Below, piece by piece: positions 1 to 48,589 of a stretch of 48,589 nucleotides of DNA (position 1 is the stretch's first letter; the number at the start of each line of letters is the position of its first letter). The DNA lies in the NCBI GenBank assembly GCA_025963485.1, contig JAOQAO010000123.1:1-48589 (forward strand), given 5' to 3'. Origin of the DNA: Bacteroidota bacterium. GTDB taxonomy: Bacteria > Bacteroidota > Bacteroidia > Chitinophagales > LD1. Position numbers and translations under genes: made by a program. The notes under the pieces are model-generated. The model was not told where the DNA came from. It made no database searches and worked only from the letters and a program-made list of their open reading frames with translations.

Positions 1-597
1 AATAGCTACCGCTCTCCGGGTATCGACATATTGAAAAAAGAGAAGTCCTTTTTTGTATCAAAATTCGGGGCTCCATCATATAGCCAAAAAGTCACAGCTA
101 TCGCAAAAGATGCTGCTGAATCTGCCCGCCGCAAAACAGACGAAGCCGTGCTCCATCAGGCACTCGACCTCGCCAAACTGGGTGGAGGTGCAGATAGCAA
201 ACAGGTCCTAGCCAAAATGGAGATGGATTATTATTTCAATACTGCCAATGCACCTGTCTATGATAAATATGTCAGCGACTATATCAAAAAATACGCAGCC
301 AATGATCCCAAACTTCTCAACGATGTGGCATGGCAATACTATATCAATACCAATGATGAGAAATACCTCAAAAAAGCCAAAGACTGGGCCTTCAAAGCGG
401 TGAACCTCAAAAATACCTGCGCCAACAATACCACATATGCCTACCTGCAATACAAACTCGGCAATATGTCCGAAGCCACCAAGGCATGTGACTATGCCAT
501 CCTCAAGGCCAAAGAAGAAAAGATCAATCCTCTCTCTGCCCAAGCCCTGAAAGATTCCATCAAGAAGGACGCTGCCTCAAAAAAGGCAAGCAACTAA
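1..597 (+). CDS. Thioredoxin/TPR-type protein, C-terminal part (5' end outside window)
   Basis: The reading frame is open from the first base, so the gene starts upstream of the window and only its last ~198 codons are visible; a TTG at position 31 is not a convincing start. What remains is an alpha-helical, lysine- and alanine-rich region with TPR-like helix pairs (for example DPKLLNDVAWQYY and ATYAYLQYKLGNMSEA-like segments). This pattern is common at the C-terminus of Bacteroidota thioredoxin-fold proteins, where the catalytic domain lies N-terminally. That domain is not in view, so the thioredoxin part is inference. The stop codon lies only 10 bp from the convergent radical SAM gene. Confidence 0.55.
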   Translation, partial: NSYRSPGIDILKKEKSFFVSKFGAPSYSQKVTAIAKDAAESARRKTDEAVLHQALDLAKLGGGADSKQVLAKMEMDYYFNTANAPVYDKYVSDYIKKYAANDPKLLNDVAWQYYINTNDEKYLKKAKDWAFKAVNLKNTCANNTTYAYLQYKLGNMSEATKACDYAILKAKEEKINPLSAQALKDSIKKDAASKKASN

Positions 598-607
598 AGG
601 CCGTACA

Positions 608-2028
608 TCATTGCGGATTGACATTTAATGCCGGTGGTGCGGAGGCTCCTAAATCCTGACTTGGCGCTTTCATTTTTACTTTGCTTAAGATCGACTCCAG
701 AACGGGCAACATTCCGTTCAGGTTCTTCGATTTAATCAGCACATTCCATACCGCTTCAAATTTTTTCCACCCACCTGAGTAGGCAAAGTGCTTCAACATA
801 TGTTTTGCTGAATCATGCCCGAGGCTGGCCTTGACGATATTGCTCCAGCTATAGAAATTGTCATAGGCCCACCAGTATCCGGCTTCGAGTTCATGTGCGC
901 TAAGCTTCTTTGTCTCATATACCACATGTCTCGTGTCATAAAGGTCCCAGTCCCTCGTCTTTATCCTGCCCTGCGTCTCCATATCTTTGAACAGGCGAGT
1001 GCCTGGATATGGTGTGAGGATATGATAAGTTGAGGTAGTGATTGAGTTTTTCACGCCCCAGTCCACAGTTCTCTTGAAGACATCCTGCCCATCATCATCT
1101 AGGCCAAAGACGAAACTACCGTTAATCATTATTCCAAGGCTATGAAGGCGCTGCACAGCCTTTGAATAGTCCTTCTGCAGGTTCTGTCTTTTATTGCTTT
1201 GCTTTAGGTTTTTAGGAGAGAAAGTTTCAAAACCAACAAATAAGCTTCTCAATCCTGCTTCAGCCGCTTTCTCGATGGCATCACCTTTCAATATAGAATC
1301 GATAGTTGCCGCTCCCTGGAAAACCCTGTTCATGCCCTTCATTCCGTCAAACAAATTTTTAGCAAATCTTGAATTGCCCAAAAGGTGATCATCGAGAAAA
1401 TATAAATGCCTGCCCGGCAGTCTGTCTATCTCAGCCAGCGCCTGATCAACTATCTGTGTATAAAAAGTTTGGCCGCCTTCAAAGAATGCGTCCTTATAGC
1501 AGAAATCGCAATGATGCGGACACCCTCGTGTCACGACTATTGAGTTAGGTACCAAATAAAGGTGCCGTTTGATGAGGTCTCTTCGTATGGGGGGTATATT
1601 TTCCAGCGTTCTGATACCGGAGAAATATCTTTTCTGCGGCTGGCCGTTTTTATAGTCCTTCAGAAATTGCGGAAAGGTTCCTCTCCTGGTCCTATGAATA
1701 TGGTATCAGCATGTACTTCAGCCTCATCGGGTAACGACGTCACGTGTAGCCCGCCGAGTACCACATATATTCCTTTTTGCCGGTAGTGACCGGCTATTTC
1801 ATAGGCTCGCCGGGCATTTGTAATATATATCTGTATCACCACCAGATCTGGGGTATCATTCAGGTTCAGCACCTCCACATGTTGGTCCTGCAGGTCTATC
1901 TCATCCTGCGGATCCAGATAGGCCGCCAATGTCGCCAGACCCAATGGAGGGAATAATGAATATTTAATAGGCCGCCAGAAGGGGCTTTCAGCTTCGGCTA
2001 ATGCCGGAAGGATCATCTTGACTTTCAT
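608..2028 (-). pseudogene. B12-binding radical SAM protein, disrupted by a 1-base frameshift
   Basis: The N-terminal part (2028 down to ~1660) is a cobalamin-binding Rossmann-like domain (DLVVIQIYITNARRA, VVLGGLHVTSLPDEAE). The C-terminal part carries the radical SAM cluster motif CPHHCDFC (C-x3-C-x2-C) followed by a TIM-barrel-like region with FVFGLDDDG. The first frame ends GEEPFRNF-stop at 1660. In the next frame the same DNA reads TFPQFLKDYKNGQ and runs uninterrupted into the radical SAM motif. One extra base in the short A run at 1673-1675 (T on the coding strand) would restore GEEPFPQFLKDY and a ~473-residue protein, the usual length of this class. The start is taken at MKVKMILPAL, overlapping the upstream gene by 41 bp. 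The substrate is unknown; HpnP- and BchE-like enzymes share this architecture. The frameshift may be a real mutation or a sequencing error. Confidence 0.85.
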
Positions 2029-2491
2029 ATCGCTTAGGTTTATAGAGTTTTTTAAGAATAGTCCAGAAGACAATAACAGAAACAGAACAGCAAAAAGTGA
2101 AAGGAAGAGAAATGATAAACAACGCTAATGTACCATGGGAGATATCGCTACTTGCTGTCAGTATCTTCAACATGATGCTGCCAAAAAGCAACAGGTACAT
2201 AATAACTCCCGTCATGTAAAGACTTTTCAGCTGGCGTTTTCCGGATATAATCAACTGGCTGCGATGATTCCAATCAGGTATCTGTGCCGAATTGATAGTG
2301 GTCAGCGTCACCTGAAGAATCAAATAAGCAATGTAAAGGCCCATCCAGATGGCATCATCATCTTCCATTGAGTTAAAAGTCAATAGACCTGAGCCCAGTT
2401 TCTGGTCCAGTGCCGGCAGTCCTATAAATATGCCCGCTCCGATCACCGCAGACACAACCAATGTCAAAAACCATGTCCTACGCAGTCCCAT
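1988..2491 (-). CDS. Four-TM membrane protein, paralog of the upstream gene
   Basis: About 167 residues with four hydrophobic segments (roughly residues 5-25, 50-70, 90-115 and 125-150) and a basic C-terminus. It aligns by eye with its upstream neighbour: both open with a basic stretch, then a glycine-rich helix ending in FIGLP or FLGIP, and both have a second helix followed by INSAQ or INLVQ. That alignment favours the start used here over an ATG 33 bp further upstream. It overlaps the upstream gene by 14 bp and the radical SAM gene by 41 bp, so the genes are probably co-transcribed and translationally coupled. No known domain was recognised and no function can be assigned. Confidence 0.7.
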   Translation of the reverse strand: MGLRRTWFLTLVVSAVIGAGIFIGLPALDQKLGSGLLTFNSMEDDDAIWMGLYIAYLILQVTLTTINSAQIPDWNHRSQLIISGKRQLKSLYMTGVIMYLLLFGSIMLKILTASSDISHGTLALFIISLPFTFCCSVSVIVFWTILKKLYKPKRYESQDDPSGISRS

Positions 2492-2960
2492 CGGCAATTG
2501 TATTCTCGATCTCCAGCGCTCCATCTCTGTATATCCTGATCAGTATATACTTAAACAAATACACCGAAGCCGTGCAGCAGATAATATATGGTATGGAAAA
2601 AACAAGAATGAACGGTACTGCCTCAATGAATCCAATACAAATAGCCAAAGGGAAAAAGACAATCATATATAAGACGGCCTCTGCTATATAAAAAGGATGA
2701 GGATCAGTGCAACTATCCACTGCCTTTCCCTTCCTCAGCATGAATATCGCTTGCACCAGATTGATAGCAGATAGCCAGAACTGTATGATTACATAAACTA
2801 CAAACATAGCTATAGGCAAACCTGCAAGTTCGGAATCCATGAATTGAAATGGCTTATCGTCTATCAGCAGAAAGAAGATATAAGGAATGCCCAGGAATAG
2901 CAATCCTCCCATCAGCAGCGATACACCAAATGCACGCAGTGCCACTCTATATAGTTTCAT
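2478..2960 (-). CDS. Four-TM membrane protein, paralog of the downstream gene
   Basis: A 160-residue protein with four predicted membrane helices (about 8-33, 48-72, 92-115 and 117-142) and a short charged tail. It is a tandem paralog of the next gene in the operon. Its start overlaps the stop of the DUF1361 gene by 14 bp, and its own end overlaps the next start by 14 bp. The identical overlap lengths fit a duplication that kept the junction. Function unknown. The genes around it are also polytopic membrane proteins. Confidence 0.7.
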   Translation of the reverse strand: MKLYRVALRAFGVSLLMGGLLFLGIPYIFFLLIDDKPFQFMDSELAGLPIAMFVVYVIIQFWLSAINLVQAIFMLRKGKAVDSCTDPHPFYIAEAVLYMIVFFPLAICIGFIEAVPFILVFSIPYIICCTASVYLFKYILIRIYRDGALEIENTIADGTA

Positions 2961-3606
2961 GATAGTTGGCTTTATGACTGATCAGGTAAAAAACCGAATA
3001 GCTCAGGCATAGCATCACGCAGATGGTCGCGGTGACCTGTATCGGCATGGGATGCTGGAAAGGATGTATCAGCTCGGTCAGCGACCGGCGCATCAGGTAG
3101 ATAGGCCGGAAGAAAATGTCCCAGCTATTCCACCGGAGGAAGCGACCTACGTAGATGCCATATCCTGAACTCATAAACAATACCACAAGTCCAAACCACA
3201 ATGTAGGTGATGAAAAATGGGCTTGCAGCTTACTGTGCACGTTGCGCACGGAGACTAGTGTCAGTAGCAGCCCTACCCACGCAAAGGTGCTCACCAGCAT
3301 CACATCATACCACATAGGTATCATGACGCGCTGCCTCAGGTGCAGCAGGTCGGTAATGATATATGGACCATTGGGCAGGAAAAGCACCCAGAGTGCCAGG
3401 ATGCCAAGTGGCATGACCTTGCTTTTTTTCAGGTCAAACTCCATAAACATCAGACTCAGCACATACGGCACCCAGGCCAGTATCAGGTTCCATATCAGGA
3501 ATATAAATGAAGGGCTCAGCGACCATCTCATGCGGGTGATCTCCATGCCGCCGCAGAAGGCGGTAAATACCATAAATGCGGCTGTTATCTTTTTTTGGGT
3601 TGTCAT
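2947..3606 (-). CDS. DUF1361 family membrane protein
   Basis: A ~219-residue polytopic membrane protein. It carries the hallmark DUF1361 segments: FLPNGPYIITDLLHL in the first half and SGYGIYVGRFLRWNSWDIFF in the second, separated by hydrophobic helices. The start is placed at MTTQKKITAAF rather than an ATG 42 bp upstream, because the longer version would run into the preceding gene, whereas this one leaves a 20-bp gap. It is in an operon with a DUF4173-like protein upstream and two 4-TM paralogs downstream. The biochemical role of DUF1361 is not established. Confidence 0.85.
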   Translation of the reverse strand: MTTQKKITAAFMVFTAFCGGMEITRMRWSLSPSFIFLIWNLILAWVPYVLSLMFMEFDLKKSKVMPLGILALWVLFLPNGPYIITDLLHLRQRVMIPMWYDVMLVSTFAWVGLLLTLVSVRNVHSKLQAHFSSPTLWFGLVVLFMSSGYGIYVGRFLRWNSWDIFFRPIYLMRRSLTELIHPFQHPMPIQVTATICVMLCLSYSVFYLISHKANYHETI

Positions 3607-3626
3607 TGTTTTCAGGTTTAAAGTGG

Positions 3627-5177
3627 TTATCTGAGTTGAACAGGGCATACGAGTTTATGGTCAGCTATCATTTTCTCGACAGCATGGAGATTGTTTGATT
3701 TGCTCATGCAGTGCGAGCGCCAGTGATGAGGGGCATAGTCGCGCTCGAGATAGAGGTATTTATTCCATAACATGTCCTTGATCTCCTTGTTATAGTAAGG
3801 AGTATAGTTATCCCTGCTAAATGCTGAAGGTTTTGCGCTGCTATCTATCTGTGCTTTCAGGGATTTATCTTCCACTATATAGTATTGGAATAGCTGCGCG
3901 AAATTGGTGTGACCCAGTTCAGCCAGGTAGCGCTGGTCTATCTCCATGGTCTTATTTGCCTGGAAGTGGTCTATATCAAAAGTCGTAATGACAGTGTCCC
4001 AGTCGACCGGGCAGGCTACTATCATTAGTGTGTATGCGATCCAGGCATTTTTGCGAAAGAGGAACCAGTTATTCTTGCGCTGGAATATTTTGATAAAGGT
4101 GGTAACCAAACCTGCCACGCACAAAAAGAGATACACGTAAACTCCGATGCGCTTATGCGTCAGGCCGAAGTCATAGATATACACCGTATTGCGATAAACA
4201 GTGGACAGGACGAGCATCAGATTCTGCGCGATCCATATATAGGCCAGCCCCTTCAGCCATTTATTCCCTTCATAGAAATTCAGGTATCCACGGAAGTAAA
4301 ACAGTATCACAGTTACTGCGAGTATGATGGACGCGATCAGCGAGTTAGTGCCGTTGTGAAGGTATTGCGAGAAGGTGATACCCGCCGGTGTCGAGTGCAG
4401 GAAACCAAGATAGTATATATCAAGGCCGTTGACAGTAGCGAGGAGCACATTTAGCAGGATCAGTAGTAGTACACCTGTGTACACCAGGTTTGAGACCGAT
4501 ATAGGACTATCTTTGATATGATCGTCATGCGAGACCGGGGGCAATTCATCTGAAGCCTCATGATCTGCCTTTTGAAAAAGCCCAATGATGCGCTGCTTGA
4601 AAAAGCCATACATAAAGAAGAACCCCAGCAGCGTGAAGAACACCCAGCCGATGGAGATGAAGTCAAAGTTGATCTTAGCGGCATACTGGTCAAAGATGGG
4701 ATTGCCGGAGCGATAGATAAAGAAAAATATGACGAAGATGATCACAGGAAGTATCGCCAGCAGGACCTTATCGAACACCTTTGTCCTGCCTGAGTCCACA
4801 TGCGGCGAGTTGAGTCCCCGGACCATATCTATGATCATAAATACGCCTACGCCGATGATCGAGTATAGCGAGTGAAACCATGCGATGATGAAAGAGGATT
4901 CGCGGTCCATGCTCACACCGGCCAGCAGGACCAGCGAGATCATATCAGCCGCAAAGGGCAGGGTAGTATCATACCAAAACACAAAAAACGATGATACAAT
5001 ACACCCTGCCGATGCAGCCAGGAAGGCCTTGCTTCGTATCAGTGAACTATCCCTGACGGCCAGCAGCGCGACCAGCAGGATATTAAACAAAAGATAGTTG
5101 AACCCTGCCGACTGCTTATAAAATAAGAAGCTGAACGCGGCGGTGGACAGGACAATGGGGATGTCATTCCTTTTCAT
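3627..5177 (-). CDS. DUF4173/DUF4153-like polytopic membrane protein
   Basis: A 516-residue protein with about ten to twelve hydrophobic segments. The long central region ends in YIYDFGLTHKRIGVYVYLF, the signature I associate with DUF4173/DUF4153 proteins. It is followed by a soluble C-terminal part of ~130 residues containing DWDTVITTFDIDHF and a tryptophan/histidine-rich segment. It is the first gene of a five-gene minus-strand operon. Members of this family are often next to winged-helix regulators in Bacteroidota, and one occurs ~1.1 kb away here in a separate unit. Function unknown. The family name is from memory of the motif. Confidence 0.75.
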   Translation of the reverse strand: MKRNDIPIVLSTAAFSFLFYKQSAGFNYLLFNILLVALLAVRDSSLIRSKAFLAASAGCIVSSFFVFWYDTTLPFAADMISLVLLAGVSMDRESSFIIAWFHSLYSIIGVGVFMIIDMVRGLNSPHVDSGRTKVFDKVLLAILPVIIFVIFFFIYRSGNPIFDQYAAKINFDFISIGWVFFTLLGFFFMYGFFKQRIIGLFQKADHEASDELPPVSHDDHIKDSPISVSNLVYTGVLLLILLNVLLATVNGLDIYYLGFLHSTPAGITFSQYLHNGTNSLIASIILAVTVILFYFRGYLNFYEGNKWLKGLAYIWIAQNLMLVLSTVYRNTVYIYDFGLTHKRIGVYVYLFLCVAGLVTTFIKIFQRKNNWFLFRKNAWIAYTLMIVACPVDWDTVITTFDIDHFQANKTMEIDQRYLAELGHTNFAQLFQYYIVEDKSLKAQIDSSAKPSAFSRDNYTPYYNKEIKDMLWNKYLYLERDYAPHHWRSHCMSKSNNLHAVEKMIADHKLVCPVQLR

Positions 5178-5253
5178 AATGGTGATTTGTGTTTTGGTTA
5201 AGTACTATTGTTTCATGCAGTTGTTATTTCATGGCATTTTGATTATTCCCGAC

Positions 5254-5286
5254 AACCCTCAAAGGGTTTAAAACCCTTTGAGGGTT
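5254..5286. repeat. 33-bp palindromic intergenic element
   Basis: Two perfect 16-nt complementary arms (5254-5269 and 5271-5286) are separated by a single A. The unit is built from CCCTCAAAGGG and its complement. It lies in the 128-bp gap upstream of the DUF4173-like gene, on the promoter side rather than the terminator side, so it is unlikely to be that operon's terminator. It resembles short palindromic repeats dispersed in Bacteroidota intergenic regions. Confidence 0.8.
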
Positions 5287-5305
5287 AACCCGGTGGTGTA
5301 ATACT

Positions 5306-5482
5306 TCATTCATTGTACAGAGTGCCCAGCAGCTTGTGTACGATACCGACCACAAGCATTTTTCGTTTATACTTCTTCTCATCCTTATCGTCTTTGCGCA
5401 ACTCTTCCTCGAGGGTCTTCGCCGTTTCCTTTGCTACATGGTGTGCCGACAGCAGCATCGCATTTTTGATCAGGTTTAGCAT
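5306..5482 (-). CDS. Small 58-aa reading frame, possible transposase C-terminal remnant
   Basis: This short frame reads MLNLIKNAMLLSAHHVAKE at its start and ends KMLVVGIVHKLLGTLYNE. It is helical and lysine/glutamate-rich. The end resembles the last residues of IS110-family transposases, which often finish with a vARKLL-type helix, so it may be the tail of a decayed insertion sequence. A stop codon lies six codons upstream in the same frame, and no other transposase sequence is recognisable. It could also be a genuine small protein. It is flanked by the 33-bp palindrome. Confidence 0.35.
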   Translation of the reverse strand: MLNLIKNAMLLSAHHVAKETAKTLEEELRKDDKDEKKYKRKMLVVGIVHKLLGTLYNE

Positions 5483-5594
5483 ACAGCATATTTTATGTTA
5501 TTCATATCCAGACTTTACTGGTCTTCGATCTTCAGGCACCATCCAGATCACATAACCTGCTCTTGAGCCAAAAGACCTGGAAAGTCTCTTCCCC

Positions 5595-6095
5595 CTAGAA
5601 AATGGTGTTGAGCCGTTCCATCTCCACGACCTTCTGCAGTTGCCTGATCTTGCTGTGCACAAACCACAGTGGTATGATACCTACTACGCCGAATGAACAA
5701 TCGACCAGTCTCCACCACACAGGTATGCCTCTGACAGCGCCCATCGCAAAGGCAAACGGTATGATAAGCATGCAGGCTATCATCCCAAACTCTACGACCC
5801 AGATATTGCGCACGGGGTCTTTGATCACGCCGTAGAAAAGTACTGCGATCACGATATGTGCGAAGGCCAGCCAGTCATAACCGTAAAAGAGAACTTCATT
5901 GCAGCTGAACAATGCTTCTCTGATATACATCAGGAATGCATATACCGGGGTCCATGACTGCGGCACTATATCCAGCAGGAAAGAGATACCCGTTTTGGCC
6001 GGGATAGCTGTGAGGCCACTTATGGCCAGCGACACCATAAAAAACCAAATGAGGTAACTGATCTGTTTGCGAAGGGCGATGGTCTTGTAGTCCAT
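5595..6095 (-). CDS. Four- to five-TM membrane protein of unknown function
   Basis: A 166-residue protein with hydrophobic helices at about 12-35, 45-60, 74-92, 100-122 and 125-146, and a charged C-terminal tail. No known domain was recognised. Just upstream of its start is an inverted CTTTG-N5-CAAAG site, which is also found before the regulator operon at 7266. This suggests shared control by the winged-helix protein encoded next to it. The transcription unit appears to be single-gene. Confidence 0.65.
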   Translation of the reverse strand: MDYKTIALRKQISYLIWFFMVSLAISGLTAIPAKTGISFLLDIVPQSWTPVYAFLMYIREALFSCNEVLFYGYDWLAFAHIVIAVLFYGVIKDPVRNIWVVEFGMIACMLIIPFAFAMGAVRGIPVWWRLVDCSFGVVGIIPLWFVHSKIRQLQKVVEMERLNTIF

Positions 6096-6115
6096 TTTTA
6101 TTTATTTTAAAAGCA

Positions 6116-6130
6116 CTTTGAATTACAAAG
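6116..6130. promoter_or_regulatory. Putative operator CTTTG-AATTA-CAAAG
   Basis: An inverted repeat lies 20 bp before the start of the 166-aa membrane protein gene. It has the same arms and the same 5-bp spacer as the site at 7276-7290. The flanks are also similar (TTTAAAAG before it, TA after it). It is probably bound by the winged-helix regulator encoded at 6290-6589; that link is inferred from position and from the shared site. Confidence 0.5.
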
Positions 6131-6223
6131 TATATTATCAAAAAATTAGGAGCTTATTCACTCCAGTTATAAATACGTTTCCATTCACTCTTTATTGCTC
6201 CCGCGAAAAGAGTTGTCTTATTC

Positions 6224-6278
6224 CCCCTCTCCACAAGTGTGGAGAGGGGAGATCAAATTTGCCTTAGCAAATTTGATC
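6224..6278. repeat. Two adjacent intergenic stem-loops
   Basis: The first is a 12-bp stem (CCCCTCTCCACA, 2-nt loop, complement). One base later comes a second 12-bp stem, GATCAAATTTGC with loop CTTA. This double-palindrome arrangement, followed by GGGGTGAGG, is related in style to elements at 10693-10741 and 48433-48459. It lies 12 bp past the stop of the regulator gene and could end transcription, but there is no T tract after it. Confidence 0.75.
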
Positions 6279-6289
6279 GGGGTGAGGCA

Positions 6290-6589
6290 CTACTCGCTTT
6301 GCCTTATCATATCTTCCAGCGCTTTCAGGTGGTGGTTGAACTCTATTCTCCCCAGCTTCGTCGCCATATAGGTCGTCTTCGTTTTCTTGCCTACAAATTC
6401 CTTTTTCACAGCTATGTATTCCAGCTTCTCCAGCGCCGTGATGTGGCTCGCCAGGTTGCCGTCGGTCACATCGAGCAGCTCTTTCAGCGCGAGGAAATCC
6501 ACACTCGCATTGACCATCAGCGCAGACATGATGCCCAGCCTGATCCTATTTTCGAACGCCTTATTTAACCTGTCTATAAAACTTTTCAC
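6290..6589 (-). CDS. Winged-helix transcriptional regulator (HTH_34 type)
   Basis: A 99-residue protein made almost entirely of one winged-helix domain. The recognition region is LKELLDVTDGNLASHITALEK, followed by a wing with KKEFVGKKTKTTYMATKLG and a C-terminal helix. This fits the short MarR/PadR-like family called HTH_34 (PF13601). It is 14 bp downstream of a membrane protein gene, a common pairing in Bacteroidota in which the regulator controls its own operon. Likely targets are the two CTTTG-N5-CAAAG sites at 6116 and 7276. The ligand is unknown. Confidence 0.85.
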   Translation of the reverse strand: MKSFIDRLNKAFENRIRLGIMSALMVNASVDFLALKELLDVTDGNLASHITALEKLEYIAVKKEFVGKKTKTTYMATKLGRIEFNHHLKALEDMIRQSE

Positions 6590-6603
6590 AATAACTTTCT
6601 CCT

Positions 6604-7266
6604 TTACCAGTACTTCTTCTCTTTGGGCACCGCCTCATAGCGGATATACATGATCAGCCCATATATGATATGCAGTATACCAAACCCTATCGCCCACAAT
6701 GTCACTCCGTATCCCAGGTAGAGGCAGCCTATCAGCCCCAAAATAATTTCCGAAATACCCAGCCACCTCACTTCATCCAGTGTATACTTCGATCCATTGA
6801 GTAGGGCCAGCCCGTAGAATATCAGCGTGCATGGCGGTATTATACCAAACCACCTGAACTTAAATAACAGTATCAGGCAAAATATACCGCCCGTGGCGAG
6901 CGGAATAAAAAGATTGATCATAAACCTCAGCACTGCCGGGTCCCATATCTTTTGTCCGTCGGCCCTGGCCTTGCGCGTGGTGAAATAAGAACCAACTGCC
7001 AACGCCAGGAAAAGCGTAATACCAGCATCGGCAAAGCAGAAAGTATAAAAATCAAGATCGAGGTCTACCGGCAGGCTATGCGCGATCGCCCGGTATCCGG
7101 TCGCCATCTGCTTATTCACATATACATAAAATGCCGCTGCGCCTGCCAGCGCAAAAAATCCTGCGAATACTCCCGATAGTCCACTCAGCGACAGGAACCG
7201 CGATGAGCGCTCCATCATGGTCTTGATCTCCGAGAGCTGTTGTAAATGGTCTGTTTTTTGATTCAT
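6604..7266 (-). CDS. Six-TM membrane protein co-transcribed with the HTH_34 regulator
   Basis: A 220-residue protein. A short soluble N-terminus (LQQLSEIKTMMERSSRFLSLSGLSG) precedes about six hydrophobic helices arranged as three pairs. It is followed after 14 bp by the winged-helix regulator. Proteins of this type regularly accompany HTH_34 regulators in Bacteroidota and may act in sensing, but no function is established. A good TTTG-N19-TAGCTTTG promoter lies upstream, and an inverted repeat overlaps its -7 element. Confidence 0.7.
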   Translation of the reverse strand: MNQKTDHLQQLSEIKTMMERSSRFLSLSGLSGVFAGFFALAGAAAFYVYVNKQMATGYRAIAHSLPVDLDLDFYTFCFADAGITLFLALAVGSYFTTRKARADGQKIWDPAVLRFMINLFIPLATGGIFCLILLFKFRWFGIIPPCTLIFYGLALLNGSKYTLDEVRWLGISEIILGLIGCLYLGYGVTLWAIGFGILHIIYGLIMYIRYEAVPKEKKYW

Positions 7267-7275
7267 TTAAAAGTA

Positions 7276-7316
7276 CTTTGTACTGCAAAGCTAAATTCAA
7301 AAATCAATATTCCAAA
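7276..7316 (-). promoter_or_regulatory. Promoter plus operator of the membrane protein/HTH_34 operon
   Basis: Read on the minus strand: TTTG (7316-7313), 19 bp, then TAGCTTTG (7293-7286), a near-ideal Bacteroidota sigma-A promoter. The inverted repeat CTTTG-TACTG-CAAAG (7276-7290) overlaps the -7 element and the likely start site, so a bound regulator would block transcription. A matching site sits before the gene ending at 5595. Confidence 0.65.
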
Positions 7317-7346
7317 TACTTTCTTCAAAAAAAATGTGAACTCCGA

Positions 7347-7378
7347 TTTGATAATGAAGATAAGCTGGGCTACCTTCG
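7347..7378 (+). promoter_or_regulatory. Promoter of the DUF962 gene
   Basis: TTTG, 20 bp, then TACCTTCG (one mismatch to TAnnTTTG), ending 16 bp before the ATG at 7395. It is arranged back to back with the promoter of the minus-strand operon. Confidence 0.5.
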
Positions 7379-7394
7379 ATACAAATCGACAGCT

Positions 7395-7736
7395 ATGGCA
7401 GAGAAAGAATACAAAAGCTTTTGGGCATTCTACCCATACTACCTCAGAGAACACTCGGACCCTTTCAACAGGACCCTGCATTTCATCGGTACCGGGCTCG
7501 TCATCACAAGCTTCCTCGCTGGCATCGTCACTATGAAATGGTACTTTTTTGCCATTATACCCGTCCTCGGGTATGGCTTTGCCTGGGTAGGTCATTTCTT
7601 CGTCGAGAAAAACCGCCCCGCCACATTCACCTATCCCCTGTGGAGCCTCGGATCGGATTTCGTCATGTTCTGGCACATCCTCACCGGCCAGATACAGAAA
7701 AAGGTCGATGACGCACATCAGGCCGCTTCGAAGTAA
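7395..7736 (+). CDS. DUF962 / Mpo1-like membrane protein
   Basis: A 113-residue protein with the family signature in order: FWAFYPYYLREHSDPFNRTLHFIGT, a hydrophobic hairpin, then GHFFVEKNRPATF and a last hydrophobic stretch ending in FWHIL. Conserved histidines in the first motif and GHFFVEKN fit the Fe(II)-dependent 2-hydroxy fatty acid dioxygenase family described for yeast Mpo1. The bacterial function is not established. The ATG at 7395 is chosen over an in-frame one 117 bp upstream because a promoter-like TTTG-N20-TACCTTCG lies between them and the extra residues look non-coding. Confidence 0.85.
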   Translation: MAEKEYKSFWAFYPYYLREHSDPFNRTLHFIGTGLVITSFLAGIVTMKWYFFAIIPVLGYGFAWVGHFFVEKNRPATFTYPLWSLGSDFVMFWHILTGQIQKKVDDAHQAASK

Positions 7737-8065
7737 AACAAGCATTTTATAATTCAAATCTGATCCAGCGCTGGCTCAAAAGCCCGGGATGAACATTGTA
7801 TTATCCGTGTTTATCCATTTATATTCCGGATACCATCCATAACATCCGGAGTATGTTGTATCTGTATTAAGCCTCTCCAAGGGTGTAACGATACCCTCAT
7901 CCTTTCCCCGCACATTTCCTCCATAAAAAGCATAGTTTTTTACCATAAATAAGCGATTAAAGGGCCCATTTTTGCTACTTTTTTATATTGATTATCAAAC
8001 AATTGCATCATTTCTGTAACTAATATTAATTCTCGTCGTATCAGAGAGTAATTAAAGCACTTGTT
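7737..8065 (+). other. Intergenic region before the secreted CxxC paralogs
   Basis: No reading frame here is convincing. The region contains a hairpin-like segment (TCCGGAT, 12-nt loop, ATCCGGA near 7818-7845) and TATCCGTGTTTATCC, a phrase that recurs as ATCCGTG tracts before the TolC gene. The last ~100 bp are AT-rich and probably hold the promoter for the gene at 8066. No clean TAnnTTTG element was found. Confidence 0.5.
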
Positions 8066-8839
8066 ATGAAAAGAATATTACTTACACTCACCCTTACCCT
8101 ATTTGTCGGTGGTCTAAGTACTTTCGCTGGTACTGAAAACCCAGAACAAGGCGGCAACAAATTCAAATTCGCACAGTTTGAAGCCACCGAAACCAGCTGG
8201 GATTACACCTCTCTTATCTACACTATCACTGATGCAGCAGGTCATGAGGTCAGCGTAGCTCCTTCACAGATCACATACGTGGTGCGTGACAAAGCCAGCA
8301 ACCCTATCTCTACCGGCAAGGGTATCTTCGTCAGCATCAATGATACCAGGATGCAATCTGAGGAAGACTACTCTATCACTTTCACCGCTACTATCAAGAA
8401 AGACAAGATATCTAAAACGATCTACCGCAAGGCTTCCGCCAAAAAACTCATCCTCAGGCAGCAAGGCAACTCTTTCTCATACAAGATGATGAGGCCTAAA
8501 TACAGCAGCCCGACTGACTATGAGAAGCTCAATATCGATGCATCTAATATGAGCGTAGAGGTGGCCTTTGCCGACTGCAAAGAGTGCAATACATTCAAAC
8601 TCGCGGGCAATGCTTCTCATGCTACGCTGACCGACCGTGATAGCTATGCACACTTCGAGAATATCGTAAACAGCATGATGGAGAAGGGCAAAAAGGTACA
8701 ACTGATGGTACAGCCTACTGTAAATCACAAAGACAATTCGGTTCGCTACGCACAAAGCTACTTTGAGGTGAGTCCTAATACACTGAAAGAAGTGGAAGTA
8801 GAAGCAGCTACTGCAGCCAAAGACGGAGGCGAAGAATAA
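8066..8839 (+). CDS. Secreted protein with CxxC pair, first of two tandem paralogs
   Basis: A 257-residue protein with a signal peptide (MKRILLTLTLTLFVGGLSTFA, cleavage near residue 21). It has no other membrane segment, so it is probably periplasmic or exported. Shared with the next gene are a SWDY motif near residues 44-47, a GKG-x-[FY]-V-[SN]-[IV] strand near residue 86, SEE[DN]Y, a KKAS-type segment near 123, RPK, and a C-x2-C pair (C171, C174) followed by a helix and a final strand region. The mainly beta, immunoglobulin-like look is an impression only. No known family was recognised. A terminator follows, so each paralog probably has its own transcript. Confidence 0.7.
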   Translation: MKRILLTLTLTLFVGGLSTFAGTENPEQGGNKFKFAQFEATETSWDYTSLIYTITDAAGHEVSVAPSQITYVVRDKASNPISTGKGIFVSINDTRMQSEEDYSITFTATIKKDKISKTIYRKASAKKLILRQQGNSFSYKMMRPKYSSPTDYEKLNIDASNMSVEVAFADCKECNTFKLAGNASHATLTDRDSYAHFENIVNSMMEKGKKVQLMVQPTVNHKDNSVRYAQSYFEVSPNTLKEVEVEAATAAKDGGEE

Positions 8840-8867
8840 AATCGGCCACCTACACTTCAACATATTA

Positions 8868-8900
8868 CAAAGCCGGATCATAGGTCCGGTCTTTGTTTTT
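8868..8900 (+). terminator. Rho-independent-type terminator
   Basis: CAAAGCCGGA pairs with TCCGG(T)CTTTG, leaving one bulged base, and is followed by five T. It lies 28 bp after the stop of the first CxxC paralog and separates it from the second. Confidence 0.75.
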
Positions 8901-9048
8901 AGTCATGAAAACCTTGCTGTTGCTACAGTTCTCTCCCCTATTGAATAGAAAATAAAAATAAACAAGCCTTTCATTGTAACATATAGTCCACGTTTTACGT
9001 AACCATGTACGCGTCCCTACGTAATACCTTATTATAAAACTATTGATA

Positions 9049-9819
9049 ATGAAAAATCTTACGCTTGCTTTCGCTTCTCTGATGCTCCTCTCCGGTTCTG
9101 CCTTTGCAGGAGGTACAGACGTCAAGGCTTCTTCACAGTTTCAATTTGTCGATCTCCAGGCTACACAGAATAGCTGGGACTACTCATATATGCACTACAA
9201 TGTCAAGGACCAGACCACCGGAGATGTGATCGAGGTTCCTTCATTCCTTATCAAATACGAGGTAAAAGATAATAGCGGCAAAATAGTCGCATCGGGCAAA
9301 GGCGCTTATGTCAATGTAGGTGATACCAAACTCGGCTCAGAAGAAAACTACACGATCAATCTCTCTACTATGATCAATGGCCAGCAGGTCAGCCAGTCTA
9401 TCGACAAGAAAGCTTCGCCTAAAAGGGTAGCTGTCAAGCTCGAAAGCAAAGGCGATGCAATGGCTAATGAGGCTCTGGCCAACTATAACTTCGAATATAC
9501 TTTCACACGTCCTAAATTTAACAATCCTGAAGTGGCTGAGAAAATACAACTCGATCCTAATGCGATCACCGTAGATGTATCAGTAGCTAACTGCCTCGGT
9601 TGCGCCACAGGCAGCCATATCCAACTCAAGGGTGACGCTGACTACAAAGCACTGGAGAATACCATCAAAGCAATGACCAAAGGCAACAAAGATGTGATCA
9701 TCGAACCATCTATCGCATTCAAAGGCGAGATATACAAGGACACAGACAACTACTATGCAGCCACTGCTAATAGCATTCGCGCCGTAGACGTCCTCGAGCC
9801 AGCTACTGCCGACAAATAA
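9049..9819 (+). CDS. Secreted protein with CxxC pair, second tandem paralog
   Basis: A 256-residue protein with a clear signal peptide (MKNLTLAFASLMLLSGSAFA, cleavage at about residue 20). It is collinear with the gene before it: SWDY (residues 42-45), GKGAYVNVGDTK, SEENY, DKKASPKR, RPKF, and the cysteine pair NCLGC (C182, C185). ATG at 9049 is used; an in-frame TTG lies 6 bp upstream. Identity with the neighbour is modest outside these motifs, so the duplication is old, and the cysteines have survived it. They could form a disulfide or bind metal. The function is unknown. Confidence 0.75.
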   Translation: MKNLTLAFASLMLLSGSAFAGGTDVKASSQFQFVDLQATQNSWDYSYMHYNVKDQTTGDVIEVPSFLIKYEVKDNSGKIVASGKGAYVNVGDTKLGSEENYTINLSTMINGQQVSQSIDKKASPKRVAVKLESKGDAMANEALANYNFEYTFTRPKFNNPEVAEKIQLDPNAITVDVSVANCLGCATGSHIQLKGDADYKALENTIKAMTKGNKDVIIEPSIAFKGEIYKDTDNYYAATANSIRAVDVLEPATADK

Positions 9820-9843
9820 ATCAACAAAACATATTACTTCAAT

Positions 9844-9878
9844 AAAAGGTGCATCCTCCAGGGTGCACTTTCTTTTTT
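9844..9878 (+). terminator. Terminator after the second CxxC paralog
   Basis: AAAGGTGCA and TGCACTTT form a short stem (GTGCA/TGCAC plus a G-U and two A-U pairs) around a 9-10 nt loop, followed by CTTTTTT. Confidence 0.65.
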
Positions 9879-10061
9879 ATGTCAAATGAGCACGTCCTTG
9901 CGATAAATTTTCCCCTTGAAAAATAAATAGCTGGATATTTATCCGAAGGATCCTGAGGAGAAGCAATCTGTATCTATAAGACAGGCGCTACCTGGCCCCT
10001 CGTTCATGGACATTTGGAGGTTCACTTGCGTTTCTTACCTTGTGCTACAATACTAATCTCA

Positions 10062-10592
10062 ATGGATACCACTACCCTCGAGCACAAAACCCAACGCATC
10101 ATCGACGAATATATCCGCGATCTTGATTCATATACTTATGAGCAGCTTCTTATACAGCCTGCGCCGGGTTCATGGTCCATGGGGCAGGTGTACATACATC
10201 TATGGATGAGTGCCAAAGGTTTTTTCTTTAAGAAAGCCGATCTCTGTCTGACCTCGGGAGATGGCACAGTGAGAGGCAAAGGCAAGAACTGGAAAGGCGT
10301 ACTGGTATTCCTAATAGGCAAAATGCCCACCATCAGGGTCAAAATGCCCGGACAGGTGGCTGTGGAGCCGCGTCAACCGGAATCAAAAGAACAGATCATC
10401 GCAAAGCTCACAGAGATCAGGCAACTCGCTTCTGATTATATCAAACAGATACCTTTCTCAGACCCGTCAATCAAGGCCCGTCATCCTTTTCTCGGTTATC
10501 TCAATACCGGCGAGTGGATCAGCCTCTGCAATATGCACTTCCATCACCATGAGGCGCAAAAAATCAGGATCAAAAAACATTTCAACCAGTAA
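10062..10592 (+). CDS. DinB-superfamily (DinB_2-like) four-helix protein
   Basis: A 176-residue soluble helical protein. Typical DinB features are the PAPGSWSMGQVYIHLW segment near residue 35, with a metal-ligand-type histidine, and the C-terminal cluster NMHFHHHEAQKIRIKK. These match the three-histidine arrangement of the DinB/YfiT metalloenzyme superfamily, which includes many thiol-dependent transferases. The start is set at MDTTTLEHK; an in-frame ATG 48 bp upstream adds a non-conserved stretch. Substrate unknown. It is a single-gene unit. Confidence 0.8.
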   Translation: MDTTTLEHKTQRIIDEYIRDLDSYTYEQLLIQPAPGSWSMGQVYIHLWMSAKGFFFKKADLCLTSGDGTVRGKGKNWKGVLVFLIGKMPTIRVKMPGQVAVEPRQPESKEQIIAKLTEIRQLASDYIKQIPFSDPSIKARHPFLGYLNTGEWISLCNMHFHHHEAQKIRIKKHFNQ

Positions 10593-10980
10593 AAAAGCCG
10601 GAACAGCAAATCCGGCTGATCCAGAATCATTGGATTTTCGAATCAGAATAATAAACTGGTTGGTGTAATGATCCGCTTTCGACTCGTAGGTTCTTCCTTC
10701 TCCCGCGGGAGAAGGAAGATGCCGAAGGCAGATGGATGAGGCTCAGACGAAAGCAACGCCGCCTTTAATAGAAAATGCCATGGCTTAAAACAACAAACCC
10801 CAGCATGACCGGGGTTCACTGTAGCAAGAGCTTAGATTTTAGAAAAGCCAGGAAAAACGATCATCCCCAATAAGTGAATCATGTAATCACACTACCCACC
10901 GTAAGAGTTTTTCATTTGCCGGTCGCCCCACAATGATTCCCTCACATTGTATTTAAGCCCCCTTCAGGGGTTTGGGGGTA
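10593..10980. other. Intergenic region rich in palindromes
   Basis: No gene is seen. It begins with a stem AGCCGGA...TCCGGCT (10596-10617), a possible terminator without a T run. It then holds the palindrome element at 10693-10741, and ends with CCCCCTTCAGGGGTTTGGGGG close to the stop of the sterol reductase gene. The two flanking genes are convergent, so the region needs no promoter. Confidence 0.6.
10693..10741. repeat. Dispersed palindromic element, copy 1
   Basis: A perfect 26-bp palindrome (10693-10718, TTCTCCCGCGGGAGAA core) runs into a second small hairpin TGCCGAAGGCA. The 27-nt stretch 10715-10741 occurs again, inverted, at 48433-48459 with 26 of 27 bases identical. The left palindrome differs between the two copies. 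Confidence 0.85.
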
Positions 10981-12300
10981 TCACAATACCCACGGTATGA
11001 TCTTATACGGTACCAGCTGGCAATACTGCACCCACGACTCCCCGTATTTATTCCTGCACTTCGTATCATCGCGAAACGCGCGGTGCGTCAGCAGCACTAT
11101 GAGGAAGATCACATAGAAGTATGGCAGGAAAGCTCCCATGCCTGCTGCACAGCTCCAGAAAAATGCGGCCAGTATCTCCGGTAGATAGTGGAAGTGCCTG
11201 CTCACACCCCAGAAACCCGATGCCAACAGGATATTGGTCTTAGTGCTGCCATCCTCTGTGGTATACGGCGCATGTATCAGCACCGGCATGGCACCCCAGA
11301 TGGTCGTATCGCCATTAGTACTTCTCACAGACTGCCGCTGGTGATCGGCCCAGTAGTTTAGCCAGATAGAGACAAATCCCATCACAAATATCAGCGCAGC
11401 CATGGCATAGCCCATATCGGCGGGATGCTTCACCATATACATCACGGGCGAGGTATATACCGCAGGCACCCATACCAGGCAGCCCCAGCAGATCATAAAG
11501 CCGGCACGGTCCACTTGTATATCCATCGATTTCATATAACCACTCTCCCAGATGAAGAACTTGAACAGGTAGATAAAGATAAGCACAGCAGAAACAATGA
11601 TCCCCAGGTCGGCCGTTCCATAAATCTCCTTTTGCGCAAAGGCGAAAGATACAACGGCCAGCGCCCAGCCCGTCATACCAAAGCGGCAATTGGTAAACTG
11701 CTTGACATGTATGCCCGCTATCTGCGGGAAAAGCTCAGTGCCCCAGTAGTAATCAAAAATAAAATTACCAGTAGCAGAGTGGTCTGAAGAAGAAGGAAAG
11801 AACCTTCCTTTGAAATAAAGAAAGAGGCAAAAAGCCAGCGCACCAAAATTAAGCGCGCCCAGCAGGTCTCCCATATTATAGTAGATGATACCCGGTGAAA
11901 ATAGCTTCAGGTACACCGAGCAAAATAAGAACACGATAAAAGTAATGATGTAAGAAAGCAGGCCGTTATCCTTGTATTCCGGTTGGTTGCCTTTGGGAGT
12001 GATGGTGCCGTGATATTTTTTGCCCGGCAGCAGCCACATCATCAGCGCCTGCGCTATCGCGAAAACACCGATCATCCGCCACGCCATCGCACTGCCGAAA
12101 AACCGCGACAACCATACATCACTGATCTCCTGTAGAAATCCTTTCTGCCAGATCTCCTGCCCGAGCAGCGTCACGGAGCCGTCCAGATTGGCCATCGTGT
12201 GCCACATCAGCATCGCCGCAGGGGGCGTGATGACTACGAGCAATAAAGGAACAACCGTTCTGGTAAGGAAATTACTCCGCGTAGTGGACCATCCTGACAT
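10981..12300 (-). CDS. Sterol delta-7 reductase-like protein (DHCR7 / ERG4-ERG24 family)
   Basis: About 439 residues with roughly eight to ten membrane helices. Landmarks of the DHCR7 branch are present in order: LLPGKKYHGTITPKGNQPEY, PSSSDHSATGNFIFDYYWG, FTNCRFGM, DRAGFMICWGCLVWVPAVYT, NYWADHQRQ, SGFWGVSRHFHYLPEIL, and the C-terminal RDDTKCRNKYGESW...VPYKIIPW. These enzymes reduce the C7-C8 double bond of sterols with NADPH, which binds in the C-terminal half. By memory the pattern resembles the plant enzyme DWF5 closely. Start at MSGWSTTRSN gives a length near plant enzymes; an ATG 66 bp upstream is also possible. No other sterol-pathway enzyme is adjacent, so the substrate may be a scavenged sterol or another polycyclic lipid. 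Transfer from a eukaryote is possible. Confidence 0.9.
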   Translation of the reverse strand: MSGWSTTRSNFLTRTVVPLLLVVITPPAAMLMWHTMANLDGSVTLLGQEIWQKGFLQEISDVWLSRFFGSAMAWRMIGVFAIAQALMMWLLPGKKYHGTITPKGNQPEYKDNGLLSYIITFIVFLFCSVYLKLFSPGIIYYNMGDLLGALNFGALAFCLFLYFKGRFFPSSSDHSATGNFIFDYYWGTELFPQIAGIHVKQFTNCRFGMTGWALAVVSFAFAQKEIYGTADLGIIVSAVLIFIYLFKFFIWESGYMKSMDIQVDRAGFMICWGCLVWVPAVYTSPVMYMVKHPADMGYAMAALIFVMGFVSIWLNYWADHQRQSVRSTNGDTTIWGAMPVLIHAPYTTEDGSTKTNILLASGFWGVSRHFHYLPEILAAFFWSCAAGMGAFLPYFYVIFLIVLLTHRAFRDDTKCRNKYGESWVQYCQLVPYKIIPWVL

Positions 12301-12530
12301 ATGTAGTATTTTAGGCAATAAACCTAAATCCCTGACCATTTCCAAATCCATTCGGCGAAAGGTCACTTTCTGTATTACCTCGTATGTATTGATCCGTGAC
12401 CATCCGTTTTGTATTCACCCTGTTATCCGTGTCATCCGTGTGCCCTGTATCTGTATCAGGACTAGCACAATAAATCTCCTCCCCTATACGTCCTTAAAAT
12501 CATTACTTTAGCCACCAAAATTTTCGGGTT

Positions 12531-13994
12531 TTGAAACGAATACTTGCCTCCTTCATATTATGCTTTACTGTTTTGAGCCTTTGGGCACAGGCTGCGGCGC
12601 CTGACAGGGCCAATTGGACACTCGAGGAGTGCATCCGCTATGCCACCGAGAATAACATCTCTGTCAAACAGGCAGACCTATACAAGCGCATCAGCAAGAA
12701 CACGTACCTGCAGAGCAAACTCAACCTGCTGCCCACTATCTCTGCCAATGCCAGTTATAACTTCAACTATGGCAACTCGATCAACCCGACCACTTATACA
12801 TATGTACAGGAAAACTCCCAGAGTTTCTCGCCAAATCTGCAAGCCAATCTCAACCTATTCACGGGCCTGCAGCAGCTTCATAGCATAAAGAAAGACAAGT
12901 ATGACCTGATGGCATTCTCTTTTGACTATTCTGCCACGGTCAATAGTACTGTGCTGACAGTGACCAATCTATTTCTGCAGGTGGTGGTCAATAAAGAGCT
13001 GGTCAAAGTAGCCCAGAAACAGGTCGACCTCTCTCAGTCTCAGCTCGACGTGCAGAAAAGGCGCATAAGCGCCGGTACGATGGCAGAGGCATCGGTGTAT
13101 GACTTTGAGGCGCAGCTCGCCCGCGACCAGGCATCGCTGATCGCACAGCAGAATGCAGAAGCTATTTCCAATATCACACTGAAAATAGCCCTCCAGCTCC
13201 CGGACAATGCTCCCTTTGACATCATTATCCCGGAGGTCAACGTAGGCTCGGTAATGGCATTTGGCAATCTCAATCCGCACGAGATCTTCCAGTATGCACT
13301 GTCCACACAGCCCGTCATTCAGGCGGCACAGGCGCGTGTCACGAGTTCTCATTATAGCGTCAAAATAGCAAAAGGCTCTCTCAGCCCTACTATTTACATG
13401 AGCGCTTTCTCGCATGACAACTGGTTCAACCTCGCCTCACAGCCAGACCAGATCAGCTACTCACTGGCCGCCGCCACTGCGAGCCGCCCTATATTCAGTG
13501 ACCTTACCTCGGCTCCCACTATTGTGGGTTATGACCGCCTCCAGATCAACTATACGACAAAACCGGTCTCCTTCTCCGATCAGTTCAAAAACAATCTTGC
13601 CAATGGATTTTCATTTAATATGAACATACCCATCTTTACCGGCTGGCAGAAGATGACCAATATCGCCAATAGCAAACTGCAGTACCAGATACAGCAGCTC
13701 AATCTCGAATCTGCCAAAAACGGCCTGGAGCGCGACATCTATCAGTCATACGCCAATGCCAAAGGGAATGCAGAATCGTACAGCGCCAATCTCAAAGCGC
13801 TCGAAGCTTCGCAGAAAGCATTTGAAACAACGACTAAAAGGTATAACGCCGGGCTGGCTACCAACTATGACCTGGAGATATCCAAATCAAACCTCGCCCG
13901 TGCAGAGTCCGGTGCCGTACAATCTAAATACAATTACATTTTTAGCGTGAAAGTCCTTGATTTCTATCAGGGCAAGCCCATCACATTAAACTAA
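12531..13994 (+). CDS. TolC-family outer membrane efflux protein
   Basis: A 487-residue protein with a signal peptide (LASFILCFTVLSLWAQA) and a TTG start; no ATG fits better. The mature protein has two OEP repeats: an N-terminal WTLEECIRYATENNISVKQADL motif, long alpha-helical coiled-coil regions (about 165-225 and 400-465), and beta-strand segments with alternating aromatic residues such as SFSPNLQANLNLF and FSFNMNIPIFTGW. It would form the trimeric outer membrane channel of a tripartite exporter. The adaptor gene starts 5 bp after its stop. The inner membrane pump is not in this operon. Confidence 0.92.
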   Translation: MKRILASFILCFTVLSLWAQAAAPDRANWTLEECIRYATENNISVKQADLYKRISKNTYLQSKLNLLPTISANASYNFNYGNSINPTTYTYVQENSQSFSPNLQANLNLFTGLQQLHSIKKDKYDLMAFSFDYSATVNSTVLTVTNLFLQVVVNKELVKVAQKQVDLSQSQLDVQKRRISAGTMAEASVYDFEAQLARDQASLIAQQNAEAISNITLKIALQLPDNAPFDIIIPEVNVGSVMAFGNLNPHEIFQYALSTQPVIQAAQARVTSSHYSVKIAKGSLSPTIYMSAFSHDNWFNLASQPDQISYSLAAATASRPIFSDLTSAPTIVGYDRLQINYTTKPVSFSDQFKNNLANGFSFNMNIPIFTGWQKMTNIANSKLQYQIQQLNLESAKNGLERDIYQSYANAKGNAESYSANLKALEASQKAFETTTKRYNAGLATNYDLEISKSNLARAESGAVQSKYNYIFSVKVLDFYQGKPITLN

Positions 13995-13999
13995 GGCAG

Positions 14000-15352
14000 A
14001 TGAAGAATAAAAAGCCATGGATCATTGGCGGCATCATATTGATAGTGCTGGTCATCATCGGGATGAACGGCAAAAAGAAAGGCTGGTTCAACGGCGGCAA
14101 TGCAAAACAGGTAGCTGCTGAGAAAGCGCAATCGCGCACTATCCTCGAGACCGTGACAGCCAGCGGCAAGATACACTCTGAGACAGAAGTGAAGGTCAGC
14201 TCCGAGGTATCCGGTGAGATCATCCTGCTCAATGTCAAAGAAGGAGACAGCGTCAAAAAAGGCGACCTGCTCCTCGAGATCAATCCCGTGATATATGAAT
14301 CTATGGTCAGCCAGTCAGAGGCTGGCGTGAGCCAGGTACGGGCCAACCGCATGGCCGCCGAGGCGACCTACAAAAGCAGCAAAGTACTCTACGACCAGGC
14401 TGTCATCTCCTTCAACCGCCAGAAGCAACTCCACGATGAGAAGATCATCTCCGATGCCGACTTCGATCTCGCTCTCAATACATTGAAAAATGCTGAGACC
14501 ACGCTCGCCACGACCAAGGAGCAGATGAATGCCGCCATGTATACTGTCAATAGCAGTGAAGCACAACTAAAACAAGCCCATGACAACCTGGTCAAGACTC
14601 GCATCTACGCGCCGATGACAGGCATCGTCTCCCTCTGCAGTGTCAAGCTCGGCGAGCGGGTGGTAGGTACGGCGCAGATGGCAGGTACGGAGCTGATCCG
14701 CATAGCTGATCTCGATCACATGCAGGCCGAGGTAGACGTGAGCGAAAACGATGTACTCAAAGTAAAGGTCGGCGACACGGCATCCGTAGAGGTCGACGCT
14801 TATCTCAATAAAAAATTCACAGGGGTAGTATCTGAGATCGCATATTCCTCTTCTACATCCACTGCGATAGTTTCCACATCACAGGCTATCAATTTCTCCG
14901 TCAAGGTGAAACTCGTCAAAGACTCCTACGCACAGCTGGTGGACCCCGCTCACGGCCTCAAGTATCCATTCCGGCCGGGCATGTCGGCCACAGTCGATAT
15001 CCGGACCAATGCTAAAGCGAATATCCTCACGGTACCGATACAGTCTGTCACTACCCGCGAGAATAAAGACAGCACAAATCACAAAGACAATACGGCTGAC
15101 ACAGATGATAATATCTCCAAAGACAAAAAGAAAGTACAGGAGGTTGTCTTCCTCGTAGACAATGGCAAAGCAAAAGCGGTCAATGTCAAAACGGGCATAC
15201 AGGACGCCAACTATATAGAGATCACATCAGGGATCAAAGACGGAGACATGGTCATCAAGGCGCCATTCAAGCTCATCTCCAAGACCCTGGAGACCGGCGA
15301 TAAGATCGAAATGGTCAGCGAAAAGTCGCTCTTCAAGGACGACGCGAAGTAA
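14000..15352 (+). CDS. HlyD/MacA-type periplasmic adaptor (membrane fusion protein)
   Basis: A 450-residue protein with one N-terminal membrane anchor (residues 6-23). It then has a biotinyl-lipoyl-like half (VTASGKIHSETEVKVSSEVSGEIILLNVKEGDSVKKGDLL), an alpha-hairpin of about residues 95-195, the second lipoyl half (TRIYAPMTGIVSLCSVKLGERV), and beta-barrel and membrane-proximal domains. A lysine/aspartate-rich loop near residues 355-380 is a variable insertion. Adaptors of this type usually serve a MacB-like ABC transporter or an RND pump, but the gene after it is an unrelated secreted protein. The pump must be encoded elsewhere. Confidence 0.9.
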   Translation: MKNKKPWIIGGIILIVLVIIGMNGKKKGWFNGGNAKQVAAEKAQSRTILETVTASGKIHSETEVKVSSEVSGEIILLNVKEGDSVKKGDLLLEINPVIYESMVSQSEAGVSQVRANRMAAEATYKSSKVLYDQAVISFNRQKQLHDEKIISDADFDLALNTLKNAETTLATTKEQMNAAMYTVNSSEAQLKQAHDNLVKTRIYAPMTGIVSLCSVKLGERVVGTAQMAGTELIRIADLDHMQAEVDVSENDVLKVKVGDTASVEVDAYLNKKFTGVVSEIAYSSSTSTAIVSTSQAINFSVKVKLVKDSYAQLVDPAHGLKYPFRPGMSATVDIRTNAKANILTVPIQSVTTRENKDSTNHKDNTADTDDNISKDKKKVQEVVFLVDNGKAKAVNVKTGIQDANYIEITSGIKDGDMVIKAPFKLISKTLETGDKIEMVSEKSLFKDDAK

Positions 15353-15363
15353 GACCAGCTGGG

Positions 15364-15395
15364 TTTCTACTATCAGTATGTTTTCCTTAGCTTTG
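15364..15395 (+). promoter_or_regulatory. Putative promoter of the first T9SS cargo gene
   Basis: TTTC, 20 bp, TAGCTTTG, with the ATG 18 bp further on. The -7 element matches TAnnTTTG exactly; the -33 element has one mismatch. Confidence 0.45.
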
Positions 15396-15413
15396 GGATG
15401 AAAACCTATTGCT

Positions 15414-16805
15414 ATGAAAAATGTTTTTGCACTCATTCTTTTACTGGCTGTTTCCTTATGCTCATTTGGTACGCACAATGCTGCCGGTGAGATCATCTAT
15501 CAGTTTACTTCTGCCAATACTGTCCGGGCTTCTATTATCACTTATACAAAGCAAAGTAGCTTTCAGGCAGATCGCGACACTATGCTCATACATTGGGGAG
15601 ATGGAAGCCCAAATGATTTGATACCGCGTACCAATGGACCATTGGGAGTGAGTGGGGTTCCCAATGGAGAGCCTATCGGCAATGATTTAAAGAAGAATAT
15701 CTATATCGGCTCGCATACATACACTACGGCCTCCGCTGGAAGTTTTTATATCATATCCATGACCGACCCAAACAGGAATAGCGATATCATCAATATTTCC
15801 AATCCCGTAAATGTGCAGTTCTATATCGAAGACACTGTTTGGTTTCAAAATCAGGGCCTCGACCATTCGCCAATTTTGTTATATCCACCTATAGACTTTG
15901 CTAATGTGGGTGATACTTTCTTTCACAATCCCACAGCTTATGATGTGGAGGCTGATAGTCTTGTATTTGATCTCGTCGAACCTATGCAAGGTTTAGGCAA
16001 TATAGTTCCCGGATATATTTCGCCGGAACAAGTCATATTGCTCCCCGGCAATACGCTCACCATCGAAAGGCGGAACGGCATGGTCACCTGGGCTTCGCCG
16101 CAGCAGACGGGTATCTATGTCATAGCGATCATGATCAGAGAGTATCGTTATGGTGTTTTACTCGGCACTATGACCAGAGATATGCAGATAGTAGTCAGAG
16201 CAGATACGAGCGGGCGCTCCCCGTTAAATGGAAATTTTGTGGATACCACCATTATAGCGGGCCAACACTTTGAGTTGGATTGCAGCGCGATGGATACTAA
16301 CGCAGTCCATATCAATACGCTCACTGCTACGGGAGGACCTTTTATAGTGAGTAGTAGCCCGGCCACTTTTACTTCCACTCCTGCCAATCAACCAACCGGG
16401 ATAATGAGCTGGGCACCCGGACACAATCTTTATAAAACAAGAGAAACTCATATTGTCACCATTTGTGCACGAAACAATGACACGACCCACCTGACCACGC
16501 TCAGGTCATTCCGGATCACAGTAGTGGATTCTTCCCAAACAGCTATATCCGAAATTTCCGATAGTCATACTTTTGTCAAAATTTACCCCAACCCGGCACA
16601 GGATATTTTGAATGTTTCGGCTATTACCGCCGTCCATTCGATGGGCATTTACAGTGCCGATGGCAAGCTCATCCGACAGGTATCAAACATTGACAAAAAC
16701 GCCTTTGACATCGCTATCAAAGACTTAGCCGGAGGGCATTATTTTATACGGCTTCGGGATAGCCAGGGGAGCATCTCATCTGCCCGCTTTGAGATATTGC
16801 GGTAA
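15414..16805 (+). CDS. T9SS cargo protein with type A sorting domain
   Basis: A 463-residue exported protein: signal peptide (NVFALILLLAVSLCSFG), a large beta-rich region, and a C-terminal ~75-residue type A sorting domain (FVKIYPNPAQDILNVSA ... GHYFIRLRDSQG ... ARFEILR). This domain directs passage through the type IX secretion system and surface attachment. Residues ~18-270 are paralogous to the start of the next gene, sharing for example ISMTDPNRNSDIINIS and HWGDGSP. The HWGDGSP and HTYTT elements resemble PKD-like beta domains. The exact surface role is unknown. It has its own promoter-like sequence. Confidence 0.88.
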   Translation: MKNVFALILLLAVSLCSFGTHNAAGEIIYQFTSANTVRASIITYTKQSSFQADRDTMLIHWGDGSPNDLIPRTNGPLGVSGVPNGEPIGNDLKKNIYIGSHTYTTASAGSFYIISMTDPNRNSDIINISNPVNVQFYIEDTVWFQNQGLDHSPILLYPPIDFANVGDTFFHNPTAYDVEADSLVFDLVEPMQGLGNIVPGYISPEQVILLPGNTLTIERRNGMVTWASPQQTGIYVIAIMIREYRYGVLLGTMTRDMQIVVRADTSGRSPLNGNFVDTTIIAGQHFELDCSAMDTNAVHINTLTATGGPFIVSSSPATFTSTPANQPTGIMSWAPGHNLYKTRETHIVTICARNNDTTHLTTLRSFRITVVDSSQTAISEISDSHTFVKIYPNPAQDILNVSAITAVHSMGIYSADGKLIRQVSNIDKNAFDIAIKDLAGGHYFIRLRDSQGSISSARFEILR

Positions 16806-16901
16806 CCCCTTATTCTTATTAGGTCAAACCGTTGAACAGGCGCGTACTACAAGCCACTTTTTAACGTTTTCAACCGTCTTTATTTTGCTAACTTGCAGTT
16901 T

Positions 16902-19646
16902 ATGAATAAAAGGGCCTCGTTTTTTGCGTATTTCTTTTCGCTGACCCTGCTTTTATTTCCCTGCTTTGCCCATGCGACACACAACCGTGCGGGCGAGATC
17001 ACCTATGAGTTTATAGCTACTAATACGATCCGCGCGACCGTCACCACCTATACCAAAGAGAGTAGCTACCAGGCCGATCGCGACAGCCTGCCCATCCACT
17101 GGGGCGATGGCAGCCCCGATGATATCATCACCCGTACCAACGGGCCCATCAACGGGCAAGGAGTACCCAACGGAGAAACTCTCGGCAATGATGTAAAGAA
17201 GAATATTTATATCGGTACGCACACCTACCCGGGCGCACCATCTCCGCCCAATAATTTCTACGTCATATCGATGACCGACCCAAACAGGAATAGCGACATC
17301 ATCAATATCTCTAACTCTGTCAATGTCCAGTTCTATCTCGAGGATACTATTTTCTATCCGACCAATATCCAGAATATCGGCCTTAATCACTCTCCCCTTC
17401 TGCTCAATCCTCCTATAGATTTTGCCAATAAAGGCGATACCTTCCTGCACAATCCGCTGGCATACGATCCTGACGGGGATAGCCTTGACTTCAGGCAGAT
17501 AGAACCATTGCAAGGCCTGGGGAATGTGGTGCCCGGTTACGTCAGTCCATATCATGTCATCCTCGTGCAAGGCGATACCGAGACCCTGGATAAACATACC
17601 GGCATGTATACATGGGCTGTACCCGAGCAGACAGGTATCTACAATGTGGCCTTCCTCATACGTGAATACAGGCGCGGATTTTTATTGAGCACCATCATCC
17701 GCGACATGCAGATCATAGTCCGCGCAGATACCAATAAACCGCCTAAAATCGTGGAGGTACTGGATACTTGTATCCGCGCAGGAGATCGCCTCACTGTCAA
17801 TTTCTCTGCCACTGATCCCGACCACAACCAGATCGTGACCCTCACGGCAGATGGGGGGCCGTTCCAGGTACCGGACAGCCTCAGCAAAGCAACTTTCACC
17901 GCCACCGCCGGCAATCCCGCCACAGGCCGCATGATCTGGAATACTGTCTGTCTTGATATCCGGGGGCAGCCTTATCAGGTCCTGGTCAAGGCGACGGACA
18001 ATTACCCTACGCCACTCGTAGATCTCAAGACATTCAACATACAGGTCATCGCTCCGCCACCGCTGAACCTGCACTCCAATATCGCTACTAAGAAAGTGCG
18101 CCTCGCATGGCATTCATATCTCTGTGAGGACATACATACCTTCCGCGGTTTCTCTATCTGGAAGCGCGTAGGCAGCAATCCTTTTGTGCCGGACTATTGT
18201 GAGACGGGCCTCGCAGGCCGTGGCTATACTATGATAGCGAGCAAGGTTTTTGATACGGCCTATATAGATCAGTCCGCAGTAGGTGGTCAGGAACTCTGCT
18301 ATCGTATTCTCGCACATTTCTCCAAAAAATCACCTAACGGCCAGTATGAATACGACATGGTGGTCAGCGTACCATCAAACGAGACCTGCGACTCGCTCCC
18401 ATACGATGTGCCCGTGATCACCAATGTGAGTGTGGTACAAACGGACCAAACGCTTGGCCAGATGTATCTCGAGTGGACCAAACCAAGGGCCGGAGGACTC
18501 GATCTGGATACCATCCAGGACCCGCCGCCATATCGCTTCGATCTTTATCGCAGCGCAGGATTTAATTTTGGTACTCCATCGCTTATTAACTCCGTGACAC
18601 GTCCAAGTTTTGCATCACTGGTGGATACCACCTTTACAGATACTAATCTCAACACTGCGGATACACCTTACTCATATAAGGTGCTGTTCTTCTCAAACAA
18701 TGATACGGTCGGCGGCACCACCAATGCTTCATCCGTATACCTGAGCCTGCATCCGAGTGATACCAAGATGCGCCTTACGTGGAGCTATAATGTGCCATGG
18801 ATACAGGATACGTTCCAGATATACAGGAGGGATACCACTTCTACTGTTTTCAATTACATAGCTACGACTTCTGCCCCGTTGTTTGTAGATACCGGCCTGC
18901 AAAATGATTCGATCTATTGCTATTACGTGAGTGCATACGGCCACTATACCAGCAGCCTGATCAAAAAGCCACTGATCAATCTCTCTGAGGTCAAATGTGG
19001 CGTGCCGATAGACACCATACCTCCATGCCCTCCGCAGGTATCAGTGACCAATAATTGCCTCACGCCGGCTCCGGATACTTTCTATTATATCAACTACCTC
19101 TCCTGGCAGAACTTTACCGACTCCTGTGCATTCAATACGATCAAGTACAGGATATACTATGCGCCGGACTCAGGCGCGCTGACACTCGTAGACTCCGTGA
19201 TCGGCGTCAACAATACCACATACAATCATATCCTCGACTTCAATCTCGCCGGTTGCTATGTGGTCACGGCTGTCGATAGGCGGGGCAATGAGAGCTATAA
19301 GGTCAATCGCGTTTGCATTGATGATTGCCCTAATTACGAACTGCCTAATACATTCACACCAAACGGCGATGGGCAAAATGACCTCTTCACACCGCGGCAT
19401 CCATATCGTTTTATCACAAGGGTAGATTTCAAGGTATTTACTCGCTGGGGCGAGAAAGTGTTTGAAACCACAGACCCTGAGCTCAAGTGGGATGGCAAAG
19501 ACCAGAAGACGGGCAAGGATCTCGTAGATGGAGTATACCTATACGCAGGGTACTATTATGAGAAAACACTGCGTGGCGAGATCCGCAAGCCACTTCCACA
19601 GAAAAACGGCGGTGGATTCATACACCTGATAAGAGGAGGAAAGTAA
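16902..19646 (+). CDS. Large T9SS surface protein with gliding-motility-type (type B) C-terminus
   Basis: A ~914-residue protein. It has a signal peptide (ASFFAYFFSLTLLLFPCFAHA), a region of about 370 residues paralogous to the preceding gene, then several fibronectin-III-like beta units (around 390-500, 510-620, 625-700 and 710-800). The C-terminal domain is of the gliding-motility-associated type (NTFTPNGDGQNDLFTP ... FTRWGEKVFETTD ... DGVYLYAGYYYE). That end is a type B T9SS sorting signal. The ATG at 16902 is preferred to a TTG nine bases earlier. Probably a cell-surface adhesin or sheath component. The riboflavin synthase ATG follows its stop codon with no gap. Confidence 0.88.
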   Translation: MNKRASFFAYFFSLTLLLFPCFAHATHNRAGEITYEFIATNTIRATVTTYTKESSYQADRDSLPIHWGDGSPDDIITRTNGPINGQGVPNGETLGNDVKKNIYIGTHTYPGAPSPPNNFYVISMTDPNRNSDIINISNSVNVQFYLEDTIFYPTNIQNIGLNHSPLLLNPPIDFANKGDTFLHNPLAYDPDGDSLDFRQIEPLQGLGNVVPGYVSPYHVILVQGDTETLDKHTGMYTWAVPEQTGIYNVAFLIREYRRGFLLSTIIRDMQIIVRADTNKPPKIVEVLDTCIRAGDRLTVNFSATDPDHNQIVTLTADGGPFQVPDSLSKATFTATAGNPATGRMIWNTVCLDIRGQPYQVLVKATDNYPTPLVDLKTFNIQVIAPPPLNLHSNIATKKVRLAWHSYLCEDIHTFRGFSIWKRVGSNPFVPDYCETGLAGRGYTMIASKVFDTAYIDQSAVGGQELCYRILAHFSKKSPNGQYEYDMVVSVPSNETCDSLPYDVPVITNVSVVQTDQTLGQMYLEWTKPRAGGLDLDTIQDPPPYRFDLYRSAGFNFGTPSLINSVTRPSFASLVDTTFTDTNLNTADTPYSYKVLFFSNNDTVGGTTNASSVYLSLHPSDTKMRLTWSYNVPWIQDTFQIYRRDTTSTVFNYIATTSAPLFVDTGLQNDSIYCYYVSAYGHYTSSLIKKPLINLSEVKCGVPIDTIPPCPPQVSVTNNCLTPAPDTFYYINYLSWQNFTDSCAFNTIKYRIYYAPDSGALTLVDSVIGVNNTTYNHILDFNLAGCYVVTAVDRRGNESYKVNRVCIDDCPNYELPNTFTPNGDGQNDLFTPRHPYRFITRVDFKVFTRWGEKVFETTDPELKWDGKDQKTGKDLVDGVYLYAGYYYEKTLRGEIRKPLPQKNGGGFIHLIRGGK

Positions 19647-20237
19647 ATGTTCACAGGCATCATCGAAGCGACCGGCAAAGCCGCATCTATATCTCACGAC
19701 AAAGGAAATCTCGAGCTGTGGGTGTCATCGCCCATATCATCAGAACTCAAAATAGACCAGAGTGTATCGCATAACGGCATCTGCCTCACTGTGGTCGAAC
19801 TGCGCGATGGTCAGCACCGCGTCACGGCCATAGATGAGACGCTTCGCAAAACAAATCTCGGATCACTCAAAGATGGCGATGTCATAAACATCGAGCGCTG
19901 CATGGCTGCCAATGGCCGCTTCGACGGCCATATAGTACAAGGGCACGTGGACCAGACCGGTGAATGTATTTCTGTAAAGGATGAAAACGGAAGCTGGGTG
20001 TATGAGTTCCGCTACGTCCCTTCGGCACAAAACATGATCGTAGAGAAAGGCTCCATCTGTATCAATGGTATCAGCCTTACGGCTTTTGCTGCGGAAGATG
20101 ACAAATTCAAAGTAGCCATCATCCCCTATACTTACGAGCACACTAATATCCATTCTGTAAAACCGGGTTCCCTGGTCAATCTCGAATTTGACATCGTAGG
20201 AAAGTATGTAGCGAGGCTGATGAAATTTAAACAATAG
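19647..20237 (+). CDS. ribE: Riboflavin synthase (alpha subunit)
   Basis: A 196-residue protein with the N-terminal MFTGIIEATGKA signature and two tandem lumazine-binding barrels. The first covers about 1-95 (SVSHNGICLTVVE), the second about 96-190 (FDGHIVQGHVDQTGE, KGSICINGISLT). It catalyses dismutation of two 6,7-dimethyl-8-ribityllumazine molecules to riboflavin, as a trimer in the cytoplasm. The ATG abuts the stop of the surface-protein gene (TAAATG), and a GAGGAAAG ribosome-binding site lies inside that gene's last codons. Translation is thus probably coupled to an unrelated surface protein. The downstream neighbour is convergent. Confidence 0.95.
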   Translation: MFTGIIEATGKAASISHDKGNLELWVSSPISSELKIDQSVSHNGICLTVVELRDGQHRVTAIDETLRKTNLGSLKDGDVINIERCMAANGRFDGHIVQGHVDQTGECISVKDENGSWVYEFRYVPSAQNMIVEKGSICINGISLTAFAAEDDKFKVAIIPYTYEHTNIHSVKPGSLVNLEFDIVGKYVARLMKFKQ

Positions 20238-20341
20238 CCCCATAAAAATCGTCATTCCGACGTTTTTCAAATAATAAAAAACAGACGAGATAAAACGGAA
20301 GGAATTCCAAACCTCAAAAATGACGGTCAACCAAGTTTTGC

Positions 20342-22483
20342 CTACCACTCCATTACAAACGCCCGCTCCCGGCAATCGTGGTATTTGATCTTCAGCTCAT
20401 CACATTCCGCTATCCACTTTATAATTTGCTTAGGCCTGTTTGAGGTGTCAAATACAACCTGAGAAAAAGAAATATGGTCGCTACTCTCCCGGATACTGCC
20501 TGCTCCTTTACTCAGGATGAGAACATCCACTTTTAGCTTTACATCAGGGGGCACTCTGATCTTATTATCCATTGCCAGAATACGTTTCCCCTCCACTTCA
20601 AATATTTTCCCGAAGGGTAAAGTATAGCATCCGCTCATATTATCCAGGGAGACCTGCGCCTTTACTCCGGATGCGTACCAGTGATTCAGGATATTATTAC
20701 GCATCAACTTATCATCATGGATCAAGGCAGAGTCAAAGTCATAATAAACTGCTCCTTTATCTATCACGCTGATCGCTTTCATTCCTTTTATGCTATAGAC
20801 TGCCAACTCCCTTTTATTTTGATTTCCGATGTTATGGATGGAAAAAGACGTACATAGAATAAGTAGTAAGCTCAAGCCTGTTATCAATACCTTAGCACGC
20901 CTGTCGGCTAAATACCAGCATACCATCAGGATGACCGCATACGACAGGATCATTTCAAAAGAAGTTAATACCACGCCTTTTGACAAAGCAAATGGCAATG
21001 CGTCGATACCGAAAACGACTTTATTCAATGCAACAAGCAGATGATCAAATACCCAACCAACATAGGATAACAGCCGCTCCGACCATCCTGTTACAAAAAG
21101 CAGCATGCCTGATATCAATACAAAATTACTCAATGGTATTACCAATAGATTGGACAGTAGAAAATAATTAGGGAACTGATGGAAGTAAAAAATGCTGATA
21201 GGAAAAGTCGCGATCTGTGCGGCTATCGACACGCAGATCAGCCCCCACGTCCAGCGCATCAACCAATTTGCAGAAAAATTGATCCACCCCATTTTTGTCC
21301 GGAGGATATTCGTATTCTCTATCAGGTCAAATAACATCGGATAGATATACACGATCCCCACGACTGCGATATAACTGAGTTGAAATCCCACATCCGTGAT
21401 ATAATATGGGTCCCATAAAAGCAGAAGGAGACAAGATACGGCCAACACGTTATAAATACTCACATCACGGTCAAGCAATACGGCGATAGTGATAAGCGAA
21501 AACATCCAAACAGAGCGCAGGACAGGAGGACTCAGACCTGTGATACCGGCATAGAAAAGCATAATGATTATGACTAGTACTCCCTTTATTATTTGTAGTC
21601 TTCGGCGCCTGTCCATCCATCCGAGTAGTATATTCAGCACAAAATATAATACCGCGACGTGGAGGCCCGACACGCTTAGTACATGCAGCACTCCGCTGCC
21701 GGCATAGGCTTGTATGACATCATCCGTCACATAGTCACGGTAGCCCAGCATGATCGCCGTGGCTACGGCTAGTTCATTCTCACCGCTTACTTCTCTTTTG
21801 ATCAGTGAGAGGAAGTAGGTACGCACCTGATATATTTTGGACAAAAGGAAATTACCATGTCCGCCACTAGTCACTCTCCATTCATCAGTATTGAGATATA
21901 CCCGGTGATAGATATGATGAAGCGACTGATATCGTTTATAGTTGAATTGATCGGGGTTCTTCGGCTCATCATATTCTTTTACTTTGCCGGTGAAAATTAT
22001 TTCGTCGCCATATCGCAGTGCTTCGCTCCTTTCGTTCCTTACAAGGCTTGCTAAAACTTTACCGCTGACGACTTGCGAAGAGTCATCGCGGCTTAAGACC
22101 TTTATTTCTATTAATGCGTTAACTACTTTCTCTTTGACCACTATGGGATCAGCAATGATTCCTTTATACAAAACCTCGTCTCCAACATTTAGGGTAGAAA
22201 AATGATGCGGGTTGAGGCGCTCGGTATTGAAGTAGGTCACGACATATCCCGCTGACAGCATCACCATAGAAATGGCAATACCTGACGCATATCGCCACCT
22301 ATAGACGTTCACGGTCTCTTTTAGCTGATTTATATAAATGATAGCGCCCAGACAAATGACCAGCAGAAGTAGAAAAAACAAGAGAATCGTATCCAGGCCT
22401 ATACAAATGCCTATCCCCGCCATAAATGGCAATAGTAGCCTTACTACAGGCATTTGATTCCATATTGACCGCAGGCTATCCAT
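20342..22483 (-). CDS. comEC: ComEC/Rec2-family DNA uptake channel
   Basis: A 713-residue polytopic protein. A DUF4131-type N-terminal region with two or three helices and an OB-like domain (about 1-200) includes GDEVLYKGIIADP and GKVKEYDEPKNPDQFNYKRY. Next is the Competence domain (about 220-500) with ATAIMLGYRDYVTDD and the characteristic SGVLHVLSVSGLHVAVLY. The C-terminal ~180 residues follow the metallo-beta-lactamase position but show no HxHxDH metal site, as is common in Bacteroidota ComEC. It would carry single-stranded DNA across the inner membrane during natural transformation. Confidence 0.93.
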   Translation of the reverse strand: MDSLRSIWNQMPVVRLLLPFMAGIGICIGLDTILLFFLLLLVICLGAIIYINQLKETVNVYRWRYASGIAISMVMLSAGYVVTYFNTERLNPHHFSTLNVGDEVLYKGIIADPIVVKEKVVNALIEIKVLSRDDSSQVVSGKVLASLVRNERSEALRYGDEIIFTGKVKEYDEPKNPDQFNYKRYQSLHHIYHRVYLNTDEWRVTSGGHGNFLLSKIYQVRTYFLSLIKREVSGENELAVATAIMLGYRDYVTDDVIQAYAGSGVLHVLSVSGLHVAVLYFVLNILLGWMDRRRRLQIIKGVLVIIIMLFYAGITGLSPPVLRSVWMFSLITIAVLLDRDVSIYNVLAVSCLLLLLWDPYYITDVGFQLSYIAVVGIVYIYPMLFDLIENTNILRTKMGWINFSANWLMRWTWGLICVSIAAQIATFPISIFYFHQFPNYFLLSNLLVIPLSNFVLISGMLLFVTGWSERLLSYVGWVFDHLLVALNKVVFGIDALPFALSKGVVLTSFEMILSYAVILMVCWYLADRRAKVLITGLSLLLILCTSFSIHNIGNQNKRELAVYSIKGMKAISVIDKGAVYYDFDSALIHDDKLMRNNILNHWYASGVKAQVSLDNMSGCYTLPFGKIFEVEGKRILAMDNKIRVPPDVKLKVDVLILSKGAGSIRESSDHISFSQVVFDTSNRPKQIIKWIAECDELKIKYHDCRERAFVMEW

Positions 22484-22562
22484 CTATATTACAATGTAGA
22501 AAAAAAGCGATTCCCCTCCAATATCCGGAGCCCAATCAGCAGATTTTTGCATCCAAGGCTTT

Positions 22563-23534
22563 ATGAGTATTTTTATGGTCTTGCAAGCATTCGATTATAT
22601 CAGGCAGAAATTCTATAGTGTCACACACTATGACAATTTCAACTGGACAGCTATGGGGCTGACCATTGGGGTGACCTTGCTGTGCCTGGTTATCGAGGCC
22701 GTCGCGGTAGGCTGGAAGCAATCATCTACCTACAAGCTCACCCGCAACTTCAAAGTGCTGAGCAATGACTTCTTTTCATTCCTGTTTTTTCTGACCGGAC
22801 TGACGCAGCTCGTGGGCGTGTTATTTTATGCGGGCATCTTTTATTTCATCTACGGCCAGGTCCAGAAGCATGTCAACTTCCACTTGATCGCATCGGTCCC
22901 TAGTGTGCTGGCGCAATTTGTCATCATGATCGTCATCACTGACTTCCGCGATTATGTAGTGCATTACCTCAGGCACAGGTGGGGATGGGTATGGGAGCTG
23001 CATAAATTTCATCACTCGGCAGAAGACATGACGATACTGACCTCATTTCGCAGTCATGCTGCCGAGGGCGTATTGACAGACGGTCTATCCCTTGTAGTTT
23101 TTGTTCTGCTCGGCGTACCCGCCGAGACCTACCTGATATTTAATCTCGTCCATCAGGCACACCAGAAGATCACCCACTCACAGATCAACTCAGACTGGGG
23201 ATGGCTGGGCCGCTATATACTCGTCTCTCCTGCTGCTCATAGGCTGCATCACTCTAAGAATCCTGAGCACTACGGCAAGAACTTCGGTGTGACCTTTATT
23301 TTCTGGGACAGGATATTCGGCACCTACCACAAACCAGACACCACTACACAAATTGAATTCGGATTACCAGACAACGAATTCAACAAGAAAGGATACATCC
23401 ACGATATCTTCAGCAGCTATTTCCGCTCACTCCGCGTCGCGAAAGATTCTGTATTGTCTCTTTTCAAGCCATCTCCCGGCAAAAAAATAACTCTCCCTGA
23501 AAATCAAGGAGAGTCAATTAAAACTTCAATATAA
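22563..23534 (+). CDS. Fatty acid hydroxylase / sterol desaturase superfamily protein
   Basis: A 323-residue membrane protein with four hydrophobic segments in the first half. It carries the histidine boxes of the di-iron family: HYLRH (about 134-138), HKFHHS (about 147-152), an HQAHQ...H segment near 196, and HRLHHS (about 226-231). The segment NFGVTFIFWDRIFGTYHKP is typical of the family's end. These enzymes hydroxylate or desaturate lipid chains or sterols using O2; the bacterial substrate cannot be read from sequence. It is convergent with the aldehyde dehydrogenase gene, with a 13-bp gap. A sterol reductase-like gene lies 10 kb away, which may be coincidence. Confidence 0.9.
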   Translation: MSIFMVLQAFDYIRQKFYSVTHYDNFNWTAMGLTIGVTLLCLVIEAVAVGWKQSSTYKLTRNFKVLSNDFFSFLFFLTGLTQLVGVLFYAGIFYFIYGQVQKHVNFHLIASVPSVLAQFVIMIVITDFRDYVVHYLRHRWGWVWELHKFHHSAEDMTILTSFRSHAAEGVLTDGLSLVVFVLLGVPAETYLIFNLVHQAHQKITHSQINSDWGWLGRYILVSPAAHRLHHSKNPEHYGKNFGVTFIFWDRIFGTYHKPDTTTQIEFGLPDNEFNKKGYIHDIFSSYFRSLRVAKDSVLSLFKPSPGKKITLPENQGESIKTSI

Positions 23535-23547
23535 TTTCTGGAAAGTA

Positions 23548-24912
23548 TTATCCTCTGAGATGATACGCCTTAGGTTTGGTAAAGGCACGTAGTCCTGCAT
23601 GTGACAGCGTAGCTCCAAAACCAGAATGCTTCCTTCCGCTCCATGGCAATCCCGCACTAACACGGTCGCAGCAGTTCCAATAGGATGTACCGGAGTTCAC
23701 TTGTGAGAGTATCTTCTCAGCCCGCTTCTCAGATGCGCTATATACAGATGCGGTCAGACCGTATTGTGTATCATGCATGAGTTGCAGGGCCTCTTCATCA
23801 TTATTGACTTTCATGATACCGATGATCGGGCCGAAGCTTTCCTCCTGCATCACGCTCATTTTATTATTTGCATTGACGATCACAGTCGGCTGGTAGAAAT
23901 TTCCAGCACCCGCGAGGCGCTTGCCTCCAGTGAGCACTTTGCCGCCTTTCTTTACGGCATCCTTCACTTGCGCGTCCAGTACATCGAGTTGCGCCGCACG
24001 GGTCATCGCACCTACATAGACACCCGGCTCCGTCGGGTCACCAGCCTTGTATCCCTTCACCTCGCGGACAAATTCCTCTACATATTTATCATACACTTTC
24101 TTGTGTACATAGATGCGCTCTACAGAGCAGCAGCTTTGGCCATTATTATAGAAAGCTCCGTCAGCAGTTCCCGCCGCCACAGCCGCTATATCAGCGATAT
24201 CGTCAGCCACATAGAGCGGATCCTTACCACCGAGTTCCAGTTGGCATGGAACCATTTTCGCAGCGACCTTCTTATAGATATAGTCTCCTGTTTTATACGA
24301 GCCGGTAAAGTAATATCCATCCAATGGAAGGTTCAGTAATACTTCCCCTGCCTCCTTTGCACCGATCACTACCTGAAATACATCATCAGGCACACCAGCC
24401 TTTTTCAAATACTTCTCGATCTGCAGACCAGTAAGCGTAGAAAACTCAGACGGCTTATAGATAACAGCATTGCCCGCAAGAAGTGCAGGGACGAATACAT
24501 TCGTACCCACCAGATAGGGATAGTTCCACGCCGAGATATTGCAGATCACGCCGAGTGGCTCATAGCTGATCTTCTCAGTCATGCCAGGCGCATTGCTGAC
24601 GATCTCTTCGCTCAGGTATTTGGTGGCATTGTCGGTCAGCCACTTGATACGCGAGTGTGCGCCGTTTACTTCATTGTATGACTGCTGTAGCGGCTTACCT
24701 ACCTCAGAGGTAAGGACAGCGCCGCACTCCTTGATATTACTTTCGAGTAGTTTGCCAAATTTTTGCAGGATAGCTACACGTTTAGCCAGTGGCACTTTAG
24801 CCCACTTCTGCTGGCCTTTGCGCAGCAGTGCGAGCTTTGTTTCTATGCTCTTTTTAGAATCTTCCTTGACAGTAGCGATGACCTTGCCATTCGCGGGATT
24901 AGTGATCTTCAT
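23548..24912 (-). CDS. NAD(P)-dependent aldehyde dehydrogenase
   Basis: A 454-residue cytoplasmic enzyme. Landmarks are the cofactor-site segment ISAWNYPYLVGTNVFVPAL, KPSEFS, FTGSYKTGDYI, the general base in LELGGKDP (E226), and the catalytic cysteine in NNGQSCCS (C261). It ends with the usual oligomerisation strands. The start MKITNPANGK is preferred because a GC-rich intergenic palindrome lies directly upstream, inside the longer reading frame. The family includes succinate-semialdehyde and betaine-aldehyde dehydrogenases, and specificity is not visible. The next upstream gene on the same strand encodes a PuuD-like hydrolase, which could fit polyamine or GABA breakdown. Confidence 0.92.
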   Translation of the reverse strand: MKITNPANGKVIATVKEDSKKSIETKLALLRKGQQKWAKVPLAKRVAILQKFGKLLESNIKECGAVLTSEVGKPLQQSYNEVNGAHSRIKWLTDNATKYLSEEIVSNAPGMTEKISYEPLGVICNISAWNYPYLVGTNVFVPALLAGNAVIYKPSEFSTLTGLQIEKYLKKAGVPDDVFQVVIGAKEAGEVLLNLPLDGYYFTGSYKTGDYIYKKVAAKMVPCQLELGGKDPLYVADDIADIAAVAAGTADGAFYNNGQSCCSVERIYVHKKVYDKYVEEFVREVKGYKAGDPTEPGVYVGAMTRAAQLDVLDAQVKDAVKKGGKVLTGGKRLAGAGNFYQPTVIVNANNKMSVMQEESFGPIIGIMKVNNDEEALQLMHDTQYGLTASVYSASEKRAEKILSQVNSGTSYWNCCDRVSAGLPWSGRKHSGFGATLSHAGLRAFTKPKAYHLRG

Positions 24913-24936
24913 GTATGATGTTTTGGCCCCTCCTAG

Positions 24937-25050
24937 CCTCCCCGAAGGGGAGGAACAATGCAAAAGGCAAATGAATCTAATTTTTAACGGGGCAAATATA
25001 ATGCATTGGGTAATATGCAATGTATAAAGTCCCCTTCGGGGATTTAGGGG
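24937..25050. repeat. Two C/G-rich intergenic palindromes
   Basis: CCTCCCC-GAA-GGGGAGG at 24937-24953, and CCCCTTCGGGG within 25031-25050 followed by ATTTAGGGGCC. Both belong to the hairpin family with CCCC...GGGG arms that is also seen at 10950-10980 and 48355-48380. The first copy lies between the real and the apparent start of the aldehyde dehydrogenase. Confidence 0.7.
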
Positions 25051-25051
25051 C

Positions 25052-25747
25052 CTAGACTTTGCCGCGCACAGCTTTCAGGAATGCTTCCCTGATATTATGC
25101 GAGAAAGGATTGGTCTCTTTATCCAGCATGCGCTCAGGGTGCCACTGGACAGTGAGCAACCAGGGTTTGTCATCTTTATCAAGCCATTCGGCACCTTCTA
25201 CGATGCCATCGGGAGAGTGGCTATTGACCATGAGCTCTTCACTGAGGTCTTTGATAGCCTGATGGTGCGCGCTGTTGATCTGGCCTGATTCGCCGCTGAT
25301 CTCGCGGAGTAGCGTGCCTGGCTCGGTAGTGATACCGTGCTGTTTATCTTCTTCTCCCCTTTTGTGTATCTCGTTGGCAGCGGCTATATCCTGTATCAAG
25401 TTACCGCCCAAGGCGACATTCACCAGCTGGTGCCCGCGGCAGATGGCTAGTATCGGATGCTCCAGATTGAGCGCCGTCTCGAAGACATGCATCTCAAACT
25501 CGTCACGCGCCACATTAAATTCTTCTGGAGCAAAAGGATACTTCCTTTCCTTGCTATCATAAAACTGCGGGTGCATGTCGACACCGCCCGTAAGCAGTAT
25601 CCCATCGCAGTCTTCTATCTCGTCCCAGTTTTGGTGTTCGGCAGATAGCTCTATGATCTCTATATCGGCGTCATCACCCTTTATCCATTTAGGATAGTTC
25701 TCGTAGCGAGCTTCTGAGTGCGTGATGCCGATGGTAATCTTTTTCAT
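25052..25747 (-). CDS. Class-I glutamine amidotransferase-like hydrolase (peptidase C26, PuuD-like)
   Basis: A 231-residue enzyme with the C26 layout: GILLTGGVDMHPQFY (about 49-63), the nucleophile elbow AICRGHQLVN (Cys103), NSAHHQAI (158-165), and the His203/Glu205 pair in VQWHPERM. Family members hydrolyse gamma-glutamyl amides such as gamma-glutamyl-GABA; others act on related substrates. The aldehyde dehydrogenase gene 140 bp downstream on the same strand is a plausible pathway partner, separated by intergenic palindromes. Confidence 0.9.
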   Translation of the reverse strand: MKKITIGITHSEARYENYPKWIKGDDADIEIIELSAEHQNWDEIEDCDGILLTGGVDMHPQFYDSKERKYPFAPEEFNVARDEFEMHVFETALNLEHPILAICRGHQLVNVALGGNLIQDIAAANEIHKRGEEDKQHGITTEPGTLLREISGESGQINSAHHQAIKDLSEELMVNSHSPDGIVEGAEWLDKDDKPWLLTVQWHPERMLDKETNPFSHNIREAFLKAVRGKV

Positions 25748-25761
25748 TTCGCTTTCTCCGT

Positions 25762-26025
25762 TTAACCGTTATAGTGATAACGACATCCTGCAATTATCAC
25801 TTCACCTTCGGTGATTTTATAAATTAGTCTGTGTTCATCATTAATTCTCCTCGACCAATATCCCTTATAGTCGTGTTTTAAAGCTTCTGGCTTACCAATG
25901 CCGGCGTAAGGAGATTTTTGAATATCCGCTATAAGCTCCATTATCTTCTTGAGTAGTTTTAGATCATTCTTAGCCCAGAATTGCAAATCTTCAAAAGCAG
26001 CGGATTCGATCAATACATCTCTCAT
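25762..26025 (-). CDS. YoeB/Txe-type ribosome-dependent mRNA interferase toxin
   Basis: An 87-residue RelE-superfamily protein. The YoeB residues are in place: E47, SRRINDEHRLIYKI with R66, and the C-terminal RYHYNG with H84 and Y85. They sit one position later than E46, R65, H83 and Y84 of E. coli YoeB. It would cut mRNA in the ribosomal A site when its antitoxin is lost. Its start overlaps the antitoxin's stop by 4 bp, the standard toxin-antitoxin arrangement. Confidence 0.9.
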   Translation of the reverse strand: MRDVLIESAAFEDLQFWAKNDLKLLKKIMELIADIQKSPYAGIGKPEALKHDYKGYWSRRINDEHRLIYKITEGEVIIAGCRYHYNG

Positions 26026-26279
26026 GCATTGAGCTTTTTTAGCTGGTTTTTATCAAGGCGTACTAATTTCTCCCGCTTTTCAATATTCTTTATAGATTTT
26101 AAGAGACGTTTGTGATTAGTGGGACTAGACATTAGATATTCAGTTTCATCTGGCTCCGTTTCAACGGTCAGACGAATCTTCTTTCCCTTAAAAGCGGCTT
26201 TTAAGTAATCCAAAAAATCTTTTGAAAGATTGTCTGCATCTATATATTGAGTAAAATTCATCGCCTTGTCTTTATCCAA
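26022..26279 (-). CDS. Antitoxin of the YoeB-type pair
   Basis: An 85-residue acidic/basic protein overlapping the toxin start by 4 bp. The N-terminal part (MNFTQYIDADNLSKDFLDYL) probably dimerises. TEYLMSSPTNHKRLLKSI near residues 47-64 resembles the toxin-binding region of YefM (ETEYLLxSP). The classic Phd/YefM DNA-binding start is not obvious, so its autoregulation is uncertain. An alternative start at the second methionine (26261) would shorten it by six residues. Confidence 0.8.
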   Translation of the reverse strand: MDKDKAMNFTQYIDADNLSKDFLDYLKAAFKGKKIRLTVETEPDETEYLMSSPTNHKRLLKSIKNIEKREKLVRLDKNQLKKLNA

Positions 26280-26306
26280 AAATACGGATAAACTCTCAAA
26301 CTTTCT

Positions 26307-27062
26307 CTACCCTTCAGTTTCACTTCCTACAGAAGCTACGAGGAAGTCCCTGTTCATCCGCGCTATATTGGTCAGCTTGATCTCTTTAGGGCACTCCGCC
26401 TCGCAGGCGCCGATGTTGGAGCAATTACCGAAACCTTCATCATCCATCTGAGTGACCATGCGCAGTGCACGGAGGTCACGCTCAGGCTGGCCTTGCGGCA
26501 GGAGAGCGAGTTGAGATATTTTGGCAGAAACGAAAAGCATCGCAGCGCCATTCGGGCAGGCTGCTACGCAGGCCCCGCAACCGATACATGCCGCAGCGTC
26601 CATAGCTTTCTCAGCCATGAGTTTTTCTACCGGCAGGTTATTCGCATCCTGCGCCTGTCCTGTATTGACACTCACGAAACCACCCGCAGCGATGATCCTG
26701 TCAAACGCCGAACGGTCAGTCGCGAGGTCCTTTACGATGGGAAATGCCTTAGCGCGGAAAGGTTCCACGTGTACGGTGTCGCCATCTTTGAATTTGCGCA
26801 GGTATAGCTGGCAGGTAGTCGCTGCATGATGAGGACCGTGAGCGCGCCCATCTATATACATACTGCACATACCGCAGATACCTTCGCGGCAGTCATGATC
26901 AAATGCTACTGGCTCCTCGCCTTTCTTGGTCAAGTTGTCGTTCAATACGTCCACCATTTCCAGGAACGACATATCGCCATTCAAACCATCGACTGTATAG
27001 TCGACCAATTTACCGGGTGTGCTAGCATTTTTCTGCCTCCAAACTTTGAGATTGAGTTTCAT
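26307..27062 (-). CDS. sdhB: Succinate dehydrogenase/fumarate reductase iron-sulfur subunit
   Basis: A 251-residue protein with the plant-ferredoxin-type [2Fe-2S] site CREGICGMC near residue 59, and the C-terminal clusters [12 protein letters not shown] ([4Fe-4S]) and [15 protein letters not shown] ([3Fe-4S] region). It passes electrons from SdhA to the membrane subunit in complex II. It is the last gene of the sdhC-sdhA-sdhB order typical of Bacteroidota b558-type enzymes. It is separated from sdhA here by a foreign four-helix-bundle gene with flanking inverted repeats. Confidence 0.96.
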
Positions 27063-27072
27063 ATTATTTGAA

Positions 27073-27100
27073 AATTTGAAGATGTGCTGATTTGAAAATT
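27073..27100. repeat. 28-bp inverted repeat, sdhB-side copy
   Basis: Its core is ATGTGCTGATTTGAA. It is the inverted partner of 27501-27528 and matches its reverse complement at 26 of 28 positions. It lies 11 bp upstream of the sdhB start and downstream of the four-helix-bundle gene. In RNA the two copies would pair to a ~28-bp stem with one G-U pair and one mismatch. Confidence 0.9.
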
Positions 27101-27136
27101 AATACAAATTGAACAGCCCATCTTTTGTTCTTTATT

Positions 27137-27484
27137 CTATTCTTTACTTGACGAAATAATTTTTGACAGAATCCGATTAATAACCATTACATCTTCCAAA
27201 AGGCCCTGAGGATCCGGATATTTTTTGGCTTTTTCACAAAGCCTTAACCAATAACTGGATTCATCACACTCCTTTGCTGCTACTTTCATTTTATGCACAA
27301 AATCCTTTTTACTTTCTGCATTCTGCGCCTCATTCACGTTCGCTCCTATTGAAGTACCGCATCTGAAAAGCTGATTTGACATATTGAACTTCCGTTTGCT
27401 TTCCAGTAACTCTGTGAATTCAATGATCTTTAAAGAAAAAGCGAAAGTCAAATCAACTATCAGATTTTCTTTATCATTCCTCAT
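27137..27484 (-). CDS. Four-helix-bundle protein (S23/IVS type, Avd-like)
   Basis: A 115-residue all-helical basic protein with the family signature LFRCGTSIGANVNEAQNAESKKDFVHKM and KECDESSYWLRL. The family was first noted as the protein encoded in intervening sequences of some bacterial 23S rRNA genes, and is related in fold to the Avd protein of diversity-generating retroelements. It probably forms pentamers that bind nucleic acid. It sits alone between sdhA and sdhB in the same orientation, bounded by 28-bp inverted repeats. Boundaries and context suggest a small mobile or self-contained element rather than part of complex II. Confidence 0.9.
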   Translation of the reverse strand: MRNDKENLIVDLTFAFSLKIIEFTELLESKRKFNMSNQLFRCGTSIGANVNEAQNAESKKDFVHKMKVAAKECDESSYWLRLCEKAKKYPDPQGLLEDVMVINRILSKIISSSKE

Positions 27485-27500
27485 TGCATTTACATTTTTA

Positions 27501-27528
27501 AATCTTCAAATCAGCACATTTTCAAATT
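27501..27528. repeat. 28-bp inverted repeat, sdhA-side copy
   Basis: Partner of 27073-27100. It overlaps the sdhA stop codon by two bases, so the element begins exactly where sdhA ends. A 7-nt direct repeat, ATTATTT, occurs just outside or at the edge of both copies (27063-27069 and 27526-27532). In this AT-rich DNA that may be a target duplication or chance. Confidence 0.9.
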
Positions 27529-29461
27529 ATTTATAACTCCTCACCTGCAGCTTGATATTCTCATAATGCAGTTCTTCCTTGTGCAAAACCGGATCAGCTC
27601 CTACACCCTTGAATTCCCAGGCTGAGACGAAGAGATAATGTTCATCATCACGCTTTGCTTCCCCTTGGTCCTGATACTCTACACGGAAGTGTCCGCCGCA
27701 TGATTCATTCCGGTTGAGCGCATCGATCACCATCAGTTCGCCGAGCTCGATGAAGTCCGCTACACGGCCTGCTTTGTCTAGTTCAGGATTGAAATCATTG
27801 ATCTCACCCGGCACCTTGACATCTCTCCAGAATTCCTCACGAAGCTCCTGTATCATTTTGCGGGCCTTGGTCAGTCCTTCTGCTGTACGTGCCATGCCGC
27901 AATATTCCCACATGATCTTACCGAGCTTGCGGTGCATATCTTCCACACTCTGCTTGCCATTGATCGACATGAGTTTTTTCAGCCGCTCATCTGCTGACTT
28001 TGCAGCCTCTTCAAAAGCCGGGTGATCAGTAGGGATCGCTTTGGTAAATATTTCCGAAGAAAGATAATTGCCGATAGTATATGGCAGGACGAAGTATCCG
28101 TCAGCCAGACCCTGCATCAATGCAGAAGCACCGAGACGATTAGCACCGTGATCGCTGAAGTTCGCCTCACCGAGGCAGTACAAGCCTTGCACCGAGGTCA
28201 TCAACTCGTAATCTACCCAGAGGCCACCCATCGTATAGTGCACAGCGGGATAGATCTTCATCGGGGTTTTCAGCGGATCTTCGTTGGTGATATTCTGATA
28301 CATCGGAAAGAGCTCACCGTAGCGCGCCTTCACCACATCGATGCCGAGACGCTTGATTGCATCTGCGAAATCGAGGAACACACCAAAACCAGATGGCACG
28401 ATACCACGGCCGTCGTCGCAAGCTTCTTTCGCAGCACGCGATGCGATATCACGCGGACAGAGATTGCCGTATGATGGATATTTACGCTCCAGGTAATAAT
28501 CGCGGTCTTCTTCTTTTATGTCTTCTGCCTTCTTCTTTCCTTCACGGATCGCCTTGGCATCTTCTTGTGTTTTTGGTACCCATACGCGCCCGTCATTTCT
28601 GAGGGACTCGGACATGAGCGTGAGCTTGGATTGGTATTCGCCGGATACAGGGATACAGGTCGGGTGTATCTGCGTATAGCACGGATTGGCAAAGTATGCG
28701 CCTTTCTTGTGCGCTTTCCATGCGGCAGTTACATTGCTGCCCATCGCATTTGTCGAGAGATAAAATACATTGCCGTATCCACCGGTAGCCAGTACCACAG
28801 CGTGACCAAAGAAGCGCTCCAGTTTACCAGTGATCAGATTACGGGCAATGATGCCCCGGGCTTTGCCATCTATAGTAACGACCTCTACCATCTCATGGCG
28901 GGAGAACATCTCTACATTGCCCAGACCGATCTGCCTCTCGAGCGCCTGATAGGCACCGAGCAGGAGCTGCTGGCCTGTTTGTCCACGTGCGTAGAATGTA
29001 CGTGACACTTGTGCACCACCGAATGAGCGGTTGTCGAGGAGTCCCCCATACTCACGGGCGAATGGTACACCTTGCGCAGTACACTGGTCTATGATATCTA
29101 CAGATACTTCAGCGAGACGGTAAACGTTTCCCTCGCGAGCGCGGAAATCACCACCTTTGATCGTATCGTAGAAGAGGCGGTAAACTGAGTCACCGTCGTT
29201 CTTATAGTTTTTAGCTGAGTTGATACCACCCTGTGCAGCGATAGAGTGTGCCCGGCGCGGCGAATCCTGAAAGCAAAATGCCTTGACCTTGTAACCGAGT
29301 TCAGCCATCGTCGCGGCGGCTGATGCACCTGCGAGGCCCGTGCCTACCACGATCACCTCTACCTTGCGCTTATTGGCAGGGTTGACGAGCTTGGCATGCT
29401 CCTTATAGTTTGCCCACTTCTCTTCGAGTTTGCCTTCGGGGATTTTAGAATCTAAAGCCAT
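27527..29461 (-). CDS. sdhA: Succinate dehydrogenase/fumarate reductase flavoprotein subunit
   Basis: A 644-residue protein with the N-terminal FAD-binding motif [17 protein letters not shown] (about 37-53), the flavinylation segment [15 protein letters not shown] (about 71-85), the active-site stretch around QIHPTCIP, and [20 protein letters not shown] near the FAD end. It oxidises succinate to fumarate in complex II, or the reverse as fumarate reductase. The length is normal for the Bacteroidota form. Upstream, the defence-like gene pair separates it from sdhC; downstream, an inverted-repeat element begins at its stop codon. Confidence 0.97.
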
Positions 29462-29495
29462 ATCTTATTCTTTTATTAAAATCAATTCAATATTA

Positions 29496-30053
29496 CTATG
29501 CTTTCTGCAATTCCTCAACAAGATTTTTCACGTCTGGAAAATCATTCATTAGTTTATCCAGGTCCAGCATTTTGAGCATCTTCACACCATCTTTTACCTT
29601 ATGATATTCCCTACCTGACGGTCTCAGACATCTGTCTATTTCCTCATCCGGATGAGCGAAATCGGTAGCAACCTTTTTCGCCAATTTCCCTGATACCGAT
29701 GTTTTAAAGTGTTTGTCTAACACATCAGTCGCCTGAGAAATAAACCACGCTTCCATTTCCTGTATCATATAGAAACAACGATCAGGATACTTAGCCAAAT
29801 CATTATCCTTGATATCTTTTGCCCTCTTATCTTCATTCGCATCCAAATCCACTAGCAAAAACCGATCATCCTTTTCTCCTGCTTTGTAAACCGTGTTTTT
29901 GAACATATCTATCGCACTTACTTTACCATCTCCCATTTGAATCTTAGGCATTTTCCCCTTTAACTTTTTTTCAAAAAGCATCCTGAACCCCTGCGACAGA
30001 TCTCCATTGTCGTCTTCGGTCGTACCTTCTATAAATAGCCTCTTGCCTACCAT
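29496..30053 (-). CDS. DUF4276 family (TOPRIM-like) protein, partner of the AAA ATPase
   Basis: A 185-residue protein starting MVGKRLFIEGTTEDD, whose E9 sits at the usual position of the TOPRIM glutamate. It is followed by LLVDLDANED (D69, D71) and QEMEAWFISQ (residues 99-108), the DUF4276/RloB-type signature. The TOPRIM link suggests a nuclease. Its start overlaps the ATPase stop by 7 bp, so the two are translated together. The stop lies 34 bp before sdhA. Together they resemble two-gene ATPase plus TOPRIM defence systems (AbiL, PARIS, OLD-like); activity is inferred, not shown. Confidence 0.8.
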   Translation of the reverse strand: MVGKRLFIEGTTEDDNGDLSQGFRMLFEKKLKGKMPKIQMGDGKVSAIDMFKNTVYKAGEKDDRFLLVDLDANEDKRAKDIKDNDLAKYPDRCFYMIQEMEAWFISQATDVLDKHFKTSVSGKLAKKVATDFAHPDEEIDRCLRPSGREYHKVKDGVKMLKMLDLDKLMNDFPDVKNLVEELQKA

Positions 30054-31252
30054 CTTTTACCTCCTATTACACCTTCACGCCATGCCTTACCAAGTTGAAA
30101 TTTCTGGTTCCAATTCTCATACAATTCTTTAGTGTATTCATTAACGACAGTCGCATTATTCTCATCTTTCTCAAATACCCTCACCTGTTCAATGTCGAAG
30201 TAATTCAACAGATGCGACGAATGGGTAGAGATGATTATTTGACTTGTTTCTGCTGCAAATTCGATTGCTTCATACAGTGTATTAATCATGTCTGGATGAA
30301 GTCCGATCTCAGGCTCATCTATACAAACAACACTACCACGATTGGGGTTATACAGAATTGCCATTAGACATAGGAATTTGAGGGTACCATCAGAGATGTT
30401 AATCGCCTGTATATTTCTTCTAAATCCTTTCTCCTCTAGTTGCAATTCTATATTGCCACCGCCGATTAGACCATAATCAATATTTATGTAGTTTTCATTA
30501 ACTGATGTAAGAGCCTCAACAATTGATTTTAATACAGTTTTATTGGTCGATTTAAAAGTTTGTAATAAAGAGGTCAGATTTCTGCCATTGCTAAAAAGGC
30601 GTACTTCACTAGTTGCCAAAACAGATTGTCTGATCGGACTATATTTATTGTTTGTATCAAACTGCTCATACGTAAAAATACTACTCAATGCATTTCTTAT
30701 TGTCGATAATGCATAGTACCTATCAGAATCAAACACTTTACCTATGTAAGGTTCTCTGTCTGGAATGTCTTGGTAATAGACTAGTTTATCTTTTTTTGTA
30801 TCGTTATTCCTTTCAAGTAAATAGCCTTTTCCACTTTTAATATCTAGGTAGATAAACTCACTTTTCCCATTTTTCCCAAGTAAGTATACTTTCTCGGATA
30901 TAGTATAGTTGTTGCCTCCCGCTACTTTGGCTATTATTATTTTATAATAAATGTCTTCTCTGAATTTAAACCCATAATTTGCGACTATTGATCCGTCGAA
31001 CACAAATTCAAGAATAATCGGGTCTAAATCTTTATTAGAATAGTTTGTTACGGATTCAAAACCACCCCACTCATTAAGAAATAATTGATAAAAAGAATTA
31101 AGTCTGGAGGATGCCTCCAACAACTTTATCGCCTTAAAAAAATTACTCTTCCCGCTTCCATTGATCCCGACCAAAACATTTGCGCCCTTCTCAAGATTGA
31201 TGGTACAATCCTGGAAGCCGAAGAAGTTTTGAAGGCGGACGGACTTGAGCAT
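30047..31252 (-). CDS. AAA_21/SMC-like ATPase, putative defence module component
   Basis: A 401-residue ABC/SMC-type ATPase. It starts MLKSVRLQNFFGFQDCTINL, typical of RecF/OLD-like proteins. The Walker A motif is GINGSGKS (29-36), the signature-like segment is ISDGTLKFL near 288, Walker B is VVCIDEPEIGLHP with D312/E313, and an H-loop is STHSSHLL. The central part is variable and AT-rich, unlike the sdh genes around it. It starts 9 bp after the sdhC stop and shares the operon's transcript. With the DUF4276 partner it looks like an abortive-infection or nuclease-type anti-phage module. Confidence 0.85.
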   Translation of the reverse strand: MLKSVRLQNFFGFQDCTINLEKGANVLVGINGSGKSNFFKAIKLLEASSRLNSFYQLFLNEWGGFESVTNYSNKDLDPIILEFVFDGSIVANYGFKFREDIYYKIIIAKVAGGNNYTISEKVYLLGKNGKSEFIYLDIKSGKGYLLERNNDTKKDKLVYYQDIPDREPYIGKVFDSDRYYALSTIRNALSSIFTYEQFDTNNKYSPIRQSVLATSEVRLFSNGRNLTSLLQTFKSTNKTVLKSIVEALTSVNENYINIDYGLIGGGNIELQLEEKGFRRNIQAINISDGTLKFLCLMAILYNPNRGSVVCIDEPEIGLHPDMINTLYEAIEFAAETSQIIISTHSSHLLNYFDIEQVRVFEKDENNATVVNEYTKELYENWNQKFQLGKAWREGVIGGKRW

Positions 31253-31261
31253 TGTTTTGTT

Positions 31262-31987
31262 TTAGAAAGAGATCAGTTCGTGTACACGCAGATAGATCGT
31301 GATCGGCATGAGCGCAAATATGAAAGGCACCACGATCGCAAAGGCCGTTCCTGCGAGGTGTATTGCCTTGTTGTATTTAGTATGATTGAGGCCCAGTGAC
31401 TGGAAGGCGCTCCAGAAACCATGCAGCAGATGGTAAGCCAATGCGAACTGCGCTGCTATATATATTGCCACAATAAATGGACTGGTAAATATTTTGACCA
31501 TCTCGGAGTATAAGTCTATCATTTGTGTATTTAGGATATGCGGGTGGCCAACTTCAGGCAGGCTTCCAATGATACCACGAGACTTGACCCAGAAATGCGA
31601 CAAGTGCAGGACCAGGAATATCAGGAGAAGCGTACCCAGCAATGCCATACTGCGGCTATACCAGCTGCTATTGGCAGATGGTTTATTGAAGGCATATTTC
31701 TGCGGACGGGCAGCCCTATTCTGAAAGTAAAGCATGAGGCCGTCAGCAGCATGCAGGATCAATCCCACGAAAAGCACCACCTCCATGATCCGGATGATGA
31801 TGTTGGTTCCCATGAAGTGGGCGTACTCGTTAAACAGTTGCCCTGACTTGTCAAAGAATACCATCGCATTGATGAAACAGTGTACGATGAGGAAACTGAT
31901 CAGGAAGAGGCCCGTCAGGCCCATCAGCGATTTCTTGCCGATGGAGGACTTGAACAGGGCGGAAGATCTTTGGGCTACAGCAGACAT
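31262..31987 (-). CDS. sdhC: Succinate dehydrogenase cytochrome b558 subunit
   Basis: A 241-residue integral membrane protein with five helices. It begins KSSIGKKSLMGLTGLFLISFLIVH, and has histidines in or near helices at HCFINAM, LHAADGLML, LVLHLSHFW and AYHLLHGFW, which are candidates for di-heme ligation and quinone binding. Single-subunit anchors of this kind, with no separate sdhD, are normal in Bacteroidota and epsilon-proteobacterial complex II. It is the first gene of the operon. A TAATTTTG -7 element lies just upstream. Confidence 0.95.
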   Translation of the reverse strand: MSAVAQRSSALFKSSIGKKSLMGLTGLFLISFLIVHCFINAMVFFDKSGQLFNEYAHFMGTNIIIRIMEVVLFVGLILHAADGLMLYFQNRAARPQKYAFNKPSANSSWYSRSMALLGTLLLIFLVLHLSHFWVKSRGIIGSLPEVGHPHILNTQMIDLYSEMVKIFTSPFIVAIYIAAQFALAYHLLHGFWSAFQSLGLNHTKYNKAIHLAGTAFAIVVPFIFALMPITIYLRVHELISF

Positions 31988-32012
31988 TGATTAAAGTTTT
32001 GTTAAGCGGTGT

Positions 32013-32042
32013 CAAAATTAATGCACAGACTGATATATGAAA
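32013..32042 (-). promoter_or_regulatory. Putative promoter of the sdh operon
   Basis: On the minus strand: TTTC (32042-32039), 18 bp, TAATTTTG (32020-32013), about 25 bp before the sdhC ATG. The -7 element is an exact TAnnTTTG match; the -33 element and spacing are weaker. Confidence 0.4.
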
Positions 32043-32155
32043 GGATTTTACTTCTTTATTATCAACCTGTCACTTGTTTAGATCGATTCAAATTAAGGAA
32101 CCCCGGAGAATTCTTGCATTACAGCCCTATTTAGACGCTTTGGAAGTAAAATTTT

Positions 32156-32163
32156 TACATTTG
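32156..32163 (+). promoter_or_regulatory. -7 element before kbl
   Basis: TACATTTG, an exact TAnnTTTG match, 21 bp before the ATG at 32185. No clear TTTG is found at the right distance upstream. Confidence 0.35.
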
Positions 32164-32184
32164 GCGGGCATAAAAACGATAACC

Positions 32185-33372
32185 ATGTACACTATAAAAG
32201 ATAAACTCGCACAGGAGCTCAAAACCATCGAAGAAAACGGCCTCTACAAGCGCGAACGCATCATCTCCACGCCTCAGGATGCCGTGATCCGGCTACAGGA
32301 TGGCAGCGAAGTCATTAATTTCTGCGCCAATAACTACCTCGGCCTTTCTTCACACCCGCGAGTCACTGCCGCTGGCAAAAAAGCCATTGATTCACATGGT
32401 TTTGGGATGAGTTCGGTGCGTTTTATTTGCGGTACGCAGGATATACATAAAGAACTGGAGGCGAAGATCGCTTCCTTCCTGGGTACTGAGGATACCATAC
32501 TATATGCCGCCTGCTTTGACGCCAATGGAGGCGTATTTGAACCTCTTTTCGGTGAAAATGACGCTATCATCTCCGACGCGCTCAATCATGCCTCGATCAT
32601 AGATGGCGTCCGCCTCTGCAAGGCCGTCCGCTACCGCTACGCCAATAATAATATGGCTGAACTCGAAGACTGCCTCAAGCAATCGCAGGCACAAAAGAAC
32701 CGTATCATCGTCACCGATGGCGTCTTCTCTATGGACGGCTATGTAGCTCAACTGGACAAGATCTGCGACCTCGCGGATAAATACAACGCCATGGTCATGG
32801 TGGATGAAAGCCATGCCACAGGCTTCATCGGCAAAACCGGAAAGGGCAGTGTCGAACTCCGCAATGTAATAGGCAGGGTCGATATCATCACTGGCACCCT
32901 TGGTAAAGCCCTTGGCGGTGCCATGGGTGGCTTTACCACTGGTCATAAAGAGATCATAGATATGCTACGCCAGCGTTCGCGGCCGTATTTGTTCTCCAAT
33001 TCGCTGGCCCCATCTATTGTAGGTGCTTCGTTGGAGGTCTTTGATATGCTCAGTGAGTCTACCGCCCTGCGCGACACGCTGGAGTCAAACATCAATTATT
33101 TCAAAAACGGCCTGCGCAAGATCGGTCTGGACTTCAAGGATGGTGAATCGGCTATCGTTCCCGTCATGCTCTACGACGCCAAGCTATCCCAGACCTTTGC
33201 CGATGAGATGCTGAAAGAGGGTATCTATGTGATCGGCTTCTTCTTCCCTGTAGTGCCTAAGGACCAAGCCCGTATCAGGGTCCAGCTATCTGCTGCGCAC
33301 AAACAGGAACATCTGGACAAGGCTATTGCAGCATTTGAAAAGGTGGGTAAGAAACTCGGGGTGATCAAATAG
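32185..33372 (+). CDS. kbl: Glycine C-acetyltransferase (2-amino-3-ketobutyrate CoA ligase)
   Basis: A 395-residue PLP enzyme of the alpha-oxoamine synthase family. Visible landmarks are FCANNYLGLSSHP, DSHGFGMSSVRFICGT, DALNHASIIDG, VMVDESHATGF (D207, H210), and the PLP lysine K241 in TGTLGKALGG. It ends with RIRVQLSAAHKQEHLDKA. The length matches E. coli Kbl (398), and KRERIIST near the N-terminus is typical. It makes glycine and acetyl-CoA from 2-amino-3-ketobutyrate in threonine breakdown. A serine palmitoyltransferase-like role is the main alternative. The start is chosen at the ATG after a -7 element; a longer frame upstream lacks conservation. Confidence 0.88.
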   Translation: MYTIKDKLAQELKTIEENGLYKRERIISTPQDAVIRLQDGSEVINFCANNYLGLSSHPRVTAAGKKAIDSHGFGMSSVRFICGTQDIHKELEAKIASFLGTEDTILYAACFDANGGVFEPLFGENDAIISDALNHASIIDGVRLCKAVRYRYANNNMAELEDCLKQSQAQKNRIIVTDGVFSMDGYVAQLDKICDLADKYNAMVMVDESHATGFIGKTGKGSVELRNVIGRVDIITGTLGKALGGAMGGFTTGHKEIIDMLRQRSRPYLFSNSLAPSIVGASLEVFDMLSESTALRDTLESNINYFKNGLRKIGLDFKDGESAIVPVMLYDAKLSQTFADEMLKEGIYVIGFFFPVVPKDQARIRVQLSAAHKQEHLDKAIAAFEKVGKKLGVIK

Positions 33373-33401
33373 TGTCTAATATAATTGCTAACTTTGTGTA
33401 G

Positions 33402-33626
33402 ATGACGGACTATAAGAATATAATCACAATTGAACCGGGTAAACGGGGAGGGAAGCCCTGTATACGCGGCATGCGTATCACGGTAGGTGATGTATTGGGA
33501 TGGCTCGCCTCGGGAATGTCTGAAGAGGAAATAATAGCCGATTTTCCTGAAGTTACTCATATTGACATATTGGCCTGCCTGGCCTATGCAGCAGAGAAGG
33601 AACAAAACGTCCGTGTGATGCTATGA
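33402..33626 (+). CDS. DUF433 antitoxin
   Basis: A 74-residue helix-turn-helix protein of the DUF433 family: GGKPCIRGMRITVGDVLGWLASGMSEEEIIADFPEVTHIDILACLAYAA is the full family pattern. Such proteins serve as antitoxins to PIN-like DUF5615 proteins and bind DNA as dimers. Its last codons overlap the toxin start by 4 bp. A TAACTTTG element (33389-33396) ends only five bases before the ATG, so the transcript may be leaderless or nearly so. Confidence 0.9.
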   Translation: MTDYKNIITIEPGKRGGKPCIRGMRITVGDVLGWLASGMSEEEIIADFPEVTHIDILACLAYAAEKEQNVRVML

Positions 33627-33976
33627 AGTTTCTGCTTGATCAGAATATCTCTTATCGGGTTATCAAAAGGCTGCGTGAGCATTTCCCTGACGTGCAAAGC
33701 GTCAAAGAGAATAATTTGGAAAATGCAGACGACTTGAAAATATGGGAATATGCCCGTGATAATCAATTTACTCTTGTCACGTTCGATGAAGATTTTAATA
33801 ATATACAACTCATAAAGGGTTTTCCGCCCAAGATCATTTGGTTTAAGACTGGCAATCTCGATAAAACCCAGTTTTCAGACTTCTTCATCTCTAACAAGGA
33901 TTTCATAAAGACATTTGTCACAGATGAAATATACGCGGGCCAGGGATGTCTCGAGTTTTTCCTCATCAAGAATTAA
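33623..33976 (+). CDS. DUF5615 PIN-like toxin
   Basis: A 117-residue protein with the DUF5615 order: MKFLLDQNISYRV (conserved Asp6 and Asn8), VQSVKENNLENADDLKIWEYARDN, and LVTFDEDFNN with the acidic pair of a PIN-like active site, then PPKIIWFKTGN. It is expected to be a metal-dependent RNase toxin. It is coupled to the DUF433 antitoxin upstream. The following gene starts 3 bp after its stop and may be co-transcribed. Confidence 0.88.
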   Translation: MKFLLDQNISYRVIKRLREHFPDVQSVKENNLENADDLKIWEYARDNQFTLVTFDEDFNNIQLIKGFPPKIIWFKTGNLDKTQFSDFFISNKDFIKTFVTDEIYAGQGCLEFFLIKN

Positions 33977-33979
33977 ACT

Positions 33980-34444
33980 ATGAAATCAAACTACAGGATC
34001 ATTTTATTTGTCGTGCTTATCGGGCTGGTACTTTTTACGAAGTTCTACATGGCTTTGCCGCATAAGGCTCGTAATCTCCATACCGGCACTCAGCAAACTG
34101 ATACAAACCATACTGCCCCGGCAGCGCCCGCGCCCATTGGCACTAATGGCGTTCACCAATCCATCATTGAGCCCAATGTGGCACTCATTTATACCAAACA
34201 CGCCAGGTGCCGTATGGAGTGCAGGCATATATCAGAAGCGGACATCCGAGAAGTGCTCCGCGAAGGCTATGTCAATGAAGCAAAAAGCAAACCGGAACCC
34301 GGCAAATGCCCTGCCTATGCGATAGAGGATAACAGGAACAGCGACGGTGTCAGGCTGCGGATCGTCTTCGCCAAATGCGACCATGAAGTCAAGGTCGTGA
34401 CCTGTATAGACAGGGATGATGAGTTTCCGTGTGACTGCAAATAA
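33980..34444 (+). CDS. Membrane-anchored DUF4258 protein
   Basis: A 154-residue protein with one N-terminal membrane helix (IILFVVLIGLVLFTKFYMAL), a short proline/alanine-rich linker, and a DUF4258 domain (IYTKHARCRMECRHISEADIREVLREGYV). The domain contains several cysteines, ending PCDCK. Soluble DUF4258 proteins are often found near toxin-antitoxin genes, and the fold resembles RelE-like toxins. Here the domain would face the periplasm, which argues against an RNase role. It starts 3 bp after the toxin gene. Confidence 0.8.
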   Translation: MKSNYRIILFVVLIGLVLFTKFYMALPHKARNLHTGTQQTDTNHTAPAAPAPIGTNGVHQSIIEPNVALIYTKHARCRMECRHISEADIREVLREGYVNEAKSKPEPGKCPAYAIEDNRNSDGVRLRIVFAKCDHEVKVVTCIDRDDEFPCDCK

Positions 34445-34463
34445 TTAGTTGGCAGGTGGCAGT

Positions 34464-34515
34464 TGTTGGCTGGCGGGTAATACAGCATTTTTTTGTCTTG
34501 TATTTCCAGCCAACA
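34464..34515. terminator. Inverted repeat between convergent genes
   Basis: A 10-bp stem (TGTTGGCTGG / CCAGCCAACA) encloses a 32-nt loop with a T-run. Weaker GGTGGC/GCCACC pairing occurs outside it. It lies in the 90-bp gap between convergent genes and could act on both transcripts. The TTGGCTGG-rich composition marks it as a repeat-type element. Confidence 0.5.
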
Positions 34516-34534
34516 GCCACCCAACACCAGCCAC

Positions 34535-35263
34535 CTAAGAATGTACCGCCAGTGATATCTCCATCAGGAGTTCGGGCTGCTTCTCGAGGATATTTCCGAC
34601 TACGATCATATTAGCCCCAGCCTGGGTCAGTTCTTCGGCCTGCTCCGGGGTGCGGATACCTCCTCCGACTATCACAGGTATAGAAACTGCCTTTTTTACT
34701 GCTTTGAGCATTTCTATGGATACGCTGTTGCGCGCACCGCTGCCAGCCTCCATATATATAGAGCGCAGGCCGAGCATCTCACCGGCCATGGCGGTGGCGA
34801 CTGCTATATCGGCCTTATCATGCGGAATCGGCACAGTCTGAGTCATATATGAAGTCGTAGATATCCTACCCCCATCTATGAGCATATATCCGGTGGGGAT
34901 CACTTCCAGACCGGATTCCCGTATCTGAGGGGCGGCTACGACATGCTGGCCGATGAGATATTCAGGATTTCGCCCTGATATCAGGCTGAGCAGGAGTATG
35001 GCGTCTGCGGCCCGGCTGATCTGGTAGTTATTGCCCGGGAAAATGACCACCGGGATGGAGGTGTTTTTCTTGAGTATCGAGATAGCTTTTTCGAAATGAT
35101 CCTCCAAAAGGAGGCTGCCTCCGACCAGGACCAAGTCGACTTTGCAGGAGACGATTTCCTCAGCCATTTTGTGCAGTGATTTTTCCGTCTGATTATCGGG
35201 GTCTACCAGCACTGATAGCAATGTTTTCGGGGTATCGAGCAGGGAGAATACGGTTTTAGCCAT
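34535..35263 (-). CDS. Geranylgeranylglyceryl/heptaprenylglyceryl phosphate synthase family protein
   Basis: A 242-residue TIM-barrel protein. Landmarks are LSVLVDPDN near the N-terminus, DLVLVGGSLL, VVIFPGNNYQIS, SGRNPEYLIGQHVV, IPTGYMLIDGG, IYMEAGSGA, IPVIVGGGIRTPEQAEEL, and GANMIVVGN at the phosphate-binding end. The family joins sn-glycerol-1-phosphate to a polyprenyl diphosphate, the first step of archaeal-type ether lipids. Group II enzymes exist in Bacteroidota such as Flavobacterium. The physiological product in these bacteria is unsettled. It is a single-gene unit. Confidence 0.92.
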   Translation of the reverse strand: MAKTVFSLLDTPKTLLSVLVDPDNQTEKSLHKMAEEIVSCKVDLVLVGGSLLLEDHFEKAISILKKNTSIPVVIFPGNNYQISRAADAILLLSLISGRNPEYLIGQHVVAAPQIRESGLEVIPTGYMLIDGGRISTTSYMTQTVPIPHDKADIAVATAMAGEMLGLRSIYMEAGSGARNSVSIEMLKAVKKAVSIPVIVGGGIRTPEQAEELTQAGANMIVVGNILEKQPELLMEISLAVHS

Positions 35264-35627
35264 TTTTAAGATTTCTTGGGTGTTATTTGGCTGAAAGCCA
35301 AGCTATGACAGGGAAAAATGTGTTATCTTTACAGAGGCAAAAATGCATAAAATAAATGATGAATTAACGTTTTGGCTGTCCTGAAAAAGACCCATGTGAA
35401 ACCAAGCGAAATACCAAATTTTTATCCCCATTTTATCCACGCTATCTTTTTCCACACGCCCGATTCAGCACTGTCCATCATTTTAAATTTTTCACCTATG
35501 CTTTTCACATTCCTTGTTGATAAAACCACTAGCTATATTTTTCCAACAAAGGTAAATTCGGGATACCAAACACAAAATCTCAGCTCTTAACACCGAAATA
35601 ACATAGACTAAATATCCCCTTAAGATT
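35264..35627. other. Intergenic region between divergent GGGP synthase and nrdJ genes
   Basis: An AT-rich stretch of 364 bp without a convincing gene. It must hold promoters in both directions. TATATTTT at 35534-35541 is a near match to a -7 element for nrdJ, without a clear -33 partner. It holds the cluster of DnaA-box-like 9-mers described separately. Neither a cobalamin riboswitch B12 box nor an NrdR box pair was recognised. Confidence 0.5.
35422..35456 (+). promoter_or_regulatory. Three DnaA-box-like sites upstream of nrdJ
   Basis: TTATCCCCA (35422), TTATCCACG (35433) and TTTTCCACA (35448) each differ by one base from TTATCCACA. They are in the same orientation, 11 and 15 bp apart, and lie ~170 bp before the ribonucleotide reductase start. 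DnaA control of reductase genes is known for E. coli nrdAB. A replication-origin role is an alternative but less supported. Confidence 0.45.
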
Positions 35628-38030
35628 ATGGCAAAGAAAACAGCAAAAAAGGACCACGCATCTGGTCTCCCAGGACTCACCGTCGACCGTTACTACACCA
35701 GGGATGGTGTATCAGCATACGACCTGTTCGAATATGAGCTCAGGAGCTCAGTGATCAGAAACCCGGCAGGAGATGCCGTATTTGAAATGCATAATGTAGA
35801 AGTACCTAAGAAATGGTCTCAGGTAGCTACAGATATATTAGCTCAAAAGTACTTCCGCAGGGCAGGTGTGCCTCAGGCTGACGGTACGCTCGGGGGAGAG
35901 CGCTCGCTGAAGCAGGTCGCTCACCGTATGGCTGACTGCTGGAAACAGTGGGGAGAAAAGTATGGCTATTTCGCGACCGCGAAAGACGCTTCTGTATTCT
36001 ATGATGAGCTGGCTTACTCCCTGCTCGCACAGATGGCTGCGCCGAACTCACCTCAGTGGTTCAATACCGGCCTGCATAGCACATACGGTATCACCGGCAA
36101 ACCACAAGGGCACTATTTCGTCAATCCTGATACGGGCAAACTCGAAAAGTCAACATCTGCATATGAGAGGCCACAACCACACGCATGCTTTATATTGTCT
36201 GTGAGTGATGACCTGGTCAACGAAGGCGGTATCATGGACCTCTGGACCCGTGAGGCGCGTATCTTTAAATACGGCTCAGGAGTAGGAACTAACTTCTCCG
36301 ATATCCGTGGCGAAGGCGAAAGGCTGTCTGGCGGAGGTACATCTTCCGGCCTGATGAGCTTCCTCAAAATAGGTGACAGCGCAGCAGGCGCTATCAAGTC
36401 CGGCGGTACTACCCGCCGCGCAGCCAAGATGGTCTGCCTCGACCTCGACCACCCGGAGATCGTAGACTTTATCGAGTGGAAGATGAAAGAAGAGGACAAA
36501 GTAAAGGCTCTCATCGACGCTGGCTACAGCAATCACTACGAAGGCGAAGCATACCGCACCGTAGCCGGACAAAACTCAAACAACTCTGTACGTATACCTA
36601 ATTCATTCTTCCACGCACTGGAGACTGATAGTCCGTGGGCGCTCAAGGCCCGTACGGACGGCAGGACCATGAGGACCGTGCCTTCACGTGACCTCTGGGA
36701 CAAGATCGGTATGGCAGCATGGCGCTGCGCTGATCCGGGTGTACAATACGACACGACGATCAACGAATGGCACACATGCCCTGAGGACGGCCCTATCCGC
36801 GCATCTAACCCATGCTCGGAGTATATGTTCCTCGACAATACTGCTTGTAACCTCGCCTCATTCAACCTGATGAAGTTCTATGATGTGGATACGCTGACAC
36901 TTGACGTGAAGGGCTTCGAGCACATGAGCCGTATCTGGACTATGGTACTGGAAATATCAGTGCTCATGGCGCAATTCCCATCCAAGGAAGTGGCTCAGCT
37001 GTCTTATGAGTTCCGTACACTGGGCCTCGGCTATGCTAACCTCGGTACGCTCCTCATGGTATCAGGTATCGCATATGACAGCGACAAGGCACGTGCTATC
37101 GGCGGCGCGATCACAGCGATCATGACCGGTACTTCGTACAAAACATCCGCAGAGATGGCATCCGTACTCGGACCATTCGCCGGATACGAGCGCAATAAGA
37201 AACATATGATGCGCGTGATGAGGAATCACCGCTATGCAGCATACAACGCATCTCCGGAGACCTACGAAGGCATCGAGGTGAAGCCGGTCGGCATCGACCA
37301 GCGCCACTGCCCTGAATATTTATTGCAATCTGCATGCAATGCATGGGATGAGGCCCTGCAAATGGGTGAGAAATTTGGCTACCGCAATGCACAGACTACC
37401 GTGATAGCTCCTACAGGCACTATCGGCCTGGTAATGGACTGCGATACTACGGGTGTAGAGCCTGACTTCGCACTGGTGAAATTCAAAAAGCTCTCTGGTG
37501 GTGGTTATTTCAAGATCGTAAATGAATCAGTACCGCAGGCCCTCAAGAACCTCAACTACTCTCCATCTGAGATCGACGCGATCATCAAGTATGCAGTAGG
37601 CCACGGTAGCCTCAATGGCTGCCCAAGCATCAATCCTGCTACACTGACTGCGAAAGGATTTGACGGAAGCGATATCGAGAAGATCGAGGCGGGACTACCT
37701 GCGGCGTTTGATATCACGTTTGCATTCAACGTATACAGCCTCGGTGAAGCTACCCTGCAGCGCCTTGGTTTCACTACTGAGCAATACAACAATCCTAAAT
37801 TCAATCTCCTCCGCGAGCTTGGCTTTACCAAGACCGAGATCGAAACGGCTAACGAATATGTCTGCGGTACGATGACCGTAGAGGGCGCTCCGCTCCTGAA
37901 AGAAGAGCACCTGCCGGTATTTGACACAGCTAACAAGTGCGGTACCAAGGGTACCCGCTATATCCACGCACACGGCCACATCCGTATGATGGCTGCTGTA
38001 CAGCCTTTCATCAGCGGTGCTATCTCTTAG
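35628..38030 (+). CDS. nrdJ: Class II (adenosylcobalamin-dependent) ribonucleotide reductase, ends at an in-frame amber codon
   Basis: The first 800 codons of a class II reductase. Visible are [21 protein letters not shown] with a catalytic-pair cysteine, [13 protein letters not shown], the specificity/loop region [11 protein letters not shown], the active-site [18 protein letters not shown] near 393-410, and [20 protein letters not shown] near 593. The frame stops at TAG in PFISGAIS[12 protein letters not shown], where the family normally has lysine (GAISKT). The downstream sequence continues in the same frame with the rest of the enzyme, so a single AAG-to-TAG change explains it. The reductase makes deoxyribonucleotides using B12. 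If the stop is real, this product lacks the C-terminal redox tail and probably the last barrel strand. Confidence 0.93.
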
Positions 38031-39002
38031 ACGATCAACCTCCCTAACGAGGCAACTATAGAAGATATCCAATCAAGCTATGAACTGTCATGGAAGCTCG
38101 GCCTGAAGGCTAACGCTCTCTACCGTGACGGATGCAAGCTCTCTCAGCCGCTCTCCAACAAGAAGGACGAAGAGAAAGAAGAAAAAGCAACTGTCGCCAC
38201 TATCGCGCCAAACGCAGCAGTATCTTCGGCATCTGAAGAGATGTTCAGCAAGCTGACACCAGAGCAAGTACTCGAGGCTGCCCGCATCCTGATGCAGGAG
38301 TCTACAGATACTTCATTCAAGCGCGCCCTCAGCCGTATCGTGGAGAAGAAGGCGCTGCCTCATCGCCGCAATGGCTTCACACAGAAAGCTAAGGTCGGTG
38401 GACAGACAGTGTTCGTTCGTACGGGTGAGTATACTGATAGCACTCTCGGTGAGATCTTCATAGACATGCACAAAGAAGGTGCATCGTTCCGCTCGCTGAT
38501 GAACTGCTTCGCTATCTCCGTATCTATCGGCCTGCAGTACGGTGTGCCGCTGGAGGAGTTCGTGAATAAGTTCACCTTCACGCGCTTCGAGCCGAGCGGT
38601 ATGGTAGACCACCCGAATATCAAGAACGCATCCTCTATCGTGGATTATATCTTCCGCCTCCTGGCATTCGAATACCTCGGCAGGACAGATCTCGTGCATG
38701 TGACGCCCAGCGAACTGGCTTCTCGCGAGGTAAGCACGCTCGACCTGACCACGGACATCGGCGACGATCCGGTAGAGAATAAATCTAAAATGCACCCTGA
38801 GATGGTAGAAAAGCCTAAGGCTACTGCATCTACAGAGCCACGTGTGATGAAGATCGCACAACCGGCCCTTAGCAACCTGAACAAGCACCTGCAAGACATG
38901 GGCGGCGACGCTCCACCGTGCAGCGTATGCGGCAATATCACCCTCCGCTCCGGCACCTGCTACAAATGCCTCAACTGCGGCAATAGCATGGGATGCTCGT
39001 AG
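38031..39002 (+). pseudogene. nrdJ: C-terminal part of the class II ribonucleotide reductase, same frame after the amber codon
   Basis: Starting at [19 protein letters not shown], the frame runs without a break to a TAG at 39002. It supplies an alpha-helical connector, a TSCL-like domain region ([48 protein letters not shown]) and a C-terminal zinc-ribbon with cysteines in CSVCGN...[14 protein letters not shown]. These final cysteines re-reduce the active site. Read with the preceding part, the enzyme would be 1124 codons, a normal length for this class. If not joined by readthrough, translation could start at ATG 38241, but no good ribosome site is seen. Confidence 0.85.
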
Positions 39003-39052
39003 TAGCCGGATGCTAGATACTAGACGTTAGATACTAGATAAATACAAATTAT

Positions 39053-39086
39053 ACAGCCCCATTTCGAAAGAGGTGGGGCTGTTTTA
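39053..39086 (+). terminator. Terminator after nrdJ
   Basis: Stem ACAGCCCCA / TGGGGCTGT (9 bp, 12-nt loop) followed by TTTT. Between the stop codon and the stem lie short direct repeats of TAGATACTAGA. Confidence 0.85.
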
Positions 39087-39112
39087 ATAGATAAACTGAC
39101 TAAATAAAACAT

Positions 39113-40060
39113 ATGGATACAACTACCGCACTTGAAAGTATAGAAATCAAACAACTTGGAGTTTTCCTTGACTATTTGAGAAAGCTGTCAGAAGATGGAA
39201 TATCGGAAGAAAATGAAAAGTATGTATTAAGGCATCTAGATACCCTGTCATTTTTTTCGAACTTGATAACAGAACATATCTTTCCCGAAATACATAGGCT
39301 AACTATAAATAAAAAAATATTAGGCTCCAATAAAAGAATTCACTCAATTGCTGATTTGAAATACCCTCCCGCAGACAAAGTAAAAAGTTATGGTCGATGT
39401 AATTATCCTAACCAATCAATTCTTTACTCTGCGTTCCATATAATGACAGTAATGAATGAACTGAAACCTCGAATGGGGGATTTGATTACTCAAACGACAT
39501 GGAAGGTCATCGAAAACCAATCGATTAAATATTGTCCAATTTTCACAAATCAGCCATTAAAGAAAAACACTATAAATCCAAGATTGATTAAATATCAAAA
39601 TGAGTTTTATAAAGCATTAAGTATTTACACGCACAAAGAACAGCAAATGATAAACTTGCTTGTAAAATTTGTAGCAGATTCTTTTTCAAAACAAATTGCC
39701 CCTAATCGCCACCATGATTATATTTTTAGTGCATATTTTTCAAATAAGATCTTTTATGAATTTGAAAAAGGAGAAGTAGAAGCCATCTATTATCCTAGTG
39801 TACAAGAAAAAGGATCGTTCGAGAATCTTGCAATAAAACCATCTGTCTTTGACAAAAAATATATATTATCAGAAGTAATCGAAAGTGTAGTTGTTGCAGA
39901 TCCATCGAATGGAGGTGGTGGATATTTTATGGAAACAATTTCGCACTGCGATCAATTTGATTGGGATACTAAAAAAATATTATGGCACAAAGAAAAATAT
40001 CCTCAGCCACCTGCTGTAATTAACGGTTTAAAAGATCGATTTAAAATCGATTTGAGTTAA
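39113..40060 (+). CDS. RES-domain-like protein, orphan
   Basis: A 315-residue soluble protein with AT-rich codon use, unlike the reductase before it. A helical N-terminal ~55 residues precedes a RES-like domain: HRLT (R62), YGRCNYPNQSILYSA (R95, Y105), NELK (E116) and IYYPSVQEKGSFENLAI (S229). The R-x9-Y-x10-E spacing and the later YPS...NLA strand match what I recall for NAD+-degrading RES toxins. Such toxins normally follow an Xre-type antitoxin, but none is adjacent, so this may be a lone defence effector or a divergent member. The domain call is by motif only. Confidence 0.6.
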   Translation: MDTTTALESIEIKQLGVFLDYLRKLSEDGISEENEKYVLRHLDTLSFFSNLITEHIFPEIHRLTINKKILGSNKRIHSIADLKYPPADKVKSYGRCNYPNQSILYSAFHIMTVMNELKPRMGDLITQTTWKVIENQSIKYCPIFTNQPLKKNTINPRLIKYQNEFYKALSIYTHKEQQMINLLVKFVADSFSKQIAPNRHHDYIFSAYFSNKIFYEFEKGEVEAIYYPSVQEKGSFENLAIKPSVFDKKYILSEVIESVVVADPSNGGGGYFMETISHCDQFDWDTKKILWHKEKYPQPPAVINGLKDRFKIDLS

Positions 40061-40109
40061 GTCCCCTCACAGTCCCTCGCTTCCACCGAGTTACTTTATA
40101 CCCCTTGCT

Positions 40110-40650
40110 TACGCCCTTTCAGGGCTGAAATCCATCAATACAAATCGTGGGGCGATGCCCCACGCTATGGGCTGGGCGCCCCTTCGGGGCTGAATACAAA
40201 TACATGATGAAATCCTATATGCCCGATGATCTAATTTTGTCTTTCGCTCATTTAAACATCCATTGGCTGTTAAGCCCTGAAAGGGCGAAAGCGCATAGCG
40301 CAGGGCATCGCCCTGCGTAAGGAGAACAACCAGCGGAGCCCTGAAAGGGCGATAGATTATTCGTTTTGGAATTCAAGTCACCCTATTCTCTTACGCCTTT
40401 TCAGAGCTGTCGGGTGCAAAATCAGCATCGTGGGGCGATGCTCCACGCTATGGGCTGGCCGCCCCTTCGGGGGCTAAATGCAAATACATGAGGAAACCCT
40501 ATATGCTTGATGATCTAATTTTGTCATTCACTCATTAAGAATCCATTGGCTGTTAAGCCCTGAAAGGGCGAAAAGCCCATAGCGCAGGGCATCGCCCTGC
40601 GTATGAAGGTAGCCTCACGGGCAGCCCTGAAAGGGCGCTAGATTTCTGTA
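40110..40650. repeat. Tandem ~285-bp duplication packed with REP-like palindromes
   Basis: Two copies (about 40110-40360 and 40392-40650) share the same order of elements: ACGCCYTTTCAGRGCTG, CGTGGGGCGATGCYCCACGCTATGGGCTGG, GCCCCTTCGGGG, AATACATGA, GATCTAATTTTGTC, TCCATTGGCTGTTAAGCCCTGAAAGGGCGAAA, GCGCAGGGCATCGCCCTGCG and AGCCCTGAAAGGGCG. The palindromes would form several strong hairpins per copy. The block fills the 624-bp space between the RES-like gene and the IS200-like transposase. It is the kind of sequence such transposases recognise. Confidence 0.9.
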
Positions 40651-40684
40651 TTCTTATTAATAAAAACCATATTAAATTCACGCT

Positions 40685-41137
40685 ATGTCACAATCCCTGA
40701 CCCAAATATACCTGCACATAGTTTTTAGCACCAAACATCGTGAACCATTAATAAAGGATCTGATTAAAAAAGACCTTCACGATTATCTGGGAGGCATATG
40801 CAGGCAATTGGATTGCTGGCCTATCGAGGTCGGTGGATATAATGACCACGTACATATCTTATGCCATCTGTCAAAGAAGATAGCTGTCGTCAAATTGCTG
40901 GAGGAAGTCAAGAAAAGCTCTAGCAAATGGATAAAGACAAAAGGTGATGAATACGGTGATTTCTATTGGCAGGATGGTTATGCTGCATTTTCCGTAGGCC
41001 AGACCGAATTGGAAAAAGTCGCAGAATACATTCGGAATCAATATGAGCACCATAAGAAACAATCATATCAGGAAGAATGCAGAAAGCTTTTGAAACGATA
41101 TCAGGTAGATTACGATGAAAGATATTTCTGGGAATGA
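40685..41137 (+). CDS. IS200-like / REP-associated tyrosine transposase (Y1, HUH)
   Basis: A 150-residue single-domain Y1 transposase: SLTQIYLHIVFSTKHREPLI at the start, the HUH motif HVHIL (H55, H57), FYWQDGYAAFSVG, and EYIRNQYEHHKKQSYQEE with the probable nucleophile Y115. It ends YDERYFWE as in the Bacteroidota subgroup. It cleaves single-stranded DNA at hairpins. No TnpB is present. Together with the palindromic block directly upstream it looks like a RAYT-type unit that maintains or spreads REP-like sequences, or a short IS200 relative. Confidence 0.9.
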   Translation: MSQSLTQIYLHIVFSTKHREPLIKDLIKKDLHDYLGGICRQLDCWPIEVGGYNDHVHILCHLSKKIAVVKLLEEVKKSSSKWIKTKGDEYGDFYWQDGYAAFSVGQTELEKVAEYIRNQYEHHKKQSYQEECRKLLKRYQVDYDERYFWE

Positions 41138-41260
41138 CCGTATCACAAATCCGGCGGTTCAATAGAATAACATACAACACTTCGCCTCAAATCTACAAGT
41201 GACCTGAGGTCCGATAGGCGACCTTTACCTGAGATATTCATACCACTAAATCCATTTAGC

Positions 41261-42943
41261 ATGAAACTTCAGGCATATACACTTTCACTGCTCGCATTTA
41301 TTTTCCTCTCTGTTGGCGGGATGGCTCAGGCACCCGACATAGTCTGGCAGAAGACGCTCGGAGGCTCAGCCAGCGACAGAGCCACAAGTGTACTCATGAT
41401 GGACGATGGCAACTATCTCGTGTGCGGTATCAGCCAAAGCACGAATGGCGATATGCAGAATGATGCATCGCTGACGAGCAAGGGAGGTTATGACTTTTGG
41501 GTGTTCAAGGTTTCTACTGCTGGTAACATCATCTGGCGGAAAGTTTTCGGAGGATCGGGCAATGAATTCGCTCCTGTATGTGTGGCGTTGGGAAATAATA
41601 AATATGTTGTAGCAGGTACTACCCATAGCCAGAATGATAATGATGTCACAGGCTCCTTTGGCTGCTTTGGCAGTTGCAATGACTGCGATGATGTATGGGC
41701 GCTATGTATAGATGATGCCGGCACTATCCTTTGGAAAAATACATACGGCACCAATGACTTTGAACAGCTGAGAGATGTGACCGTGACGCGGAATAAAAAT
41801 ATAGCGCTCTTATTTTATGGTTATACGATAAACTGTACCCCGCAGGCACCGCCCAGCGCCGCAGATGCCACGGGCCTGATACTGATAGATACCAATGGCA
41901 TACAGCCCGGCCCCATGATCGTCGTCTATGGCGATGATGTCAATAGCGCAGATCAGCCCTCAGCCATCTGCCAGAATAAGCTCACAACCGACCTGACCTT
42001 TGCCGGAGCTACAGTGACCGGATTGTCAGACTTAGCTGTGACCAAGGGCGGCTTTGACTTTTGGATATTGTCGCTCACAGAGACAGGCACAAGCGCCAGA
42101 TGGCAGAAAAATTATGGCGGGTCGGGCACGGATGCAGCTACATCCATTGCCGCGACTTTTGACGGCGGCTATATAGTGACGGGCATGACCCAGTCCGACG
42201 ACGGTGATGTGATCGGCAACCACAGTGCCGCCCTCGGCGATATCTGGGTGCTGAAGCTAAGCAGCAATGGAGCCCTGCAGTGGTCTAAGTGTTATGGCGG
42301 TTCACAGATGGACTGCGGCCTGCGCATCCTGCAGCAGCCAGATAGCAGCTATCTGCTGCTCGGCGTGACGGCTTCAGATGATGGAGATATCACAGGCAAT
42401 CACAGCACGCAAAATCGCCGTGACTACTGGCTGGCGGTGCTAAGTGATACCGGCAGCATAGTGTGGAGCAAAACTCTCGGAGGCAGCGATGAGGAAAGCT
42501 TTTACGCTGCAAATAACTCGATAGACCCGTCATTCTTTGAGGAGCTCTATAGCCCACGCACAGGGCTGCTCGTCGATGAATCAGGAGATATAGTGATGGC
42601 CGGTGCTACTAACTCCAGTGATGGTGATGTAACTAACCAACATGGCAGTGACGATTACTGGCTGGTGAAAATGAGCAAAAATGCAACAGGCATTTCTGAT
42701 GATGTGAATGAGGCCCGGTCTTTCTCGCTATATCCCAATCCTGCCACTGAGACCATAACAATATACAGCAGCGAAGCTACATTGGAAACCTTTACGGTCA
42801 CAGACGTATTGGGGAGAATAGTATTACCACCTGTAAAAGTGATAAATGGACAAGCAAGCATGGATATAAAAGGATTGGCCATTGGTACTTATAGTGTGCA
42901 CGGCGATCATGCTTCGGACTTCCGTCGTTTTATAAAGGAATAG
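41261..42943 (+). CDS. T9SS cargo with beta-propeller-like repeats and type A sorting domain
   Basis: A 560-residue exported protein with a signal peptide (TLSLLAFIFLSVGGMAQA). About six to eight degenerate repeats of ~50-70 residues follow the pattern W-x-K-x-x-GG-S-x-x-D ... GG-Y-x-V-x-G-x-T-x-S-x-DGDV-x-x-x-H ... D-x-W-[VL]-x-K-[LM], suggesting a propeller. The end is a type A sorting domain (FSLYPNPATETITIYSS ... VTDVLGRIV ... IGTYSVHG). It is probably displayed on the cell surface. Its stop codon directly abuts the next ATG, so the two are coupled. Confidence 0.88.
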   Translation: MKLQAYTLSLLAFIFLSVGGMAQAPDIVWQKTLGGSASDRATSVLMMDDGNYLVCGISQSTNGDMQNDASLTSKGGYDFWVFKVSTAGNIIWRKVFGGSGNEFAPVCVALGNNKYVVAGTTHSQNDNDVTGSFGCFGSCNDCDDVWALCIDDAGTILWKNTYGTNDFEQLRDVTVTRNKNIALLFYGYTINCTPQAPPSAADATGLILIDTNGIQPGPMIVVYGDDVNSADQPSAICQNKLTTDLTFAGATVTGLSDLAVTKGGFDFWILSLTETGTSARWQKNYGGSGTDAATSIAATFDGGYIVTGMTQSDDGDVIGNHSAALGDIWVLKLSSNGALQWSKCYGGSQMDCGLRILQQPDSSYLLLGVTASDDGDITGNHSTQNRRDYWLAVLSDTGSIVWSKTLGGSDEESFYAANNSIDPSFFEELYSPRTGLLVDESGDIVMAGATNSSDGDVTNQHGSDDYWLVKMSKNATGISDDVNEARSFSLYPNPATETITIYSSEATLETFTVTDVLGRIVLPPVKVINGQASMDIKGLAIGTYSVHGDHASDFRRFIKE

Positions 42944-44050
42944 ATGGCATTGCTCCAAAAAATATGTTTGTGCCTTACCGCGCTGATGCTATCAGGGCCC
43001 TGCCACGCGCAAATAGTTAATGGCGATTTTTCTAATGGCGCCATCGGCGACTGCAATGCAGGCGGCAACTGGCTCACCTCTCCTAATCCCAAAGAAGCCG
43101 AAGTGTCCTGTCATTTCGATGATGTAACCAATCTCTGCATAGACCTCACACCATGTCATGACTTTGGCAATGGCACATGGATCGAGCAGCGTGCTGCCAC
43201 TATACCCGGTCAATGGTACCAGTTGGATATGGACCTCGCTACGCTCTGTGGCTGGGATGGTAGTGATGCCGGTGTGCAGGTCTATATCGATGGGCAGAAA
43301 CTCTGTCACCGGGTTTTCAATGACCAGTTCACCTGCATACCCGACTCGCTAAACTGGAAACACAAGCACTCCGATTATTTCGAGGCTATAGCCGCTTTTA
43401 CTACCATCAGAATAGAAGGTTTCTCATATTGCTCCGGCCTTAATACAACATGCCCCAAGGGTACTATTGGTTCTCCCGGCTTCATCGGCCTGGACAATGT
43501 ACAACTCGTACCGGTAGCCATGCCTTCCGGTAGCAAGAGGGATACCATTATCAGAATATGCGAACAAAAAGTGCTGGATGCACGACCATACGCGCAACTG
43601 TATGACAGGTACCTATGGTCTACAGGTGCGACATCAGATACTATTGCCATAGATACTGCGGGTATATATAGTGTGATCATCATTGACTCCTGCCGCGTGA
43701 CCATGAGCGACACTATCGTCTATCATGTGCTAAGTTGCGATACAGTAGTCCCACCAGATAACTCAGATACTGCGCAAGTCCTTGTAGTACCCAATGCGTT
43801 CAGCCCCAATGGCGACGGTGTCAATGATATCTTTCGGCTCAGGTACAAAGGCGCTTACACGCTCTCATTCTTTCATGTTTATAACAGATGGGGCCAGCAG
43901 GTCTTCAGCACGCAGGATATGCGTGAAGGGTGGGACGGCAGATATAAAGACCTTCCACAACCGACAGGTGTATATCAATATTACATCCTCTATCAAGACC
44001 GGAATGGGAAAACAATATCCCTGACGGGAAACATTGAGTTGATCAGGTGA
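42944..44050 (+). CDS. Secreted protein with gliding-motility-type (type B) C-terminal domain
   Basis: A 368-residue protein. The signal peptide reads LLQKICLCLTALMLSGPCHAQ. A cysteine-rich, carbohydrate-binding-module-like domain with about ten cysteines covers residues 20-185 (CHDFGNGTWIEQRA, GYCSGL-like). A short beta domain follows, then the type B end (VVPNAFSPNGDGVNDIFRLR ... HVYNRWGQQVFSTQD ... PTGVYQYYILYQDRNGK). It follows the type A gene with no gap (TAGATG). Probably surface-anchored by the T9SS. Substrate unknown. Confidence 0.88.
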   Translation: MALLQKICLCLTALMLSGPCHAQIVNGDFSNGAIGDCNAGGNWLTSPNPKEAEVSCHFDDVTNLCIDLTPCHDFGNGTWIEQRAATIPGQWYQLDMDLATLCGWDGSDAGVQVYIDGQKLCHRVFNDQFTCIPDSLNWKHKHSDYFEAIAAFTTIRIEGFSYCSGLNTTCPKGTIGSPGFIGLDNVQLVPVAMPSGSKRDTIIRICEQKVLDARPYAQLYDRYLWSTGATSDTIAIDTAGIYSVIIIDSCRVTMSDTIVYHVLSCDTVVPPDNSDTAQVLVVPNAFSPNGDGVNDIFRLRYKGAYTLSFFHVYNRWGQQVFSTQDMREGWDGRYKDLPQPTGVYQYYILYQDRNGKTISLTGNIELIR

Positions 44051-44088
44051 TACGATGAAACAGAATTGATCTGGCCTGAAAAATGACT

Positions 44089-45414
44089 TTAAAACTCTGC
44101 ATGCACCCTGACGCCAAAGGCATTGACCGGGCCGCGGTCTTTATTGTATGCCGGGTTGAGGACAAACTGGTAGTCGGGGGAGATGAAGATGTAGTCCTTA
44201 TATACGGCAAATGAATAGTACCACTCTACAACAAACTCGGGCGCATAGTTGAGTTTACCATCACCGATTATGAAGCCGTAGCCGCCTTTGGCGAGATAGT
44301 CGCGATGAGCGTTTGAGAGACCATTGACCAGGACAGCGAGACCCATATTGTCCAGAGGGCGTTTCCAATATTTACCGGAGGTGAAAGCACCTGCACTGAA
44401 TGACCGGTCGATCTCCGTAAATACCCAGGTTTCATTCTGCCCGTCATTCCAGCTATATCGCGCGAATACCGTGGCCTCGGGTGTAACCTGCTGCTCGGCA
44501 TTGATACCGAATCCGAATTTGGTCCTGGAATATTTTTCGGAGAGTTTAATATTAGGTGTATCCTGCTGTGCAATGGCAATGCGGTAGTTACCCATGTTAG
44601 CATAATTGGCGAAGCCCAAAAGCCTGAGCTTGCCTTCGAGGCCTTTGACAGTCCAGCCGCCTTCGGCTTCGAGCATGTGGCCAGCCGCCTTACTCAGATC
44701 AAAGTTCATCTGCGATCCATTGGCGCTGGTGGGCAGCGTAGCAAGGCCGTAACGGACACCCCATTTTTTATATACATATTCCGCTACGAAGCCATAAGTA
44801 TATCCACGTGTATTGGCGGGGTAGTCCCATGCTCCGGCGGCCATGAGGCCCCAGTTCATAAACTGTTTGCGCGCATCATGCGCTACACTACTATTGTCAA
44901 AATAATCGGCTGTATTGATACGACCCACGAGGAAGGAGAGATAAGAAACGGGCCGCTTCACATGTAGTTGATTAGCATCATTCTCCACCCATTCATAGTC
45001 CTTGCTGAGCGCTATATACTGCCGGAAGAAAAACCTTGCGACATATACTTTCGGCGTAGCCGATCCGACACGGAATGTTTCACCATTGAGTGCGCCTGCT
45101 GCGCCGAGTGCCTGACTGAGGCCTTCGCCGCCGGATATCTCGGGATTGAAGTAGACCTCAGCGCCTTTCCATAAACGCACTCCGGCAAAAATCGTCGTAG
45201 TGATAGAAACCTTTGCGCCTTCGCGGGGTACCATGCTATTCTGCCCGACATAGGGCGAGTGAAACGCGGGATGCCATTGGCCGATAACTGTGGACTGGAA
45301 GTGTATATTCCACCGTTGCTGGCGCAGGGTATCTGTGGCCAGGATCTGGCTATAGATGCTGCCCAGCAGGACTATCTGGATCAGTACGAGGGCTGTGGTT
45401 TTTTTAAATATCAC
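44089..45414 (-). CDS. Carbohydrate porin, OprB-like
   Basis: A 441-residue outer membrane protein. The signal peptide is LVLIQIVLLGSIYSQ. The mature part has regular amphipathic strands and ends in FGVRVHAEF, a C-terminal aromatic as needed for BAM insertion. Motifs typical of OprB are WNIHFQSTVIGQWHPAFHSPY near the N-terminus, VYFNPEISGGEGLS, FLVGRINTADYFD, GYTYGFVAEY, and FARYSWNDGQNETW. OprB porins pass sugars across the outer membrane. It is a single-gene unit with AT-rich upstream sequence. Confidence 0.85.
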   Translation of the reverse strand: MIFKKTTALVLIQIVLLGSIYSQILATDTLRQQRWNIHFQSTVIGQWHPAFHSPYVGQNSMVPREGAKVSITTTIFAGVRLWKGAEVYFNPEISGGEGLSQALGAAGALNGETFRVGSATPKVYVARFFFRQYIALSKDYEWVENDANQLHVKRPVSYLSFLVGRINTADYFDNSSVAHDARKQFMNWGLMAAGAWDYPANTRGYTYGFVAEYVYKKWGVRYGLATLPTSANGSQMNFDLSKAAGHMLEAEGGWTVKGLEGKLRLLGFANYANMGNYRIAIAQQDTPNIKLSEKYSRTKFGFGINAEQQVTPEATVFARYSWNDGQNETWVFTEIDRSFSAGAFTSGKYWKRPLDNMGLAVLVNGLSNAHRDYLAKGGYGFIIGDGKLNYAPEFVVEWYYSFAVYKDYIFISPDYQFVLNPAYNKDRGPVNAFGVRVHAEF

Positions 45415-45512
45415 TTATGTATTTTTAGCCTTTGATAGCGAAGCTTAATAATAAAGTATTCCTTTTATAATGCTTCTCCCCTGTTCAAAAAGTAATTCAC
45501 TAAAGACTAACA

Positions 45513-46115
45513 CTAGATAAAGCGCCTCACAGACCTTTTATATTTGAGATAGTCTTCTCCATGGCTTTTATATAAAAAGTCCTCTTCGAGCCTTACCTGC
45601 ACTTGTACCAATATGAAACCTACGATAGCGAGCAACATAGTAAACACATTTGGCGTAACGAGAAAGAGGCCAGCCATCGATGCTATCATACCGAGATAAA
45701 TAGGATTGCGGGACCAGTGGAAAATACCATCCGTGACGAGCTCGGTCTTGTCCTTCTGATCTATACCTACCCGCCATGAGGTGCGCATATGCGCTTGCGC
45801 GATATAGGTCCAGATCAGCGAGATGGAGAGAATGATAAGCCCTGTTATTTGCAAGGCATCGCTTTCGAGGTGGATCATAGGCATTAATCTGGCATATATC
45901 GGTGGATATATGGCGACGATGGCTGCATAGACTCCCAGCAGGACCATCCATAGCTTGAAGTACATGGCGATAAGGCCGTGCGCATCATCAGAAGTGGCGA
46001 GCACGATGGGATTCTTACCGATCTGGCGGCGAATGGTGATCATGCGGATAAGCATGAGAAATATAAAGTACAGGGCTACATACAGCGGAAGTACATATCT
46101 CAGGTATTGATTCAT
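45513..46115 (-). CDS. Isoprenylcysteine carboxylmethyltransferase-like (PEMT/ICMT) membrane protein
   Basis: A 200-residue protein with about five membrane helices. Family landmarks are MRTSWRVGIDQKDKTELVTDGIF, the RNPIYLGM motif near residue 147, and RLEEDFLYKSHGEDYLKYKRSVRRF at the C-terminus. The PEMT/ICMT fold uses S-adenosylmethionine to methylate lipids or isoprenyl-thiols; the bacterial substrate is unknown. The downstream gap to the porin gene is 98 bp. Confidence 0.88.
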   Translation of the reverse strand: MNQYLRYVLPLYVALYFIFLMLIRMITIRRQIGKNPIVLATSDDAHGLIAMYFKLWMVLLGVYAAIVAIYPPIYARLMPMIHLESDALQITGLIILSISLIWTYIAQAHMRTSWRVGIDQKDKTELVTDGIFHWSRNPIYLGMIASMAGLFLVTPNVFTMLLAIVGFILVQVQVRLEEDFLYKSHGEDYLKYKRSVRRFI

Positions 46116-46148
46116 AACGATGCCATTTAGCGATCACGAGATCGCGGG

Positions 46149-47510
46149 TCAAACAATATTTTTGCTAAAGCCAAAGCACATATCCATGAGCAGGTAGACA
46201 TTTAATCCCAATACTACTGCGGCGATAGTCCATACGGCGATCTTCAGTCCCAGCTTATTGGCAAACTCGCCCATCTTGCGTTTATCATTAGTGAACATCA
46301 CGAGAGGTATCACAGCGAAGCTGAGCTGCATCGAGAGTATGACCTGGCTTAATATCAAAAGGCTGCCTGTTCCTTTTTCACCATATAGCAACGTGACGAT
46401 AAAGGCAGGTATGATGGCGATGAGCCGCGTGATGAGCCTGCGCAGCCAGGGTTTCAGTTTGATATTCAGGAAGCCTTCCATTACGATCTGGCCTGCGAGG
46501 GTACCAGTGAGTGTGGAGTTTTGGCCGGAGGCCAGTAGTGCTACGGCGAACATAGTGCCCGCGAGTGTGGTGCCGAGTAGCGGTGTCAGTAGCTTATGCG
46601 CGTCCATGATATCCGCGACATCTTTATGGTCAGAGAAGTGAAAGGTCGCCGCAGCGATGATGAGGATGGCAGCATTGACAAAGAACGCAATGAACAATGC
46701 AACCGTACTATCTATGGTAGCAAATTTGACAGCCATTCTTTTTCCCTCTGTTGTTCTTGGATAGTTGCGGGTCTGTACGATGCTGGAGTGGAGGTACAGA
46801 TTGTGCGGCATGACGGTGGCGCCGAGTATACCGATGGCTATATAGAGCATTGATGGGTTGGTGATGATCTGTACTTTCGGCATCAGGCCGCTGAGCAGCG
46901 GGAATATATCTGGCCGCGACACAAGTACTTCAAACAAAAAGCAGCTCATAATAATGATGATAAAGCCGGCTACGATGCTTTCTATAAGGCGGAAGCCTTT
47001 GTATTGGAAGAACAATATCAGCAACACATCTAATGAGGTGATGAGCACTCCGCCAACCAGTGGTATGCCGAAGAGCAGATTCAGCGCGATAGCCGATCCT
47101 ATGACCTCTGCAAGGTCGCAGGCAGCGATGGCTATCTCGCACAATACCCAGAGGCCAAAGCTGACCGTAGGACTATAATTGTCCCGGCAGGCTTGTGCGA
47201 GGTCGCGCTCGGCAACTACGCCTAGTTTTAATGCGAGGTGCTGGAGCACCATGGCGAAAATATTGGAGATCAATATGACAGAGAGGAGGGTGTAACCAAA
47301 CTTCGCTCCACCGGCGATGTCGGTGGCCCAGTTGCCCGGGTCCATATATCCGACAGCAACCATGAGGCCGGGACCAGTAAAGGCGAGGAGCTTTTTCCAG
47401 AAGCTGCCATTCAGAGGAACATGGACAGTGGAGAAAACTTCGGACAGGGATTTGTTCTTGTTTTCCTTTAGCCAGCCTGTTTCTGCCTTTGTATTTATAC
47501 CTGATGGCAT
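46149..47510 (-). CDS. mntH: Nramp-family Mn(II)/divalent metal transporter
   Basis: A 453-residue membrane protein with eleven helices. Metal-site motifs are present: DPGNW (57-61) in helix 1 and TVMPHNLYLHSS (helix 6) with the Met-x-His residues. TGPGLMVAVGYMDPG is the family signature. It is a proton-coupled importer of Mn2+ and Fe2+. It is transcribed divergently from a DtxR/MntR-family repressor. A TTTG-N20-TATATTTG promoter starts 27 bp upstream, and a 24-bp palindrome lies next to that promoter, so repression by Mn-loaded MntR is expected. Confidence 0.96.
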   Translation of the reverse strand: MPSGINTKAETGWLKENKNKSLSEVFSTVHVPLNGSFWKKLLAFTGPGLMVAVGYMDPGNWATDIAGGAKFGYTLLSVILISNIFAMVLQHLALKLGVVAERDLAQACRDNYSPTVSFGLWVLCEIAIAACDLAEVIGSAIALNLLFGIPLVGGVLITSLDVLLILFFQYKGFRLIESIVAGFIIIIMSCFLFEVLVSRPDIFPLLSGLMPKVQIITNPSMLYIAIGILGATVMPHNLYLHSSIVQTRNYPRTTEGKRMAVKFATIDSTVALFIAFFVNAAILIIAAATFHFSDHKDVADIMDAHKLLTPLLGTTLAGTMFAVALLASGQNSTLTGTLAGQIVMEGFLNIKLKPWLRRLITRLIAIIPAFIVTLLYGEKGTGSLLILSQVILSMQLSFAVIPLVMFTNDKRKMGEFANKLGLKIAVWTIAAVVLGLNVYLLMDMCFGFSKNIV

Positions 47511-47536
47511 GGGTGCGTCTTTTTATAATGACATGG

Positions 47537-47568
47537 CAAATATAAACACAAAACTAATACTAACCAAA
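47537..47568 (-). promoter_or_regulatory. mntH promoter
   Basis: On the minus strand: TTTG (47568-47565), exactly 20 bp, TATATTTG (47544-47537), then the mntH ATG 27 bp later. Both hexamer-like elements match the Bacteroidota consensus without mismatch. Confidence 0.75.
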
Positions 47569-47572
47569 TTTA

Positions 47573-47596
47573 ATTTATTAGGTATGCCTAATAAAT
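47573..47596. promoter_or_regulatory. MntR/DtxR-type operator
   Basis: Perfect 10-bp arms ATTTATTAGG / CCTAATAAAT around TATG. The TTAGG...CCTAA core is the DtxR-family box. It lies 4 bp upstream of the mntH -33 element and 51 bp before mntR, so one site could control both divergent genes. Confidence 0.8.
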
Positions 47597-47646
47597 ATAT
47601 AATGACAGTATTTTTCTACATTTACAGTCTCCGCAATAAACAGGCA

Positions 47647-48300
47647 ATGCACTCACTATCCGAAGAAAATTATCTCAAGGCCATCTACACGCTCTCGCGG
47701 CAGGGAGAAAACAAGATCACGCCTACCTCTATCGGCGAGGCGCTCAATAACAATCCGGCATCAGTCCTGGACATGCTCAAAAAGCTGAGCGGCAAAAAGC
47801 TATTGAGTTATGATAAGGTCAAAGGAGCTAAGCTCACGGAGAAAGGCACGAAGATCGCTATCGAAGTCGTAAGAAAGCACAGGCTATGGGAGGTATTCCT
47901 GCTGGAGAAGTTGGGCTACAGTTGGGGAGAAGTGCACGATATAGCCGAGCAGCTGGAGCATATACATCATCCGGACCTGGCGGACAGGCTGGAGAAGTTC
48001 CTCGGATACCCTAATTATGACCCGCACGGCGATCCGATACCGGATAAAAATGGCAAGGTACCTGTATCCAAATCCCAGGCCCTCTCACAAATACCTACCG
48101 GTAAAAAAGTCAAGGTGGTGAACGTCGACGATAGTTCGCCGGACTTCCTGAAGTACCTGGATAAACAAGGTATAAGCCTCAACTCGACGCTGCTCATCAA
48201 AGAGGTTCAGAACTTCGATCATTCATTGCTCATAGAGCTGAATGGGAAAAAGGAGATCTTCCTGAGCCGTGAGGCGTCGGAGAAGATACATGTAGAGTAG
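47647..48300 (+). CDS. mntR: Mn/Fe-dependent repressor, DtxR/MntR family
   Basis: A 217-residue protein. The N-terminal winged helix (SEENYLKAIYTLSRQGENKITPTSIGEALNNNPASVLDMLKKL) is followed by the metal-binding dimerisation helix with HRLWEVFLLEKLGYSWGEVHDIAEQLEHI, PNYDPHGDPIPD, and a C-terminal SH3-like/FeoA domain (about 145-215). It would repress mntH when manganese is plentiful. The ATG at MHSLSEENY is preferred. A longer in-frame version would cover the operator palindrome and the start of mntH, so it is not real. Confidence 0.93.
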   Translation: MHSLSEENYLKAIYTLSRQGENKITPTSIGEALNNNPASVLDMLKKLSGKKLLSYDKVKGAKLTEKGTKIAIEVVRKHRLWEVFLLEKLGYSWGEVHDIAEQLEHIHHPDLADRLEKFLGYPNYDPHGDPIPDKNGKVPVSKSQALSQIPTGKKVKVVNVDDSSPDFLKYLDKQGISLNSTLLIKEVQNFDHSLLIELNGKKEIFLSREASEKIHVE

Positions 48301-48589
48301 ACCACCCTCGAATACCTCAACATTTAAAATATTTGTGTTAGCGCTTCTGCGTGACCCCTAAATCCCCTAAAGGACAGGGTTGTTTCATTCTCGTATTTTG
48401 TGCTTACAAATACATTGCTGTCGCTAGACAACCCTCACCCATCTGCCTTCGGCATCTTCCCTCTCCCTCGTATGTTTGCTTTGGATATAGAAATCAGGCA
48501 AAAAGTCAGAATTTTATCAAAGATGAAAAGAGAAAGGGATGGGAGCCGATTCCTCCCTAAGCAGCTGTAAAGGTATGCTGACCTTTAGA
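48301..48589. repeat. Intergenic tail with dispersed palindromic element, copy 2
   Basis: No gene is seen to the window end. It holds ACCCCTAAATCCCCTAAAGG (the GGGG-type element family) and, at 48433-48459, the inverted second copy of the 27-nt element at 10715-10741 (26 of 27 identical). Here it is flanked by GGGAGAGGG instead of the perfect palindrome. Confidence 0.7.

Follow-up and report, generated by a model that had tools for sequence, protein, structure and literature searches.

We found an intact sterol reductase gene of the ERG4/ERG24 superfamily, assigned by its sequence to the delta-7 (DWF5-like) branch of the bacterial members, in a Bacteroidota lineage. The gene is accessory there, occupying a fixed site in some members of the genus and missing from that site in others. 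It lies in the window, i.e., the whole stretch of 48,589 nucleotides analyzed here (contig JAOQAO010000123.1 of assembly GCA_025963485.1), whose genome (G000) is 91% complete in 279 contigs. The most likely reading, which we hold at slightly better than even chances, is a joint one: the protein would be a delta-7 reductase acting on scavenged external sterols, encoded by an accessory gene of a cycloartenol-capable lineage. What is new is the phylum, the presence and absence at a fixed site, and the coexistence with a gene cluster of cycloartenol type; in the open-licence PMC papers we found no earlier report of the delta-7 branch in Bacteroidota. Cycloartenol in Bacteroidota (PMC4919349) and bacterial cholesterol synthesis in Myxococcota (PMC10202945) were already known.

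The reductase gene and its product

The gene occupies positions 10981-12300 on the minus strand as an intact open reading frame of 439 codons (439 aa) from the ATG at 12300, the start that matches most orthologs and gives the same length. A longer frame (10981-12366, minus strand), read from its first GTG at 12366, spans 461 aa; the additional 22 codons (12301-12366, minus strand) are probably not translated, with orthologs mostly opening at the ATG and the predicted structure showing a pLDDT of 30-34 over residues 1-30. The product matches the PF01222 profile at 232.7 bits (E 9e-69, cut-off 27) over positions 18-431 of 432, a type of match that is absent from 14 control genomes; an NCBIfam search returned no match for it. 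Compared with the loci L008 and L009, dN is ~0.15 and dS ~1.4 (dN/dS ~0.1), and the gene is under purifying selection. The protein is, from these sequence features and the trees below, a genuine member of the ERG4/ERG24 superfamily with a predicted function, belonging among bacteria to the delta-7 branch. A sequence-only reading of the same DNA had called a DHCR7-type reductase with exactly these coordinates, and the intact frame and profile match bear it out, as the motif described next does for its claim that the C-terminal landmark region is kept.

The C-terminal stretch of the superfamily, R-D-D..C..KYG..W, is found in the window protein as the family motif RDDTKCRNKYGESW (11032-11073, minus strand; residues 432-445 of the longer frame), which aligns to RDDAMCLAKYGEDW of the bacterial C14 reductase MaSR1. 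Seven of its residues (R432, D433, C437, K440, Y441, G442 and W445) are invariant in an alignment (A1) of the Bacteroidota, Legionella, Coxiellaceae, chlamydial and spirochaete proteins, as is Y266, which is aligned to the membrane Tyr241 of MaSR1. We take the catalytic and NADPH-related roles of the motif residues and Y266 (the Tyr/Asp roles) to be those given by the structural work on MaSR1. An AlphaFold model of the window protein, built on an 11-row alignment (pLDDT 78, pTM 0.79), displays the multi-pass helical fold of MaSR1, whose structure (4QUV) is its sole strong match among solved structures (E 7e-21, TM 0.76/0.88). The protein would be a multi-pass membrane sterol reductase belonging to the delta-7 (DWF5/DHCR7-like) branch, for which we infer NADPH-dependent C7 reduction. 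By analogy with MaSR1, its substrate would move in laterally from the membrane, the C-terminal motif would bind NADPH at the cytosolic face, and a hydride would be passed to one ring carbon, with the proton coming from a conserved Tyr/Asp pair.

Relatives and phylogenetic position

Short peptide patterns run against 84,980 prokaryote genomes recovered 31 loci, namely 13 from Bacteroidota with best-segment identities to the window protein of 65-78%, 17 from Legionella, Coxiellaceae, other gammaproteobacteria and chlamydiae (49-54%), and a single spirochaete locus (58%). Identity to the window protein is 65-80% among the Bacteroidota orthologs (the nearest 80%), 50-58% for the Legionella, Coxiellaceae, chlamydial and spirochaete relatives, and only 31% for MaSR1. 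In maximum-likelihood trees, the window protein falls inside a 19-row Bacteroidota clade (support 100/100) with the spirochaete protein as its sister (99/95 and 96/94 in two trees), and groups with the Legionella, Coxiellaceae and chlamydial delta-7 homologs apart from C14 reductases; the larger bacterial delta-7 clade excludes MaSR1 in both trees (100/99 or better). The kinship with amoeba-associated bacterial homologs that had been proposed from the sequence is thus recovered, at 50-54% identity and as one delta-7 branch. The same reading had set against itself a broad, vertically inherited bacterial clade with another substrate, which holds only by half: a broad Bacteroidota clade exists, but the gene is accessory within the genus.

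These trees bear on the alternative that the window protein is a C14 sterol reductase of the ERG24/MaSR1 type rather than a delta-7 enzyme, which we consider very improbable: the fold is common to C14 and C7 reductases and the only close solved structure is that of a delta-14 reductase, but MaSR1 lies outside the clade of the window protein, the identity to it is 31% versus 50-58% to the bacterial delta-7 branch, and CYP51, the source of a delta-14 substrate, was not found in the carrier genomes (see below).

Three loci from other families of the same order (L136, L137 and L138 in G134, G163 and G124, respectively; 48% identity) are separate from the window clade, and a single clade for every Bacteroidota copy is therefore rejected (p = 0.024); they constitute a second lineage of delta-7-branch reductases within the order. 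The spirochaete metagenome-assembled genome with the nearest non-Bacteroidota relative also displays a 428-bit PF01222 protein (L195; G029:C24:24770-26020), which is far nearer the Pfam model than any other bacterial match of this analysis.

The Arabidopsis DWF5 and animal DHCR7 rows are provisional sequences that give leads, not tests. In these comparisons, the window protein has 48% identity to DWF5 and 35% to animal DHCR7, in keeping with the plant likeness that had been noticed in the sequence. The provisional DWF5 is 51.9% identical to a Legionella homolog (L027); the published identity between plant DWF5 and the L. drancourtii protein is 52.03% (PMC2667531). In the tree, this provisional DWF5 row joins the bacterial clade, and bacterial monophyly relative to it, as the one plant row, is not rejected by the test (AU p = 0.26). 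Strong plant likeness would also suit a contig from contamination or a gene acquired recently from a eukaryote, and eukaryote-to-bacteria transfer has been proposed for the Legionella gene (PMC2667531). Recent eukaryotic transfer is nonetheless largely refuted, and we find it, like contamination, hardly credible: several independent assemblies from the genus place the gene in the same syntenic context, its GC3 is 0.63 with 0.61-0.66 in its neighbors, and the 19-row Bacteroidota clade has full support.

A viral source for the reductase was considered and rejected: two scans of viral contigs and a phage collection yielded no relative, and Foldseek against viral structures returned nothing under E 0.001. 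A mimivirus homolog is known. Among plasmids, the only match (29%) is in Planktothrix. The Planktothrix agardhii plasmid p2 (L225; NZ_LR882940.1, 29303-54298) carries an apparently near-complete sterol cluster, with a prenyltransferase/squalene oxidase repeat protein, squalene synthase, several P450s (one CYP51-like), three Rieske proteins, a PF01222 reductase and an emopamil-binding protein.

An accessory gene at a fixed insertion site

The insertion site is bordered on one side by a DinB-like gene (10014-10592, plus strand; PF12867) and on the other by a TolC-like outer membrane gene (12531-13994, plus strand; PF02321, TIGR01844), which is adjoined by an HlyD/RND adaptor gene (14000-15352, plus strand; TIGR01730, 161 bits) by means of which the empty sites were located. 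The DinB-like and TolC-like borders are conserved in six genomes, with the site being occupied in G000 and in G105 (the same genome as the congener G002), where the reductase lies at the same place between DinB-like and TolC-HlyD, and empty in four congeners that keep the borders and lack the reductase (G114, G121, G183 and G199), two of which (G114 and G121) are cyclase-positive. Another genome (G001; L008) has the TolC-HlyD side of the site in common. In the sister genus, the reductase displays other conserved neighbors, namely an RmlD-like reductase, an endonuclease/phosphatase-family protein and a PTPS-like protein. Given the empty sites, two of them in cyclase-bearing genomes, and the different neighbors in the sister genus, the gene appears to come and go at particular sites without being bound to the cyclase. 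The DinB-like, TolC and HlyD neighbors uphold the earlier observation that no sterol-pathway genes adjoin the reductase in the window, and we rejected a sterol operon around it, the sister-genus neighborhood being non-sterol as well. Two adjoining paralogs of ~257 aa (8066-8839 and 9043-9819), which are apparently secreted and without a Pfam match, are conserved beside the insertion site in congeners.

Sterol-pathway genes in other parts of the genome and in its relatives

A partial sterol machinery is present in G000. One of its contigs (C173) carries, truncated at the contig edge, the C-terminus of a squalene epoxidase (C173:2-352, 89.6 bits), behind which lie an HMG-CoA reductase (PF00368) and a GHMP-kinase-like gene (L040:2-2948), the latter named by eye and without a Pfam match. 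The congener G002 has the order cyclase, squalene synthase, epoxidase, HMG-CoA reductase and GHMP-kinase-like gene, the last three of which C173 matches. An oxidosqualene cyclase was not found in the G000 contigs by profile-family searches; because C173 corresponds to the last three genes of the G002 order, we infer that the cyclase probably lies in an assembly gap, and its true absence is doubted because the contig ends within the operon. The sequence-only reading had noted that most Bacteroidota make no sterols, but a lack of sterol synthesis in this genome is not supported, in view of an epoxidase fragment in the same order as in a congener with squalene synthase and a cycloartenol-type cyclase; of the two genes it had named for a genome search, the epoxidase was recovered as this fragment and the cyclase was not found in G000, though it is in G002.

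Epoxidase and cyclase are both present in six of 13 close Bacteroidota relatives; matches to squalene epoxidase in the gammaproteobacterial relatives are weak (<43 bits) and were not accepted as real. Tyr, His and Ile at three product-determining sites mark cycloartenol synthases (PMC4919349), and Tyr381/His449/Ile453 are found in 21 of the 21 cyclase loci with both motifs readable, some of these loci being repeat entries of one genome; the cyclase L186, with one motif unreadable, has a valine. Cycloartenol-type residues occur in at least three families of the order. The cluster of cyclase, squalene synthase and squalene epoxidase is conserved (L040, L091/L092, L047/L090, L086-L089 and L093-L095), and is followed in the congeners by the HMG-CoA reductase and the GHMP-kinase-like gene.

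G000 also codes for a second, shorter PF01222 protein (C92:24928-25971; L002:1432-2547; 371 aa, 156 bits), and proteins of this C92 type form a separate group across several families of the order. The corresponding match contains stop codons in some genomes (e.g., G003, G162 and G031), which suggests that this group is decaying there.

Distribution, missing steps and the substrate

Across 299 genomes of the order, with a full-length branch copy taken as 200 bits or more, the reductase is found in 21 genomes (17 of them in the window's family) and the cyclase in 24. Order-wide, the cyclase is present in 11 of 21 carriers versus 13 of 278 others (p = 1.6e-8, not corrected for relatedness and mostly from one family). 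Within the family, it is present in 10 of 17 carriers versus six of eight non-carriers (Fisher p = 0.66, with five fragmentary genomes left out and relatedness uncorrected), and here the presence of the reductase does not track the cyclase. Seven carriers (G003-G006, G009, G011 and G013) lack both epoxidase and cyclase.

The P450s read from 14 carrier genomes have the I-helices AGHETT, AGNETT or AGNETS, none of them CYP51-like, with four P450 matches (one full-length, G009:C44) lying outside this set; the CYP51-like P450 of the Planktothrix plasmid cluster, which served as the positive control, reads AGQHTS. Matches to PF05241 (EBP) occur in only three of the 14 carrier genomes, and no true EBP was found among them. 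An EBP in G000 was rejected, its PF05241 protein (L129:9848-10345; G000:C238) being a 165-aa EXPERA-family membrane protein that matches TMEM97 (sigma-2 receptor; E 1.3e-5). This protein has relatives in G002 and G010, and in the latter its gene is followed by a short-chain dehydrogenase that by eye resembles one beside the C92 reductase of G000. Since CYP51 and EBP were not found in the 14 carriers, there is no known route to an internal delta-7 sterol in them.

An external substrate is preferred because carriers without cyclization exist and no internal delta-7 substrate is predicted. The enzyme would reduce the C7 double bond of delta-7 or delta-5,7 sterols scavenged from algae, fungi or protists, with delta-5,7 sterols (e.g., ergosterol or 7-dehydro-sterols) as candidates, and would be the product of an accessory fixed-site gene in a lineage that may separately make a cycloartenol-type triterpenoid. 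The seven carriers without epoxidase and cyclase, the failure to find CYP51 or EBP and the p-value of 0.66 within the family support external sterols as the most likely substrate; as a counterpoint, the order-wide enrichment of the cyclase hints at a link between the reductase and endogenous sterols. Another member of the superfamily, Coxiella CBU1206, works as a delta-24 reductase (PMC8787468), so that regiochemistry is not readable from superfamily membership.

The lineage's own triterpenoid is a possible but unlikely substrate: cycloartenol, made by squalene synthase, epoxidase and cyclase, would be reduced by the window protein, the C92 paralog or both, either at C24 or, following unspecified steps, at a ring bond, in a short plant-like sterol route. 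The epoxidase fragment of G000 in the G002 gene order, the cycloartenol-type residues of the 21 readable cyclase loci (PMC4919349), the strong order-wide association and the activity of CBU1206 on yeast sterols as a delta-24 enzyme (PMC8787468) argue for such a substrate, whereas the seven carriers lacking both genes, the two cyclase-positive congeners with an intact empty site, the absence of association within the family, the lack of a C7 double bond in cycloartenol and the fact that cycloartenol is the sole product of Fluviicola taffensis (PMC4919349) argue against it. Less probable still is a Bacteroidota family with a complete short plant-like route, in which the squalene synthase-epoxidase-cycloartenol synthase cluster would be followed by a DWF5-like and a second reductase without CYP51 or EBP; if true, its sterol end product would be new to bacteria. 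A non-sterol polycyclic or isoprenoid lipid, be it hopanoid-like or carotenoid-like, would suit the seven carriers without sterol cyclization, but is an improbable substrate as a hopene-type cyclase was not found in those seven either (PF13243 covers both kinds of cyclase) and the superfamily members characterized so far act on sterols.

Comparison with known systems

Bacterial delta-7 homologs are said to be confined to the amoeba-associated Legionella, Protochlamydia and Coxiella, where they have been explained by transfer from plants inside amoebae. With the delta-7 branch now seen in a Bacteroidota family, whose copies have a spirochaete protein as sister, the group is wider and the amoeba-only story weaker, and a set of bacterial sterol enzymes that was already known, though poorly understood, now reaches a new phylum. 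The occurrence of the branch in a lineage with a cycloartenol-type cluster makes it testable why orphan sterol reductases persist in bacteria, with one genus offering contrasts with and without the reductase and with and without the cyclase.

Plant DWF5 resembles the window protein (48% identity, from the provisional plant sequence), with HDRAGFYICWGCLVWVP-type and RHFHYVPEI-type motifs in common, but plants differ in having a full pathway with CYP51, an EBP-type isomerase and a C5 desaturase, of which CYP51 and EBP were not found in the carriers. MaSR1 (4QUV), a bacterial delta-14 sterol reductase, shares the fold (TM 0.76/0.88) and the C-terminal motif, and differs in its 31% identity, its clade and the double bond that it is expected to reduce. 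Coxiella Stmp1/CBU1206, a delta-24 reductase active in yeast, is likewise a eukaryote-like orphan sterol reductase, but is set apart by its description in the literature as another homology group. Fluviicola taffensis and other cycloartenol-making Bacteroidota share the phylum and the type of cyclase residues with the window lineage, whereas the published account of those bacteria records no homologs of genes for later sterol steps (PMC4919349). The closest parallels are the known orphan delta-7 homologs of Legionella drancourtii, Protochlamydia amoebophila and Coxiella burnetii (CBU1158) (PMC2667531, PMC8787468), which belong to the same superfamily and branch (the Legionella proteins L027 and L028 are 51-52% identical to that of the window) and are, like it, orphan enzymes without a surrounding downstream sterol pathway. 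Unlike these, the carriers described here are Bacteroidota in which the gene is present or absent at a fixed site in one genus, and G000 additionally has a squalene epoxidase and probably a cyclase.
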